Source of the DNA: Gammaproteobacteria bacterium
Lineage (GTDB): Bacteria; Pseudomonadota; Gammaproteobacteria; S012-40
Length of the DNA stretch: 64,000 nucleotides
Assembly (NCBI GenBank): GCA_029881255.1
Contig: JAOUMY010000014.1
Location: forward strand, 1 to 64,000
Reading direction: 5' to 3'
Shown here piece by piece: positions 1 through 64,000 of this stretch. Each line of letters begins with the position of its first letter. Position 1 is the first letter of the stretch. The notes under the pieces are model-generated. The model did no database searches, was not told where the DNA came from, and saw only the letters and a list, made by a program, of their open reading frames with translations. The translations under genes and the position numbers were made by a program.

Positions 1-2
1 GC

Positions 3-293
3 TTAGACATTAATGGCCTCTTTTTCTATGTACGGTTTCAATTCACGACGTAAGGCTTTGTCAGTCACCAAGTCCACCGATTTACCGAGATTATCTTCAA
101 GAAGAAATTGAACACCGAAGTAACGCTCGGACGTTGCCGGCCCATCGAAGGCAACAACAATGTCTATATCACTATCCGCCCTTGCTTCATTACGTGCAGT
201 AGATCCAAACAGCGCCATACGAGTAATGCCAAAGCGGCTCACCAGCTCGGGTTTTAACTTTCTAAGGATTGCGAGAACCTGGTCTCTATTCAT
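3..293 (-). CDS. MNT-family minimal nucleotidyltransferase (MntA/MNT antitoxin type)
   Basis: Stand-alone 96-aa nucleotidyltransferase. The polymerase-beta-like signature is visible: GSTAR at residues 30-34 and the metal-binding pair SDIDIVV with D42 and D44; a further acidic residue lies in VDLVTD near residue 74. Members of this family usually pair with a HEPN (DUF86) protein as a toxin-antitoxin system in which the MNT protein AMPylates and silences the HEPN RNase. The partner would be expected just downstream on the same strand, i.e. before base 1, so pairing cannot be confirmed. No strong Shine-Dalgarno sequence precedes the ATG at 293. Family assignment is firm; the antitoxin role is inference. 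Confidence 0.85.
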   Translation of the reverse strand: MNRDQVLAILRKLKPELVSRFGITRMALFGSTARNEARADSDIDIVVAFDGPATSERYFGVQFLLEDNLGKSVDLVTDKALRRELKPYIEKEAINV

Positions 294-585
294 GGCGATA
301 ATTGGTTTTGGGTTTCAATGGGATAATTATAACCCCTTGTTTTGCAAGAATCATACATGGAGTACTATATTGCCTGTTTCCCCTGGGCACCGTGGATTTT
401 AGCAAACGATTTCACTAGTCCTCTCGCCCTTGATTCGTGGTGCTGTAATAGCGTAACTATCGGAATATACTGAAATAAAAGGAATCCACGACAGGGGGTA
501 TATGAAATCGAACCCGTCAGGCGGGTGGGGGACACGTGGTGGTGCTCTGGTCGTTAGGTCTTCTCAGCTGGTTGTGTGAAAAGAA

Positions 586-786
586 TTATTTCATACCTTC
601 GATCAGATCAATGTCCTTGCGTAGTAATTCGTTCACAATGTCGCTTAACTCCACGCCTTTGGCCTTGGCTTTCTCGGAGAGGTAATCAGTGATATCGGCT
701 TCGAGATATATGGGGAGAATTACTGTTGCATCCTTGTGGAAGAATGTGCCCCGCTTAGCCTTTGAAAAGTCGTATTCTTTCCTCAT
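586..786 (-). CDS. Orphan ribbon-helix-helix (CopG-like) antitoxin
   Basis: 66-aa protein. The N-terminus (KEYDFSKAKRG) is the conserved start of a family of CopG/BrnA-like antitoxins. It is followed by a beta-strand-like stretch (ATVILPIYLEADI) and two predicted helices (ITDYLSEKAKAKGV, LSDIVNELLRKDI), the order expected of a ribbon-helix-helix DNA-binding fold. Such antitoxins normally sit beside a BrnT- or PIN-type toxin, but no toxin ORF is visible on either side (294-585 and 787-900), so it looks orphaned or is the remains of a module. It lies just upstream of a decayed dnaE fragment, in a region that seems to have been repeatedly rearranged. Toxin partner and target are unknown. Confidence 0.65.
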   Translation of the reverse strand: MRKEYDFSKAKRGTFFHKDATVILPIYLEADITDYLSEKAKAKGVELSDIVNELLRKDIDLIEGMK

Positions 787-900
787 TCATATACTCATCG
801 GCCTTTAAAACACCTTTTTAATGGCTCGTAGCAGTGAAGTCGGCAGACCAATTCTAGCAAAACTACTCAGATTGAGTCATGCACATTCCCCCATCCATCC

Positions 901-1140
901 AAATCCAGTATCATACCCCAAGCCTCACCTGGCCCGGTAACTGCCTAAAAATTAAGCACTTTTACCAAAACCACTAAACACACAAACAGCCAAGGACTCA
1001 ATGCAGCCGTTGTTGTCCACCTGCATTTACACACCGAATACTCCATGGTCGATGGCATTGTGCGCGTCAAGCCGCTGATTAAGCGGGTGGCGGAGATGAA
1101 TATGCCGACGGAGGCGGGACAGTCGAATCTATTTATTTCG
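901..1140 (+). pseudogene. dnaE: dnaE upstream region plus 5' coding fragment (remnant)
   Basis: Bases 901 to about 1133 repeat the sequence at 6201 to about 6434: the roughly 100-bp upstream region and first ~130 bp of the intact dnaE, at about 85-90% identity by eye. The ATG at 1001 corresponds to the true start at 6302. The remnant lacks one base right after the third codon (TTGTT against AAGTTT), so it is frameshifted at once. It carries further changes near 1110-1125 and then runs into unrelated AT-rich DNA at about 1135-1140. It is not translatable as DnaE. Together with the 3' remnant near 13.0-13.2 kb it brackets the intact gene. Confidence 0.85.
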
Positions 1141-1639
1141 ATATCGTGATCGAGTCTAAAATTGCAAGTATTTCTGTGTGCGGAGCTAGATAATGAAAAT
1201 CCGGATAACGTGAGACATGGCTCATTTGATTATGTGATAGCTAGTTTGAAACACAGTTCGAATTGATCTCGGTAGTGCTAGGTACTTTTGTTGTATTCAA
1301 CTATTAGTGTAAAATCAGTTTGCACAAATATATCAAAGCTAAATAAAAACAAATGCATACGGAATAAATGACAAGGTCAACTTCTTCAGCTAGAAAGGTC
1401 GCTACTTTTTCAAAGGACATTTTTGTTATTAACGCGGAATGTAAATCCTCGGGGGCGGTCAGAAATTGAGGCAGTTCCGCCCATCTAGTCAATTTTTCTA
1501 AGTTATTTGATCCGGTTTCACCATTTGTTGCCAAAGAGTTGGATAAAACGGGAATCAATTAAACCTGAATTTAATAGTTAACCAACTTGAATCTGTGAGA
1601 ATTCTGCGGAGAAGTACTTGATTAGTTTTAGAGGTTGAG
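1141..1639. other. AT-rich stretch between dnaE remnant and lipoprotein gene
   Basis: About 500 bases of AT-rich sequence with no recognisable RNA gene or repeat. A minus-strand open frame at 1304-1558 (84 codons, TTG start) has a protein-like composition, for example the segment ELPQFLTAPEDLHSALITK, and ends in a hydrophobic tail. It has no recognisable domain, no good start codon and no clear ribosome-binding site. It may be a gene fragment brought in with the neighbouring lipoprotein gene. I do not call it as a gene with confidence. Confidence 0.4.
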
Positions 1640-4600
1640 ATGTTCAGATTGCCCAAAGAACTTACAGCTGTTTTGGTTCTTATACTATTTCTCGTATTAG
1701 TAGGTTGTACGAGTGAAAAGGATAAACAACAACCGGATGAGGTCATGTTATCCGAGGAGCTGACATCGGAACAGGCTGTACCCAATCCGTCCAATACTGA
1801 ACCAAATGCAACGGAGCAAATGGTCCCAAGTAGGGATATTTTACCGTTATCAGCAGTTTCAAACCTCAAAGCGAACACAGATGCGCCGAATAAAATATCC
1901 TTAAGTTGGAAAAATCCGGAAGACGACAATTTTCAAGGCGTTTTGTTGGTTCGCTCTAACGAAAGTTTTCCGTTGGCACCAGACTCCGGTGAGGAAGTGT
2001 ATCGCGGTTCTCTTGAAAACTATTCCGAGAGTCCTTTGCCATCGGGAAACTACTATTACAGCGTTTTTACCTACGATGAGGATTTAAATTACTCTGCGTC
2101 CGTATCGGTAAAAGCTAGTGTGTCCGATATAGCTCCTCCTGCATCAGTAGCTCAGTTTAGCGTGATTCTTTCAGCAGACTATGAATTGTCGCTAAGTTGG
2201 AAGAATCCCGCCGACGTCGATTTTGATCGTGTGGTGATTGTTTTTAGAAACGATACTTTCGCGAAGACAATTGATGATGGGTCTGAAGTCTACAATGGAA
2301 AGGGAGATAGCACTGTTCTGAGAAAACTAAACTCCGGTACATATTATTTTTCTGCATTTTCGATAGATACGTCGGGAAATGTCGCAGCTGAAGCTACAGT
2401 CGCTGCGGAAGCTGCTGACAAATTCGCTCCGCAGATTGTTTCTCAGACCCCAGTGCATAATTCGAAAGATGTTGAACGAAATGTTCTATTTAGTCTTGTG
2501 TTTAATGAACCTATCGTGGCCAACAACTATGGACAACGTATTTTTATAGTTAACGAAAGCAACGACGATGTTTGGGAATTAGGATATATTCCGCACACGG
2601 TTGTTTCAGGAACAGCAGATAAAGAATTATCCTTTAATTTGTCATACCACCGTCTAGAATTTAACAGTTTATATAGCGTAATACTTGAAGTAACTGATCT
2701 GGCCGGTCATAAACTACAAATTTCTCGTGGCGATTGGCAGTTCACGACCATGGCGGACAATGGAGTTCCGATTGTGACGTCGGTATATCCTAATCAGAAC
2801 TATAGTGGAACAAGAGTAGTTCAAGAAATATGGGCCACGATCTCAGAGCCGGTTGAACCTGTGTTTGCGTGGCAAGATACTATTTCGATTAACGAAAATT
2901 TTACTGGTACAAATGTTACCGGTACGGTGAGGTATAGCGCTAATGAAAATCGCATTATATTCGCACCCGATATTTATCTCACGCATGATAGGCCGATAAC
3001 TGCAACTGTTAAAAATCTTCGAGATATGGACGGTAACATTCTAGAACCATATTCCTGGAGTTTTAGTTCTAAACAGGCAATTCCTCCAAAGATAATAAGT
3101 CGTGTTCCGGTAGCAGGACAGCCGCTGGTTCCTACAGATACAAGCGTCAGAATAAGTTTTAACAAGGCTATGGACGAGACAAGTATAATTGATGCCAATT
3201 TCTATATAGAAGGTGTTACGAGCACTCTGGAGTTTAGCTCTGATTTAAAGTTAGTCATATTGACACCGACAACCACCTTGGAAAAAAACAAGGTATACAC
3301 AGTTATTGTGGATGGAGAAAATATAAGAGACAAGGAAGGCCTGGCGATGGGGGAAGATGAACGGTGGCAATTTAGAACTGCAAGTGGGTTTAGCCGATTA
3401 TCCACATACACTCGGGATACTGCCCACATAGTTGACGTTAAATTCAATGTTGCAGGCGAAGGTTTAGCGATATCTCATATAGATTCCGGAGCGGGAACGG
3501 CAACAAAATTCTACCTCTACAACGGAGTTGAATGGTCGATTCCTACTACAATCGCTACAACAAAACACAGTTTTCCAATCGAGGATGCTCAATATCAAGA
3601 TATCGTGGTTGCGGGTAACAATCTTGTCTGGGCGTTCAATACAGGAATCGGTAAAACTAAAGTCATCGTCTACAATGGAAGCGGTGTTTCGGAAAATACA
3701 TTTGAGGGGACATTGGCGCAAATATTGTCAAATGGAAGTCATATCATGGCGCTTACCTATTCAGCTAACGAAGGAGTCAACTCAATATGGGCGCATAGGT
3801 TAACTAGCACTGGTTGGGTGAGTTGGGAATGGGGCGGTATAAACAATTTGGATACTATCAATGGAATCCGAGCTGGTGGAGATGCGGCTAATCCTGAGCC
3901 TTTTGTAATCGCGGCAAACGAAAACAATGGAGATCTGACCAATGTACATCTAGCTCGGTTTGATGGAGTATCTTGGAGTATAGAAACCGTTTTTAGTGAT
4001 AGTACGCCATCACAGAGTGTAGCTGGCGTTAGAGTAGCCTCGAATTCGACTGAGCACGTTGTCGCGATTGTTCAAAAGTCAACAGAGGCAGACTCCGTTG
4101 GTATTAATCGTCTCAGGTTTTTTCGATCACTTCCTGGCGGCTGGTCTAGTCCGGTTACGGTTATTGATGATCTTACTAAGAATGTAAGCGGAAGAAACGA
4201 AAGTTTTTCTTTGTTGAGCAACGGAGCCGATTTTATGTTGGGGTATGTCTACAAAGAAACTCCAGCAGATTTGTCTGGGTCTACAGTTAATGTTGAAACC
4301 GCCAGAATCGTTAGTGGCGTAATAGGTGGAAGAATTGTTCATAGCACGCAACCCAGTAGTGAGACTGAAGAGAAGTTGCGTTTATACACCAATGGTAATA
4401 GCTATTTACTTGTTGCAGGAAGTGGTTCTACGGAAATAACCGCCTCAGTATCTGTAAATTCAGGCACTTGGTCGGAAACTGTACCAGTCGAATGGGGAGC
4501 TTCGGTCGCCGCAGGCGCTACGACTTACGCAGTTCACACCAAAAAGGCTGTCTATCCAAGTGGAGTGCAACCAATCCGAGATGAACTTTGGACATATGCA

Positions 4601-6037
4601 TATTCACCCGAGGGTGGGTGGTCAGATCCGCATGTGCTCGTAAGTGAAACTCGCGATAACAATGCATTTTTACCAGTAGGTGTGGTTGGAGCAAAGAACC
4701 ATAGCTTTGAGGTCATTTGGTCCAATGATTTAAGCGACACCGTGATATCAAGACGTCTATTGACTGCATCGATAGATGCCGTGTCAAATCGAACTCAATT
4801 GACTGCTGGATCAAGCTCTAATTTGCTAAGAGACAACGTAGGCGGATCGGTCTTGAATCGACCAAGTGTCCTTGTTAGTAGTAGTACTGGTTTGGCTGTG
4901 TGGAAACAGCGTGATGTACAAAAAGATATCTATTTTGTTAGTACCTTAGTTCCTGGAAGTGGATTGAATGGAGCTACGGAGCTTCCAAGTGGCTGGGGTG
5001 TGCCTGTTGCGAAAGTTGAACTAGGCGGGGAGCCTTCGATTGTTACTAAAGGCAACGAATACATTCTAGTTTGGCGGGAGAGTAAAAAAATCAAGGAAAT
5101 TCGATATAGTCCCGCGAACGAGTCTTGGTCGAACGTTGTAGAGGTTGCAGATTTTACGTTAAACGGGGCGACAATTCTGAATGAAGTAGTATTAGCGACA
5201 AATGGCACTAGTTTGGTTGCAGTTGTTGGCATAGGTACCGATCTTTTTGTCATAGAGAGTCGCGACGGGAATAATTGGGAAATGCCGACAAAGTATTCTG
5301 TTGGTAGTTCGAATACAGGAAGGACGTACGATGTGGCGAGCAATGGCACCGATTACCTCATAGTGTTCGGCAGTCCAATATATAGCACAAGAAATGTGAA
5401 AAGTGTCCATATAGATGGTGATACGTTTTCGAAGACCGTCAGCATTGTAGATAACATATCTAGAGTGAGTGATTTGGGCAACATAAAGGCATTTCCAAGA
5501 AGTGATGGGTTCTTTGCGGTTTGGAGTTCCGACATGGCCGGCGACTATGGCGGTATTCGTTACCGTTATTACAATGGTTCTGGTTGGGATGGCACAGAGG
5601 CATCTACGCACTACGAATGGACTCTCGCCTATGCCGAAGATTTACGTGTCGTGGACGGTGGGGGAATATATTTCTTGGCTTGGAAACAACGCCTCGCGTC
5701 TGGGATAAAATTCTCGGGAAACCGGGGTCGTATTAACAGAGACGACAATATCAGATGGACTTACCATGGAGATGTGTCTATTTTCGCAATAGCGGCGCTC
5801 GGCAACGATACGTTCTTGACCGTTTACCTAGATAAGTCATCAACAGGCCCAAGTATGAGCAGTGATTTGGTTTCGGGAAGCATTGGATCTAGCGCTTTAG
5901 GAACACTAGAAACTGATATAGAAAATATAAACACAGATATGGGCGCGATTTGTTTACCGGAGAACGACATAAGCACTTTCTTAGTTAAGCATATGAATGG
6001 AACAACTGTGTTGCATTATTCGACAAGCCAGAGATGA
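1640..6037 (+). CDS. Large surface lipoprotein: FN3-like, SbsA Ig-like and beta-propeller-like repeats
   Basis: 1465-aa predicted lipoprotein. A hydrophobic signal (residues 8-22) ends in the lipobox LVGC with the lipidated Cys at 23, followed by a low-complexity Glu/Thr/Pro linker to about residue 68. Two fibronectin-III-like modules follow (about 70-165 and 168-260), each with the core LSWKNP. Three bacterial Ig-like (Big_5/SbsA type) domains come next, near 264-372, 377-475 and 483-580, marked by SQTPVHNSKDV, TSVYPN and SRVPVAGQPL starts. The remaining ~880 residues consist of degenerate ~50-60-aa units of the NGTxYLxVW type, suggesting beta-propeller or BNR/Kelch-like repeats. AGAGG lies six bases before the ATG. 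The gene is visibly more AT-rich than dnaE, which suggests transfer. An adhesive or surface-binding role is inference. Confidence 0.75.
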   Translation: MFRLPKELTAVLVLILFLVLVGCTSEKDKQQPDEVMLSEELTSEQAVPNPSNTEPNATEQMVPSRDILPLSAVSNLKANTDAPNKISLSWKNPEDDNFQGVLLVRSNESFPLAPDSGEEVYRGSLENYSESPLPSGNYYYSVFTYDEDLNYSASVSVKASVSDIAPPASVAQFSVILSADYELSLSWKNPADVDFDRVVIVFRNDTFAKTIDDGSEVYNGKGDSTVLRKLNSGTYYFSAFSIDTSGNVAAEATVAAEAADKFAPQIVSQTPVHNSKDVERNVLFSLVFNEPIVANNYGQRIFIVNESNDDVWELGYIPHTVVSGTADKELSFNLSYHRLEFNSLYSVILEVTDLAGHKLQISRGDWQFTTMADNGVPIVTSVYPNQNYSGTRVVQEIWATISEPVEPVFAWQDTISINENFTGTNVTGTVRYSANENRIIFAPDIYLTHDRPITATVKNLRDMDGNILEPYSWSFSSKQAIPPKIISRVPVAGQPLVPTDTSVRISFNKAMDETSIIDANFYIEGVTSTLEFSSDLKLVILTPTTTLEKNKVYTVIVDGENIRDKEGLAMGEDERWQFRTASGFSRLSTYTRDTAHIVDVKFNVAGEGLAISHIDSGAGTATKFYLYNGVEWSIPTTIATTKHSFPIEDAQYQDIVVAGNNLVWAFNTGIGKTKVIVYNGSGVSENTFEGTLAQILSNGSHIMALTYSANEGVNSIWAHRLTSTGWVSWEWGGINNLDTINGIRAGGDAANPEPFVIAANENNGDLTNVHLARFDGVSWSIETVFSDSTPSQSVAGVRVASNSTEHVVAIVQKSTEADSVGINRLRFFRSLPGGWSSPVTVIDDLTKNVSGRNESFSLLSNGADFMLGYVYKETPADLSGSTVNVETARIVSGVIGGRIVHSTQPSSETEEKLRLYTNGNSYLLVAGSGSTEITASVSVNSGTWSETVPVEWGASVAAGATTYAVHTKKAVYPSGVQPIRDELWTYAYSPEGGWSDPHVLVSETRDNNAFLPVGVVGAKNHSFEVIWSNDLSDTVISRRLLTASIDAVSNRTQLTAGSSSNLLRDNVGGSVLNRPSVLVSSSTGLAVWKQRDVQKDIYFVSTLVPGSGLNGATELPSGWGVPVAKVELGGEPSIVTKGNEYILVWRESKKIKEIRYSPANESWSNVVEVADFTLNGATILNEVVLATNGTSLVAVVGIGTDLFVIESRDGNNWEMPTKYSVGSSNTGRTYDVASNGTDYLIVFGSPIYSTRNVKSVHIDGDTFSKTVSIVDNISRVSDLGNIKAFPRSDGFFAVWSSDMAGDYGGIRYRYYNGSGWDGTEASTHYEWTLAYAEDLRVVDGGGIYFLAWKQRLASGIKFSGNRGRINRDDNIRWTYHGDVSIFAIAALGNDTFLTVYLDKSSTGPSMSSDLVSGSIGSSALGTLETDIENINTDMGAICLPENDISTFLVKHMNGTTVLHYSTSQR

Positions 6038-6200
6038 AATATCTTGTTAGCTTTGGTTTGCAGAACCTGTCTATGGACGCGCAAAATTCTTTTTTGATTT
6101 AAAAGAATTATGCTGGATGGAAAAACAGATTGACAGAGTATTGTCGCGAAAATCGGAATGTAGATTGTGTAGAAACTCAGGGAGGTTTCTCACCGTCCTT

Positions 6201-6301
6201 AAATCCAGTATCATACCCCAAGCCTCACCGGCCCCGGCAACTGCCTAAAAAGTAACCACTTTTACAAAAACAGCTTTAGATTCAAGACGTCGAAGGACCC
6301 C
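6201..6301 (+). promoter_or_regulatory. dnaE upstream region, duplicated at 901-1000
   Basis: The ~100 bases before the intact dnaE are shared with the upstream part of the 5' remnant at 901-1000, with best conservation over the first ~60 bases. This suggests the dnaE promoter/leader was part of the duplicated or inserted unit. The ribosome-binding site GAAGGA lies seven bases before the ATG at 6302. I see no clear -35/-10 pair, so the promoter position is not defined. The preceding stretch 6038-6200 holds no recognised feature. Confidence 0.5.
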
Positions 6302-9300
6302 ATGCAGCCGAAGTTTGTCCACCTGCATTTACACACCGAATACTCCATGGTCGATGGCATTGTGCGCGTCAAGCCGCTGATCAAGCGGGTGGCGGAGATG
6401 AATATGCCTGCGGTGGCGGTCACCGATCAGTCGAATCTGTTCTGCATGGTCAAGCTGTACAAGACCGCGCAGGGGGCGGGGATTAAGCCGATTATCGGCG
6501 TGACCATGTGGATCGAGAATCCGAAAGAGGTCGCTAAACCTTTTCCGCTTGTGTTGCTGTGTCAGAACAACGAGGGTTACAAGAACCTCACGCGGCTGGT
6601 GTCCAAGACCTATCAACACGGCCAACATCTGGGCATGGCCATCCTTGCACGCGAGTGGCTGACGGCGGAGTCCGCAAAGGGTTTGATCGCTTTGTCGGGT
6701 GGTCTGTATGGCGATGTCGGTCAGTTGTTGATCAATGGCAATCGCGCCGAGGCCGGGCAACGTCTGGCCGAGTGGCAGCAGTTATTCCCTGATCGCTTCT
6801 ATTTAGAATTACATCGCACCGGCCGTCCCCAAGAGGAAGAGTATTTGCACCTCGCCGTCGATCTGGCCGCCGACACCGATACGCCAGTGGTCGCCACCAA
6901 CGCGGTGTGCTTTATCCACCAGGAAGACTTCGAGGCCCATGAGGTGCGGGTGTGCATCCATGATGGCCGCACCCTCGACGACCCGCGTCGTCCCAAGAAA
7001 TATTCCGATCAACAATACCTGCGCTCCCAGGAAGAGATGTGCGAGTTGTTCGCCGACCTGCCTGAGGCCTTAGAGAACACCGTCGAGATCGCCAAGCGTT
7101 GTAGCGTCGATATCACGCTGGGCAAATATTTTCTGCCGGATTTCCCGGTGCCTGACGGCATGACCATGGACGAGTTCTTCCGTGATGAGTGTCGCAAGGG
7201 GTTGGAGAAGCGTCTGGATTTTCTGTTTGATCGCCATGCGCCGGACTTCGTCGAGATCCGCAAGCCCTATGACGAGCGGCTGGAGATGGAGCTCGACGTG
7301 ATCATCCAGATGGGATTCCCCGGTTACTTTTTGATTGTTGCCGACTTCATCCAGTGGGCCAAGGAAAACGGCATCCCGGTAGGGCCGGGCAGGGGTTCTG
7401 GAGCCGGTTCACTGGTGGCCTATTCCATGACCATCACCGACCTCGATCCGCTGGAATACGACCTGCTCTTCGAACGATTTTTGAATCCCGAGCGTGTCTC
7501 CATGCCCGACTTCGACGTCGACTTTTGCATGGAGAACCGCGACAAGGTCATTGACTATGTGGCGCGTCATTATGGTCGCGAGAAGGTCTCGCAAATCATC
7601 ACCTATGGTTCGATGGCGGCCAAGGCGGTGGTGCGTGACGTGGGGCGTGTCATGAGTCACCCCTATGGTTTCGTCGACAAGATCGCCAAGTTGATTCCGT
7701 TCGAAGTCGGCATGACCCTGACCAAGGCGCTGGAACAAGAGCCTATGCTTAAGGAGCGTTACGACCAGGAAGAGGACGTCAAAGAACTGCTCGACATGGC
7801 CCTGAGTCTGGAGGGTGTGACGCGCAATGCCGGCAAGCACGCCGGGGGTGTGGTCATCGCGCCGACAGAGCTGACCGATTTCGCGCCACTATACTGTGAA
7901 GAGGGCGGTCAGGGTCTGGTGACTCAGTTCGACAAGGACGACGTCGAGGCCGTTGGTCTGGTCAAGTTCGACTTCCTCGGTCTGCGCACGCTGACGATTA
8001 TCGATTGGGCACTCAAGGCGGTCAACGAGCGCTGCCGCACCGAGGGCAAAGACGAAGTCGATATCGCCGCCATTCCATTAGATGATCCCAAGACCTTCAA
8101 GCTACTCAAGGACTGCAACACCACCGCCGTGTTCCAGCTTGAATCCCGCGGTATGAAAGACCTGATCGCGCGTCTGCAACCGGATAGTTTCGAAGACATC
8201 ATCGCCCTCGTGGCCCTGTTCCGTCCCGGTCCGCTGCAGTCGGGCATGGTGGATGACTATATCAATCGTAAGCACGGGCGTGCAGCGATGGAGTACGCAC
8301 ACCCGGATCTCGAACCGATTTTGAAACCCACCAATGGGGTAATCCTGTATCAGGAACAGGTACAGCGTATCGCGCAGGTGTTGGCCGGTTATAGTCTCGG
8401 CGGCGCGGATTTACTTCGCCGCGCCATGGGTAAAAAGAAGCCCGAAGAGATGGCCAAGCAACGTGAGATATTCACTACCGGTGCGGTCAAGAACAACATC
8501 GAAGAAGCCACCGCGACCTACATCTTCGACTTGATGGAGAAGTTCGCCGGTTACGGTTTCAATAAATCTCACTCCGCTGCTTATGCCCTGGTGTCGTATC
8601 AGACCGCCTGGCTCAAGACCCATTTCCCGTCGGAGTTTATGGCCGCGGTTATCTCCTCGGATATGGATAACACCGACAAGGTGGTCAACTTCATCGAGGA
8701 TTGTTATGCGTCGAAGCTGGAGATCCTGCCGCCTAGCGTTAACACCTGTGTCTATAAGTTCAAAGCGACCATGGATGGCAAGATCCGTTACGGTCTGGGC
8801 GCGATCAAGGGCGTGGGTGAGTCGGCTATCGAGGTGATTATTGCCGAGCGACAGGCCAATGGTCCGTATCAAAATCTGTTTGATTTCTGTCGCCGCGTGG
8901 ATTTGAAAAAGGTCAATCGCCGTTCCCTCGAGACGCTGATTCGTTCCGGTGCGATGGACGGTTTAGGCCCCAGCCGCGCCAGTATGTTCGTCACCCTGAC
9001 CAATGCGCTGCAATCGGCGGAACAATATAAGAATGATGCCCAAAGCGGTCAGAATGATTTATTCGGCATCGCCCAGGTTGCGCCCGATGCGAACAATGAT
9101 GATCAACACTTTGTCGACACCGAGGAGTGGGAAGACAAAAAACGCCTCGAAGGTGAACGTGAAACCCTGGGCTTATTCCTTACCGGCCACCCGCTAGACC
9201 AGTACCAGTCCGACCTCAAGAAATTTGTTACCACCACAATCAAAGCGTTAAAGCCGGAAGGTAAACAGCAAGTCACCATAGCCGGTCTGGCAGTTGCATT

Positions 9301-9772
9301 ACGCACCATGAAGACCAAGCGCGGCGATACCATGGCGTTTCTGACCCTGGACGATAAATCGGCGCGCATGGAAATCGCGATGTTCTCGGATCTGTACGAA
9401 CAGTTCCGACACCTGATGACCAAGGATGCGGTGCTGGTGGTGAGCGGCGAGGTGAGCGTAGATCACTACTCCGGCGGCATCAAGATGAGCGCCAAGGAGA
9501 TCATGGATATCGATCAGGCGCGTGGGCAGTACAGCAAGCGCCTGCGTATTAAGTTGAACTATGCCAATAACAATAGCGAGTTTTTCCGGCAGTTGTCCGA
9601 GGCCTTGTCGCCCTTCAAGGAAGGCAAGTGCCCGGTGAGTATTAACCTGCCGATCATGGGCGCGCGCGGGACTTACCATTTTGGCCAGGCGTGGAAGATT
9701 ACGCCGACCGACGAGTTGATGAAGCGGCTCAAGAAGATCGCCGGTGAAGAGGCGGTGGAGTTGGAGTATTAA
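6302..9772 (+). CDS. dnaE: DNA polymerase III subunit alpha
   Basis: Catalytic subunit of the replicative DNA polymerase III, 1156 aa, usual for gammaproteobacterial DnaE (about 1160). The PHP domain begins with HLHLHTEYSMVDG. The C-family polymerase active site shows the PDFDVDF motif with D403 and D405, and the third aspartate D557 in VKFDFLGL. A helix-hairpin-helix region precedes the clamp-binding motif QNDLF (917-921), and an OB-fold begins near residue 988. Ribosome-binding site GAAGGA. The gene should be followed by accA, but here two minus-strand genes and a decayed dnaE 3' end intervene, and a decayed 5' end lies upstream. This is the only complete alpha subunit in the window, so it must be presumed functional. 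Confidence 0.97.
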   Translation: MQPKFVHLHLHTEYSMVDGIVRVKPLIKRVAEMNMPAVAVTDQSNLFCMVKLYKTAQGAGIKPIIGVTMWIENPKEVAKPFPLVLLCQNNEGYKNLTRLVSKTYQHGQHLGMAILAREWLTAESAKGLIALSGGLYGDVGQLLINGNRAEAGQRLAEWQQLFPDRFYLELHRTGRPQEEEYLHLAVDLAADTDTPVVATNAVCFIHQEDFEAHEVRVCIHDGRTLDDPRRPKKYSDQQYLRSQEEMCELFADLPEALENTVEIAKRCSVDITLGKYFLPDFPVPDGMTMDEFFRDECRKGLEKRLDFLFDRHAPDFVEIRKPYDERLEMELDVIIQMGFPGYFLIVADFIQWAKENGIPVGPGRGSGAGSLVAYSMTITDLDPLEYDLLFERFLNPERVSMPDFDVDFCMENRDKVIDYVARHYGREKVSQIITYGSMAAKAVVRDVGRVMSHPYGFVDKIAKLIPFEVGMTLTKALEQEPMLKERYDQEEDVKELLDMALSLEGVTRNAGKHAGGVVIAPTELTDFAPLYCEEGGQGLVTQFDKDDVEAVGLVKFDFLGLRTLTIIDWALKAVNERCRTEGKDEVDIAAIPLDDPKTFKLLKDCNTTAVFQLESRGMKDLIARLQPDSFEDIIALVALFRPGPLQSGMVDDYINRKHGRAAMEYAHPDLEPILKPTNGVILYQEQVQRIAQVLAGYSLGGADLLRRAMGKKKPEEMAKQREIFTTGAVKNNIEEATATYIFDLMEKFAGYGFNKSHSAAYALVSYQTAWLKTHFPSEFMAAVISSDMDNTDKVVNFIEDCYASKLEILPPSVNTCVYKFKATMDGKIRYGLGAIKGVGESAIEVIIAERQANGPYQNLFDFCRRVDLKKVNRRSLETLIRSGAMDGLGPSRASMFVTLTNALQSAEQYKNDAQSGQNDLFGIAQVAPDANNDDQHFVDTEEWEDKKRLEGERETLGLFLTGHPLDQYQSDLKKFVTTTIKALKPEGKQQVTIAGLAVALRTMKTKRGDTMAFLTLDDKSARMEIAMFSDLYEQFRHLMTKDAVLVVSGEVSVDHYSGGIKMSAKEIMDIDQARGQYSKRLRIKLNYANNNSEFFRQLSEALSPFKEGKCPVSINLPIMGARGTYHFGQAWKITPTDELMKRLKKIAGEEAVELEY

Positions 9773-9841
9773 CAAATACCTTAGCGAATAACAAACGTTA
9801 AGCGCCAGTCAAGTTCTGGAAACACTGCAAGCAACCGCACG

Positions 9842-11251
9842 CTAAAAGCGGTAACTAACACCTGTTTCAAATACGCTGCCTTCGATGGGGAAGATATCCT
9901 TCCATGCCCATCGGCGTTTTTTATCGGATAAGATATCTTTCAATGCGTCGCTTTCCCTCGAGTTGTATACGATGCGGAAAGGAAGGTATTGTTGATAGCG
10001 ACAGAAAACTTCAAGCTTTGACCAGGTTGCGGAAACGCGGGCGTCAATATTGGCCAGATCGATTTTGCTTACGTCCAACTGCTGTTTTGAATAATCAGTA
10101 TCGGGCAATAGAAAAATACCGGGCAACCAGTTTTCGGTTTTGCCCATAGGCATAATGCTCAGCCAAGCAATACCAGCGCTCAGGTTAACGCGTCCTTGAT
10201 ATTGCAGTTTAATGGCGTGTTGTTGCGTTGAAATATTGCCATCCAGTCGAAACTTTCGTCGTGTCAGCGCTAAGGGGTCGAATGCCGACTGTAGTAGTGA
10301 GTCGTTGAGTTCACCATCGACGCTGCTATTCCACTTGCTCCACTGACCGTTGTAGAACAACCGAAGGCGTGGCTTGTAGGACCAGCTTATCTGAAATTGA
10401 GTTTCTGACTCATCAAAACCCAGGTTTAGCTTTCCCTGCCTTACGCCGAGATTGGTGAAATCGGTCGTGTGTGGAGATCGTTGTCGATACAGGAATAACG
10501 CCAAGGAAAAATTCCTGGGCAACACCAGCGCTGTGCGCAGAGTTTGACTGCGTAATTCACCGAGACTACGTGCAAAATAAATTCGAGCTGTATTTTTCCA
10601 TCGAATATTTGTTTCTACAGCGTCGTAGGTTGCCTCCCCGGTGAAGTTAGCAGAAACCGCGTTACTTAGGCTTCTAATATGAAGTGTGTAGCCATGTCGG
10701 GGGTTGACGCGATGCCAGGCTATGTCGAGCACCGGGTGGGGTTTCACGGCGATACGGTGGTTTAGGTAGCCATCAAACTGGTCTGAGAAATAGCCGTCTA
10801 GCTGAATGCTGGCGTAAGCAAAACCATCGTAGAGCAGGCTGGCGTGATTGGGGTACGTTGTATATTGCAGGCTCATCGTCAGCAAATCTACGCCGACGAC
10901 TTTGTCTATGTATGTGAAATATTCCTGTTCTTTTTGCAGGCGCTCGTACTGTCCGTGTAGCGCCCATGCGGAACTGGAAGAAGTCGCCTGAATTAAACTG
11001 GCGTATGAACCAATACGTGTGTCTCCCTGTTCGACGAACAAACTGCTTTGGTAAGACGCAGTGAGGGAGTTACAGGGTGTGTCTGTGCCGAAGTATGTAT
11101 CGATCCCGGTACTCCCGGTACGACAGGCAATATAATTTTGGTAGGGCTGATATAAAAGCTGGCTTCCCGGAATAATGGGAACGGCAGACGCGGCAAAGGC
11201 ATCGCTAAAAATAGCGGCATAAACGCCAAAACAAAATGCAAAGTAGCGCAC
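9842..11251 (-). CDS. Predicted outer-membrane beta-barrel protein, function unknown
   Basis: 469-aa protein with an N-terminal signal peptide (hydrophobic stretch then DAFAAS, probable cleavage after AFA near residues 19-21). The body alternates polar and aromatic residues as in amphipathic beta-strands. The C-terminus is GVSYRF, an aromatic terminal Phe typical of BamA-recognised outer-membrane barrels. No named family is recognised. It is the second gene of a minus-strand pair, 55 bp downstream of a lipoprotein gene. An eight-base-stem hairpin (11261-11290) lies in the gap and lacks a U tract, so it is more likely a processing or stability element than a terminator. The pair lies inside the block bracketed by dnaE remnants. 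Confidence 0.65.
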   Translation of the reverse strand: MRYFAFCFGVYAAIFSDAFAASAVPIIPGSQLLYQPYQNYIACRTGSTGIDTYFGTDTPCNSLTASYQSSLFVEQGDTRIGSYASLIQATSSSSAWALHGQYERLQKEQEYFTYIDKVVGVDLLTMSLQYTTYPNHASLLYDGFAYASIQLDGYFSDQFDGYLNHRIAVKPHPVLDIAWHRVNPRHGYTLHIRSLSNAVSANFTGEATYDAVETNIRWKNTARIYFARSLGELRSQTLRTALVLPRNFSLALFLYRQRSPHTTDFTNLGVRQGKLNLGFDESETQFQISWSYKPRLRLFYNGQWSKWNSSVDGELNDSLLQSAFDPLALTRRKFRLDGNISTQQHAIKLQYQGRVNLSAGIAWLSIMPMGKTENWLPGIFLLPDTDYSKQQLDVSKIDLANIDARVSATWSKLEVFCRYQQYLPFRIVYNSRESDALKDILSDKKRRWAWKDIFPIEGSVFETGVSYRF

Positions 11252-11260
11252 GTATAGTGA

Positions 11261-11290
11261 AATCAGCCCCGGAGAATTCCGAGGCTGATT
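11261..11290 (-). promoter_or_regulatory. Intercistronic hairpin
   Basis: Inverted repeat AATCAGCC (11261-11268) / GGCTGATT (11283-11290) with a further inner GGA/TCC pairing. It lies between the lipoprotein stop at 11307 and the barrel start at 11251. There is no T-run on the transcribed side, so it does not look like an intrinsic terminator. It could stabilise or partly attenuate the upstream message. Confidence 0.4.
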
Positions 11291-11306
11291 CTATTACGAT
11301 ATGGGT

Positions 11307-12839
11307 TTAAAAGTCTGCCGCGCATGTCTCGCTAATCGGAAACTCATCAACTTGTTCAGTGAGGCACTGACCAGCATTGATGGTAACGCTTCCAGCATTA
11401 TGACCGGTCACTGCCGCGACAACAGGGCCACCGGCGTCGACACGTACACGATCGTCGTCTGAGCTACCCACGACTGTGCCCGTTGGTGCCGATACTGCGA
11501 AACCTATCTTTAGCGTTGTATCTTCGGGGTTGTTCGCATCAGAAAAGAAATCATCTTGGAACTCGCCATTGAGATTTGTGAAATTCGCATCAAAGGAAAA
11601 GCCCTTGGTGAATGTCAAAGAGAAATCGCTTGTGGAGGCATCCCATTTAAAAGATGTGGTGTCCATTTCAATGATAAACGCGTGCTGGTTATCAATGTCC
11701 CAATAGAGTGGTTTGTCGCGCAATCCGGCGTCACTAACTGTGATGACTTCGTTTTCGACATCAACGCTAACCGTGCCGGTAATACCAGAGAAGCCCCACT
11801 TATAGTCTGTAGTCGAATTCTGCTCTCCGACCTCATGCAATAATAATGTAAAGGCATTCATGGCAGTACCGACGCTGAGTTCGCGTGTCGCGGTGTTCAC
11901 GCTGACGTTTAATACCTCGGCGACTGCGATATCCAGAAAAGTTTTGGTTCCGTAACTGTCGGTATCATCAATATCGATCGCCTCGATAATGCCGAACGCA
12001 GTTTTTACGGTATTGGCATCCGGGACCTGCATGGACATGCGTACCGCGCCTTTGAAAGTATCCGGCAAATCGATGTCGGCGACTTCCTCGGCGGTCAAAG
12101 CCAGATCGGTTTCGAGTTGTTTGGCCGTCGCAGCGATGTCAGTCAGGCTGATTTGAACAAACCATTCATCAGAGCTATAACCCACAGACAGTGGTACGAA
12201 CGTGTCATACTTCAAGCTGAGTATGCCGGCGTTTTCGGAATTGAGTACGATTACGAGTGACAGGTGTTCGCGAGCTTCCAGACAGTCCGCCTTATCTTCG
12301 GCTGTATCGGTGTCATCACAAACGCTTTCCTGAATTCGGTAGGTGACGGTGTTGCCATCTTTTACCCCTGCATCTAAAACGTCATCGAACAACTGATCAA
12401 TAGCTGCTTCCAACTCATCGTCGGCGCTTGCGCGAGGAAACATTTTGAATTCGTTGTATCGGCCCGTGACCTTTCTCATTACACTGTTTTCAAGAAAGCG
12501 TTTCATCTGCGGTGAAGTCAGCGCCTTGTACGCAGGTTTGTTTTGAATGCTTCTCGATTTGAGCGCTAAAGAAATAGATCCGGAAGAAGAAGTCGCTCCT
12601 TCACTCATCCGGTAAATGCCGTCGTTCAGGCCTTTTTTAAGACTATTTTTGATAGCAAGTTTCACATCGGCGGTAGTCATGTCGATTGTTACCGCGCTCG
12701 CTGCGAATTTTGATTCATCCACTTTGGCTATATCGTCCGGGTTGCTTTGTCCCCCGGCATCTGGTAACGAGTCGTGAAAACATGCGGCAATGAAAGCGGC
12801 GAGGAAAAATATAGAAATGTACGTTGTGAGGTTTCTCAT
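11307..12839 (-). CDS. Predicted lipoprotein, function unknown
   Basis: 510-aa protein. The signal peptide ends in the lipobox IAAC with lipidated Cys at residue 20, followed by FHDSLPDAGG, so an outer- or inner-membrane lipoprotein is expected. The rest is rich in Asp, Thr, Val and Ser with alternating hydrophobic positions (for example MSMQVPDANTV), suggesting an all-beta periplasmic protein. A few cysteines are visible (SVCDD, DCLEA, and QCLTEQ and ETCAADF at the C-terminus), possibly forming disulphides. AAGGA lies six bases before the ATG. It heads a two-gene operon with the barrel protein, so a joint envelope function is likely. No family is recognised. Confidence 0.65.
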   Translation of the reverse strand: MRNLTTYISIFFLAAFIAACFHDSLPDAGGQSNPDDIAKVDESKFAASAVTIDMTTADVKLAIKNSLKKGLNDGIYRMSEGATSSSGSISLALKSRSIQNKPAYKALTSPQMKRFLENSVMRKVTGRYNEFKMFPRASADDELEAAIDQLFDDVLDAGVKDGNTVTYRIQESVCDDTDTAEDKADCLEAREHLSLVIVLNSENAGILSLKYDTFVPLSVGYSSDEWFVQISLTDIAATAKQLETDLALTAEEVADIDLPDTFKGAVRMSMQVPDANTVKTAFGIIEAIDIDDTDSYGTKTFLDIAVAEVLNVSVNTATRELSVGTAMNAFTLLLHEVGEQNSTTDYKWGFSGITGTVSVDVENEVITVSDAGLRDKPLYWDIDNQHAFIIEMDTTSFKWDASTSDFSLTFTKGFSFDANFTNLNGEFQDDFFSDANNPEDTTLKIGFAVSAPTGTVVGSSDDDRVRVDAGGPVVAAVTGHNAGSVTINAGQCLTEQVDEFPISETCAADF

Positions 12840-13009
12840 TTTATATCCTTATATGTATCATTTTGTTAGTACGTATATCTGCAGTTGTTTGTTAGGTTTG
12901 GTTGCAACTGCCGCAAAATAGTAACAGGTTCATTAGGGTTGTGAAAAGAGGCAGTGGGAGAAGATAAATCGCTCCCCCAACTTAATCGCCCAGCGCGCGT
13001 CCAGTGCAG

Positions 13010-13195
13010 ACATCAGTCGGTCTGGCAGTTGCATTGCGCACCATGAAAATCACGTGTGGCGATAACCTGACGTTGTTGGCTAAGGGCGTTAGCGTGGGAC
13101 TTACTTTTTTTTCAGGCGCGACTGCACCGACCGACGAGTTGATGAAGCGCCTGGAGAAGACCGCTGAAGAAGCGGCGAGAGAGCTGAAATATTGG
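13010..13195 (+). pseudogene. dnaE: dnaE 3'-end remnant with internal deletion
   Basis: Two blocks match the end of the intact dnaE. Bases ~13016-13060 correspond to ~9283-9326 (encoding GLAVALRTMK). Bases ~13090-13192 correspond to ~9665-9768 (encoding PTDELMKRL and the C-terminus). About 340 bp between them are missing, and the stop codon is changed, so the frame runs on to 13276 as an apparent 90-codon ORF. This is the piece that should directly precede accA, so the remnant marks the ancestral dnaE–accA junction. It is not a real gene. Confidence 0.85.
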
Positions 13196-13212
13196 CGGGT
13201 TGAAACACGTGC

Positions 13213-13240
13213 TTACCATACGCGACAATTACGTTATAAT
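13213..13240 (+). promoter_or_regulatory. Candidate accA promoter
   Basis: A perfect -10 hexamer TATAAT (13235-13240) with a possible -35 TTACCA (13213-13218) at a 16-bp spacing. It starts right after the decayed dnaE 3' end and 33 bp before accA. With dnaE transcription separated from accA by the inserted minus-strand genes, accA would need its own promoter. Prediction by eye only. Confidence 0.45.
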
Positions 13241-13272
13241 GATTTGAAATTTTTTGGAAAGTTAAACGATTC

Positions 13273-14229
13273 ATGAATCCGAATTATCTAGAGTTTGAAC
13301 AACCCATCGCCGAACTCGAGGCGAAGATCGAAGAGTTGAGATTTGTCGGCAATGACTCCGAGATCAATATTTCCGATGAGATTACCCGTCTCGAATCCAA
13401 GAGCAAGGCACTGACAGAGCAGATTTTTAAAAGCCTCAACGCCTTTCAGATTTCCAAGTTGTCACGACACCCACAGCGCCCGCAAACCCTGGATTACGTC
13501 AATAAAGTCTTTAGCGAATTCGAGGAATTGCATGGCGATCGTGCCTATTCAGATGACCCAGCTATCGTAGGGGGCATTGCGCGATTGAATGACAAACCAG
13601 TGGTGGTGATTGGTCATCAACGAGGTAAGGAGACCAAGGAAAAGATTTATCGCAACTTTGGTATGCCCCGTCCTGAAGGCTATCGCAAGGCCATGCGTCT
13701 GATGTTGATGGCCGAGCGCTTCAAGATGCCAGTGATTACCTTTATCGACACCATGGGTGCCTATCCCGGCGTCGGCGCGGAAGAACGTGGCCAGAGTGAG
13801 GCGATTGCGCGCAATCTGTTCGTGATGTCCAAGCTCAAGACACCGATTATCTGTACGGTTATTGGTGAGGGCGGTTCTGGTGGCGCATTGGCTATTGGTG
13901 TGGGTGATCGCCTGATGATGTTGGAATACGCAACGTATTCGGTTATATCGCCTGAAGGTTGCGCATCAATACTATGGAAGAGCGCCGACCGCGCCAATGA
14001 TGCGGCCGAGGCCCTGGGTATTACCGCTGCGCGATTAAAAGAACTCGGCCTGGTCGACGTAATAGTCAAAGAGCCACTCGGCTCGGCTTATCGCGATGTG
14101 GATATTATGGCGGCGCGGATCAAGGTCGCTCTTACGGAACAACTCGGCGAGTTGACCAAGCTTACCACTGATCGTCTACTGGATCAGCGTTACAAGCGAT
14201 TAATGAGCTTCGGTAATTTCAAGGAGTAA
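13273..14229 (+). CDS. accA: Acetyl-CoA carboxylase carboxyltransferase subunit alpha
   Basis: Alpha subunit of the acetyl-CoA carboxylase carboxyltransferase, which with AccD moves the carboxyl group from biotin on AccB to acetyl-CoA, the first committed step of fatty acid synthesis in the cytosol. At 318 aa it matches the usual length (E. coli 319). The N-terminal helical segment (residues 1-60) is followed by the crotonase-like domain with [18 protein letters not shown] and the glycine-rich oxyanion region [12 protein letters not shown]. It is followed after 10 bp by tilS, whose ribosome-binding site overlaps the accA end. The expected upstream neighbour dnaE is present only as a fragment here. 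Confidence 0.97.
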
Positions 14230-14239
14230 TCCTGCACAG

Positions 14240-15613
14240 GTGAAGCCCAAGCAACAGTTATTACAGAGTTTGACGGCGCATGTTGAGAAACATGCGCCGT
14301 CTGCGTTTTGGGTGGCCTATAGTGGCGGTCTGGACTCCACCGTGTTGTTGTATCTGGCGCAACAAGTTGCAGATCATTTCCCCGGCGTGGCATTGAAGGC
14401 TGTGCATGTGCATCACGGACTATTAGCCGAAGCCGATAGCTGGGTCACTCATTGTCAGGTGTTTTGCGATCGGCTCGCGATTCCCCTGAGCGTATGTCAT
14501 GTCGACGCACGGCCGGAGAAGGGGCAGAGTCCTGAAGCGGCTGCGCGCGATGCCCGATACACAGCGCTTCGGGGATTGATGGCATCGGGAGATACCGTCT
14601 TGCTAGCCCATCATCAAGAAGATCAAGCGGAGACAGTGTTGCTGCAACTGCTACGTGGAGCGGGACCACGAGGGTTGTCGGGGATGGCTGAGGAATCTGT
14701 TTTGGGCGAGGGTTTTAAATTGCGCCCTTTGCTTGGTTGTTCTCGCGCCCAGTTGTTAGCTATTGCCGAGCAATATGCGCTCAGCTGGATCGAAGATCCG
14801 AGTAATGTCAGCACCGATTTCGACCGCAATTTTTTGCGCCAGTCATTGATTCCGCAATTGCGCCAGCGTTGGCCGGGCTTGAGCAAATCGCTGTCGCGCA
14901 GCGCGGCATTGTGCGGCGAGGCGGATCAATTGATTGAATTGATGGCGATGCAGGATTTGAACACTGTGCTGGTGAGCAATACGGAAAATAAATCTGTTCC
15001 GCCATTCGAAACTACCGGTTTATATATTCCTGCCTTGCTCACCCTGCCGATAGAACGTCGACATAATGTGTTGCGTCGCTGGTGCCGGTTAAAGGATCTG
15101 CCACTTCCGGCATTAGTTCATCTGCAGGGTATCGACAATACCGTACTCGCTGCACGGGAGGATGCGCAGCCGCTGTTGCAATGGCCGGGCGCGGAGGCGC
15201 GACGTTACCAGCAGCGCCTGTTTCTTGCCAGGCCATTGAGTACTCCACAAACGTTGGACCAGTCCTGGGATCTCGCGCGGCCGTTGAATTTGGGCGATGG
15301 TCGTTACCTGGTAGCGCAGCCTGCTTCTGGTCGGGGACTGGCGCGGGAGTTTGTTTTGTCTGCTCCGCTGCGGGTGAGTTTCCGCGAAGGTGGGGAACAG
15401 ATCCAGCCACAGGGTGATTCTCATACACGCACCTTGCACAAGTTATTTCAACGGGCCGGTGTGCCGCCCTGGGAGCGGGATCGAATTCCGCTTTTGTGGC
15501 AGGGTAAGCAACTATTGGCAGTAGTCGGATACTGGCTGGCTGCGGCTTGTGTAGCTGGTGACGGCGAACCCGGCGTGCAGTTTGTTGTGACTGAGTCCAA
15601 TTCTGAGACGTAA
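14240..15613 (+). CDS. tilS: tRNA(Ile)-lysidine synthase
   Basis: Converts the wobble cytidine (C34) of tRNA(Ile) with anticodon CAU to lysidine using ATP and lysine, changing both codon and amino acid identity. The N-terminal PP-loop ATPase motif YSGGLDSTV (about residues 28-36) and HHQEDQAET are diagnostic. The C-terminal TilS domain is visible around LRVSFREGGEQIQPQG…LHKLFQRAGVPPWERD. Length 457 aa (E. coli 432). It starts with GTG, and AAGGAG overlaps the accA stop about 13 bases upstream, implying translational coupling. The accA–tilS adjacency is conserved in gammaproteobacteria. Confidence 0.95.
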   Translation: MKPKQQLLQSLTAHVEKHAPSAFWVAYSGGLDSTVLLYLAQQVADHFPGVALKAVHVHHGLLAEADSWVTHCQVFCDRLAIPLSVCHVDARPEKGQSPEAAARDARYTALRGLMASGDTVLLAHHQEDQAETVLLQLLRGAGPRGLSGMAEESVLGEGFKLRPLLGCSRAQLLAIAEQYALSWIEDPSNVSTDFDRNFLRQSLIPQLRQRWPGLSKSLSRSAALCGEADQLIELMAMQDLNTVLVSNTENKSVPPFETTGLYIPALLTLPIERRHNVLRRWCRLKDLPLPALVHLQGIDNTVLAAREDAQPLLQWPGAEARRYQQRLFLARPLSTPQTLDQSWDLARPLNLGDGRYLVAQPASGRGLAREFVLSAPLRVSFREGGEQIQPQGDSHTRTLHKLFQRAGVPPWERDRIPLLWQGKQLLAVVGYWLAAACVAGDGEPGVQFVVTESNSET

Positions 15614-15670
15614 TAAACGCTAACCAGATCCATGATTTGTCTATCTTTCGATTGTTAATTTTGGTCAGTT

Positions 15671-17358
<1,688 letters not shown>

Positions 17359-17405
17359 TGTTCGGTGTTGTGTAAAGTTTATGTTTGGCTTTTGGGTTGG
17401 TGGTC

Positions 17406-17570
17406 AGTCAATTCAGGGGGAAAGGCTTTACAAAACTCGCTGTGAATACTTCCCTGTACGCTCGACGGCCGGTCTGCCCGCCATGGACGGCGGAAATGTG
17501 AAAGGATTGCCGGGAGCAATCCTCACCATGGCGCCGACGGTTTTGTAAAGCCTTTCCCCATGAATTGACT
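17406..17570. repeat. Foldback repeat, copy A (long form)
   Basis: 165-bp element between pyrG and kdsA. The left arm 17406-17436 and right arm 17540-17570 are both 31 bp and inverted complements of each other with one mismatch (arm position 11). The 103-bp core 17437-17539 begins TCGCTGTGAATAC and contains CCCTGTACGCTCGACGGC. The core is nearly the same as copy C read on the minus strand, and copy B carries a shortened form. The arms share only their innermost bases (…ACAAAAC) and a GG pair with the other copies. No open frame across it is credible. The rest of the 17359-17723 gap shows nothing else definite. Confidence 0.9.
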
Positions 17571-17723
17571 TTCGCGTTGTTGTGCGCCAAACACAGGCTT
17601 TTATTTTATTGTGGGGCGGTCGGCGAGATTATTGCCTTGCATAGTGTCTTTATTCTTTTTATTTGCGTGGATGTTTTGCTTCCATCGCGTCTTTGATCTT
17701 TTTAGCTGGAGTTTTCAATAAAT

Positions 17724-18563
17724 ATGAACCTTTGTGGTTTCAATGTTGGTTTGGATCAACCCATATTTCTTATTGCGGGTCCGTGTGTAATTGAGAGTGA
17801 ACAGTTGGCCATGGATACTGCCGGTCAGTTGAAAGAGATGTGCGCGGCGCTTGATATTCCCTTTATCTATAAGTCCTCTTTCGATAAGGCCAATCGTTCT
17901 TCAGTGAGCAGTTACCGTGGGCCAGGCATGGAAGAAGGTTTGCGCATACTCTCTGAGGTGAAAAAGCAGCTCGGTGTGTCGGTGTTGACCGATGTGCATG
18001 AGGATACGCCGCTGGATGAGGTGGCATCGGTTGTCGATGTGTTACAGACCCCCGCATTTTTGTGTCGGCAGACGAATTTTATTCAGAACGTGGCGCGTAC
18101 CGGGAAGCCGGTGAATATCAAGAAGGGCCAGTTTATGGCGCCTTGGGATATGAAGAATGTGGTGGAGAAGGCGCGGGCGACGGGCAATGACCAATTGATG
18201 GTGTGCGAACGTGGTGTTTCCTTTGGCTATAACACCCTGATTTCGGATATGCGCGGCCTGGCGGTGATGCGGGAGACGGCGTGTCCGGTGGTGTTTGATG
18301 CGACCCATTCGGTACAACAACCGGGTGGTCAGGGGACGAAGTCTGGTGGTCAGCGGGAGTTTGTACCGGTGTTGGCGCGGGCGGCGGTGGCGGCTGGGGT
18401 GTCGGGGTTGTTTATGGAGACCCATCCGGAGCCGGAAAAAGCCTTGAGTGATGGGCCAAATGCCTGGCCTTTGGGCATGATGGCGGATTTATTGGCCGCT
18501 TTAAGAGAAATTGATCACGCAGTTAAGGCAAGGCCTTTCCCTGAGGCGCAATTTTTAAGATAA
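17724..18563 (+). CDS. kdsA: 3-deoxy-8-phosphooctulonate (KDO-8-P) synthase
   Basis: Condenses phosphoenolpyruvate and arabinose 5-phosphate to KDO 8-phosphate, precursor of the lipopolysaccharide inner core. 279 aa (E. coli 284). Visible motifs are [12 protein letters not shown] at the N-terminus, [12 protein letters not shown] for substrate binding, [21 protein letters not shown] and [11 protein letters not shown], all typical of the KdsA/DAHPS-I fold. The conserved pyrG–kdsA–eno order is kept, but the foldback repeat lies between pyrG and kdsA. The gene implies a lipopolysaccharide-bearing Gram-negative cell. Confidence 0.97.
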
Positions 18564-18637
18564 TGCGCCCCGCAACAAACGATTGAAATCACAAAAACGG
18601 TCCGAAAGATGATTTGGCCCCTTTGTTGGGGTGTTAG

Positions 18638-19954
<1,317 letters not shown>

Positions 19955-19977
19955 TCGTTGATCAGCAATAAAAACAA

Positions 19978-20012
19978 CAAACAGGCTGCATTCTTGCAGC
20001 CTGTTTGGTTTT
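19978..20012 (+). terminator. Rho-independent terminator after eno
   Basis: A 13-bp perfect stem (19978-19990 with 19995-20007) and a TTCT loop, with A-rich sequence before and GTTTT after. It lies 23 bp beyond the eno stop codon, separating eno from the ftsB–ispD–ispF unit. Confidence 0.8.
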
Positions 20013-20111
20013 GGGGAATGCCGTTTTATACCGATAGGCAAGGGGACAATGAGACAGTCAGCACCAAGCCGTGTGTGGCCGCATGAAACGAGTGGCGATA
20101 TACTGTCCGGC

Positions 20112-20399
20112 ATGAAAATTCTGCTGGCGATACTCGTATTCCTGTTTCTGGCCCTCCAATATGCCTTGTGGTTTGGTGAGTCGAGTTTGCCCCAGTCCTG
20201 GACCTTGCGTGAGCAGGTTCAGGAACAAAAGACCGAAAACGCAAAACTGATACAGCGCAACAAAACACTGGAAGCGGAAGTGTTAGATCTCAAACGTGGT
20301 AAAGACGCCATTGAAGAACGTGCCCGATCGGAATTGGGCATGATTAAAAAAGGCGAGACGTTTTATCACATCATTGAAGAAGACAAGAAGGACGAATGA
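20112..20399 (+). CDS. ftsB: Cell division protein FtsB
   Basis: Small bitopic divisome protein that forms the FtsQLB complex and activates septal peptidoglycan synthesis. From the ATG at 20112 it is 95 aa (E. coli 103): a single N-terminal membrane helix (about residues 3-20, LLAILVFLFLALQYALW) followed by a coiled coil (EQVQEQKTENAKLIQRNKTLEAEV) and the conserved DAIEERARSELGMIKKGETFY. A longer reading from 20049 adds 21 residues before the membrane helix and is less likely. It overlaps ispD by four bases (ATGA), indicating translational coupling. The eno–ftsB–ispD order is conserved. Confidence 0.93.
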   Translation: MKILLAILVFLFLALQYALWFGESSLPQSWTLREQVQEQKTENAKLIQRNKTLEAEVLDLKRGKDAIEERARSELGMIKKGETFYHIIEEDKKDE

Positions 20400-21091
20400 A
20401 TCACATCTGGGCCGTTATTCCTGCCGCTGGCGTAGGCAAACGCATGCAGGCAGACAGACCTAAGCAATATTTGCAACTCCATCAAAAAACCGTGCTGCAA
20501 CACACCATTGAACGAATGGCGGCGCATCCTTCTGTTACCGGCGTGGTGGTGGCGATTTCACCCGGCGATGGCTATTGGCCGGATTTAGCGATCAGTATTG
20601 AAAAACCTTTACATGTCGTCGATGGTGGCGACGAACGATGTCACTCCGTGTTGAATGGTTTGACGTTTTTGATGGAGCAAGATTTTGAAAACGCCTGGGC
20701 CCTGGTACACGATGCCGCCAGGCCGTGCGTGCGTCAGGAAGATGTGACGAAATTGATTAATCGCGTTGTTGATGCGCAGCAAGGCGGATTACTTGGCTTG
20801 CCAGTGTCGGATACGATTAAATTTTGTGACAACAGCGATGTCGTACAGAAGACGGTGAGTCGTGATGGTTTATGGCGAGCACTAACACCACAGATGTTTC
20901 GCGTGCGTGAGTTATACGATGCGATACGTCAGTCGCTGGAAGATTTGTATTTGGTGACCGATGAGGCCTCAGCAATTGAACATGTCGGTGGACGACCGCT
21001 TATGGTGGAAGGTCATCCAGACAATATCAAGATTACGCGTCCGCAGGATTTGATGCTGGCGGAAATGTTTCTTCAGCAACAGGAGAGTTAG
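20396..21091 (+). CDS. ispD: 2-C-methyl-D-erythritol 4-phosphate cytidylyltransferase
   Basis: Third step of the MEP isoprenoid pathway: couples CTP to methylerythritol 4-phosphate. 231 aa. The CTP-binding signature IPAAGVGKRMQADRPKQY is at residues ~8-25, with VHDAARPCV, GLPVSDTIK and TDEASAIEH later, all typical of IspD. It overlaps ftsB (ATGA) and is followed three bases later by ispF, so the two pathway enzymes are co-translated. Confidence 0.97.
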   Translation: MNHIWAVIPAAGVGKRMQADRPKQYLQLHQKTVLQHTIERMAAHPSVTGVVVAISPGDGYWPDLAISIEKPLHVVDGGDERCHSVLNGLTFLMEQDFENAWALVHDAARPCVRQEDVTKLINRVVDAQQGGLLGLPVSDTIKFCDNSDVVQKTVSRDGLWRALTPQMFRVRELYDAIRQSLEDLYLVTDEASAIEHVGGRPLMVEGHPDNIKITRPQDLMLAEMFLQQQES

Positions 21092-21094
21092 TAT

Positions 21095-21583
21095 ATGCGC
21101 ATAGGACATGGTTACGACGTCCATGCATTCGCTGAGAATCGCAAATTAATTTTGGGCGGTGTGGAGATTGCGCACGATCGTGGTCTTGCCGGGCACTCCG
21201 ATGCCGATGTGTTATTACATGCGATTTGCGATGCGCTGCTTGGTGCAGCGGCCATGGGTGATATAGGGCAACACTTTCCGGATACGGCATCGGAATACGA
21301 AAACATCGACAGCCGTATACTGTTACGTCATGTGGTGAATTTGTTGCGAGAAAAGTCCTTCGTCGTGTCGAATCTTGATTGCACGATCATCGCCCAACGA
21401 CCTAAGCTGGCGTCGTTTATACAACAGATGCGTGACAATATCTGCGAAGATTTAGGCGTGTCCAGGGATGCGGTGAACGTGAAAGCCACAACAACTGAAA
21501 AACTGGGTTTCACCGGAAGAGAAGAGGGAATCGCCGCCGAGGCTGTGGTCTTGTTACAGGAGAGTCGGGCATCTTCCGAGTAA
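21095..21583 (+). CDS. ispF: 2-C-methyl-D-erythritol 2,4-cyclodiphosphate synthase
   Basis: Cyclises CDP-methylerythritol 2-phosphate with loss of CMP in the MEP pathway. 162 aa, normal for IspF. The metal ligands D8 and H10 (GYDVHAF) and H42 (ADVLLH) are visible, as are the GHSDADV and [17 protein letters not shown] signatures. It is the last gene of the ftsB–ispD–ispF unit. In many relatives truD/surE follow; here a convergent response-regulator gene does. A small GCCCTG/CAGGGC hairpin at 21676-21694 lies in the gap, without a T-run. Confidence 0.97.
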
Positions 21584-21719
21584 TTTAGCGATAGATATTA
21601 ACCAATGGCATAGTTGAAAAACTGCGCAAACTACTTAGGCTTTCACCCAACTCATATCGCTGTAAATCTTTGGATGCCCTGAGTATACCAGGGCGACAAT
21701 TCGGTAAAAGTAATCTGGA

Positions 21720-22484
21720 TTAAGCCGTCTTTTTAACCTGAGATTCTATCGGTTCTTTCTTGTTAAACGTGGTCAGAAACGCGGAAATCAATGCGCGTTC
21801 TTCCGTGCCGAGGTTAGTAAATTCCAGGGCGATATTTACTGTTCTTGATTCTTTTTCCGGTGGACGTTCAATGCGGACGATCTCAGTTTTAATTCTGATG
21901 ATCTTCTTGTTTATTTCAAATGAGAAATAGGGGTGATCGTATACGCGCCAATTGGCGACGGCCGTAGGTGAGCAGTTAATTAAACACCCACCCAGCGAAA
22001 AATTCTGCAAAGTGCTTTGCACTGTAATGCCATTAAGAGAAGCCGTAGCTTTTAACACGTCGAAAGGTGAGTGACGCGCCGCTGAGCGAGCTTCACTTTT
22101 TCCAACGGTGCGCTTGAGTGCTAGCAGAAGCGTGCGTGATGTGAATGGCTTTTTCACGAAGTTCTTGATACCTAAGCTAGCAGCCCTGGTCAGCAAGTCT
22201 GTAGTAGAGTGGCTGGACATCAACACGATGTGGGCTTTTTTGCATGAAGAGATGTTTTTCAAATCCTGGATCAATTCAAAACAATCTTTGTCCTGCAGGG
22301 TCGCGTCACAGAAGATCAAGTCGATGACTTTCTTGTTATTCGCAGCATTTATCGCTTCATTGGTCGTACCGGCTTGGATAGTTTCACCACACTGTTGGGC
22401 CTGGCGCAAGACAGACATCAGGGCCTTTCGCGCCCCCTGATTGTGGTCGATGATTAGGGCGACTTTTTGTGAATTTGTTGTCAT
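21720..22484 (-). CDS. Response regulator: receiver domain plus C-terminal PilZ-like domain
   Basis: 254 aa from the ATG at 22484, which has CAGG seven bases upstream; a longer frame to 22529 lacks support. The N-terminal receiver (residues ~7-125) has D13 in ALIIDH, the likely phospho-acceptor D60 in LIFCDA and K112 in VKKPF. The usual second acidic residue of the DD pair is His14. The C-terminal ~115 residues resemble PilZ: an RxxxR motif at R133-R137 and NFSLGG at 161-166, the c-di-GMP-binding pattern of that family. The protein may thus link phosphorylation to c-di-GMP. It is divergent from the dual-receiver gene across a gap that holds a CRP-like site. Outputs and partners are unknown. 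Confidence 0.75.
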   Translation of the reverse strand: MTTNSQKVALIIDHNQGARKALMSVLRQAQQCGETIQAGTTNEAINAANNKKVIDLIFCDATLQDKDCFELIQDLKNISSCKKAHIVLMSSHSTTDLLTRAASLGIKNFVKKPFTSRTLLLALKRTVGKSEARSAARHSPFDVLKATASLNGITVQSTLQNFSLGGCLINCSPTAVANWRVYDHPYFSFEINKKIIRIKTEIVRIERPPEKESRTVNIALEFTNLGTEERALISAFLTTFNKKEPIESQVKKTA

Positions 22485-22514
22485 TTTAAACCTGCGTATT
22501 GTTGAAAAGATTTG

Positions 22515-22547
22515 AAACAAAACTAGCACCTAGGTACTAGGTTGTTT
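22515..22547. promoter_or_regulatory. Operator-like site: three CTAG heptads in an imperfect dyad
   Basis: CTAG occurs at 22523, 22530 and 22537, exactly seven bases apart (CTAGCAC CTAGGTA CTAGG). The cluster is framed by AAACAA (22515-22520) and TTGTTT (22542-22547), so the whole stretch is an imperfect inverted repeat centred on ACCTAGGT. CTAG is generally rare in gammaproteobacterial DNA. It lies 31-63 bp upstream of the PilZ response-regulator start, a position suited to an operator or activator site. The binding protein is unknown. Confidence 0.45.
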
Positions 22548-22582
22548 AACGTCGAAAAAACTGGGCAATTTATCGTTTTTTA

Positions 22583-22598
22583 TGTGACCTCAATCACA
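22583..22598. promoter_or_regulatory. CRP/Vfr-like binding site
   Basis: A perfect TGTGA-N6-TCACA dyad (22583-22598), the CRP/Vfr consensus core, in the gap between the two divergent response-regulator genes. It is about 100 bp from the minus-strand start and 170 bp from the plus-strand start. It suggests cAMP-dependent control of one or both genes. No Crp gene is in the window. Confidence 0.55.
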
Positions 22599-22768
22599 GT
22601 TTGATCGACATCAGCTTTTATCTCATTTTTTTGTGCGTTGTAAGCCACGGATTTGACAATAAAACCATAGGACCAGTTGGTAAGTTCAGTGCCTAAGGTA
22701 TGGTCTCACAAGATTTCGTTTTAGGCCGATGTAGGTAATGTTATTAAACTAGCAAGAACTCGGGTGAT

Positions 22769-23536
22769 ATGGATTCCCAACAGAAAAAGATCAATGCGCT
22801 CGTTGTGGATGATAGTAGTGAGTTTCGCAATCTGCTCAAAAGTCATTTACGCCAGCTCGGCGCCAATGTCGTCGGGGAAACGGATTCCGCGATTAATCTG
22901 CATCAAGTAATTGGCGATAAGGTCGTTGATCTCGTTTTTCTCGATATCAATATGCCCGGTCCTTCGGGTCTTGATGCATTGCCCGAATTGAAAAAGCAAT
23001 ATCCAGCAATTGGCGTTGTTATCATCTCGGGTGAGAACTCAGCCGAAACCGTCTCTGCCGCGCTTAAGGCTGGAGCAGACGACTATATCCTTAAGCCGTT
23101 TTCGAGTAAAAAGGTTCAAGAGGTAATAAACGATTTTGTAAAGACCAAACAAAACAAGCCACCATCTAAGGTGAACTGCTATGTGGTCGACGACGAACCG
23201 CTAGCGCTAGAGATGCTGGAAGTCCGTTTAACAAAAATGGGTGGTTCAGTAAGAAAGTTTTCTTCCATTCCGCAATTTTTTATCGCTATGGAAGATACCT
23301 TGCCGGATATTGTTTATCTCGATATTCAAATGCCGCAGGCAAATGGTTTTGACGTTTTGCAGAAAATAAAACGTCAGTGGCCACATCAATACGTCATTAT
23401 GGTTAGCGCTGAAAGCAGCATCGAGAATGTGAAAAAATCAATTGAGCTGCACTCAGATGGTTTTCTGGTAAAACCGGTGAGTATAAGAAAACTGGAAGAG
23501 AGTCTGGTGAACTACCGCAAGCTGCGCGGAAAATAA
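22769..23536 (+). CDS. Dual-receiver response regulator without output domain
   Basis: 255 aa made of two tandem CheY-like receivers and nothing else. Receiver 1 (about residues 8-128): acidic pair D14/D15, phospho-acceptor D59 in VFLDINMP, K in LKPFS. Receiver 2 (about 134-250): VVDDEP, phospho-acceptor D185 in VYLDIQMP, K in LVKPVS. Both active sites look intact. A protein with two receivers and no DNA-binding or enzymatic part must act by protein contact or as a phosphate sink. It is divergent from the receiver-PilZ gene. Its stop codon directly abuts the convergent hpnD-like stop at 23537. Confidence 0.8.
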   Translation: MDSQQKKINALVVDDSSEFRNLLKSHLRQLGANVVGETDSAINLHQVIGDKVVDLVFLDINMPGPSGLDALPELKKQYPAIGVVIISGENSAETVSAALKAGADDYILKPFSSKKVQEVINDFVKTKQNKPPSKVNCYVVDDEPLALEMLEVRLTKMGGSVRKFSSIPQFFIAMEDTLPDIVYLDIQMPQANGFDVLQKIKRQWPHQYVIMVSAESSIENVKKSIELHSDGFLVKPVSIRKLEESLVNYRKLRGK

Positions 23537-24409
23537 TCAAGCCGCTTTTTGTCTTTGATAGCGTTTGTGTCTTTGCTTTTCCCTACGCGCGCTATTCCAT
23601 GCCAGCCATAGTTTACGTAGTGGCGTCAGTTTGACGCGATGTTCCAGCACGCGAAAACCATCGTGTTCGATTTCATTGAGCAAGGCCAGATAGATTTCAC
23701 CCATGATCAATCCACTACGCTGGTTATAGCGATCCACTTCGGGTAATAGACGAAAGGCGTTTTCATAGTGTTCTCTGGCGCGTTCCGCTTCGAAGCGTAA
23801 AAGATCAACAATCTTCTGTGAATGTTGTCCTTTTACCAATTCATCCATATCAACCCCAAACTGCGTCAGATCTTCTTGTGGCAAATATACTCTTCCACGT
23901 ATGGCATCTTCACGTACGTCGCGAATGATATTGGTCAGTTGTAAGGCCATGCCTAGTTCATAGGCGTATTTGCGGGTGTTTCTGTCTTCATAGCCGAAGA
24001 TCTCGATGGACAGCAGCCCAACGGCACTGGCGACGCGATAACAATACAAGGACAATTCCTTGATCGTCGGATAGACATCGTATTCCAGGTCCATCTCCAT
24101 GCCATCAAGAATTTCGAGGAAATATTCTTTATTGAGGCTAAAACGGTCCAGGTGTGGCGCCAGGGCTTTTGTTACAGGGTGAGTAGGATTACCGGAATAC
24201 AGTTTTTCCACTTCATCGCGCCACCAACTGAGTTTGGTTTTGGCGATGTCGATATTAGAACATTCATCGACGACGTCATCGACTTCACGGCAATAGGCAT
24301 AAAGCGCGATGATCGCGTCCCGCCGTGGTTGTGGCAGGAAACGAAAACTGTAGTAAAAACTGGAGCCGCTCTGCGCAGCTTTGTTTTGACAGTATTCTTC
24401 GGGAGTCAC
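23537..24409 (-). CDS. hpnD: Squalene/phytoene synthase family protein, HpnD-type presqualene diphosphate synthase
   Basis: 290-aa trans-isoprenyl diphosphate synthase. The first Asp-rich motif is DDVVDE (44-49), and the second lies in NIIRDVREDAIRGRVYLP (about 167-184). The overall pattern (FYYSFRFLP at the start, LPQEDL) matches HpnD, which condenses two farnesyl diphosphates to presqualene diphosphate in hopanoid/squalene synthesis. The usual partners hpnC and hpnE, or shc, are not adjacent, so phytoene synthase activity cannot be excluded from sequence alone. It abuts the stop of the dual receiver and is followed upstream by rmuC on the same strand (72 bp). Confidence 0.75.
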   Translation of the reverse strand: MTPEEYCQNKAAQSGSSFYYSFRFLPQPRRDAIIALYAYCREVDDVVDECSNIDIAKTKLSWWRDEVEKLYSGNPTHPVTKALAPHLDRFSLNKEYFLEILDGMEMDLEYDVYPTIKELSLYCYRVASAVGLLSIEIFGYEDRNTRKYAYELGMALQLTNIIRDVREDAIRGRVYLPQEDLTQFGVDMDELVKGQHSQKIVDLLRFEAERAREHYENAFRLLPEVDRYNQRSGLIMGEIYLALLNEIEHDGFRVLEHRVKLTPLRKLWLAWNSARREKQRHKRYQRQKAA

Positions 24410-24481
24410 GGTTCGTGGGCCTTTTCGCTCAAGCAGGCAGTGTACTGAGGGGCCGGGTTAGTGTAAAGAGGCGCCTCATAC

Positions 24482-25756
24482 TCAGGTTTCGGTGGTTGTC
24501 TCTATTTCCAGTGCTCTGGCAGCTTTTTCCACCGGCTCCAGATCTGGAATTTCCTTCTTACCTTGTACCCCTAACTCGCTGAATTTGCGTGCCCCGGGCA
24601 TTACGCGGGTGTTGAATGATCCTATCGCCTGGTTATAGTGACCGACTCCTTGTTCCAGGGACCGTCCCAGTTTTCCGAGGTGTTCGGCGAAGGTGGCCAT
24701 GCGTGTATATAACTCGTCGCCGAGGGCGCGGATCTCTTCGGCGTTTTCTGCCAGACTTTCCTGGCGCCAGCCGTAGGCGATGGCGCGTAGTAAGGCGACC
24801 AGACTTGTTGGTGTGGAGAGTATGACCTTGTTTTTCATGGCGTCTTCAAGTAGCTGGCGATCAATATCCAGAGCGGCGCTGAGGAATTGGTCACCGGGGA
24901 TGAATAGCACCACGAAGTCGGGGGCGTTTTTGAACTGTTGCCAGTAGGCCTTGCTCGCAAGTTCTTTTACACGATCACGAACGTGGCGCGCGTGGCGCGT
25001 GAGTTGTTGTTGTCGAGTTTCATCGTTATCGGCTTCGACGGCGGCGATGTAGGCATCAAGCGGGGTTTTGATATCGACGACGATGTCGCGCCCACCGGGC
25101 AGGCGTATCACCATGTCCGGGCGCAGGCGTCCATCCTCGGTGTTGATGGTGGTTTGTTCGTCGAAGTCACAATGTTCAACCATTCCTGCCAGTTCGGCCA
25201 GGCGTTTGAGTGTCATCTCTCCCCATTGGCCACGTACTTCGGGGCGTTTGAGCGCGGCAACGAGGTTGCGGGTTTCGCTTTGTAGTTTGTTCTGTGTTTC
25301 GGCGAGGCTTTCGAGGTGTTTGTTTAGCGCACCATAGGCTTCTTTGCGCTCGTTTTCGATTTGGCGTACTTGCTTTTCGGTTTTCTCTAGTGCTTCTTTG
25401 ATCGGCTTGACCAGATTTTCGATGGCCTTTTCTTTCATCTCGAGTGAGCCTTTGGCCTCGACCTGGAATTGTTTAAGTTTTTCCTGTGCGAGTTGTAAAA
25501 AGGCTTCGTTGTTTTTGTTCAGTGCATCACGGGAGAGCGAGGTGAATGTCTCGGCAAAGTGTTTTTTGCTTTCGTCCAGCGCTTGTTGTTTTTGTTCGTA
25601 GAGGCGGTGTTCCTGGTCTACCTGGGTTTGTAATGCGAGATTTTTATCTTGTAACTCACGTAACTGTTTTTGAGCACGGAGTGTGGCGATTAGATAGCCT
25701 AAGGCTAGGGCTATCGCGAAGATTAAGAGGCTGATGACGATGTTACTAGTTGTCAT
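24482..25756 (-). CDS. rmuC: DNA recombination protein RmuC
   Basis: Predicted nuclease-fold protein of the RmuC family, which limits inversions at short inverted repeats. From the ATG at 25756 it is 424 aa; a longer frame to 25822 runs into a foldback repeat arm and is rejected. AGGA precedes this ATG by eight bases. Layout: N-terminal membrane anchor (ISLLIFAIALALGYLIATL), a long coiled coil (about 30-190), then the RmuC domain with RGQWGEMTLKRLAELAG, RPDMVIRLPGGRDIVVDIKTPLDAY and FVVLFIPGDQFLSAAL. It is notable that the gene for a protein linked to inverted-repeat stability starts 41 bp from a perfect 31-bp inverted repeat. Confidence 0.93.
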   Translation of the reverse strand: MTTSNIVISLLIFAIALALGYLIATLRAQKQLRELQDKNLALQTQVDQEHRLYEQKQQALDESKKHFAETFTSLSRDALNKNNEAFLQLAQEKLKQFQVEAKGSLEMKEKAIENLVKPIKEALEKTEKQVRQIENERKEAYGALNKHLESLAETQNKLQSETRNLVAALKRPEVRGQWGEMTLKRLAELAGMVEHCDFDEQTTINTEDGRLRPDMVIRLPGGRDIVVDIKTPLDAYIAAVEADNDETRQQQLTRHARHVRDRVKELASKAYWQQFKNAPDFVVLFIPGDQFLSAALDIDRQLLEDAMKNKVILSTPTSLVALLRAIAYGWRQESLAENAEEIRALGDELYTRMATFAEHLGKLGRSLEQGVGHYNQAIGSFNTRVMPGARKFSELGVQGKKEIPDLEPVEKAARALEIETTTET

Positions 25757-25796
25757 ACTAGATTCCTGGTTGTTTATGTAATTGTGGCTTCGATTC

Positions 25797-25910
25797 GCAG
25801 TCGTGGAGGCGGTGTTCCTCACGAAACTCGCTGTGAATACATCCCTGTACGCTCGACGGCCGCGTCCATGCGGCCGACGGTTTCGTGAGGAACACCGCCT
25901 CCACGACTGC
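25797..25910. repeat. Foldback repeat, copy B (short form)
   Basis: 114-bp element. Arms 25797-25827 and 25880-25910 are perfect 31-bp inverted complements, and pairing stops exactly at the outer ends. The 52-bp core (25828-25879) starts TCGCTGTGAATAC like the other copies and ends GGCCGACG; it lacks about 50 bp of the central part present in copies A and C. The arm sequence differs from A and C except for the inner AAAC and a few positions. It lies just upstream of rmuC, which is read away from it. No T-run follows either arm. Confidence 0.92.
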
Positions 25911-26054
25911 TAGCATTGTAGTTGAATTCAGAGATTGTAGTGGCATTGGTAAAAAACGCTAATTTAGTTCAAAAGCTTGTAATCGATTCGTTACTCACCG
26001 TAGTAAACAATTTGTTAGGAGCACAGTTTCAATTCGGATGACCACTGAGCTATA

Positions 26055-26219
26055 GGGCTTACAAGGGGGAGAACGTTTACAAAACCGTCGACGGCAAGGT
26101 GTGGATTGCTCCCGGCAATCCATTCACATGCCCGCCGTCCATGGCGGGCAGACCCGCCGTCGAGCGTACAGGGAAGTATTCACAGCGAGTTTTGTAAACG
26201 TTCTCCCCCTTGTAAGCCC
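26055..26219. repeat. Foldback repeat, copy C (long form, inverted)
   Basis: 165-bp element in the opposite orientation to A and B. Arms 26055-26085 and 26189-26219 are perfect 31-bp inverted complements. The 103-bp core read on the minus strand matches copy A closely. It lies 43 bp beyond the mupP stop codon. The 144 bp between copies B and C (25911-26054) are AT-rich with no feature I can name. The inner arm end (ACAAAAC) and the run of Gs are shared with copy A. Confidence 0.92.
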
Positions 26220-26261
26220 GCACCATCTCTCAGCAAGCACACTAGTCAGAACAACAAAACC

Positions 26262-26924
26262 TTACCACTTCTCAACAAACGCCCAAATTTCACTCGCATG
26301 ATCGATCATCGCATCGGCGCCCCATTGATCGGGATTATCGTCTTCAAGCAAATAACCAAACAAGGCCGCAATCGTTTTCATGCCCGCAACGCGTCCCGCT
26401 TCAATATCACGTTCGGCATCGCCGACATAAATGCATTGTTCTGGGCGCACATTAATTTTTTCGCATGCGTAGTACATCGGTTCCGGGTGCGGTTTGGCCT
26501 TGCTCGCGGTATCGCCACTGACGATGCATCCCGCGCGGTCAAACAATTTTAGAGCTTGCATCAACGGATCAGTTAACCAGGATGGTTTGTTAGTAACGAT
26601 TCCCCAGGCGATGCCAGAATCTTCCAGCTGATCGATCAAGGTTTCGATGCCGGGAAACAAGGATGTCTTGACTGCGATATTTTCCAAATAAATATCGAGA
26701 AACTGCTGACGAATCTCTTCGTATAAACCATCTTCCGGATCGAGATTGAAGGCGAGTTTGATCATTGCCTTACCACCATGGGACACCACGGGGCGTATCG
26801 CATCAAAGGGTAGCGCAGGTTTACCTCGCGCAGTTAGGGTTGCATTCAATGCATCCGCAAGATCCGGTGCGGTATCGGCGAATGTGCCATCGAGGTCGAA
26901 CAAAACGGCGCGGGTATTGGCCAC
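26262..26924 (-). CDS. mupP: HAD-superfamily phosphatase, MupP-like (Gph-related)
   Basis: 220-aa HAD hydrolase. Motif I is FDLDGTFADT with nucleophile D10 and acid/base D12; motif II is the Thr in IVTNKP; motif IV is VGDAERDIEAG. Often labelled phosphoglycolate phosphatase. However, position next to ubiG and mtaD upstream of gyrA, and features such as PEDG and GYLLEDDNPDQWGAD, match Pseudomonas MupP, which dephosphorylates N-acetylmuramate 6-phosphate in the peptidoglycan recycling pathway that bypasses de novo UDP-MurNAc synthesis. Two bases separate it from ubiG upstream. Family firm; MupP over Gph is inference from gene order and similarity. Confidence 0.8.
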   Translation of the reverse strand: MANTRAVLFDLDGTFADTAPDLADALNATLTARGKPALPFDAIRPVVSHGGKAMIKLAFNLDPEDGLYEEIRQQFLDIYLENIAVKTSLFPGIETLIDQLEDSGIAWGIVTNKPSWLTDPLMQALKLFDRAGCIVSGDTASKAKPHPEPMYYACEKINVRPEQCIYVGDAERDIEAGRVAGMKTIAALFGYLLEDDNPDQWGADAMIDHASEIWAFVEKW

Positions 26925-26926
26925 AA

Positions 26927-27643
26927 TTAGTCCTCGCGGATACTGTGGCAGAGATAATTGACGTCGATGTTTTTACTCAGACTGTAATGTTTGGTCAAAG
27001 GATTGTATTCCATGCCGCGCAGACTCTTCAGCAACAAACCGGCGTCACGCATCCAGTGATTCAGTTCCGAGGGTTTAATAAACTTGCGGTAATCGTGTGT
27101 GCCCTTGGGTAACATCTTCAACACATATTCCGCGCCGATGATGGAATACAGATACGATTTCGGGTTGCGATTCAGTGTCGAGAAAAATACATCCCCGCCG
27201 GGCTTAACCAGTTTTGCACATGCATCAATAATTGAGCCTGGATCGGGCACATGTTCCAGCATTTCCATGCACGTGACCACATCGTATTGACCTGCACGTT
27301 CCTCGGCCAATTGCTCGACAGGGATTTGGATATATTCGATTTCGAGATTGCTCTCGTATAAATGCAACTTGGCGACTTCGATCGGACCTACGCCCATATC
27401 GATGCCGGTCACTTGTGCTCCGGCCTTGGCCATGGATTCACTCAGGATGCCGCCGCCGCAACCAACGTCGAGGACTTTCATGCCCTTGATGTTGGCGTTT
27501 TTTGTGATGTAACCCAATCTTAGTGGGTTGATCTCGTGCAGCGGCTTGAATTCGCTTTCCGGGTCCCACCAGCGATAGGCGATGGTGTCAAATTTAGCGA
27601 TTTCCTGTGGGTCGATATTGGCTTGCGTAGTTTCAGTCATCAT
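26927..27643 (-). CDS. ubiG: Ubiquinone biosynthesis O-methyltransferase
   Basis: SAM-dependent methyltransferase carrying out the two O-methylations of ubiquinone biosynthesis. 238 aa (E. coli 240). The N-terminus [20 protein letters not shown] is diagnostic for UbiG, followed by motif [14 protein letters not shown] and the [11 protein letters not shown] region. It overlaps the upstream mtaD-like gene by 11 bp and precedes mupP by two bases, so the three are one operon read to the left. It implies ubiquinone-based respiration. Confidence 0.96.
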
Positions 27644-28964
27644 GGATATCCGTGCTGTAAATCTTCTCTGCCCAGCTTTGAGCGCGACGGCGTATGGCGT
27701 CTTCGTCCATATGCAACAATGTGCGGTCTTTCAGGACCTGGTGGCCATTTATCCACACATCGCTGACGTTGTGGCGTGTGGCAGAGTATACCAGTTGCGA
27801 GATCGGGTGATATACCGGCTGGGTGCCGATATCGCTGAGATCGACGGCGACCACATCCGCGGCCTTACCCACCTTGAGAGACCCGGTGATGTCGTCTATA
27901 CCGAGGGCCCGTGCGCCATTAATCGTGGCCAATTGCAGCGCCTGTTCCGCGGACAGGGCGGAGGCGTCCATACTTCCGACCTTTGCCAGTAGGGCGGCAC
28001 TGCGCATCTCGCCGATCATGTCGAGGTCATTATTGCTGGACGAACCGTCGGTACCTAAGGCCACATTTACACCCGCTTTGAGTAGGGCTGGCACCGGACA
28101 AATGCCGCTGGCGAGTTTCATATTCGATTCCGGGCAGTGTATGACGTGAACACCATCCGCCGCACAACGGGCGATTTCGTCTTCAGTGAGCTGGGTCATG
28201 TGTACGGCTAATAAGCGTGGGCTACACAGGTTCAACTCTGCCAAACGTTCCAGCGGGCGTTTGCCCAGATTTTTCTCGCTTTCCATGACTTCAAATGCGG
28301 TTTCATGCACGTGTATATGGATAGGCATGTCCAGTTCTTCCGCCAGGGTGGCGATGCGTTTCAGCGGTTCATCGGACACGGTATACGGTGCATGGGGTGC
28401 GAATGCGGTGCGTATAAATTCGCTGTGGCGGTATTTGTCGTGGACGTCTAGTGCCTTGGACAGATACTCATCGGCATTGGCGGCCCATACCGTGGGAAAG
28501 TCGATAACGATTAAACCAACCGTCGCACGAAACCCGGCTTGCTCTGCGGCGCGGGCGGCGGCATCGGGGAAGAAGTACATTTCGTTGAAACAGGTGACAC
28601 CGCTTTTGATGGATTCGGCGATGGCCAGTTGGGTGCCCTCGAAGACAAACTCCTCGCTGACCCACTTGGCCTCGGCCGGCCAGATGTGATTCTGCAACCA
28701 TTCCATCAGCGGCAAGTCATCGGCGATACCGCGCATCAGTGACATACTCGCATGGGTGTGGGTGTTGATCAGTCCGGGTATGAGGATATGATCATCGAGT
28801 TTTTGCAGGTGTTTTGCGCTGTATTGTTCGTTGGCCTGGGAGGAAGGCAAAATGGCGACGATTTTTCCCTCGTCGATGACCAGGGCATGATTTTCCAGCA
28901 CGGTGTGGGCAGGCTCGACGGGGATGACCCAGCGGGCGTGGAGTATGGTTTCAACTTTTTGCAT
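27633..28964 (-). CDS. mtaD: 5-methylthioadenosine/S-adenosylhomocysteine deaminase (TRZ/ATZ family)
   Basis: Amidohydrolase that deaminates 5'-methylthioadenosine (and SAH). From the ATG at 28964 ([15 protein letters not shown]) it is 443 aa, normal for MtaD; a longer frame to 29132 would overlap the divergent mtnA start and is rejected. The metal ligands [11 protein letters not shown], the HVHET region, [10 protein letters not shown] and [11 protein letters not shown] are all present. It is divergent from mtnA, and the two fit the deamination route of methylthioadenosine salvage described in Pseudomonas aeruginosa (MTA to methylthioinosine, then MTR-1-P to the MtnA product). First gene of the mtaD–ubiG–mupP operon. 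Confidence 0.93.
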
Positions 28965-29070
28965 AGGCGGTTTTGCTCCGGATTCCATAAGCTGGCCAAG
29001 TATAACGTAAGCATAGGCGTATGCCGGATTTTTCCGTATCATAGCCACCAATTCAAGCGAGGGGATGCAT

Positions 29071-30126
29071 ATGGCGGGTGAGCAGCAGTACGATACGATA
29101 CGGGCCGTGGTTTGGGAGGACAACAAGCTCAAATTACTCGATCAGCGCCTCTTGCCTCACGAATACGTTTACAACACCTATACCAATGCCAAAGACACCG
29201 CTGACGCGATCCGCGATATGGTGGTACGTGGTGCGCCCGCAATCGGCGTAACGGCTGCCTATGCGGTGGTGTTGGCAGCAACTCATCGATTTGAAGTCTC
29301 GCCGCAGACCTGGCGTAAGGATATCGAAGAGGATTTGAGTGTGCTTGCTGCCTCACGTCCGACAGCGGTAAATCTGTTCTGGGCTATCGATGCCATGCGC
29401 ACAGTCATTGCCGGCAATCCAGACAAGCCTATTGTGACTTTACTCGAAGCCGCCCGTCGTATTCACAATGAAGATATCACCGCCAATCGTAAGATGGGTG
29501 AGATGGGCTCGGCCAAGATGTTAGATGCGACTGGCGTGTTAACCCATTGCAATACGGGCTCTCTCGCAACCGGTGGTTACGGCACCGCACTCGGTGTGAT
29601 TCGCAGTGCCTGGCGTCGTGGTCATTTGAAACACGTTTTTGCCGATGAGACTCGTCCTTGGTTGCAGGGTGCGCGGCTAACGGCGTGGGAGTTGGTGCAG
29701 GATGATATTCCGGTCACGTTGATTTCCGAAGGTGCGGCGGCACACTTGATGAAGCAGGGTAAGGTACAGTGGGTGGTGGTTGGTTCGGATCGCATTGCGG
29801 CGAATGGTGATGTGGCGAACAAAATCGGTACCTATAGTCTTGCGGTGAATGCGCGTCATCATGGTGTGAAGTTTATGGTGGTGGCACCGTCGACAACGGT
29901 GGATATGGATATTGCCAGTGGCGATGATATCCCCATCGAGGAGCGTTCTGAGATGGAGGTTCTGTGTCTGAATGGTCAGCGTATTGCGCCGGATGGGGCT
30001 ACTGCATGGAATCCTGCTTTTGATGTGACACCTGCGGAGTTAATCGATGTCATCGTGACGGAGAAGGGGCTCGTTGAGAATCCGACGCCGGAGAAAATGG
30101 CGAAGATGATGTCTGTTGGGGATTAG
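29071..30126 (+). CDS. mtnA: S-methyl-5-thioribose-1-phosphate isomerase
   Basis: Isomerises methylthioribose 1-phosphate to methylthioribulose 1-phosphate in methionine salvage. 351 aa from the ATG at 29071. GAGGGG lies six bases before that ATG, whereas the alternative ATG at 29065 would abut it. Motifs: [24 protein letters not shown] with the conserved Cys, and [21 protein letters not shown] with the conserved Asp. Divergent from mtaD across a ~106-bp gap. In Pseudomonas the next gene is gyrA; here 5 kb of other DNA intervenes. Confidence 0.96.
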
Positions 30127-30605
30127 TTTCGGTTTTTTTCTATTTTGCTGAACTTGATCGTTGAGCTAATGTTTTTTAACTTGCGTTTTGATATCTGTGA
30201 CGACGTTGGTTATCTAGGAGAATTCGCATCCACTTGCCGATAACATTGTTCGTTCGTTTTTTTACGTCAATACTTCATGGTTTTTTTGCATGGCACGAAC
30301 TTCAGCCGTACCGCTTTTTGCAGAATAGATTTCTGAACTGGGTTTCGCTCTAAAGTATAAGACGTTCCGCTAAAGTAAGCCTCTATTCGCTTTGAGTAAG
30401 AAGCGCTCGATTTTCTTTCCTTAAATTTCAATAGTTCACCGCTTACCACATTCTTTAAATGGTTTTGCATTGCAAACGAACTTGTTTCCCCAGTTGTAAA
30501 CAAAAGAAAAAGAATTCCCGCTAAATCTAATAACTGATGGTTTTAGTTCGTTATAGTCTAAACCGGACGACGCTAAAATTTACTCCCGCGATATAAGGAT
30601 ACCGA
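30127..30605. other. AT-rich intergenic region downstream of mtnA
   Basis: About 480 bp, AT-richer than the flanking genes. A minus-strand open frame at 30267-30503 (78 codons) has no recognisable domain and reads like Lys/Ser-rich random sequence; I do not support it as a gene. AAGGA at 30596-30600 serves the histidine kinase. This is the left edge of the insertion between mtnA and gyrA. Confidence 0.4.
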
Positions 30606-33600
30606 ATGGCAGAAAAGACAGTAAAACTGGGGTTGATGCCACCATTGAGTGGGTTAGTGGGTATCTATGGTAGTGATATTAGCCATGCCGGCCAGGTGGC
30701 ATGTCAGGAGATCAACGAAAACGGGGGTGTGCTTGGCCTTCCGCTTGAACTCATTATCGAAGATGACGGGAGTTTGCCTGATAGTGCTGTGCTTGCCGCT
30801 GAGAAGTTGGTGGTTGAACACAAATGCGTTGCCATCATCGGCAATCTGCTTTCGAATTCAAGAATCTCCGTTGCTTACCGCGTTGCCGAGCCACACAAAA
30901 TTCCCTATCTGAATTTTTCCTTCTATGAAGGCAGTATCTTGAGCCGCTATTTCTTCCACTATGCCGCATTACCCAATCAACAAATCGATCACATGATCCC
31001 CTACATGAAAAATACATATGGTCCTCGTATGTTTTTCGCGGGAAATAATTATGAATGGCCGCGGGGCTCGATACATGCGGCGAAAAAAATACTGGCCATA
31101 GCTGGCGGGACGGTGGTTGGAGAGGAGTATTGCCCGATTGGGGTCAGCAAGGACACCATAGAACGCTTGCTAGACGATGTGGAGAAAGAGGCGCCAGACG
31201 TGTTTGTGCCCTACTTTGCCGGAGCAGATCAAGTTTTGCTGCTTACGCGGTTTACGGAGCGTGGCTTAAAAGAAAAGATGGCAGTGGTTATGGGTCACTA
31301 TGACGAAATGATGGCCAGCCAACTGGCACCGGAGGTGCGCGAGGGGTTTTATTCCAGCAATACCTATTTCATGACTATCGATACGCCAGAAAATAAGAAT
31401 TACTTAACGCGACTGAGCAAACTTTCAGACATTGATGGTATATGGCCATATGGCAACGGCATACTGACAAATTTCGGCGAAGGGACTTATGCCTGTGTGA
31501 AGGCATTCGCAAAGGCCGCAAATGAGGCGGGATCGCTCGAATCTGAGGCGCTTGTCGAAGCCTTGCGCCGGGGCGTTGTAGAATCGCCTCAGGGGCTTAT
31601 ACACATGAATTCGGAGCATCACCATGCGAAGGTGAATACTTATCTTTCACGTTGTGATCGAGATGGTGTGTTCCAGATTATTGAGAAATTCGGTGCTATC
31701 GATCCGGTACTTCCTGAACGCTATAACCATCAGCGTATCACCCAGGACATTACACTAGAGGAGGAAATCCGATTACAAGCTCGGATGTTAGGGCAGTTGT
31801 CTGAAGCAGTCTTACTATTTGATGCACAAGACCGTTGCGTGATACATGCAAATGCGGGTGCGGAACGCATGTTTGGATACAAAAAGGGTGGAATGCTAGG
31901 TCTGCATTTGGCAAAGTTTAACGACCCGTTTGGTGATGATAGTTATTCGATATACGGTGAAATCATTCACGCACTGGAACGCAAGGGAGAATGGCATGGC
32001 GATATTAGAAATGCCCGTAGTGATGGCAATTTGTTTTGGTGTGCCTCGAGTGTGAGTGCGTTCACTCATCCGGTATATGGAGAAGTGTGGATGGCCGTTC
32101 ATCGAGATATTGACGATAAAAAGACGGCAGAGGCCGATCTTCGCGAGGCGTCGATGCTTAATGAAAAAATCATTGGAGAGTCACCCATTGGTATCGCAAT
32201 TTATGATGAAAGCGGTCAGTGCGTCGCGGCGAATGATGCAATAGCCCGTATGGTTGGCGCTAGTCACGAGGATGTACTGGCGCAAAACTATAATACGGTG
32301 CAGTCGTGGAAAGAAAGTGGTTTGCTCAGTTTGGTAAAGAGGGCACTGGCAAATAACCAGCGCGAACACATGGAGGCAAACGTAACGACTACTTTTGGAA
32401 ATTCAGTATTTTTCGATTTTCGTATTGTTCCTTTTGATATGCAAGAAAAACTATTCTTGCTGCTTATGGCGGATGATGTAACAGAAAGAAAGGAAACGGA
32501 AAATGCCCTGATTCGAAGCGAAGCAATGCTTGAGAAGGCTCAACAGATCGCACAACTCGGACACTGGCGTTATGACCCAGAGCTGAACGAAGTCAGTGGT
32601 TCAGAGACTTTGTATGAATTGTTTGGTATTGACCGAAATGTTTCGGTACTCGACCATTTCTTTGATTCGGTACACCCGGATGATCGAGGGAAAGTCGCGG
32701 TACTTTTGCCAACAGCGTTGGAAACGGGTAAGGGTTGGGATATTGAATATCGCATCTATGGAAAAGAACAGCAAATAAAGTGGGTACACACTGTAGGTGA
32801 CGTTGTTACGGACATGCAGGGAAACGTAAAAGAAGTTATCGGAACGGTCCAAGATATCAATATCCGTAAACTGGCACAGGCAGAACTAGCCAAACACCGT
32901 GATCATTTGGAAGAAATGGTGAAGGAAAGGACTAGGGCGTTACATGAAGCTCAGGATGAATTAGTACGTAGCGAAAGGCTCGCTACGCTGGGACAGTTAA
33001 CAGCGACAGTTTCTCATGAACTGCGAAACCCATTAGGCGCAATCAGGCCAGCATTGTATTATTTAAAAAAGCGATTTTTTGATGTCGATGATGAACGTGC
33101 GACCGTAGCACTGCAACGTATCGATAGAAATGTAGCGCGATGTGACCACATCATTGATGAGTTGCTCGATTTTACTCGTATCACTGATCTCGACCGGCAA
33201 TCAACAAACATTGATGCGTGGCTAAAGGAGATAGTAAATGAAATGGTCATCCCCGCAAAGATCTCTGTGTCTGTCGAACCTTGCTTGCAAGGCTTGGAAG
33301 TGAGTGTTGATAGTAATCGATTGCGCCGTGCTGTTATCAACGTGGTAGAAAATGCCTGTCATGCTCTACTTGACGAAACAAAGGAAGCAGGTCATATGGA
33401 AAACCGACAATTAAGAATTAGTACCAATAATTTAGAAGAGAAGGTTTCGATTTCTATCGCTGACAATGGCTGTGGTATACCGGAGAGTATTTTGGAGAAG
33501 GTTTTCGAGCCACTGTTTTCAACAAAGGGTTTTGGTGTTGGGCTTGGGATGTCAGCAGTGAAGCAGATTATGGAACAGCACGGTGGCGGCATATCTATTC

Positions 33601-33686
33601 AGAGTAAAGAAGGCGAGGGAACAACGGTTGAACTTTGGTTGCCAAAGTCAGAGAGCGTCGCGTATTCCAACCGTAGTGTTGCCTAG
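30606..33686 (+). CDS. Cytosolic sensor histidine kinase with AmiC-like ligand-binding domain and PAS repeats
   Basis: 1026 aa with no signal peptide and no membrane segment. Residues ~6-375 are a type I periplasmic-binding fold resembling the cytosolic amide sensor AmiC (LGLMPPLSGLVGIYGSDI, YEGSILSRYFFHYAALPNQ, YFMTIDTPENKNYL, SPQGLIHMNSEHHHAKVNTYL). Three PAS domains follow (about 385-510, 515-640, 645-765; the last with VHPDDRGK and PAC-like GTVQDINIRK), then a coiled coil. The HisKA domain has the phospho-acceptor H804 in VSHELRNPLG, and the HATPase has the N box ENACHAL, DNGCGIPES and GFGVGLGMS. No response regulator is adjacent, so it is an orphan kinase. It likely senses a small cytoplasmic amide, amino acid or urea-like ligand; the ligand is inference. 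Confidence 0.88.
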   Translation: MAEKTVKLGLMPPLSGLVGIYGSDISHAGQVACQEINENGGVLGLPLELIIEDDGSLPDSAVLAAEKLVVEHKCVAIIGNLLSNSRISVAYRVAEPHKIPYLNFSFYEGSILSRYFFHYAALPNQQIDHMIPYMKNTYGPRMFFAGNNYEWPRGSIHAAKKILAIAGGTVVGEEYCPIGVSKDTIERLLDDVEKEAPDVFVPYFAGADQVLLLTRFTERGLKEKMAVVMGHYDEMMASQLAPEVREGFYSSNTYFMTIDTPENKNYLTRLSKLSDIDGIWPYGNGILTNFGEGTYACVKAFAKAANEAGSLESEALVEALRRGVVESPQGLIHMNSEHHHAKVNTYLSRCDRDGVFQIIEKFGAIDPVLPERYNHQRITQDITLEEEIRLQARMLGQLSEAVLLFDAQDRCVIHANAGAERMFGYKKGGMLGLHLAKFNDPFGDDSYSIYGEIIHALERKGEWHGDIRNARSDGNLFWCASSVSAFTHPVYGEVWMAVHRDIDDKKTAEADLREASMLNEKIIGESPIGIAIYDESGQCVAANDAIARMVGASHEDVLAQNYNTVQSWKESGLLSLVKRALANNQREHMEANVTTTFGNSVFFDFRIVPFDMQEKLFLLLMADDVTERKETENALIRSEAMLEKAQQIAQLGHWRYDPELNEVSGSETLYELFGIDRNVSVLDHFFDSVHPDDRGKVAVLLPTALETGKGWDIEYRIYGKEQQIKWVHTVGDVVTDMQGNVKEVIGTVQDINIRKLAQAELAKHRDHLEEMVKERTRALHEAQDELVRSERLATLGQLTATVSHELRNPLGAIRPALYYLKKRFFDVDDERATVALQRIDRNVARCDHIIDELLDFTRITDLDRQSTNIDAWLKEIVNEMVIPAKISVSVEPCLQGLEVSVDSNRLRRAVINVVENACHALLDETKEAGHMENRQLRISTNNLEEKVSISIADNGCGIPESILEKVFEPLFSTKGFGVGLGMSAVKQIMEQHGGGISIQSKEGEGTTVELWLPKSESVAYSNRSVA

Positions 33687-33698
33687 GGAGATTATAGG

Positions 33699-34856
33699 TT
33701 AGGCTTTATCCTTGAACAAAGTCCCAAGCATGTCATCCTCAGCCTGAATCATCTTCATCATAGCCTTGGCATGCTGCTCAGTAGAGATCAGATTGACTGC
33801 CTGTTCTTCAAGATTGACGTTAGAGCCCTCAAGAGCCCCTGATTGAATAGAGCCCGTGGTCGAGCTGTTATAGATAGGATCGCCAGAACTCGCTGACGCC
33901 GAGAATAAACCATCGCCCTCCTGGCTCAAGCCCTGAGGGTTAGAGAAACCCGCAACTGCTAAACGTCCAACCGTCACTGTTGAACCGTCTGCATACTCTG
34001 CGACGACATTACCTTCACCGTCGACGCTCAGGTTGGAAAGCTCAGCAACCTGGTTACCATCCTGGCTGATACCATTTACCGCAAAAGGAGAACCGGTCTG
34101 GGTGACATCATCGGCATTCACGTTCAAATTCATTGTGGCCGCGCCATTACTTGGCGTATAGCCCGGCAAGGAAACGCCACCGCTCGGTGAAGTCAGATTG
34201 CCTGAGGTATCAAACGTCAGTGTCTGCGCACCGCCGACAGGATTGCCGTCGACCTGGGTAAACATCTCCACCTGATTAGGTGTCGCAGTCTTACGGAAGA
34301 AAAAGTCTACCTGATGCTGGCTACCAAGACTGTCATACGCGGTTGTCGATGTCTGGTTGTTAAACGTCGCAGGATCCGTTGAATCGAAAGCACCGCTTGG
34401 CACTGACCCTGTCGCATCGATATTCAGATTGAGATTGATATTGCCTGTCGCTTGAGGCTGATGTGCGCCGGTGTTCACGTTCAGCGCCACCGGCGTGCCC
34501 GCACTTTGTGGCGTAAAGCCCATCAAGCGTTGGCCCTGGCTGTTAGTCAGATAGCCCTCGCGGTCAGCGGAAAAGGCACCAGCACGGGTAAAACTTTGTT
34601 TGCCATCGCGGCTGACCTGAAAATAACCATTTCCGCTAATAGCGAGATCTGTACCTATCGAGGTGTTTTGTATCACGCCGTTAGACGTGGAATTACGAAT
34701 TCCGGATACTTTGACGCCCTGGCTATTCGGAACGGTCGTGTACTCCGCCCGAGCCTGCTTAAAGCCTGTCGTTTGACTGTTGGCGATATTGTTGGCCGTG
34801 GTACTCAAGCGCTTGTAGGCCGCATTGAGTCCGGTACTGGCTATCCGGGAAATCAT
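33699..34856 (-). CDS. flgE: Flagellar hook protein FlgE-like, orphan
   Basis: 385 aa from the ATG at 34856 (a GTG at 34862 is also possible; GAGG lies upstream). The N-terminus ISRIASTGLNAAYKRLSTTANNIANSQTTGFKQ is the rod/hook/HAP signature, and AISGNGYFQVSRDG and the C-terminal NVNLEEQAVNLISTEQHAKAMMKMIQAEDDM are typical of hook-family proteins. The middle (about 120-300) is Asn/Thr/Gly-rich and resembles FlgE D1/D2 domains. No other flagellar gene is within 64 kb. It converges on the histidine kinase (12-bp gap) and is divergent from gyrA. A second, specialised hook-like filament protein or a displaced flgE are both possible. Confidence 0.82.
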   Translation of the reverse strand: MISRIASTGLNAAYKRLSTTANNIANSQTTGFKQARAEYTTVPNSQGVKVSGIRNSTSNGVIQNTSIGTDLAISGNGYFQVSRDGKQSFTRAGAFSADREGYLTNSQGQRLMGFTPQSAGTPVALNVNTGAHQPQATGNINLNLNIDATGSVPSGAFDSTDPATFNNQTSTTAYDSLGSQHQVDFFFRKTATPNQVEMFTQVDGNPVGGAQTLTFDTSGNLTSPSGGVSLPGYTPSNGAATMNLNVNADDVTQTGSPFAVNGISQDGNQVAELSNLSVDGEGNVVAEYADGSTVTVGRLAVAGFSNPQGLSQEGDGLFSASASSGDPIYNSSTTGSIQSGALEGSNVNLEEQAVNLISTEQHAKAMMKMIQAEDDMLGTLFKDKA

Positions 34857-34892
34857 GTTCACTAACCTCGGAATATAACTTCTCTATGTCGT

Positions 34893-34916
34893 ATATCGGC
34901 CTATCTTCAGGATTTA
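34893..34916 (-). promoter_or_regulatory. Candidate sigma-28 (FliA) promoter for the hook gene
   Basis: On the minus strand the sequence GCCGATAT (34893-34900) matches seven of eight bases of the FliA -10 box GCCGATAA. TAAA lies 12 bases upstream (34913-34916), a little short of the usual 15-base gap. It is about 37-60 bp before the hook gene start, a fitting position. The short spacing keeps this tentative. Confidence 0.4.
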
Positions 34917-35120
34917 AGAGGCTTTTGACGCGATTTTTTACTCGAAATGTGAACCGTACACGGTCTTAAGAAGGTAGCAAAATCAGGCGCTTCCGGAGGT
35001 AATTCTCGGTGAAAAGAAATTCCATAAAATCTGAGGGGAAGGAATCCGTGAGATGGCCATGAATTGACCAGATAAGGCTTGGAAAAGTAACCAAAAAAAT
35101 GCAGTCGCGATGCGCTTTTG

Positions 35121-35129
35121 TGCTACAAT
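35121..35129 (+). promoter_or_regulatory. Candidate gyrA promoter (extended -10)
   Basis: TGCTACAAT is an extended -10 element (TGn followed by TACAAT at 35124-35129), about 77 bp before the gyrA ATG. No good -35 is seen, which is allowed for extended -10 promoters. The rest of 34863-35205 holds the hook-gene promoter on the other strand and nothing else definite. Confidence 0.4.
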
Positions 35130-35205
35130 CCCGTGGCTTTTGAATCGATCCCCGTCCAGGGGATTTTTATTCACGCTAATCACGGAAATGTTATTGATTT
35201 TATAG

Positions 35206-37752
35206 ATGGATACATTCGCCAGAGAAGTTCTCCCCATCAGTATCGAAGACGAAATGCGCCAGTCCTATATGGACTACGCAATGAGCGTAATTGTAGGTCG
35301 TGCGCTCCCAGACGTCAGAGATGGTCTCAAACCTGTGCACCGACGTGTCCTGTTCGCGATGAGCGAGTTGGGGAACGACTGGAACAAACCCTATAAAAAA
35401 TCTGCCCGTGTGGTCGGTGACGTTATCGGTAAATATCACCCCCACGGTGATTCCGCGGTATACGACGCGATTGTGCGTATGGCACAGCCATTTTCGATGC
35501 GCTATGTGCTGGTTGATGGTCAGGGGAACTTCGGTTCCGTCGACGGTGACTCACCCGCAGCCATGCGTTATACCGAGGTGCGTAAGGCCAAGATTGCCCA
35601 TGAGTTGCTGGCTGATCTGGAAAAGGAAACCGTCGATTTTGTGCCTAACTACGACGAATCCGAGCGTGAACCGACGGTCTTGCCCTCGAAAGTCCCGAAT
35701 TTATTGATTAACGGATCATCGGGTATCGCGGTAGGTATCGCGACCAATATACCTCCACACAATCTGCGAGAAGTGATCAACGCAATACACGCGTTGATTG
35801 AAAATCCTCAAATCGACTTGCAGGCAATTTTCAAACTTATTCCTGGGCCTGATTTTCCGACGGCTGGCATCATCAATGGTGCGCGCGGAATTTATGAGGC
35901 CTATACCACGGGCAAAGGGCGCATTTATGTACGTGCGCGCACCCATATCGAAACCGATGAAAACAACGGCAAGCAAACCATTGTCGTGACCGAGTTGCCT
36001 TATCAGGTTAACAAAGCACGCTTGTTGGAAAAGATAGCCGAGCTGGTTAAAGAAAAGAAAATTGAAGGTATTACCGAGCTGCGTGACGAGTCGGATAAAG
36101 ACGGCATGCGCATGATTATCGAGCTGCGTCGTGGCGAGAACTCGGATGTGATGTTGAACAACCTCTATCAACACACCCAGATGCAGAATGTCTTCGGCAT
36201 CAATATGGTCGCGCTAGTAGATGGTCAGCCGAAATTATTGAACATCAAGGCCATGCTCGAGGCGTTTATTCGCCATCGTCGTGAAGTGGTTACGCGGCGT
36301 ACAATTTTTGATCTGCGTAAGGCGCGGGATCGGGCGCATATCCTCGAAGGTTTGGCTGTTGCGCTATCGAATATTGATCCGATTATTGCGCGGATAAAGG
36401 CCTCGCCAACTCCTGCCGAGGCCAAGATTGCCTTGATGGAGAACCCCTGGGAGCCAGGCGCAGTGACGGAAATGTTGGGGCGTGCTGGAGCACAATTGTC
36501 GCGTCCTGAAGAGTTGGGTGAACAGTTTGGATTGACCGATGCCGGTTATCGACTTTCCGATGCGCAGGCGCAAGCCATACTCGATATGCGTCTAAATCGC
36601 CTGACCGGTCTGGAAAAAGACAAGATCCTCAGCGAGTACAAAGAACTACTGCAACGTATCGAAGATTTGCTGGAAATTTTGAGCAATCCTGAGCGCCTGA
36701 TGCAGGTCATCCGTGAAGAACTCGAATATATTCGTGAGCAATACGGTGACGAACGTCGTACCGAGATTATCTCTTCGCAGCAGGATTTACAGATCGAAGA
36801 TCTCATCGAAGACGAGGCCATGGTGGTGACACTGTCGCATGCCGGTTATGTCAAAGCGCAACCTTTGAGTATTTACTCGGCGCAACGCCGTGGTGGCCGT
36901 GGCAAAGCGGCGGCAGCGACGAAAGATGAAGATTTCATCGATAAATTATTCATCGCCAATGCCCACGACACATTGCTATGTTTCTCCAGTCGAGGTCGTT
37001 TGTATTGGAAGAAAGTTTACGAATTACCCGTATCCAGTCGTACCTCCAGAGGACGTCCGATAGTGAATCTTTTGCCTTTGGAAGAGGGCGAACGTATCAA
37101 CGCTGTGTTGCCGATACGCGAATATGGTGAAGGGGATTTTATTTTCATGGCGACCTCAAACGGTACCGTGAAAAAGACCCCATTACTCGAATTTTCTCGT
37201 CCTCGTGCGTCCGGCATCATCGCAATCGAATTGCATGAAGACAGCGTACTCGTCGGTGTGGATATTACCGACGGTGAAAGCGACGTTATGCTGATATCAA
37301 ACGCGGGTAAGGCAATCCGGTTTAACGAGTCAACAGTGCGTCCAATGGGTAGAACGGCGGCCGGTGTTCGCGGCATGAAACTTGGTGAAGGTCAGCGCGT
37401 TATTTCCCTGATAATTGCCAGCGAAGGCATGGTGTTGACGGCGACCGAACACGGGTACGGTAAGCGTACGCCAATCAGTGATTTTCCGACGCATGGACGC
37501 GGTGGACAAGGCGTTATTGCAATACAAACCAGTGAGCGAAATGGTGAAGTCGTTAGCGCTGTTTTGGTTAATGAAGACGATGAAATTATGTTGATTTCTG
37601 ATGGCGGAACATTGGTGCGTACTCGTATCGCCGAAATTTCGGCTATGGGTCGTAATGCACAAGGTGTACGCCTGATAAACCTCTCTGGTGAGGAATTGCT
37701 AGTTGGCGTCGACAGCATTTGTGAACTGGATGAAGAAGACGCGGAAGAATAG
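35206..37752 (+). CDS. gyrA: DNA gyrase subunit A
   Basis: Breakage-reunion subunit of gyrase, which introduces negative supercoils with GyrB. 848 aa (E. coli 875). Catalytic Tyr122 is in [12 protein letters not shown]. The quinolone-resistance region reads [24 protein letters not shown], with Ser at position 83 and Asp at 87, i.e. the susceptible-type residues. The GyrA box QRRGGRG is at 561-567 and begins the C-terminal DNA-wrapping pinwheel. It ends in an acidic tail (ELDEEDAEE). The Shine-Dalgarno sequence is weak. It is followed 34 bp later by serC, as in Pseudomonas. Confidence 0.98.
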
Positions 37753-37786
37753 TAGGGAAAAGAATTCAATTTTTGGAGTAAGAGAA

Positions 37787-38869
37787 GTGAGCAGAGTATT
37801 CAATTTCAGCGCGGGTCCGGCAATACTGCCAGAAGAAGTTTTGCAGCAGGCAAGGGAAGAGTTAGGCGATTGGCAGGGCAGTGGCATGTCTGTTATGGAG
37901 ATGAGCCACCGCGGTAAAGAATTTATGGCGATTGCTGCTCAAGCGGAAGCTGATCTGCGTGAATTGATGGCTATACCGTCAAACTACAAAGTCTTGTTTC
38001 TGCAAGGTGGCGCTAGCACCCAGTTTTCCATGGTGCCGATCAATTTGCTCAATGGCAAAAAATCTGCTGATTATGTACTCACGGGCAGTTGGGGAAAGAA
38101 AGCCATTTCTGAAGCCAAGCGTTACTGCGAAGTCAACACAGTCGCCAGCAGTCTGGAACAGAAATTTTCAACGGTTCCTGATTTCAACAGCTGGAAACTG
38201 AACAAAGATGCGGCATATCTGCACTACACGCCAAATGAAACCATCGAAGGCGTTGAGTTCGACTTCGTTCCACAGACAGGCGATGTACCCTTAGTCGTGG
38301 ACATGTCATCCAATATATTGTCTCGCCCTATCGATGTCTCAAAATTTGGCGTTATCTACGCCGGTGCACAAAAGAATATCGGACCAGCAGGATTGACCAT
38401 AGCCATCGTTCGCGACGATTTGATAGGCAATGCCATGCCGAACATGCCGGTTATGATGGATTACAAAATTCACGCGGAAAATGAATCCATGTATAACACT
38501 CCGCCAACTTATAGCTGGTATATTGCAGGTCTGGTCTTCCAGTGGTTGAAGCGCAATGGTGGATTGAGTGCCATGGCTGCGGTTAACGACCGCAAAGCAG
38601 CGCGTCTGTATGCGGCCATTGATGGTAGTGATTTTTATGCTAATCCCGTTGAAAAGCGTTATCGTTCCTGTATGAACGTACCGTTCACACTGGCCGATGC
38701 TGAACTCGATGCAACTTTCTTGTCGGAAGCAAAAGCGGCTGGTTTGGTAACGCTTAAAGGCCATCGTTCTGTAGGCGGTATGCGCGCCAGTATCTATAAC
38801 GCGATGCCTGAGTCAGGCGTTGATGCGCTGGTGGGTTTTATGGCGGATTTCGAAAAGCGTCACGGCTAG
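37787..38869 (+). CDS. serC: Phosphoserine aminotransferase
   Basis: PLP enzyme converting 3-phosphohydroxypyruvate to phosphoserine in serine synthesis; also serves pyridoxal phosphate synthesis in many bacteria. 360 aa from the GTG at 37787 (VSRVFNFSAGPAILPEEVL), with GGAG nine bases upstream; a frame starting at 37703 would overlap gyrA and is rejected. Motifs: SVMEMSHRGKEF, FLQGGAST, and the PLP-lysine region YAGAQKNIGPAGL. It starts an operon running through serA, pheA, hisC, tyrA, grx, aroA and cmk. Confidence 0.95.
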   Translation: MSRVFNFSAGPAILPEEVLQQAREELGDWQGSGMSVMEMSHRGKEFMAIAAQAEADLRELMAIPSNYKVLFLQGGASTQFSMVPINLLNGKKSADYVLTGSWGKKAISEAKRYCEVNTVASSLEQKFSTVPDFNSWKLNKDAAYLHYTPNETIEGVEFDFVPQTGDVPLVVDMSSNILSRPIDVSKFGVIYAGAQKNIGPAGLTIAIVRDDLIGNAMPNMPVMMDYKIHAENESMYNTPPTYSWYIAGLVFQWLKRNGGLSAMAAVNDRKAARLYAAIDGSDFYANPVEKRYRSCMNVPFTLADAELDATFLSEAKAAGLVTLKGHRSVGGMRASIYNAMPESGVDALVGFMADFEKRHG

Positions 38870-38897
38870 AAAACAGAATCAGAGGGGAGTGACGAAT

Positions 38898-40064
38898 ATG
38901 TACAAAGTGTTAACACTCAATAATATTTCGGTAAAGGGGCTGGAGCGTTTGCCACGTAGTCATTATGAAGTGGCCTCTGAAATTCAACACCCCGATGCCA
39001 TTATGTTGCGCTCTTTCAAAATGCATGACATGGATATTCCGTCGACACTGAAGTGTGTCGGTCGTGCTGGTGCAGGCGTCAACAATATTCCTGTCGAAAA
39101 AATGAGTGGCAAGGGTATTCCTGTCTTCAATGCTCCAGGTGCAAATGCCAACGCCGTAAAGGAATTGGTCATTGCGGGAATGTTATTGGCAGCACGTAAT
39201 ATCTGCCGCGCCTGGGATTACACACTTCGTTTGGAAGGTGATGATGCCACACTGAACAAGCTGGTGGAGCAAGGTAAGAAAGAATATGCAGGTTTTGAAC
39301 TGGCTGGAAAGACGCTAGGTGTTATCGGACTCGGCGCTATCGGTCGCCAGGTTGCCAATGCTGGCATTGCGCTTGGTATGGATGTTATCGGTTTTGATCC
39401 AGGTATCACTGTTGAAGGCGCATGGCAGTTGTCTGCCAATGTGGAAAAGGCGAGTAGCGTAGACGATTTATTGTCTCGCGTGGACTTTGTCACTTTTCAT
39501 GTTCCATTGGTAGACGCGACGAAAAATCTGATTAACGCGGATCGTATTAAGTTAATGCGCGATGGTGTCACCATACTGAATTTTGCCCGTGGTGGAATCA
39601 TAGATGACCAGGCCGTCATTGACGCCTTGGGTCGTGGAAAAATTAAGGCCTATGTTACTGACTTTCCCTGTAACCTGACCAAAAACGTGCCTAATGTGAT
39701 CAATCTTCCACACTTGGGTGCATCGACAGAAGAAGCGGAAGACAATTGCGCTGTAATGGTTGCCGATCAGATCAAAGACTATCTCGAAAACGGAAACATT
39801 GTTAATTCCGTTAACTTCCCGGAAGTTGTGATGCCGCGCAGTGAGGGTGTACGCCTGACGCTGGCCAATCGAAACGTGCCTAATATGGTGGGCCAGATCA
39901 CCACTTGTCTGGCCAATGCGGGAATCAACATCAACGATTTGTTGAACAAATCCCGTGGTGATATCGCTTATACCTTATTGGATGTGAATCAGAAGCCGAG
40001 TGATGATGTAGTGGCTTCTTTGTCTTCCATTGAGGGTGTGCTTAATGTGAGAGTGCTTGGCTAG
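38898..40064 (+). CDS. serA: D-3-phosphoglycerate dehydrogenase with C-terminal ACT domain
   Basis: Oxidises 3-phosphoglycerate to 3-phosphohydroxypyruvate, the first step of serine synthesis and directly before SerC in the pathway. 388 aa from the ATG at 38898, which has GGAG eight bases upstream; the longer frame from 38820 overlaps serC. The Rossmann motif is GLGAIGRQVANAGIALGMDVIGFDPG; catalytic residues lie in FARGGIIDD (Arg) and LPHLGASTEEAE (His, Glu). The C-terminal ~70 residues (NRNVPNMVGQITTCLANAGININDLL) are an ACT domain, implying allosteric serine control. This is a compact form, shorter than E. coli SerA (410). Confidence 0.92.
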   Translation: MYKVLTLNNISVKGLERLPRSHYEVASEIQHPDAIMLRSFKMHDMDIPSTLKCVGRAGAGVNNIPVEKMSGKGIPVFNAPGANANAVKELVIAGMLLAARNICRAWDYTLRLEGDDATLNKLVEQGKKEYAGFELAGKTLGVIGLGAIGRQVANAGIALGMDVIGFDPGITVEGAWQLSANVEKASSVDDLLSRVDFVTFHVPLVDATKNLINADRIKLMRDGVTILNFARGGIIDDQAVIDALGRGKIKAYVTDFPCNLTKNVPNVINLPHLGASTEEAEDNCAVMVADQIKDYLENGNIVNSVNFPEVVMPRSEGVRLTLANRNVPNMVGQITTCLANAGININDLLNKSRGDIAYTLLDVNQKPSDDVVASLSSIEGVLNVRVLG

Positions 40065-40069
40065 TCTTT

Positions 40070-41158
40070 ATGTCTCGCTCAGAAGAAGAAAAGCTCAATG
40101 ACATACGCACGCGCATCGACGCGATCGATGAACAAATACAGGGCTTGATCACTGAGCGTGCGTTACAGGCTAAAGAAGTAGCAAAAATCAAGGAAGAAAG
40201 CGGTAGTGACGTGTTCTATCGCCCTGAACGCGAAGCCCAGATACTAGGGCGGATTAAGGAGCGTAATGCAGGTGTCCTGGAAGATAACACCATGGCACGT
40301 CTGTTTCGTGAAATTATCTCTGCCTGTCTCGCCCTCGAAAAAGTGCTCGAAATTAGTTATCTGGGGCCTGAAGGGACTTATACTCACACAGCCGCAGTAA
40401 AGCATTTTGGACATGCAGTAAAGACGCGACCGGCGACAGCGATTGACGAAGTTTTTCGCGATGTAGAGTCTGGAGCCGCCAACTATGGCGTGGTGCCGAT
40501 AGAAAACTCAACAGAGGGTATGGTTAATCATACGCTAGATATGTTTGTACGTTCGCCGTTGAAAATTTGTGGCGAAGTCGAGTTGCGTATCCATCATCAG
40601 TTGTTGAGCCGTGTATCAGAAATTCGTGATATCAATGTTATTTATTCCCATCAACAATCGTTTGCACAATGCCGTGAATGGTTGAATGCCAATATGGCGG
40701 GTATCGAACATCGCGTTGTCAGTAGCAATGGCAGAGCGGCAGAGCTGGCGGCAAAAGAAAGTGGCACGGCAGCGATAGCGGGCGACACGGCTGCCGAACT
40801 CTATCAACTATCAATATTGGCCAGGAATATAGAAGACGAGCCGCAAAACACCACGCGGTTTTTGGTGATTGGAAAGCAGGAAACCCGGCCTAGCGGACGG
40901 GATAAAACTTCTTTGATGCTATCTGCAGGCAACAAGCCGGGTTCGTTATACTCCGTTTTGCAACCAATGAAAAAACATGGCATCAATATGACACGTATTG
41001 AATCGCGTCCTTCAAAACGCGGTATTTGGGACTATGTTTTTTTTGTTGATATTGAGGGTCACTGCGAGGACCCCAAGATTCAGGCCGCGCTTGAAGATTT
41101 GCGCAAGGCCACATCCATGATCAAGATTTTAGGTTCTTACCCTCAGGTAGTGTTCTAA
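40070..41158 (+). CDS. pheA: Bifunctional chorismate mutase / prephenate dehydratase
   Basis: Makes prephenate from chorismate and converts it to phenylpyruvate, the committed branch to phenylalanine. 362 aa. Residues ~5-92 are the AroQ chorismate mutase (RIDAIDEQIQGLITERALQAKEVAKIK), ~96-270 the prephenate dehydratase (YLGPEGTYTHTAAVKHFG; NTTRFLVIG at the end), and ~277-355 an ACT domain with ESRPSKRGIWDYVFFVDIEGH, the phenylalanine-binding region. Five bases after serA and two before hisC, so it is co-transcribed. Confidence 0.97.
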   Translation: MSRSEEEKLNDIRTRIDAIDEQIQGLITERALQAKEVAKIKEESGSDVFYRPEREAQILGRIKERNAGVLEDNTMARLFREIISACLALEKVLEISYLGPEGTYTHTAAVKHFGHAVKTRPATAIDEVFRDVESGAANYGVVPIENSTEGMVNHTLDMFVRSPLKICGEVELRIHHQLLSRVSEIRDINVIYSHQQSFAQCREWLNANMAGIEHRVVSSNGRAAELAAKESGTAAIAGDTAAELYQLSILARNIEDEPQNTTRFLVIGKQETRPSGRDKTSLMLSAGNKPGSLYSVLQPMKKHGINMTRIESRPSKRGIWDYVFFVDIEGHCEDPKIQAALEDLRKATSMIKILGSYPQVVF

Positions 41159-41160
41159 CT

Positions 41161-42270
41161 ATGTCAGACATCGAAAATCGTTTTTTGGCCATGGCGACGC
41201 CTGGCGTAAAAGGACTGAAACCCTATCAACCGGGTAAACCGCTTGAAGAACTGGAGCGTGAATACGGAATCCGTGATGCGGTCAAGTTGGCTTCTAATGA
41301 AAACCCACTCGGACCAAGTCCTGCGGTTATACACGCGGTACAGAGTTTATTAAAAGATGCCTCCCGCTATCCCGACGGCAATGGTTTTAAATTGAAGAAT
41401 GCGCTGGGAAAGAAGTATGGCCTGGATGCAGCACAGATTGTGTTGGGAAATGGCTCTAGCGATGCAATCGAATTTGTCGTTCGTGCATTGGTTAATCCTG
41501 GTGATGAAGTCGTTTTTTCCCAATATTCTTTCGCAATGTATCCAATCTTGACGCAAATGGTCGCGGGAAAGGCCGTAGTTACCCCAGCCAAGGATTGGGG
41601 ACATGATCTTAATGCCATGTCGAATGCGATTACGAAGAAAACCAAAGTTGTTTTCATTGCCAATCCCAATAACCCAACTGGTACGTGGTTGGCAGCGAGT
41701 GATATCGAATCGTTTCTCAATAACGTGCCCGCTGAGGTGGTGGTGGTCATCGATGAGGCCTATTTTGAGTACGTCAGCGAATCAAGCTATGACACCGCGA
41801 TGGATTGGCTGGACCGTTACCCTAATCTCATGGTAACACGGACTTTTTCCAAAGCGTTTGGTCTGGCCGGGTTTCGTGTTGGTTATGGCGCATGTCATCC
41901 AGACCTCGCCAATTTGCTAAACCGCGTGCGCCCCCCCTTTAATGTAAACAGTCTGGCGATGGAAGCAGCGACGATTGCCCTTAAAGACGAATCCCATTTA
42001 AAAAAATCTATCTCAACAAATGCCGAAGGTATGAAATCGGTTTGCGCCACATTTAAAAAAATGGGTTTGAACTATATCCCGTCGGTGGGAAATTTCGTAT
42101 GTGTGGATGTCGGACGTTCTGATATTGAAGTGTTCGAAGCACTGTTGCAAAAAGGCGTGATTGTACGACCTGTCAGCAATTACGACATGCAGAATTTTAT
42201 ACGAGTGACCATAGGTGCGCCGCAGGAAAACGGACGCTTCGTGAACGCGTTGAAAGAGGTGCTGGGCTGA
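41161..42270 (+). CDS. hisC: Histidinol-phosphate aminotransferase (HisC2 type)
   Basis: Class I/II PLP aminotransferase, 369 aa. Motifs: ASNENPLGPSP, NPNNPTGTWL, DEAYFEYV and the PLP-lysine segment TRTFSKAFGLAGFRVGYG. It converts imidazole acetol phosphate to histidinol phosphate; in this pheA–hisC–tyrA setting, as in Pseudomonas, it may also transaminate aromatic keto acids to Phe and Tyr. Its stop overlaps the tyrA start by one base (TGATG). No other his genes are nearby, which favours an aromatic role. Confidence 0.93.
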   Translation: MSDIENRFLAMATPGVKGLKPYQPGKPLEELEREYGIRDAVKLASNENPLGPSPAVIHAVQSLLKDASRYPDGNGFKLKNALGKKYGLDAAQIVLGNGSSDAIEFVVRALVNPGDEVVFSQYSFAMYPILTQMVAGKAVVTPAKDWGHDLNAMSNAITKKTKVVFIANPNNPTGTWLAASDIESFLNNVPAEVVVVIDEAYFEYVSESSYDTAMDWLDRYPNLMVTRTFSKAFGLAGFRVGYGACHPDLANLLNRVRPPFNVNSLAMEAATIALKDESHLKKSISTNAEGMKSVCATFKKMGLNYIPSVGNFVCVDVGRSDIEVFEALLQKGVIVRPVSNYDMQNFIRVTIGAPQENGRFVNALKEVLG

Positions 42271-43139
42271 TGCCAGCGCTTTTTGAGCGCATGACCGTCA
42301 TTGGTGTAGGCCTGATTGGCGGATCTTTGGCGCGCGCAGCACGTGCCAAGGAGTTGTGTGCTGAAATAGTCGGTTATGGTCGAGACATCGAACAACTGCG
42401 ATTGGCGGTAGAACTCGGTGTAATCGATTCTTTTGAGTCTGACATTGCACAGGCAGTGGAAAAATCGGATCTAATTGTATTGGCTGCCCCCGTTGGGGCA
42501 ATGCGTGACCTGTTTTTAATGATCAAACCACATGTGCGCAAAGATGCGTTGATTACTGATGTAGGTAGTTCAAAGCAAAGCGTGGTAGACGATGCAGCGC
42601 AGGTGTGGGACGAATTGCCAGAGGGTTTTGTCCCAGGTCATCCAATTGCAGGCACGGAAAAAAGTGGCGTAAAGGCATCGTTTGCTGAATTGTTTGAGCA
42701 TCGTTGCACCATATTGACGCCCGTTCCACAAAGCGCTCCCTGGGCCATCGACAAGCTTCGCAAATTATGGGAAGGTGTCGGTGCTGAAGTTGCGATGATG
42801 GATGCCCATCACCATGATGAGGTGCTTGCAGCGACCAGTCATATCCCTCATGTACTGGCCTTTGCCCTGGTCGATACCCTTGGGCGTATGCAGGAGCGTA
42901 AAGAGATTTTTCGCTTTGCAGCAGGTGGTTTTCGTGATTTTACGCGGATCGCATCCAGTGATCCGGAGATGTGGCGGGACATTTGTTTGCATAATAGTGA
43001 CGCCATAATTCATGTATTGCACCTGTTCCGAAAAGAACTGGATACTCTGGAAGACGCTATTCGAAGTAAAAACGGTGAGGCAGTAAAGACAATACTGCAG
43101 CGCGCAAAACAATTAAGAGACACTAATGTGGTGGTTTAA
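42270..43139 (+). CDS. tyrA: Prephenate dehydrogenase
   Basis: NAD(P)-dependent oxidative decarboxylation of prephenate (or arogenate dehydrogenation) to the tyrosine precursor. 289 aa without a mutase domain. The Rossmann motif is VIGVGLIGGSLARAARAKEL, followed by ITDVGSSKQSVV, PGHPIAGTEKSGV and the helical dimer domain with HHHDEVLAATSHIPHVLAFAL. In P. aeruginosa tyrA and aroA are fused; here they are separate and a glutaredoxin-like gene lies between. Confidence 0.96.
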   Translation: MPALFERMTVIGVGLIGGSLARAARAKELCAEIVGYGRDIEQLRLAVELGVIDSFESDIAQAVEKSDLIVLAAPVGAMRDLFLMIKPHVRKDALITDVGSSKQSVVDDAAQVWDELPEGFVPGHPIAGTEKSGVKASFAELFEHRCTILTPVPQSAPWAIDKLRKLWEGVGAEVAMMDAHHHDEVLAATSHIPHVLAFALVDTLGRMQERKEIFRFAAGGFRDFTRIASSDPEMWRDICLHNSDAIIHVLHLFRKELDTLEDAIRSKNGEAVKTILQRAKQLRDTNVVV

Positions 43140-43151
43140 ACAGGAGGCCAA

Positions 43152-43547
43152 GTGAAACTGATTCGTTGGATATTAGGGCGAATTATTCTTGTAATTGAAT
43201 GGATAATGGCGCCGAGAGGCGTAGGGCGCAGCCATGAGGCTCAGCGTGTGCTGGATGAAGCAACGCAAGGCATGACGCTATATCAATTACATACCTGTCC
43301 ATTTTGTGTGATGGTTCGACATGCAATGAAAAAGCAGAGTCTAAATATTCGCACGCGCGATGTGCGTCGTGATGCGGCGGCGAAAGCTGAGTTGATCGCC
43401 TATGGTGGAAAGTACCAGGTACCCTGTCTGCGTATTGAGCATGGACCAGACAAAGTGGAGTGGATGTACGAATCCAGTGACATCAAGCAGTTTTTGCAAA
43501 GTAGGTTTGGTTCTACAGAAGCCGTGCAAGGCTCATCGGCTGGTTAA
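43152..43547 (+). CDS. Membrane-anchored glutaredoxin-like protein
   Basis: 131 aa. The thioredoxin-fold part starts near residue 41 (LYQLHTCPFCVMVRHAMKK), with a CPFC dithiol active site, the cis-Pro region YQVPCLRIEHGPDKVEWMYESSDIKQFL, and the pattern of glutaredoxin/GST N-terminal domains. The N-terminal stretch LIRWILGRIILVIEWIM is hydrophobic with flanking positive charges, suggesting a membrane anchor. It sits between tyrA and aroA with tiny gaps (12 and 2 bp), so it is co-transcribed with aromatic amino acid genes; no functional link is obvious. Confidence 0.8.
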   Translation: MKLIRWILGRIILVIEWIMAPRGVGRSHEAQRVLDEATQGMTLYQLHTCPFCVMVRHAMKKQSLNIRTRDVRRDAAAKAELIAYGGKYQVPCLRIEHGPDKVEWMYESSDIKQFLQSRFGSTEAVQGSSAG

Positions 43548-43549
43548 AT

Positions 43550-44872
43550 ATGTCATCAAGTAAAAATATTCAGTACCGCGTTTCCTCTGGCGGCGCATTA
43601 AATGGCGATATTCGTGTCGCTGGTGACAAATCGATTTCTCATCGCAGTATTATGCTCGGTTCTCTGGCCGACGGCGTTACCGAAGTCAGTGGTTTTCTCG
43701 AAGGCGAAGATAGTCTCGCCACCTTGCGTGCTTTTCGTGACATGGGTGTGAAAATACAAGGGCCAGACAAAGGTCGCGTCACCATACATGGTGTCGGTAT
43801 CGACGGTTTGAGACCGTCTAATAAGCCGTTGGATTTAGGAAACTCAGGAACATCGATGCGCTTAATGGCTGGTCTACTTGCGGGTCAGAAATTTGATTCC
43901 ACATTAGTCGGCGATAGCAGTTTGTCTGGTCGACCCATGCGTCGCGTAACTGACCCGTTGGCGACGATGGGCGCGAAAATTGATACTACTGACAAAGGTT
44001 GTGCTCCTTTACATGTCCACGGTGGTCAGACCTTAAAAGGCATCCATTACGATATGCCTATGGCGAGTGCGCAGGTGAAATCCTGTTTATTGCTTGCGGG
44101 ACTTTATGCACAGGGTGAAACATCAGTAACAGAACCCGGTGTGACTCGCGATCATACTGAACGAATGTTGCGCGCTTTTGGATACAACGTAGAGGTGAAA
44201 GGTAATCACGTCAGTGTCCAGGGTGGCGGACGGCTGAAAGCCACGACTATTGAAGTACCCGCCGATATCTCTTCAACCGCGTTTTTCCTTGTGGGCGCAA
44301 GTATCGCCGCTAATTCAGAAATACGATTGACCCATGTCGGTATTAACCCGACGCGCACTGGTGTCATTGACATTCTCAAGCTCATGGGTGCTGATCTGAC
44401 GCTGGAAAATGAGCGTATGGCCGGCGGCGAACCGGTTGCCGACATCGTAGTGCGCTCGGCGAAGCTCAATGGTATCGAAATTCCTGAACATCTGGTACCG
44501 CTGGCTATTGATGAGTTTCCAGCCTTATTTGTTGCGGCTGCCTGCGCCGAAGGCAAGACAGTCCTGACAGGTGCGGAAGAGTTGCGTGTTAAGGAAAGTG
44601 ATCGTATTCAGGTTATGGCCGATGGACTTATCGCTCTTGGTGTCGATGCCCAAGCCACGCCAGACGGCATGATCATCAATGGCGGTCAATTGAATGGCGG
44701 CAGAGTTGACAGTCATGGTGACCACCGTATTGCGATGTCTTTTGCAATGGCCGCTTTGCGAGCTTCTGGAGAGATCGTAATTGATAATTGTGCAAATGTG
44801 GCGACATCATTTCCAAATTTCGTCGAAATTGTAAATGGGGCAGGTTTGAGTTTGAAGGTGAATTCCTTGTGA
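43550..44872 (+). CDS. aroA: 3-phosphoshikimate 1-carboxyvinyltransferase (EPSP synthase)
   Basis: Sixth step of the shikimate pathway: joins phosphoenolpyruvate to shikimate 3-phosphate. 440 aa. Motifs: GDKSISHRSIMLGSLADG for substrate binding, LGNSGTSMRLMAGLLAGQ (the glyphosate-loop region, with Gly and Thr/Met as in class II-like forms), and RVKESDRIQVMADGL near the C-terminus. It overlaps cmk by four bases (GTGA), so translation is coupled. The aroA–cmk–rpsA order is widely conserved. Confidence 0.96.
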   Translation: MSSSKNIQYRVSSGGALNGDIRVAGDKSISHRSIMLGSLADGVTEVSGFLEGEDSLATLRAFRDMGVKIQGPDKGRVTIHGVGIDGLRPSNKPLDLGNSGTSMRLMAGLLAGQKFDSTLVGDSSLSGRPMRRVTDPLATMGAKIDTTDKGCAPLHVHGGQTLKGIHYDMPMASAQVKSCLLLAGLYAQGETSVTEPGVTRDHTERMLRAFGYNVEVKGNHVSVQGGGRLKATTIEVPADISSTAFFLVGASIAANSEIRLTHVGINPTRTGVIDILKLMGADLTLENERMAGGEPVADIVVRSAKLNGIEIPEHLVPLAIDEFPALFVAAACAEGKTVLTGAEELRVKESDRIQVMADGLIALGVDAQATPDGMIINGGQLNGGRVDSHGDHRIAMSFAMAALRASGEIVIDNCANVATSFPNFVEIVNGAGLSLKVNSL

Positions 44873-45564
44873 CAGAGGAAGCCGTACCTGTAATCACCAT
44901 CGATGGGCCCGGCGGTTCTGGAAAAGGCACCATCGGCGCGCGTCTGGCCAATGAGCTAGGTTGGGAGTTTCTCGATAGTGGCGCACTTTATCGACTGGTT
45001 GGTTTAGCTGCCAGCAAGCATGACGTGTCATTAGATAACGAAGAGGCTCTGGAAAAGATTGCCCGGGAGCTAGATGCCCAATTTGCCGTGAAGCGCGTAG
45101 GCGAGGAGATCCTCCACTATACTTATTTAGAAGATGAGGATGTTGGAGCGGAGTTGCGTACAGAGGCCGCAGGGGCTGCTGCTTCGAAAGTGGCGGTATT
45201 ACAAAAGGTTAGGGCTGCGCTACTGCAGCGGCAACGGGATTTCCGTATTTCTCCAGGCCTGGTCTGTGATGGAAGAGACATGGGTACCACCGTCTTTCCC
45301 GATGCTGAGCTAAAGATATACCTCACTGCAAGTGCCGAAGAAAGGGCCAAAAGACGGGCGAAGCAGTTGAAAAACAAGGGGCTCGGTGCTAACCTTGCGC
45401 AGATTTTGGCCGATATCAAGGCACGGGACGAGCGGGATATGAACCGTAGCGCCTCACCTCTGGTTCCAGCGGATGATGCTGTCGTCGTCGATACTACCGA
45501 AATGGGGGTAATCGAAGTCGAGGAACGTATCCGGGATCTAGTCAAATCGCGCTTTAATCTTTAA
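44869..45564 (+). CDS. cmk: Cytidylate kinase
   Basis: Phosphorylates CMP and dCMP with ATP. 231 aa from the GTG at 44869, which overlaps the aroA stop; the frame that starts at 44788 lies inside aroA and is rejected. The P-loop is IDGPGGSGKGTIG; further motifs are FLDSGALYR, CDGRDMGTTVFPDA and ASAEERAKRRAKQL, typical of bacterial CMP kinases. The rpsA gene follows after a 119-bp leader. Confidence 0.96.
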   Translation: MTEEAVPVITIDGPGGSGKGTIGARLANELGWEFLDSGALYRLVGLAASKHDVSLDNEEALEKIARELDAQFAVKRVGEEILHYTYLEDEDVGAELRTEAAGAAASKVAVLQKVRAALLQRQRDFRISPGLVCDGRDMGTTVFPDAELKIYLTASAEERAKRRAKQLKNKGLGANLAQILADIKARDERDMNRSASPLVPADDAVVVDTTEMGVIEVEERIRDLVKSRFNL

Positions 45565-45649
45565 CTTAGGTTGAATAAGTGGTGGAGCCTCCTCCGAATT
45601 ATGGGGAAGAGGTTGCTATACTTATTTGTATTTTTCACTTAAACACACG

Positions 45650-45666
45650 AACTCTCGTTGAGAGTT
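45650..45666 (+). promoter_or_regulatory. rpsA leader stem-loop
   Basis: A perfect 7-bp stem AACTCTC / GAGAGTT with a GTT loop, 18 bp upstream of the rpsA ATG. The bases before the ATG (GGTTGAACATCAA) contain no proper Shine-Dalgarno sequence. In E. coli and relatives the rpsA leader likewise lacks a good SD and folds into hairpins that allow efficient initiation and S1 autoregulation. The same mechanism here is inference. Confidence 0.5.
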
Positions 45667-45683
45667 TATAGGTTGAACATCAA

Positions 45684-47354
45684 ATGACTGAAAGTTTCGC
45701 TGAACTTTTCGCGCAAAGTATTACCAACGATAAAATGGCTCCTGGCTCTATAATTAGCGGTCAGGTTGTTAGCATCGAAGGCGATTTCGTAATCGTCAAC
45801 GCCGGATTAAAGTCCGAAGGCGTTATTCCCATAGAGCAGTTCTTCAATGAAAGAGGAGAACTGGAAGTTACGATCGGTGACGAAGTCGACGTGGCTCTGG
45901 ATTCTCTGGAAGACGGCTTTGGTGAGACGCGTCTCTCCCGCGAAAAGGCCAAGCGTGCCCAGACATGGATTATGCTTGAGAAGGCCAGCGAAGCGAACGA
46001 AACAGTCAAAGGTATTATCACCGACAAGGTTAAAGGTGGTTTTACTGTTGAAATCTCCGACGTACGCGCGTTCCTCCCAGGTTCACTGGTAGATGTACGC
46101 CCAGTACGTGATCCTTCTTATCTGGAAGGCAAAGAACTCGAATTCAAAGTTATCAAGATCGACCGCCGTCGTAACAACGTCGTGGTATCACGTCGCGCAG
46201 TGGTTGAATCAGAAAGCAGTGTTGAGCGCGATGAGTTGCTCAAGAATCTGCAGGAAGGCCAGGTGGTCAAGGGTATCGTTAAGAATCTTACTGACTACGG
46301 TGCTTTCGTTGATCTGGGCGGTGTTGACGGTCTGTTGCACATCACTGACATGGCGTGGAAGCGCGTTAAGCATCCAGGTGAAATCGTCAAGGTTGGCGAT
46401 GAAATCGATGTACGCGTACTGAAGTTTGATCGTGATCGCAACCGCGTTTCCTTAGGCATGAAGCAGCTGGGTGAAGATCCTTGGGCGGATATCGCTCGCC
46501 GTTACCCGGTTGACAAGCGTCTTACTGGTAAGGTTACCAATATCGCTGATTACGGCTGTTTCGTTGAAATCGAAGACGGTGTTGAAGGTCTGGTTCACGT
46601 TTCTGAAATGGATTGGACGAACAAGAATATCCACCCAAGCAAAGTCGTACAGCTGGGTGATGAAGTTGAAGTTGTTGTACTCGACATCGATGAAGAGCGT
46701 CGTCGTATTTCTCTTGGTATCAAGCAGTGTCAGGCCAATCCTTGGGAAGATTTTGCTTCCAAGCACAACAAGGGTGATCGCATCGCTGGCAAGATCAAAT
46801 CAATTACTGATTTCGGTATCTTCATTGGTCTGGACGGTGGTATCGATGGTCTGGTCCACGCGTCTGATATCTCCTGGAACGAATCAGAAGAAGATGCCTT
46901 GCGTCGCTATAAGAAGGGTGATGAAGTTGAAACTACCATCCTGGTTGTCGACGCGGAACGTGAGCGTATCTCTTTAGGTATCAAACAGCTTGAGCAAGAT
47001 CCTTTCGCCAATTTCATGGCGGCACATCCTAAGGGCAGCATCATCACTGGTAAGGTGTCTGATGTTGACGCCAAAGGTGCCACTATCGACTTGGGTGACG
47101 GTGTTGAGGGTCAGTTGAGAGCATCTGAAATTTCCCGCGAGCGTATCGAAGACGCACGCAATGCATTGTCTATTGGTCAGGAAGTTGAAGCGAAATTCAT
47201 CGGTGTAGACCGCAAGAATCGCGTTATCAGCCTGTCGATCAAGGCGAAAGACATGCATGAAGAAGCGGAAGCTATCAGTGATTACAAGTCCAGCGCCCCA
47301 GCAACAACCACTTTGGGTGATTTGCTGAAAGAGCAGATGGAAAGTAAGAGCTAA
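45684..47354 (+). CDS. rpsA: 30S ribosomal protein S1
   Basis: RNA-binding ribosomal protein that helps place mRNA on the 30S subunit. 556 aa (E. coli 557), made of six S1 domains; the clearest units begin near [97 protein letters not shown] and [20 protein letters not shown]. The translation start lacks a Shine-Dalgarno sequence, usual for this gene. A strong terminator follows at 47381. Confidence 0.98.
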
Positions 47355-47380
47355 CACCTTATCCTGGCTTGATTTGTGCT

Positions 47381-47416
47381 AAAAAAGCGTGTGAGTTTTC
47401 TCACACGCTTTTTTTT
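47381..47416 (+). terminator. Rho-independent terminator after rpsA
   Basis: Stem AAGCGTGTGAG / CTCACACGCTT with a TTTT loop, preceded by an A-run and followed by a T-run, 27 bp past the rpsA stop. It is near-symmetric and could work in both directions. Confidence 0.9.
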
Positions 47417-47418
47417 GC

Positions 47419-47448
47419 TTGCTTTTTTTTAAAAGCTAACTGTATGAT
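47419..47448 (+). promoter_or_regulatory. Candidate ihfB promoter
   Basis: TTGCTT (47419-47424) and TATGAT (47443-47448) with an 18-bp spacer, right after the rpsA terminator and about 75 bp before ihfB. It suggests ihfB has its own promoter, as in E. coli. Identified by eye. Confidence 0.4.
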
Positions 47449-47524
47449 TAGATTGATGATTCTTTTGGGGGTCTCAATCAGGGTTTGGCACAAATCTTAA
47501 CTCGGAATAGATGGTGGCTTGTTT

Positions 47525-47839
47525 ATGGATAGTGGAAGCGCACAAGAAACGACCATGACCAAGTCAGAGCTGATGGAAGCTCTGGCAAAGAAACAATCAC
47601 AGCTGGCGTTCAGGGATGTTGAACTCGCTGTAAAGACAATTCTGGAACAGATGACTCAGGCACTCGCTACTGGAGACAGAATTGAAATCAGAGGATTTGG
47701 CAGTTTTTCACTGCATTTCCGTCCACCCAGGATGGGACGAAATCCGAAGACGGGCGAACCCGTGCCACTGGCGGGAAAATATGTTCCTCACTTCAAGCCG
47801 GGCAAGGAGTTGCGCGAACGCGTGACTGAAACTAAATAA
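47525..47839 (+). CDS. ihfB: Integration host factor subunit beta
   Basis: DNA-bending nucleoid protein, partner of IhfA. The body [14 protein letters not shown] … [30 protein letters not shown] … [14 protein letters not shown] is clearly IHF-beta. The start is uncertain: an ATG at 47525 has GGTGG seven bases upstream and gives 104 aa, while the ATG at 47555 matches the E. coli N-terminus (94 aa) but has no good ribosome-binding site. The intercalating Pro in NPKTGEPVP is present. The position after rpsA is conserved. Confidence 0.95.
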
Positions 47840-47924
47840 GAAATACTCACATATCAGCAAGTTTGTTAGTATTACCGTGTTTCGCGCTGTTTGATTCCAA
47901 AATGTTTAACGCGGGTATAGGCTA

Positions 47925-48215
47925 ATGAACAAAGTCGTCACGCTTCTTTTTCTTTTCGCCGTTTTGTTATTGGCATTGAGTTTTGCTGTTATCAACGCAC
48001 ATTCTGTGCAATTGAACTACTACGTCGGCGAATTGAATCTGCCGCTTTCGTTTTTGGTGATAAGTGCCCTGATTTTCGGTGCGTTTTTGGGCTCCGTTGC
48101 AATGATGCGCCCACTTTTTGGCTTGAGACTTGAGATTGCACGCTTACGAAAGCTTGCCAAGGTGAATGAAAAAGAAATCAATAACCTTCGTTCTATTCCA
48201 GTTAAGGAACCGTAA
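47925..48215 (+). CDS. lapA: Lipopolysaccharide assembly protein A (LapA, DUF1049)
   Basis: 96-aa inner-membrane protein with two hydrophobic helices (residues ~5-24 and ~39-61) and a short basic C-terminal tail with a coiled coil (LRLEIARLRKLAKVNEKEINNL). The pattern VVTLLFLFAVLLLALSFA … LNYY is typical of LapA/YciS. It works with LapB to set lipopolysaccharide synthesis through LpxC proteolysis. Six bases before lapB. Confidence 0.92.
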   Translation: MNKVVTLLFLFAVLLLALSFAVINAHSVQLNYYVGELNLPLSFLVISALIFGAFLGSVAMMRPLFGLRLEIARLRKLAKVNEKEINNLRSIPVKEP

Positions 48216-48220
48216 CGTTC

Positions 48221-49369
48221 ATGGAGAGCCTGTTTTGGTTACTCTTACCCGTCGCAGCTCTATCAGGTTGGTTAGCCTGTCAACGACATGCGGTTAACAA
48301 GTCGGCAAATAATTCCGCATCTTCGTCAATCGACAACATTCAATACTATCGTGGTGTTAACTTTCTACTAAATGATCAGCCGGACAAGGCGCTCAATGTT
48401 TTTATTGAAATGCTGGAAGTCAATAGCGAAACGGTTGAATTACATCTGGCCCTGGGTCACCTGTTTCGCCAACAGGGCGACGTAGAGCGTTCTATACGAT
48501 TGCACCAAAACTTACTCGCGCGCCCGAACCTGAACGTCGATTTGCGTGCACAAATCAGATTGGAATTAGGAAAAGACTATTTAAAAGCCGGATTGTTGGA
48601 TCGCGCTGAGCAAGTCTTGAATGAGTTTCGTCACGACCGACATCTCAATAGAGAAGCGTTGGAGTTGTTGCGGGATCTTTATGAGCTTGAGCGAGATTGG
48701 GACGCGGCGTTAAGCGTCGGATTGCAGTTGCAGAAAAAATCAAAGATTGATCTGCGGATTCCTCTTGCGCACTATTATTGCGAGTTGGCCGAAAAAGCAT
48801 TTCAAGCCAAGGACTGGGATGGGGTGAAACGATGCGTGAAATATGCCCTAGGTACTAATCGTCAAAATGTCAGGGCAAATTTAATATTGGCACGAGCGGC
48901 GGCAATCCGTAATGATCATGGCAAAGCGGTGGAGATACTGTTGAAGATTCCGCGTCAGGATGATCGTTTCGTTTCTGAAATTGTTTTGCCATTAGCGGAT
49001 TGCTACCAACAATTAGAGTTGCAAGATGGGTATCACAAATCGGGCAATAATTTGTTGCAGGTCGTAAAGCGCCTAACTCACGCCGATATATTACGTAAAT
49101 CGAAAACAGCTGGGACGCCATTGTCTACTGACGGCCTTGTTGATCTTGACGAGGGCATAAGTCTGGCCGGGGTTAGTCGATACTTGAATTTGATAGGGCA
49201 GCAAGCGCAGGGTGATAACGCGCAGATAATTTCCCGTGTGGTGAGGTTATTAGATAAAGTAACCGAGCATCTTGGGAGCTATCGCTGTGAACTTTGTGGA
49301 TTTAGTGGAAAGTCGCTGCACTGGCAATGTCCGAGCTGTCGCGAATGGCAAAGTGTAATACCTATTTAA
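48221..49369 (+). CDS. lapB: Lipopolysaccharide assembly protein B (LapB/YciM)
   Basis: 382 aa. An N-terminal membrane anchor (LFWLLLPVAALSGWLACQ) is followed by about nine tetratricopeptide repeats (ALNVFIEMLEVNSETVELHLALGHLFRQQGDVERSI is a clear pair). The C-terminal rubredoxin-like zinc site has CELCG and CPSC (last ~30 residues). LapB promotes FtsH-mediated turnover of LpxC and so limits LPS synthesis. Co-transcribed with lapA, and its stop precedes the pyrF start directly. Confidence 0.95.
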   Translation: MESLFWLLLPVAALSGWLACQRHAVNKSANNSASSSIDNIQYYRGVNFLLNDQPDKALNVFIEMLEVNSETVELHLALGHLFRQQGDVERSIRLHQNLLARPNLNVDLRAQIRLELGKDYLKAGLLDRAEQVLNEFRHDRHLNREALELLRDLYELERDWDAALSVGLQLQKKSKIDLRIPLAHYYCELAEKAFQAKDWDGVKRCVKYALGTNRQNVRANLILARAAAIRNDHGKAVEILLKIPRQDDRFVSEIVLPLADCYQQLELQDGYHKSGNNLLQVVKRLTHADILRKSKTAGTPLSTDGLVDLDEGISLAGVSRYLNLIGQQAQGDNAQIISRVVRLLDKVTEHLGSYRCELCGFSGKSLHWQCPSCREWQSVIPI

Positions 49370-50071
49370 GTGAAAAAAATGCACGATTCGAAAATTATAG
49401 TAGCCTTGGATTTCGCTAGTTCTGGTGAGGCGCTTTCTTTCGCGAGACGAATGAATCCGCAACAATGTCGTCTGAAAGTTGGAAAAGAATTATTTACTCT
49501 GGCCGGACCTGATGTGGTAAGACAGCTTCAAAGCCTTGGCTTTGATATCTTCCTAGATCTTAAGTTTCACGACATACCGGCAACGGTTGCTAGAGCCTGT
49601 GCAGTTGCTGCAGATATAGGCGTATGGATGCTGAATGTTCATGCGCTCGGCGGCGAGAAAATGATGCGTGAAGCAGCAAATGCAGTGGCTGGAAGTAAGA
49701 CACAACTGATCGCGGTAACTGTGTTGACGAGTATGGATGCACAGGATTTAGCGCAAGTTGGAATCGCTCAATCCGTTGACGAGCAGGTTTCTCGTCTCGC
49801 GACACTCGCGAAACAGTCTGGTATGCATGGCGTGGTTTGTTCGGCACGCGAGGCCAGCCTGTTGCGTGAGACATGCGGTGACGATTTTCTGAAAGTAACC
49901 CCAGGTATTCGACCTGCCTGGGCAGGTAGTGATGATCAGAAGCGCATAGTTACCCCGGCGCAAGCCTTAAAGGATGGTGCCAGTCATCTGGTCATCGGTA
50001 GACCAATTACCCGCGCGGATAATCCCCAGCAGGCCCTGGAGAAAGTCCTGCTGGAAATTAATGAATGTTAA
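49370..50071 (+). CDS. pyrF: Orotidine 5'-phosphate decarboxylase
   Basis: Last step of UMP synthesis. 233 aa from the GTG at 49370; an ATG at 49379 is also possible and no strong ribosome-binding site separates the two. Motifs: KIIVALDFAS with the first catalytic Asp, RLKVGKELF, and the signature DLKFHDIPATVARA with the Lys/Asp pair; TPGIRPAW and LVIGRPIT bind the phosphate. The lapB–pyrF order is conserved with E. coli yciM–pyrF. Confidence 0.96.
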   Translation: MKKMHDSKIIVALDFASSGEALSFARRMNPQQCRLKVGKELFTLAGPDVVRQLQSLGFDIFLDLKFHDIPATVARACAVAADIGVWMLNVHALGGEKMMREAANAVAGSKTQLIAVTVLTSMDAQDLAQVGIAQSVDEQVSRLATLAKQSGMHGVVCSAREASLLRETCGDDFLKVTPGIRPAWAGSDDQKRIVTPAQALKDGASHLVIGRPITRADNPQQALEKVLLEINEC

Positions 50072-50147
50072 TTTTAGTCTAAGTTATCGAGACTAAGATT
50101 TAACCTCACTTTGATATTTACTAATAATAAAAATGGAGGGATTAACC

Positions 50148-50414
50148 ATGAAAATTCGGACTTTACTACTGACCTTGATGTTGATGTTCTCAGGCGTCGC
50201 ATTTTCGTCGCAGATAGATATCAACACGGCCAATGCGGATGCCATAGCCAAGACGCTGAAAGGGGTTGGCCCCAGCAAGGCGGCGGCAATTGTGCAATAC
50301 CGCGAGAATAACGGACCGTTTTTCGATATTCAGGATCTGGCTAAGGTCAAGGGCATTGGTCTGAAAACATTGGAGGTCAACAAGGAGAAAATCCGATTTG
50401 CTTCGGACAAGTAG
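50148..50414 (+). CDS. Secreted ComEA-like helix-hairpin-helix protein
   Basis: 88 aa from the ATG at 50148, preceded by GGAGGG at good spacing. A signal peptide (KIRTLLLTLMLMFSGVAFS) is followed by a single helix-hairpin-helix module: IDINTANADAIAKTLKGVGPSKAAAIVQYRENNGPF … LAKVKGIGLKTLE. This is the DNA-binding part of ComEA, which retrieves DNA into the periplasm during natural transformation; small solitary forms like this are common in gammaproteobacteria. In P. aeruginosa a similar gene marks one end of the O-antigen locus, and here it also borders a polysaccharide cluster. Confidence 0.88.
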   Translation: MKIRTLLLTLMLMFSGVAFSSQIDINTANADAIAKTLKGVGPSKAAAIVQYRENNGPFFDIQDLAKVKGIGLKTLEVNKEKIRFASDK

Positions 50415-50447
50415 TTGGCATATTGAAATAAATAGCTATACAATTCA

Positions 50448-50477
50448 GCAAAAAAGCGCCACACGGCGCTTTTTTGC
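50448..50477. terminator. Bidirectional Rho-independent terminator
   Basis: GCAAAAAAGCGCC (50448-50460) and GGCGCTTTTTTGC (50465-50477) form a 13-bp stem with an ACAC loop; the A-run and T-run make it work in both directions. It ends the pyrF/comEA-like unit and lies before the polysaccharide locus. Confidence 0.9.
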
Positions 50478-50500
50478 TTTCTGACAATTGTGTAGCTGGG

Positions 50501-52045
50501 ATGATAATTCAAAAACCTTTTTTCTTACCTACTCTTTTTTTATTTTTCTACGCCTTTGGCTGTTATGCAGCTCAAGACGCTTCTGAATCTCTTGTTACCC
50601 AAATAGATGGTAGATATTCTTTTTCGTACGACCATCTGCTTCTACCGCAACAGGAAAGAATGGGATTGCTGGGTGGGAATTATCTAGTCAGTATTCACCC
50701 CAATTTTCGATTTGGCCTGGGCGTGTATGGTGCGGTATATGGCGAGCGTGGCGGATTTTTTACTGGTGGGTTTGAGTCAACGCTGCATTTTCCTCTAACG
50801 GAGCATATCTATTTCGACAGTGGTTTCTTTGTCGGTGGTGGCGGTGGCGGAGCGGCTCCACAAGGGGGTGGGCTTATGTTCAGGCCGCACCTCGATTTTG
50901 GCTTAAATTTGGGTAAATATCTGAGTCTTGGTATTGGGTACAGTATCGTGCGTTTCCCCAATGGCAAGATTCGTAGCGATCAGGCAACGATACATGTCCA
51001 GCGATCATTCTCTGCATTTATTTATCCGGGTATGCAGCGACAGTCGGTGGGAATTCTCGAAGGTATAAATCTAAATCGCCATCGCCGGCTGTTTGCACTG
51101 CAAATTAACGCCTACTTTCCCGACCGTGGCACGCCAGGCCGGGACGGCTTACCCTTAGATAGTCGCATGGACGTAGTCGGTGTGCGTTGGCGCGAGGCGA
51201 TGAGTGGGCGATGGTGGGGCGATTTCGAAACCGGCGGCGCCTGGGGTGGCGGCGTCGACGGCTTTGCGCAGGTTTTTATTGGCAGTGCCTATGAGTGGCC
51301 ACTTTTGAAAACCGTTTCATTTCTGACTGGATTGCAGCTTGGCGCGGCGGGAGGTGGAGATGTGCATACCGGGGGCGGCATGTTGGCAAGATTCAATCTT
51401 GCTGGTGTAACCGCCTTGTCCTCGCAATGGCAATTCATTCTGGAAGCGGGGCGAATAGTTGCCGTCGATGGGGAGTTTCGCGCATGGGCGCTAACCGGGG
51501 CGTTGGCATACGACTATGATGTGCTGCGTCCCAGCAACAACAAATCCGCTAAGAATTTCGAAGCAAATCAGTTACAATGGGCCGATTTTAGACTTCGCGC
51601 AGGTATGCAGCGCTATGCCCGGTACTGGTATGGCAATGGGCGTAAAGACAGTGGTTTGGCGCCGGTCCCCGTAGACCAGGTTCATCTGAAAATTGATGCA
51701 TTCGCCACAGAGTCATGGTTTGTGTCTGGGCAGGCATTGGCGGCATACGATGGTGGTGCTGGTGGCTACGCCGTAGGTTTGGTTGGCAGCGGGTTGCGTT
51801 TGTCACTTACACCGGCGATCTATACCTCGGCAGAATTGCTCGTCGGTGCAGCCGGGGGCGGCGGGATCGCAGTGGGTGGCGGGATGATAGTGCAACCGAT
51901 GCTCGGCTTGGGATATCGCATTAAACAGACCTGGAGTGTAGAACTCAGCGCGGGATATATCCATGCCTATAGCGGGGCATTGGATGCCGCGATTATGGAT
52001 TTAGCAATAGGTTATGAATTTTCTGTTCCCCATGGAAAGAAATAA
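50501..52045 (+). CDS. Predicted outer-membrane beta-barrel with Gly-rich repeat motifs
   Basis: 514 aa from the ATG at 50501; a start at 50474 would lie inside the terminator. A signal peptide (FFLPTLFLFFYAFGCYA) precedes a body of aromatic-alternating strands and many Gly turns. A motif of the form GAAGGG-x4-GGG-M recurs near 50831-50880, 51341-51384 and 51841-51890 (for example GAAGGGDVHTGGGM), and a related GGAWGGGVDG lies near 51230. Six bases separate it from the export gene. It may be an outer-membrane partner of the polysaccharide machinery, but no family such as Wzi or AlgE is recognised. Confidence 0.65.
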   Translation: MIIQKPFFLPTLFLFFYAFGCYAAQDASESLVTQIDGRYSFSYDHLLLPQQERMGLLGGNYLVSIHPNFRFGLGVYGAVYGERGGFFTGGFESTLHFPLTEHIYFDSGFFVGGGGGGAAPQGGGLMFRPHLDFGLNLGKYLSLGIGYSIVRFPNGKIRSDQATIHVQRSFSAFIYPGMQRQSVGILEGINLNRHRRLFALQINAYFPDRGTPGRDGLPLDSRMDVVGVRWREAMSGRWWGDFETGGAWGGGVDGFAQVFIGSAYEWPLLKTVSFLTGLQLGAAGGGDVHTGGGMLARFNLAGVTALSSQWQFILEAGRIVAVDGEFRAWALTGALAYDYDVLRPSNNKSAKNFEANQLQWADFRLRAGMQRYARYWYGNGRKDSGLAPVPVDQVHLKIDAFATESWFVSGQALAAYDGGAGGYAVGLVGSGLRLSLTPAIYTSAELLVGAAGGGGIAVGGGMIVQPMLGLGYRIKQTWSVELSAGYIHAYSGALDAAIMDLAIGYEFSVPHGKK

Positions 52046-52051
52046 CCGGGA

Positions 52052-54871
52052 GTGAGGTATTTTTTGAGGCATACATTTTTTCCTTCCACACGATTGGCCG
52101 CGAGTTTCGGTCTGTTTCTTTTTTTAATATTGGTTTCGCAGGCTAGTCTGGCGATAACGGCTGCGCAGCTTGGCATGTTGCAATCGCTTTCGGAAGGGGA
52201 CAGGCAGCAGTTATTGAATGCCTTGGGTGGCGGATTCGGCGTCTCTCAAGGCGGCGCGTCTTTGACTAAGAAAGGTGCCGCCGTTGATAAAAAACAAGCC
52301 CAGAGTAGTACAAATAAGACTAGTGCTACGGACCCAGCTGTCGACGAAGCGCTGCGTGTAAAGCCCGGTGATACGCTGCTGGTTAATTTTAAACAACGCG
52401 AAGAATCAGACCTTCAGGCCTTGCTGGAAACCATGCAGGCAGAGGTAAAGAAAAAGGCCTCCGTCCAGTATGAACCGGAATCTGATCGCATGCTGTATAA
52501 GCTGGATAAATATGGTGTGCTGGATATGCCCGGCGTGGGGCGTATTGCCTTGGCGGGACTTACCGAAGAAGAAGCCAGCTCACGTCTGAATCTTGAACCT
52601 TTACTCCAGCGTTTTCAGATCGAAATAACACTGCTTCCACTTGAACCCATCGGTCAGGAGGCCTTGAAACCTTTCGGCTATGAGCTATTCAGAAAGCCGG
52701 ACGATGAAACCGTCACTCAAAACGAGTTGATGCCGGAAATTGATATCCCAGTCCCGAAAGATTATGTGATGGGGCCGGGTGACGTTGTTTTTATTCAGCT
52801 ATACGGCAAGGACAATTTCGAATATACGCTCCAGGTTTCACGAGATGGTTCCTTAAGTTTTCCCGGCGTTGGTGTAATACCGGTTGCTGGCTTGGAGTTC
52901 GATCAACTCAAAGATGATTTGAAGAAACGTATCGACAAACAGTTTATCGGTGTCAGCGCCTATATTACCTTGGCCGAGCTACGTTCTTTTCGTGTATTCG
53001 TACTCGGCGAGGTGGAAAAGCCGGGATCTTATTTGGTCAGCGGCGCTGCATCGATTACCCATGCCTTGTTAAAGGCCGAAGGTATTTCGGAAATAGGTTC
53101 ATTGCGCCAAATCAGTCTGAAACGAAATGGCAAGAAAGTAACTGAGTTGGATTTGTACGATCTTCTGCTACAGGGCGATTCGCGCAAAGATGTCAGATTG
53201 CAACCAGGTGACGTCATCCATGTGCCGCCTGTTGATGCCACTGTTTCAATATCTGGCGAGATTCGTCGCCCGGCAATATATGAAATTCGATCAGGTGAAA
53301 CTGTCGATGATCTAGTCGATATGGCCGGAGGTTTATTAACCAGCGCAGATCGCAAGTCGCTTCGCTTGGAGCGTCTCAACGACGGTAGTGTTCGCAGCAT
53401 ATTCGATGTCAACCTCGTGGATAGGAATCACGATTTTAAGCTGAAGAATGCAGACGTTCTGGTTGTCCGACGCATTGCAGATGAACGTAATAATGGGATT
53501 TCGCTGCTAGGACAGGTATTTCACGAAGACGTTTTTCAGTGGCGTAAAGGAATCAGGGTTAGCGATATTGTTTCGTCGATAGACATATTGAAGCCCAATG
53601 CAGATTCGGACTACGTCATTATCAAACGTCATCAACCGCCATACTTCGACGAGTTCGATGTGATCTCGTTCAATATGCGTTTAGCATTGAAATCACCGGA
53701 AGGAAAACACAACGTCGCATTGCAGCCTCGCGATGAAATTCTGGTATTGGATTTAAGCGAAAAACGTACTTTGCAATTGGCACCGGTTATACAGCAATTG
53801 CAACGGCAATCGGAGTCAAATGAACCTAGTCAGGTGGTACGCATCAATGGGCAGGTAAGAGGTCCAGGTGAATATCCATTGGAAGCGGGAATGCGGATAA
53901 GCGATTTGATACGCGCGGGTGGTCGACTGAATGAATCCGCTTACACGCTGGAAGCGGAATTGACACGCTATAATACGCCGGATGGTGAAACGCGGCGGAT
54001 TCATCATGTCAGAGTGGATTTGAATGCAATATTGGCGGGAGACGAGAAAGCCGACCTGCTGATGCAGCCGTTTGATCTGCTGAATATCAAAGAAATTCCG
54101 CTGTGGACTGAGCAGGACAAAGTCGAGATACGTGGCGAGGTAAAATTTCCGGGAACTTATGCGATACAGCGCGGTGAGACACTAAGTGACTTGCTGAAAC
54201 GTGTGGGTGGACTAACACTTTTCGCATACGCGGAAGGCGCGGTATTTACCCGCGAAGAATTGCGCCAGCGCGAACAAAAACGATTGGACGAGTTGGCGAT
54301 GTCACTGGAATCGGAAATCGGGCTAATCACCGAGCAGCAAAAGCGCGACAATACGATTGAAACGGAAAGTGTCCAAATGGCCCAGCAAGTGCTCGACAAG
54401 CTCAAGAAGTCGCGCGCCGTAGGGCGTCTGGTTATTGATTTACCGCGAATAAAACGCGGCATGGACTTGGGAGATATCAGCACCAGCGACGATATCGTTT
54501 TACGTGGCGGCGATACACTGACGATTCCTCCACGCATGCAGGAGGTCAGTGTTATAGGCCAAGTCTATCATCCGACTTCGCACCTTTTTCGTAAAGGTCT
54601 GGACCCCATCGACTATATCAATATGAGTGGCGGTATGACTAACCGCGCAGATTATTCCAATTCCTATGTTATACGTGCAAACGGCGGCGTTGAACTAGCA
54701 AAGCAGAATTGGTTCTTGCCATCGGCGGACGTCAAACCCGGCGACACTGTCGTTGTACCGGTGGATGCAGATAAACTGAACAATCTTAAACTTTGGTCTA
54801 GTGTGTCGCAGATTTTGTATAACTTATCGACCTCACTGGCAGCGTGGAAAACGCTCGGCATACTCGACTAG
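52052..54871 (+). CDS. Polysaccharide export protein with multiple SLBB domains (Wza-like)
   Basis: 939 aa, much longer than Wza (379). A signal sequence (LFLFLILVSQASLA) is followed by a Poly_export segment (LRVKPGDTLLVNFKQ …) and a second one beginning DYVMGPGDVVFIQLYG. At least six SLBB-type repeats follow, marked by VLGEVEKPGSYLV, ISGEIRRPAIYEI, LLGQVFHEDVFQW, INGQVRGPGEYPL, IRGEVKFPGTYAI and VIGQVYHPTSHLF. Such proteins form the outer-membrane/periplasmic channel for capsule or exopolysaccharide. The start may be GTG at 52052 or TTG at 52064; the latter has GAGG six to seven bases upstream. No lipobox Cys is seen at the signal end. Confidence 0.85.
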   Translation: MRYFLRHTFFPSTRLAASFGLFLFLILVSQASLAITAAQLGMLQSLSEGDRQQLLNALGGGFGVSQGGASLTKKGAAVDKKQAQSSTNKTSATDPAVDEALRVKPGDTLLVNFKQREESDLQALLETMQAEVKKKASVQYEPESDRMLYKLDKYGVLDMPGVGRIALAGLTEEEASSRLNLEPLLQRFQIEITLLPLEPIGQEALKPFGYELFRKPDDETVTQNELMPEIDIPVPKDYVMGPGDVVFIQLYGKDNFEYTLQVSRDGSLSFPGVGVIPVAGLEFDQLKDDLKKRIDKQFIGVSAYITLAELRSFRVFVLGEVEKPGSYLVSGAASITHALLKAEGISEIGSLRQISLKRNGKKVTELDLYDLLLQGDSRKDVRLQPGDVIHVPPVDATVSISGEIRRPAIYEIRSGETVDDLVDMAGGLLTSADRKSLRLERLNDGSVRSIFDVNLVDRNHDFKLKNADVLVVRRIADERNNGISLLGQVFHEDVFQWRKGIRVSDIVSSIDILKPNADSDYVIIKRHQPPYFDEFDVISFNMRLALKSPEGKHNVALQPRDEILVLDLSEKRTLQLAPVIQQLQRQSESNEPSQVVRINGQVRGPGEYPLEAGMRISDLIRAGGRLNESAYTLEAELTRYNTPDGETRRIHHVRVDLNAILAGDEKADLLMQPFDLLNIKEIPLWTEQDKVEIRGEVKFPGTYAIQRGETLSDLLKRVGGLTLFAYAEGAVFTREELRQREQKRLDELAMSLESEIGLITEQQKRDNTIETESVQMAQQVLDKLKKSRAVGRLVIDLPRIKRGMDLGDISTSDDIVLRGGDTLTIPPRMQEVSVIGQVYHPTSHLFRKGLDPIDYINMSGGMTNRADYSNSYVIRANGGVELAKQNWFLPSADVKPGDTVVVPVDADKLNNLKLWSSVSQILYNLSTSLAAWKTLGILD

Positions 54872-54883
54872 CAGGCATTTTAT

Positions 54884-55837
54884 ATGAGTGAACAGCAAAA
54901 ACATGCCGGAGAACAGGGCAAGCTAAACATGCAGCCGGTGTACTATGTTCAGGCGCCTATTGATAACGACGAAGACGAAATCAATCTTCTCGACTATTGG
55001 CGCGTGTTAATGCAGTTTAAGTGGCTAATTGTGGGCATTAGTTTTTTCACGACAGTGATTGCAATTGTTGCAGCGTTAGTCGCGACTGAAATTTATCAGG
55101 CAGAGGTCACTATCGCGCCGGCAGATGAAGAATCTGGCGGCGGTATTTCTGGTCTCGCCGGACAGTTTGGAGGCCTCGCTGCACTCGCCGGTGTGAACAT
55201 AGGCGGTGGCGGTGGCAAGAGTGAAGAGGCCATTGCGATATTGGGTTCGCGTCAGTTTACGTTGGAGTTCATCCACGAAAATAAATTGATGCCAGTGCTA
55301 TTCGAAGATGCGTGGGACGAACAGGCAAAAAAATGGAAAGTGGAAAACGAAGAGGACGTTCCGACCGATTGGGATGCCTATAAAGTTTTTGACAAAGTCA
55401 GAACCGTTAGCAATGACGCCAAGACTGGTATGACTACCGTAGCCATTGAATGGAAAGACCCTGAGCTGGCAGCACAGTGGGCCAACAAACTCATTGTAAA
55501 ACTCAACGAAAACCGTAAGAAGAGGGCCATAGACGAAGCCGAAAAGAGCATTCGTTATCTTGAAAATCAATTACGCGAGACTAGCGTAGTCGAGATGCGT
55601 CAGGCCTTGTTTCAATTGATTGAGGCCCAGTCCAAGAATCGTATGCTGGCCAATGTTCGTGATGAGTTTGCCTTTAAGGTCATAGATCCCGCCGTAGTCC
55701 CTGAAGAACGTGTCAAACCCAAGCGCAAACTCATGGTAGTGCTTGGTGGTATGGTTGGGGTGATGCTGGGCGTTTTCCTCGCATTCTTTATTTCCTTTAT
55801 TCGTAATCAAAAAGAACAGGCAGCGGAAGCCAAGTAG
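54884..55837 (+). CDS. wzz: Wzz-family polysaccharide chain-length determinant
   Basis: 317 aa with the Wzz layout: a cytoplasmic N-terminus (EDEINLLDYWRVLMQFKW), a first membrane helix (about 43-68, LIVGISFFTTVIAIVAALVA), a periplasmic domain with a Gly-rich segment and a helical hairpin, and a second membrane helix near the C-terminus (VVLGGMVGVMLGVFLAFFISF). It ends without a tyrosine-kinase domain. It sets the modal length of O-antigen or exopolysaccharide chains. Twelve bases after the export gene, 13 before manC. Confidence 0.88.
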   Translation: MSEQQKHAGEQGKLNMQPVYYVQAPIDNDEDEINLLDYWRVLMQFKWLIVGISFFTTVIAIVAALVATEIYQAEVTIAPADEESGGGISGLAGQFGGLAALAGVNIGGGGGKSEEAIAILGSRQFTLEFIHENKLMPVLFEDAWDEQAKKWKVENEEDVPTDWDAYKVFDKVRTVSNDAKTGMTTVAIEWKDPELAAQWANKLIVKLNENRKKRAIDEAEKSIRYLENQLRETSVVEMRQALFQLIEAQSKNRMLANVRDEFAFKVIDPAVVPEERVKPKRKLMVVLGGMVGVMLGVFLAFFISFIRNQKEQAAEAK

Positions 55838-55850
55838 AGAGCAAAATAAT

Positions 55851-57308
55851 ATGCAGTTGATACCCGTAATTCTTTGTGGCGGTTCTGGTACACGTTTGTG
55901 GCCCATGTCGCGCCAGATGTTTCCCAAGCAATTGCTAGCGCTGACCAATGAGTTTACGCTCCTGCAAAACACGATCAACCGTGTTAAGGGACTACAGTGT
56001 GGGAGCAAGATAAAAGCTGATCCGTCTAAGGCGCTGTTTGTCAGCAATGAAGAACATCGTTTTTTGATCGCACAGCAACTTCAGGATATCGGCATCGCCG
56101 GAGCGAAAATCGTCCTGGAACCTGCAGGTCGAAACACCGCGCCGGCATTAACGGCTGCCGCGCAAATCATACTCAAGCAGGATGACGCTTTGATGTTAGT
56201 CATGCCTGCTGACCATATTATTCCCAATGTGCAACGTTTTCATGAGGCGGTGTGTCGTGCAGCAGAGCTCGCAATACAAGATCAGCTTGTGACATTTGGC
56301 ATAGTTGCCACACGCCCGGAAACGGGTTACGGCTATATTGAACGTGGCGAAGGAGTGGATGGTGATCCGCATTATCCGATCAAACGTTTCGTCGAAAAAC
56401 CAGACCTAGATACGGCAAAGCAATATCTCGATAGTGGCAATTTTTACTGGAACAGCGGCATGTTTCTGATGAAGGCCTCAATATGGCAACAAGCCATCGC
56501 TCAGTTCAATCCCGATATTGCCCGAAACTGCCAGGCCGCTGTTGACAATGCCCAGTCCGATATGGATTTTGTGCGCCTAAACAAGAGCGCGTTTTGTGAT
56601 TCGCCCAGCGACTCGATCGACTACGCCGTCATGGAAAAGCTCGCAACGGATTCGGCCCATCAATTCAAGGGTGCGGTGGTAGCACTAGACGCAGGTTGGT
56701 CTGATATCGGCGCCTGGGATAGTCTATGGGATGTGAGTGATAAACAGGCATCAGGAAATGTTTTCAAAGGTGATGTTATTGCCGACAGTACCGAAAACAG
56801 CATGGTGCTGGCAGATCACCGCCTGGTGACGACCGTCGGCCTGAAAAACATGATAGTGGTAGAAACTGCCGACGCAGTATTAGTTGCCGATATGAACAAC
56901 GCGCAAAACGTGAAGAATATCGTCAACCAGATCAAAGAGCGCAAGCGTACTGAGGCCGATATTCATCGCAATGTATTTCGTCCCTGGGGAAGTTATCAAG
57001 GCATTGATGTAGGCGAACGTTTCCAGGTCAAACGCATCGTGGTCAAACCAGGCGCTGCCTTGTCTTTACAGATGCATCACCACCGCGCGGAGCACTGGAT
57101 AGTGGTCAAAGGCACCGCGCGCGTGACCAGAGGTGATGAGGTTACACTGCTCTCAGAAAATCAATCTACCTATATCCCAATAGGTGTCACCCACCGTTTG
57201 GAAAACCCCGGGACTATCCCATTGGAGATCATCGAGGTGCAGTCGGGCAGTTATCTTGGAGAAGACGATATCGTTCGATTTGAGGATCAGTACGGTCGCA
57301 AGCAGTAG
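55851..57308 (+). CDS. manC: Mannose-1-phosphate guanylyltransferase / mannose-6-phosphate isomerase
   Basis: Bifunctional enzyme (ManC/CpsB/AlgA family), 485 aa. The N-terminal GTP-transferase domain has LCGGSGTRLWPMSRQMFPKQ and EKP in RFVEKPD; the C-terminal cupin isomerase has RPWGSYQGIDVGERFQVKRI and the metal-binding region LQMHHHRAEHWIVVKG. It makes GDP-mannose, the precursor for mannose- or fucose-containing polysaccharides or alginate-like polymers. No glycosyltransferase follows, so the polymer genes must lie elsewhere. Confidence 0.95.
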   Translation: MQLIPVILCGGSGTRLWPMSRQMFPKQLLALTNEFTLLQNTINRVKGLQCGSKIKADPSKALFVSNEEHRFLIAQQLQDIGIAGAKIVLEPAGRNTAPALTAAAQIILKQDDALMLVMPADHIIPNVQRFHEAVCRAAELAIQDQLVTFGIVATRPETGYGYIERGEGVDGDPHYPIKRFVEKPDLDTAKQYLDSGNFYWNSGMFLMKASIWQQAIAQFNPDIARNCQAAVDNAQSDMDFVRLNKSAFCDSPSDSIDYAVMEKLATDSAHQFKGAVVALDAGWSDIGAWDSLWDVSDKQASGNVFKGDVIADSTENSMVLADHRLVTTVGLKNMIVVETADAVLVADMNNAQNVKNIVNQIKERKRTEADIHRNVFRPWGSYQGIDVGERFQVKRIVVKPGAALSLQMHHHRAEHWIVVKGTARVTRGDEVTLLSENQSTYIPIGVTHRLENPGTIPLEIIEVQSGSYLGEDDIVRFEDQYGRKQ

Positions 57309-57459
57309 TTCTTTGTAAGCGATTGATTTGAAAGAGCCCATTGTGTTTCCGGGCTGGAATCCCCTAATGACGGCATCGACGCTTTGTTGTATGCTTGGCC
57401 TTCCAAAAATCCACCCCCTCAGGGGCCTGTTGCAAACACATTATCAGTAGCGGTACCAC

Positions 57460-59265
57460 GTGGCAGATCTAGCAAAAATTCGCAATTTTTCCATTATTGC
57501 ACATATTGATCATGGTAAATCGACCCTGGCGGATCGCTTTATCGAGGTTTGTGGCGGCCTTACACAGCGGGAGATGGACTCACAAGTACTCGACTCCATG
57601 GATCTGGAACGGGAACGAGGTATTACCATCAAGGCCCAGAGCGTGACGCTGGAATATACCTCCAAGGACGGCAATACCTACCAACTTAACTTTATTGACA
57701 CTCCGGGGCATGTGGATTTTTCCTATGAAGTATCTCGCTCGCTTGCTGCCTGCGAAGGTGCGCTCCTGGTCGTCGATGCTTCACAAGGGGTAGAGGCGCA
57801 GAGCGTAGCAAACTGCTATACGGCAATTGAACAAGGCCTGGAAGTTTTGCCTGTTCTGAACAAAATAGATTTACCCGCCGCAGATCCGGAGCGGGTGGTT
57901 CATGAAGTCGAAGAAATCATCGGCATTGGGGCCAGTGACGCGGTCAAAGTCAGCGCCAAAACCGGCATCGGCATCAACGATTTGCTTGAGCAATTGGTTC
58001 AGCGTATCCCGGCACCGTCTGGTGACAGAGACGCGCCCTTACAAGCGCTGATTATCGACTCCTGGTTTGACAATTACCTTGGGGTAGTATCATTGGTGCG
58101 CGTGATGAACGGCACCTTGGAGGTTAAGAAAAAACTGAAAGTGATGTCCACAGGACGCGTGCACCCAGTAGATTCAATTGGGATTTTTTCGCCTAAGCGA
58201 ACCGAAACAGGGATACTGCGAGCGGGCGAGGTCGGATATGTCATTGCCGGAATCAAAGAGGTTGACGGCGCGCCTGTTGGCGATACGTTAACCTATGCAG
58301 ATAAGCCCGCTGATAAGCCTCTACCAGGATTTAAGCCGATACAACCGCGCGTGTTCGCCGGATTGTTTCCGGTCACTGCCGAGCATTATGAAGATCTACG
58401 CGATGCGCTGTCCAAGTTGCGTCTCAATGACGCGGCTTTGTTTTATGAACCAGAAAATTCAACGGCCCTGGGTCTGGGCTTTCGATGCGGTTTTCTCGGT
58501 ACTTTGCACATGGAGATTATCCAGGAACGACTCGAACGCGAATATGATCTGGAGCTGGTGACAACTGCGCCGACGGTTATCTACGAAATTGAACTCAAGG
58601 GTGGGGAAACGATACAGATCGACAAACCCGCCGATCTTCCTGAACCGAATAAGATAAATGAGCTGCGTGAACCAATTATCAACGCCAGCATACTGATGCC
58701 AAAAGATTATGTCGGTAATGTCATTAATCTATGTATAGAAAAACGAGGCGTACAAAAAAAGCTGCAGTATTTGGGCAATCAGGTGACGCTGGATTATGAG
58801 TTACCCCTGAGTGAAGTCGTGCTCGATTTTTTTGACCGTCTCAAGTCGGTCAGTCGCGGATATGCATCACTCGACTATCACTTTCTACGTTTTCAGGCGG
58901 CTGATCTCGTGCGCTTGGATATCCTTATCAACGGAGACAAGGTAGACGCATTGTCTTTGATTACACATCGTGAACAGGCTTTTTATCGCGGACGTGAATT
59001 GGTTGAAAAAATGCGCGAGATTATTCCTCGCCAGATGTTTGAGGTGGCGATACAGGCAGCAATCGGTTCACATATTATTGCTCGTTCAACTGTAAAGGCA
59101 TTACGTAAGAATGTTACAGCCAAGTGTTACGGTGGTGACGCCACGCGTAAGCGCAAGCTTTTGGAAAAGCAGAAAGAAGGAAAGAAGCGCATGAAACAGG
59201 TTGGCTCTGTAGAAATTCCTCAAGAGGCATTCCTGGCAGTATTGCAAGTTGGTAAGGACAAATAG
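57460..59265 (+). CDS. lepA: Elongation factor 4 (LepA)
   Basis: Ribosome-associated translational GTPase. 601 aa (E. coli 599) from a GTG at 57460. G1 [10 protein letters not shown]2 region [12 protein letters not shown]3 [13 protein letters not shown]4 NKIDLP. The LepA-specific C-terminal domain is visible ([19 protein letters not shown]). It begins the conserved lepA–lepB–rnc–era–recO unit. The 151-bp gap before it has a small CCCCT/AGGGG hairpin and no clear promoter. Confidence 0.97.
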
Positions 59266-59276
59266 GGGATTCAATA

Positions 59277-60095
59277 GTGAACTTTGATTTTGCGAGCTTA
59301 ATGCTGATTGCAGTTGTTATCACCGGTATTGTCTGGTTGATAGACATCTATCACTGGGCGCCAAAGCGTGCAGTCGAAGTAGCCAGATTGGAAGCATCTT
59401 CGGCGAGCGAAGAGGAATTGGAACAGGCGGCCAAAGAGTCTCTACTGGTCGAGTATTCAAAGTCATTCTTTCCCGTTATTTTGATTGTGTTGCTCCTACG
59501 TTCATTTCTGGTAGAGCCTTTTCGTATTCCGTCCGGTTCCATGATACCTACCTTGCGCGTGGGTGATTTTATTCTGGTGAACAAGTTTAGTTATGGCGTC
59601 AGATTGCCAGTGATAAATACTAAATTTCTCGATACGGGCTTACCTCAGCGTGGCGACGTTGTGGTATTTCGTTTTCCAAAAGACCCGAGCGTCGATTACA
59701 TCAAACGCGTTATCGGTTTACCGGGTGACCGCGTCGAATATCGTAACAAGGTATTGTACGTAAACGGTCAACGCATCGAACACAAAGATATGGGACCGTT
59801 CATCGGAAATTCTGGTTTACCTATCCCTGGATTGGCGGTGCTGAACGAAACTCTTGATGGTGTTTCGCATACCATTATGCACGAGAGTGGTAAGCCGGTT
59901 TTTAATGGTTCAGTATTGGTACCTGAAGGCCACTATTTCGTAATGGGCGATAACCGCGATAACAGTAATGACAGTCGCTTTTGGGGTACTGTTCCAGAAG
60001 AAAATCTGGTCGGTCGGGCATTCATGATCTGGATGAACTGGAATTTTGACGAAGGCGGCATAGAGTGGTCGCGAATCGGTAATTCTATTGAATAA
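59277..60095 (+). CDS. lepB: Signal peptidase I
   Basis: Cleaves Sec and Tat signal peptides on the periplasmic face of the inner membrane. 272 aa from a GTG at 59277, with AGGGGA eight bases upstream. Two membrane helices at the N-terminus (residues ~7-23 and ~60-78). The catalytic dyad is S88 in PSGSMIPTL and K143 in DYIKRVIGLPGD; box E GDNRDNSNDSRFWG is present. Twelve bases after lepA. Confidence 0.97.
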   Translation: MNFDFASLMLIAVVITGIVWLIDIYHWAPKRAVEVARLEASSASEEELEQAAKESLLVEYSKSFFPVILIVLLLRSFLVEPFRIPSGSMIPTLRVGDFILVNKFSYGVRLPVINTKFLDTGLPQRGDVVVFRFPKDPSVDYIKRVIGLPGDRVEYRNKVLYVNGQRIEHKDMGPFIGNSGLPIPGLAVLNETLDGVSHTIMHESGKPVFNGSVLVPEGHYFVMGDNRDNSNDSRFWGTVPEENLVGRAFMIWMNWNFDEGGIEWSRIGNSIE

Positions 60096-60113
60096 GTTCA
60101 GAGAGAGGCTGGT

Positions 60114-60797
60114 TTGAATCTCGATTACCGAAAACTCGTTGGCATGCTGGAATATGAATTCGAGGACGAGGCACACTTAGTTCGTGCGCTAACGCATCGT
60201 AGTGCCGGCAGTCGACACAACGAGCGTCTCGAGTTTCTTGGCGATAGCGTACTCAATTTCGTAATTGCACAGGCATTGTTTGAACGATTCCCCACAGCAA
60301 CAGAAGGCGAACTCAGTCGCTTACGTGCTAATCTGGTTCGGGAAGCAACACTGGCTGATGTAGCGCGTACGCTAGACCTTGGTGAATATTTGCGCCTGGG
60401 CTCAGGCGAACTCAAGAGTGGAGGTTTCCGCAGGGGATCGATTCTAGCGGACGGCATAGAGGCAATTTTCGGTGCTGTTCTTTTAGACGGCGGTTTTCAT
60501 GCTAGTCAAAAATTAATTCTCAGGCTTTATCAAGCGCGCATCGCGCTAGCCGATCCCAACGTCAATCTCAAAGACCCTAAAAGCCGTTTGCAGGAATATT
60601 TGCAGTCGGAAAAAAAATCTTTGCCGGAATATATTGTGTTATCTGTTGACGGAGCTCAGCACAATCAGTTGTTCAAGGTCGAGTGCCGGATACCAGAGTT
60701 GCAAAAGTGTGCCACTGGAGAAGGTCGAACGCGTCGAAAAGCAGAACAGGCAGCTGCAAAACTGGCCTTGGAACAACTAGAGGTAAAAGATAGTTGA
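60114..60797 (+). CDS. rnc: Ribonuclease III
   Basis: Double-strand-specific endoribonuclease that processes rRNA precursors and regulates mRNAs. 227 aa (E. coli 226) from a TTG start that follows GAGAGAGG. The signature HNERLEFLGDSVLN is at residues ~37-50, and the second acidic site in ILADGIEAIFGAVLLDGG; the dsRNA-binding domain is C-terminal (residues ~155-225). Its stop overlaps the era start (TTGA). Confidence 0.97.
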   Translation: MNLDYRKLVGMLEYEFEDEAHLVRALTHRSAGSRHNERLEFLGDSVLNFVIAQALFERFPTATEGELSRLRANLVREATLADVARTLDLGEYLRLGSGELKSGGFRRGSILADGIEAIFGAVLLDGGFHASQKLILRLYQARIALADPNVNLKDPKSRLQEYLQSEKKSLPEYIVLSVDGAQHNQLFKVECRIPELQKCATGEGRTRRKAEQAAAKLALEQLEVKDS

Positions 60798-61687
60798 TAA
60801 CACACTGTGGATTTGTGGCAATCGTCGGTCGTCCGAATGTAGGCAAGTCTACCTTGCTCAATCGAATACTTGGACAAAAGATTAGTATTACTTCGCGTCG
60901 TGCGCAAACGACCCGTCATCGCATATTGGGCATAAAAACTCACGACCACATTCAGACGATTTATCTAGATACGCCTGGAATTCATCGACAAGGCGGCAAG
61001 GAGATGAATCGTATAATGAATCGCACGGCGACGCGTAGTCTAGTTGATGTCGATGTAGTTGTGCTGGTGCTGGAAGGAACGCGTTTTACTGATGAAGATG
61101 AACTGGCTTTGCAGCAAATCAAGCGCCAAACGGCGCCTGTAATACTTGTCATCAATAAAGCGGATAAAATTAAGGACAAGGAAAAACTGCTGCCTTTCAT
61201 TGCAAAAAGCGCCGAATCTTTTGCGTACGCGCACATCGTTCCTGTTTCAGCTAAAACGGGTAAGGGCGTTGATGAGTTGGAAAAAACCATCGAAACGTTT
61301 CTTCCTGAAGGACCAGGCTATTTCCCCGAGGACCAGATTACCGATAAGAGTGAACGTTTTCTGGCAGCAGAATTGATCCGCGAAAAACTCATGCGTCAAC
61401 TTGGGCAGGAGTTACCTTACTCGCTCACGGTTGAAATCGAAAAATTTACTGAAGAGCAGGGTGGATTGCATATCGCTGCGCTGATTTGGGTTGAGAAAGA
61501 TAGCCAGAAACGCATTGTCATTGGTAAGAAAGGCGAAAAGCTAAAAGAAATCGGCACGCTTGCCAGAGAGGATATGCAAAAGCTATTTGGAGCTAAAGTT
61601 TTTCTCGAGACTTGGGTCAGAGTGAAAAGTGGATGGTCCGATGATGTCAGGGCCTTGCGTAGTCTGGGCTATAACGATGACGACTGA
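60794..61687 (+). CDS. era: GTPase Era
   Basis: Ras-like GTPase needed for 16S rRNA maturation and 30S assembly. 297 aa from a TTG that overlaps the rnc stop. G1 GRPNVGKST, G3 DTPGIH, G4 NKADK; the KH domain is C-terminal (IVIGKKGEKLKEIGTLARE). Translation is coupled to rnc and to recO downstream. Confidence 0.97.
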   Translation: MITHCGFVAIVGRPNVGKSTLLNRILGQKISITSRRAQTTRHRILGIKTHDHIQTIYLDTPGIHRQGGKEMNRIMNRTATRSLVDVDVVVLVLEGTRFTDEDELALQQIKRQTAPVILVINKADKIKDKEKLLPFIAKSAESFAYAHIVPVSAKTGKGVDELEKTIETFLPEGPGYFPEDQITDKSERFLAAELIREKLMRQLGQELPYSLTVEIEKFTEEQGGLHIAALIWVEKDSQKRIVIGKKGEKLKEIGTLAREDMQKLFGAKVFLETWVRVKSGWSDDVRALRSLGYNDDD

Positions 61688-62420
61688 TCATCGAGTCGAC
61701 CTGCAACCATCCTTTGTATTACATCTCAGACCCTATCGGGACACCAGCGCCATCGTAGATTTACTGACACGTGATTATGGTCGTGTTGCAGTTGTCGCGA
61801 AAGGTATACGCAGCGCCAAATCTAAACAACGTGGATTGTTACAAACCTTTTTTCAAGTCGAAGCATCTTGGCTGGGTAAAGGTGAATTGAAGACCTTGAC
61901 CGGTGTGGAACCGGTTCACCACCATGTCTTATCCTCCACTGCACTCGTCGGAGCCTTATATGTCAATGAGCTGATCTTAAGGGTTTTGCCGACGTTAGAT
62001 CCTTGTGAATCTCTCTACCACGCATATACTCAATTGCTTCAGGTTTTGCGCACTCATGACAATCTCGAAGTTGCCCTGCGTGTTTTTGAAAAATCTATGC
62101 TTGAAGCTCTGGGCTATGAATTAAATTTGTTGAGCGAAGCAAATACCGGAAGTGAGATAGAAAACGACGCCTATTACTATTATTTACCTGAACATGGGCC
62201 GGTACGCGCCAAACTACAGTCAACGGGTTTAAACGAAAGCTTTTGCGGACGGCATTTACTTGCCTTTGCACGTGACGATTTCGATGATCCCGCGACCCTC
62301 GCGGCTGCGAAACGAATTACACGTCTGGCCTTAAAGCCTCTGATAGGGGATCGACCACTGAAAAGTCGGGAGCTTTATCTTTCGATGAAACGACAACAGA
62401 CGGTTGAAACCGAAGCCTAA
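61677..62420 (+). CDS. recO: DNA repair protein RecO
   Basis: Loads RecA with RecR in gap repair. 247 aa from the ATG at 61677, overlapping the era end by 11 bases; the longer frame from 61629 is inside era. The N-terminal OB fold contains LHLRPYRDTSAIVDLLTRDYGRVAVVAKG; the helical middle and short C-terminal region match the family (E. coli 242). The stop codon directly abuts the stop of the convergent gene at 62421. pdxJ, the usual next gene, is absent. Confidence 0.95.
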   Translation: MTTDHRVDLQPSFVLHLRPYRDTSAIVDLLTRDYGRVAVVAKGIRSAKSKQRGLLQTFFQVEASWLGKGELKTLTGVEPVHHHVLSSTALVGALYVNELILRVLPTLDPCESLYHAYTQLLQVLRTHDNLEVALRVFEKSMLEALGYELNLLSEANTGSEIENDAYYYYLPEHGPVRAKLQSTGLNESFCGRHLLAFARDDFDDPATLAAAKRITRLALKPLIGDRPLKSRELYLSMKRQQTVETEA

Positions 62421-63782
62421 TTATAAGCCCGGCTGTGGTCCAAACGGTGGGTCCGTCCAGGTAAACGGCGCAGAACCAAAAATCGTACGCGTGGCAGCTG
62501 TGGCACCGGTTGAAAGGTTTTCATAGGCCTGATACGAAAACGAGCCATTTGCGCCACCCATGCCACCCATCGCTGCGGCAACACAGCCCGGACAAACCTG
62601 ACCAATCCAAATGACCTGAACTTCGTTCCCTGCAGTCCATGAAACAGAACCACCCGCGGGGCCTCCTCCACCCATACCCATGGGAATACCTCCACCTGCA
62701 CCAGGTGGTTGAGGTGGTACGGGAATGGTGCCACTTCCCCGTGGCGGAACCGTGAGTGTACCGCCGGGAGCCGCTGCGCCAGCACCAGTTCCTGTGCCTT
62801 GTGAGCCGGGGTTAGTCGGCGCGGGGTCTGCTCTACAGCGAGGTGGTTCCCCCGGTCTAATGTTTGTAGGCGGATCTGAGCCGCATGGAGGATCGCCTGC
62901 GCCCGTACTGGTGCCATTGACTCTCACCAGAGTGGACCCCGTATTCCCTCGCGGTGCGATGGTATTGGATGTACCCCCTGTTGTGTTTGATGCCGCTGCC
63001 ATCATGCCCCCGCCGGCACCACCACCTGCACCGCCGCCAACCGCACCACCCATACCACCTGCCGCTGCAGGAAGACTGGCCGAACCTGAACGGACAAAGC
63101 TTCCAGATGCGCGGCGCAATACAAATGTGTGTATGTCCTGTCCACCCCCGTTACTCCCGTTCAAACGACCTGAGTTGGTGACGGACTGCCGAATACCAAA
63201 GAAATAACCGGTGACAGCGTCGTTTGGCCCTAGATGAGCGGTATAGTCGAAGGTGTAATCGAAACCAACGCCCTCGGGCGTGGTATCAGTGATTGTCTGA
63301 CTAAGATCCACTGTTGGCGTGTTTGGGTCATCCGCCCAGCCAGTGTTGAGTACGATGGAGTAGTCCATATTGTATTCACCACGCTGGGTGATGATTTGTT
63401 TTAGCGCGGTACCGTCGACGTTACCAGGCGCGGATGACATCTCGACAAAATTCTCGAGTATCATTTCTCCATCTGTGCGGAGAACGCCGTCGGACACGAT
63501 CAATTGTATAAAACGGCGACCTGTTCGTTGATCTGTCAGATAGCGTTGCAGAATACCGGTGTCCGAGACATTGGTAATACAGCTGTAGCCGCGAGGACAG
63601 GGGGCAGTAATTACACCTCGGCGATTACTCCAGCCATCGAATGGAACAGGTGGTGCCGGAATGGAGAGTGTAGGGAAAATTACCGTCAGGAGTAAAACGA
63701 GGGGCGTAAAAAAACGAACACTGTACGGCTTGCGCCAGCGTACGCGATTTGACCGGCGATTGTTTTTAGCTGTCTTCGCCAT
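62421..63782 (-). CDS. Predicted secreted/exported Gly-rich protein, function unknown
   Basis: 453 aa. A long basic N-terminus (KNNRRSNRVRWRKPYSVR) leads into a hydrophobic helix (residues ~28-43, LVLLLTVIFPTL) and a Pro-rich stretch, so it is exported or anchored. Residues ~50-230 look like an all-beta domain, with CPRGYSC, VLNTGWADDP and VGFDYTFDYTAHLGP. The central ~150 residues are dominated by Gly, Pro and Ala with repeated GGM/GGGAGGG runs, and the end has QVCPGCVAA. No family is recognised. It is convergent with recO with zero bases between stops. Low-complexity Gly-Pro runs suggest an extended or elastic surface protein. Confidence 0.6.
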   Translation of the reverse strand: MAKTAKNNRRSNRVRWRKPYSVRFFTPLVLLLTVIFPTLSIPAPPVPFDGWSNRRGVITAPCPRGYSCITNVSDTGILQRYLTDQRTGRRFIQLIVSDGVLRTDGEMILENFVEMSSAPGNVDGTALKQIITQRGEYNMDYSIVLNTGWADDPNTPTVDLSQTITDTTPEGVGFDYTFDYTAHLGPNDAVTGYFFGIRQSVTNSGRLNGSNGGGQDIHTFVLRRASGSFVRSGSASLPAAAGGMGGAVGGGAGGGAGGGMMAAASNTTGGTSNTIAPRGNTGSTLVRVNGTSTGAGDPPCGSDPPTNIRPGEPPRCRADPAPTNPGSQGTGTGAGAAAPGGTLTVPPRGSGTIPVPPQPPGAGGGIPMGMGGGGPAGGSVSWTAGNEVQVIWIGQVCPGCVAAAMGGMGGANGSFSYQAYENLSTGATAATRTIFGSAPFTWTDPPFGPQPGL

Positions 63783-64000
63783 GTGTCACCTTCCCAACCC
63801 CACTTCTAGTTATGCGGAAGACGTGCCGTTTGGAAGAAACTCTAGAGAGAATCAATCATCATCACTGAAGCCGCCCCACGAACGGATTGGTTTTAATTAC
63901 TTTTTTTGTCAAGTATAGTGCATCACCCATAGTGGTTCAACGCGACACTTTCCTTTCGAGGAGACTAGCGAGTGAATCTTATTCTAAGATGAGCATTCTA

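Follow-up and report, generated by a model that had tools for sequence, protein, structure and literature searches.

The gene at 30606-33686 (+) of the window (the whole 64,000-nucleotide stretch of DNA analysed here) encodes a soluble sensor histidine kinase in which an N-terminal binding-protein-type domain precedes three PAS domains and the kinase core. This domain has the fold of AmiC and UrtA, matches the ligand pocket of neither, and is a member of a separate family of N-terminal fusions rather than a one-off. Considering its features together with the gene arrangements of its relatives, we think it reasonably probable that the protein is a ligand-gated kinase feeding a tandem-receiver regulator encoded at C9 or C1 of the same genome.

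Gene model, domain order and fold

The open reading frame list gives a complete, ATG-started frame of 1026 aa. A ribosome-binding-site-like AAGGA (30595-30599, +) ends six bases 5′ of the ATG, and an in-frame TAA (30594-30596, +) lies 12 nt 5′ of it; because this stop precedes the start codon, a longer gene with a signal peptide is excluded. Within the protein itself no run of 19 residues exceeds 1.3 in Kyte-Doolittle hydropathy; for a membrane kinase from the same genome the value is as high as 2.4. The gene is flanked upstream by an S-methylthioribose-1-phosphate isomerase-like (mtnA-like) gene (29065-30126, +) and downstream by a flagellar flgE-like gene identified by Pfam (33699-34862, -), and the kinase is therefore without an adjoining response regulator. 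These results bear out the original prediction of an orphan kinase with a cytosolic AmiC-like sensor, including its claims that there is no signal peptide and no adjacent partner regulator. Elsewhere in the window, in a gene-dense region, a long open reading frame (50474-52045, +, 523 aa) has no Pfam match at 1e-3.

The predicted fusion of an AmiC-like domain to three PAS domains and a histidine kinase was recovered in full by Pfam. The AmiC/UrtA-like small-molecule binding domain (aa 1-377; 30606-31736, +) is matched by Peripla_BP_6 (3.9e-60, aa 5-354) and Peripla_BP_5 (3e-56), which together cover aa 5-376. PAS-type matches follow at aa 400-502 (PAS_9; 31803-32111, +), aa 521-613 (PAS; 32166-32444, +) and aa 665-748 (PAS_3; 32598-32849, +). 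The HisKA dimerisation and phosphoacceptor domain (1.4e-13, aa 795-860; 32988-33185, +) contains the phosphoacceptor His804 within GQLTATVSHELRNPL (codon 33015-33017, +; assigned by motif and numbered from the alignment), and the HATPase_c catalytic domain (9.9e-26, aa 902-1015; 33309-33650, +) completes the sensor histidine kinase.

An AlphaFold2 model of the aa 1-377 domain, built on an alignment of 43 related domains out of 67 rows selected, has a mean pLDDT of 93 and a pTM of 0.92. Compared with solved structures, the model matches AmiC (1pea; Z 48.8, rmsd 1.8 over 358 residues) and urea-binding structures (8tg1, Z 48.8; UrtA 8hic, 48.5; 7s6e, 48.2) equally well, and 1qo0, AmiC with AmiR, is also among the matches. 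A sequence profile searched against the PDB returns urea-binding chains first (8tg1, 1.2e-48; 7s6e, 1.5e-43) and then AmiC (6e-38), and the protein scores 157 bits against the NCBIfam urea_ABC_UrtA model, whose cut-off is 493. Pfam, the model and the structural matches thus agree on a type I periplasmic-binding-protein fold of the AmiC/UrtA type. Neither of the two findings named beforehand as able to overturn the prediction, a different N-terminal fold or a signal peptide in a longer gene model, was made. Because AmiC and UrtA are tied in fold, the description ‘AmiC-like’ is correct for fold and cytosolic location, yet the domain is equally UrtA-like in fold, somewhat nearer to urea-binding chains in sequence, and like neither in its pocket.

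The binding pocket and the fusion family

The proposed comparison of pocket residues with AmiC and UrtA was made by alignment, rather than from coordinates. On this basis the pocket of the aa 1-377 domain comprises L81, S83, L102, N103, S105, F106, Y107, E108, Y149, E150, W151, A205 and H231. Nine residues lie near urea in UrtA, of which eight are reported to be conserved (Trp120, Ser122, Tyr141, Gln144, Glu146, Tyr190, Asn246 and Ser274), and mutation of Trp120, Ser122, Gln144, Tyr190 or Asn246 is reported to strongly lower or abolish binding (PMC10392092). In the alignment, three of the eight are kept (Ser122 as Ser83, Glu146 as Glu108 and Tyr190 as Tyr149) and five are replaced (Trp120 by L81, Tyr141 by L102, Gln144 by F106, Asn246 by A205 and Ser274 by H231). 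The same five replacements occur in all 94 family domains, with the exception of one row at the Asn246 position. A separate, lone UrtA is encoded in the same genome before urt- and urease-like genes; it has a signal-peptide-like N-terminus, as read by eye, and in the alignment it retains the urea residue set. The AmiC pocket, which we take to consist of Tyr83, Ser85, Tyr104, Thr106 (Asn in 1qnl), Tyr150, Tyr152 and Thr233, fares no better: the Ser and Tyr150 are kept, and Tyr83, Tyr104, position 106, Tyr152 and Thr233 become L, L, S, W and H.

It could be argued that the domain is nonetheless a cytosolic receptor for urea or short amides, comparable to AmiC with its amides, and that it signals nitrogen status. 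Its closest folds and sequences are AmiC and the urea-binding proteins, Ser83, Tyr149 and Glu108 correspond to residues of the urea pocket, and the genome has a UrtA beside urt- and urease-like genes. Yet three of the replaced positions, Trp120, Gln144 and Asn246, are among those whose mutation is reported to be so damaging to UrtA, and the AmiC positions Tyr83, Tyr104 and Thr/Asn106 differ as well; we consider this reading quite improbable, and urea or an amide is disfavoured as the ligand by the replaced residues. Since most of the pocket residues of both UrtA and AmiC are replaced, the fused domain is very probably not a urea sensor, and we infer from the alignment that its ligand is neither urea nor a simple amide.

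Searching a phylum sample of 398 genomes for relatives of the aa 1-377 domain gave, besides the window protein, 19 matches at 62-69% identity, all opening long open reading frames: 18 of these frames measure 980-1164 aa, and the remaining one is a partial match of 549 aa. The remaining matches listed are at most 32% identical and nearly all lie in frames of ~400-500 aa; among the matches listed, the lone binding proteins of the sample do not exceed this 32%. A scan of genome contigs, in which loci were selected by the peptides AGNNYEW and [MI]AVVM[GA]HY, detected 150 relatives, and 80 of these loci were retained. At all 80 the domain is N-terminal in a larger open reading frame, usually no more than 30 residues from the assigned start, with a few of the loci ending at contig borders. 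The records include isolates of Thioalkalivibrio, Methylotuvimicrobium, Methylomonas, Magnetospirillum, Simplicispira, Azoarcus and Hydrogenovibrio; further records are metagenome bins assigned to several other phyla, in which binning errors are possible. The window protein shares the features of this family: N-terminal position, fusion to PAS and output modules, and the pocket LSLNSFYEYEWAH.

The outputs of the family are diverse. Typing with local seeds divided the 80 loci into 37 kinases, 37 GGDEF or GGDEF-EAL proteins and six that were cut or untyped; among these six, Pfam identifies L086 as a HisKA_2 kinase and finds GAF, PAS and HisKA in L093 before the contig ends. GGDEF is present in 44 of the 94-domain set, mostly with AGDEF-type signatures, and 31 of these 44 are GGDEF-EAL proteins that end in BLUF; L095 (582-3899) is one of the 31 loci in which an AmiC-like domain, PAS, GGDEF, EAL and a C-terminal BLUF are found in one protein. 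Thirteen of the 22 hybrid kinases in the same set end in Hpt. Of the genomes in the window's own family, G006 and G008 encode GGDEF-EAL members and G010 encodes a hybrid kinase.

The pocket, by contrast with these outputs, hardly varies. Over the 94 domains, identity reaches 98% or more at 12 of the 13 pocket-aligned positions, compared with 96 of all 377 columns (hypergeometric, 4e-7). Conservation at 145-151 and 225-232 is partly selected, because the loci were chosen by the two peptide patterns; when the columns within those patterns are excluded, eight of nine pocket positions remain at least 98% identical (6e-5). The same pocket residues accompany kinases, hybrid kinases and c-di-GMP enzymes alike, and in a tree of the domain (98 rows) the output label switches at least 16 times across groups with the pocket constant. 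Fourteen rows from outside the scan have the same pocket, apart from one Asp at Tyr149.

This conservation bears on whether the domain is a structural relic or a ligand-free protein docking module, with the PAS domains as the real sensors. Such a role would fit with the three PAS domains that stand between the domain and the kinase, which may carry the dominant signal, and with AmiC itself, which works through binding the protein AmiR (the 1qo0 match). A relic, however, would lose conserved cleft positions, and the positions lining the cleft are more conserved than the domain as a whole across 94 domains and four output classes; we therefore regard this alternative as unlikely, although the domain may still have a docking role that depends on ligand.

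Because the pocket hardly varies while the outputs do, the ligand would be common to all members, and the simplest reading, which we propose from the sequence comparisons, is that one ligand is sensed in the cytosol. More broadly, and tentatively, at somewhat less than even likelihood, an unrecognised intracellular signal molecule might be read by one receptor module across several phyla and passed to unrelated outputs, with several dispersed kinases of the window's genome, all of one transmitter type, converging on tandem-receiver regulators. The outputs so connected, put forward just as tentatively, would be kinases, Hpt hybrid kinases, c-di-GMP enzymes and c-di-GMP enzymes with blue-light domains. 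If so, a ligand screen on a single purified domain would at once give the signal read by dozens of kinases and c-di-GMP enzymes across iron oxidisers, methanotrophs, magnetotactic bacteria and sulfur bacteria.

Gene surroundings give no hint of the ligand. The 80 loci have no metabolic neighbour in common, and the recurrent adjoining genes, in a neighbour table that covers all but two of the loci (L094 and L117), code for receivers, REC-HD proteins and further kinases. In seven kinase loci (L058, L078, L083, L085, L087, L088 and L089) the next gene on the same strand encodes a REC protein from a single cluster, and the two cluster members tested (L083 and L088) are REC-HD_5 proteins of the HD-GYP type. 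A single-receiver protein is next in another seven loci (L056, L069, L076, L079, L080, L081 and L090). In the Magnetococcales bins L083, L087, L088 and L089, AmiC-like hybrid kinases form part of arrays, preceded by a gene of the kinase cluster and followed by a REC protein. In Magnetospirillum-type genomes, a gene of ~870-908 aa occurs near the AmiC-like-GGDEF-EAL-BLUF gene (adjoining in L125 and L132, nearby in L128 and L104); the L125 gene, which alone was tested, has cyclic-nucleotide-binding, metallo-beta-lactamase-fold and hemerythrin domains.

Transmitter type and candidate partner regulators

The transmitter of the window kinase (GQLTATVSHELRNPLGAIRPAL) differs from those of nearly all other fusions, which mostly have HE[LI]RTP-type boxes. 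In a transmitter tree, from which one of 53 kinase sequences dropped out, it groups with the C9, C6, C1 and C10 kinases of its own genome, with kinases of G006, G008 and G501, and with both kinases of locus L066; support for this fork is 84 without L090 and 98 with it. The nearest paralogue in its own genome is C9 (SH-aLRT 94). Residues at DHp positions H+7, +11 and +12, which we take from EnvZ work to be the specificity positions, agree with this grouping and are not treated as proof of it.

The AmiC-like kinase of locus L066 is the sister of the window protein in the tree of the AmiC domain (98/83). Identity between the two is 66% for aa 1-515 and 53% for the transmitter, and their middle domains differ. 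The gene order at L066 is a kinase, the AmiC-like kinase, a 241-aa two-receiver protein and a further receiver protein, and the two-receiver gene begins 6 bases past the stop of the AmiC-like kinase. Across the transmitter type, six of ten rows adjoin a tandem-receiver regulator (own-genome C9, G008:C43, G006:C172, G501:C42 and both L066 kinases), and the remaining four (the window kinase and own-genome C6, C1 and C10) are orphans. A REC-PAS-GGDEF protein adjoins the G501 regulator. Together with the GGDEF domains and the HD-GYP-type neighbours of the fusion family, this makes c-di-GMP a possible output of the window kinase.

Transmitter and regulator also occur together when 13 family genomes are searched with both queries. 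Only four of them, G000, G006, G007 and G008, give a transmitter match of 256 bits or more (next-best, 148 bits), and the same four of 13 have a full-length tandem-receiver regulator of at least 126 bits (next-best, 74 bits). The Fisher value for this co-occurrence, 0.0014, overstates independence, given the relatedness of these genomes; three of the 13 genomes tested had also supplied part of the regulator profile. Among the eight full-length regulators seen, two (own-genome C1 and G006:C430) lack a neighbouring kinase of this type, and the neighbour of the G007:C56 regulator is kinase-like without the motif.

The window's genome has two such regulators: one (C9:165.7 kb; L048:5699-6400) adjoins the C9 kinase, and the other (C1:121.7 kb; L144:6684-7379) stands alone. 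They are 28-32% identical to the L066 regulator, which makes them no more than putative orthologues of it; the C9 regulator, in addition, already has a neighbouring kinase. Two observations concern the other members of this transmitter type. The C9 kinase and tandem-receiver pair (L048:5699-7979) and a pair of the same kind in G008 (L017:1505-4920) both adjoin purA-, hisZ- and hflC-like genes, and at own-genome C10 (L051:5515-7907) a short kinase of this type directly follows a 373-aa gene, presumably a FIST-type sensor.

Regulators closer to the kinase have also been considered. The original prediction named a dual receiver at 22769-23536 (+), which has two intact receiver domains, as a conceivable partner, and either it or a receiver-PilZ protein (21720-22529) could in principle be the cognate regulator, 7-9 kb away on the same contig. 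The dual receiver does have the general build of the L066 regulator. It is, however, 17% identical to that regulator, compared with 27-31% for other members of the regulator family, and a five-row regulator profile at E <= 1e-18 returns two other loci of the genome and not the dual receiver; a six-row profile returns it, but that profile included its sequence. The dual receiver also matches AmiR_N weakly (7e-4, short of the Pfam cut-off), which we take as ordinary receiver similarity. We find it very doubtful that either nearby protein is the cognate regulator, and the dual receiver is rejected as the leading partner. Given its low identity and its absence from the five-row matches, the C9 or C1 tandem-receiver regulator is, on sequence grounds, the better guess.

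Proposed mechanism and relation to known systems

In the mechanism we propose, the AmiC/UrtA-like domain at the N-terminus takes up an intracellular small molecule into the cleft that separates its two lobes. When the cleft closes, the change would travel along the three PAS domains and a coiled linker and reach the HisKA/HATPase core; the core would in turn set the phosphorylation of His804; the direction of this regulation may be either. The phosphate would then pass to a stand-alone tandem-receiver regulator encoded elsewhere, with C9:165.7 kb and C1:121.7 kb as the candidates, and through it to a physiological response. The architecture originally predicted thus stands; the ligand is likely a different one, a better partner candidate has emerged, and the family is much wider.

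It is mainly as extracytosolic receptors that binding-protein domains are known. Kinases whose cytosolic sensor domains are of the binding-protein type are nonetheless known in general, as binding-protein Pfam families are reported to serve also as sensor domains of cytosolic signalling proteins (PMC9602780). Full-text literature searches, judged by titles and abstract openings, found no fusion of an AmiC- or UrtA-like domain with a kinase or with GGDEF-EAL, and within the literature searched a fusion family with a fixed pocket and many outputs appears to be undescribed.

Comparison with characterized proteins places the kinase between several known systems. AmiC of Pseudomonas aeruginosa (PDB 1pea, 1qnl and 1qo0) has the same fold and, like the window protein, acts in the cytosol without a signal peptide. 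Whereas AmiC stands alone and controls AmiR, an antiterminator, through binding, the aa 1-377 domain serves as the input of a kinase, and no AmiR- or AmiE-like gene adjoins the kinase gene. UrtA, the urea-binding protein of an ABC transporter (PDB 8hic, 7s6e and 8tg1), also has this fold (Z 48-49) and provides the best sequence matches, but it is periplasmic and has a signal peptide, neither of which is true of the window protein, and the urtBCDE linkage of UrtA has no counterpart in transporter genes beside the kinase. The AmiC-like-PAS-GGDEF-EAL proteins, often with BLUF, and the AmiC-like-PAS-HK-REC-Hpt proteins have the same N-terminal domain and pocket, but their output modules differ from, and are unrelated to, those of the window kinase. 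Finally, soluble multi-PAS histidine kinases with an HELRNPL box (the AtoS, ZraS, FixL and NifL NCBIfam models) are alike in kinase core and PAS arrangement; the window protein falls far below every equivalog cut-off of these models and, unlike them, has an additional N-terminal ligand-binding domain.
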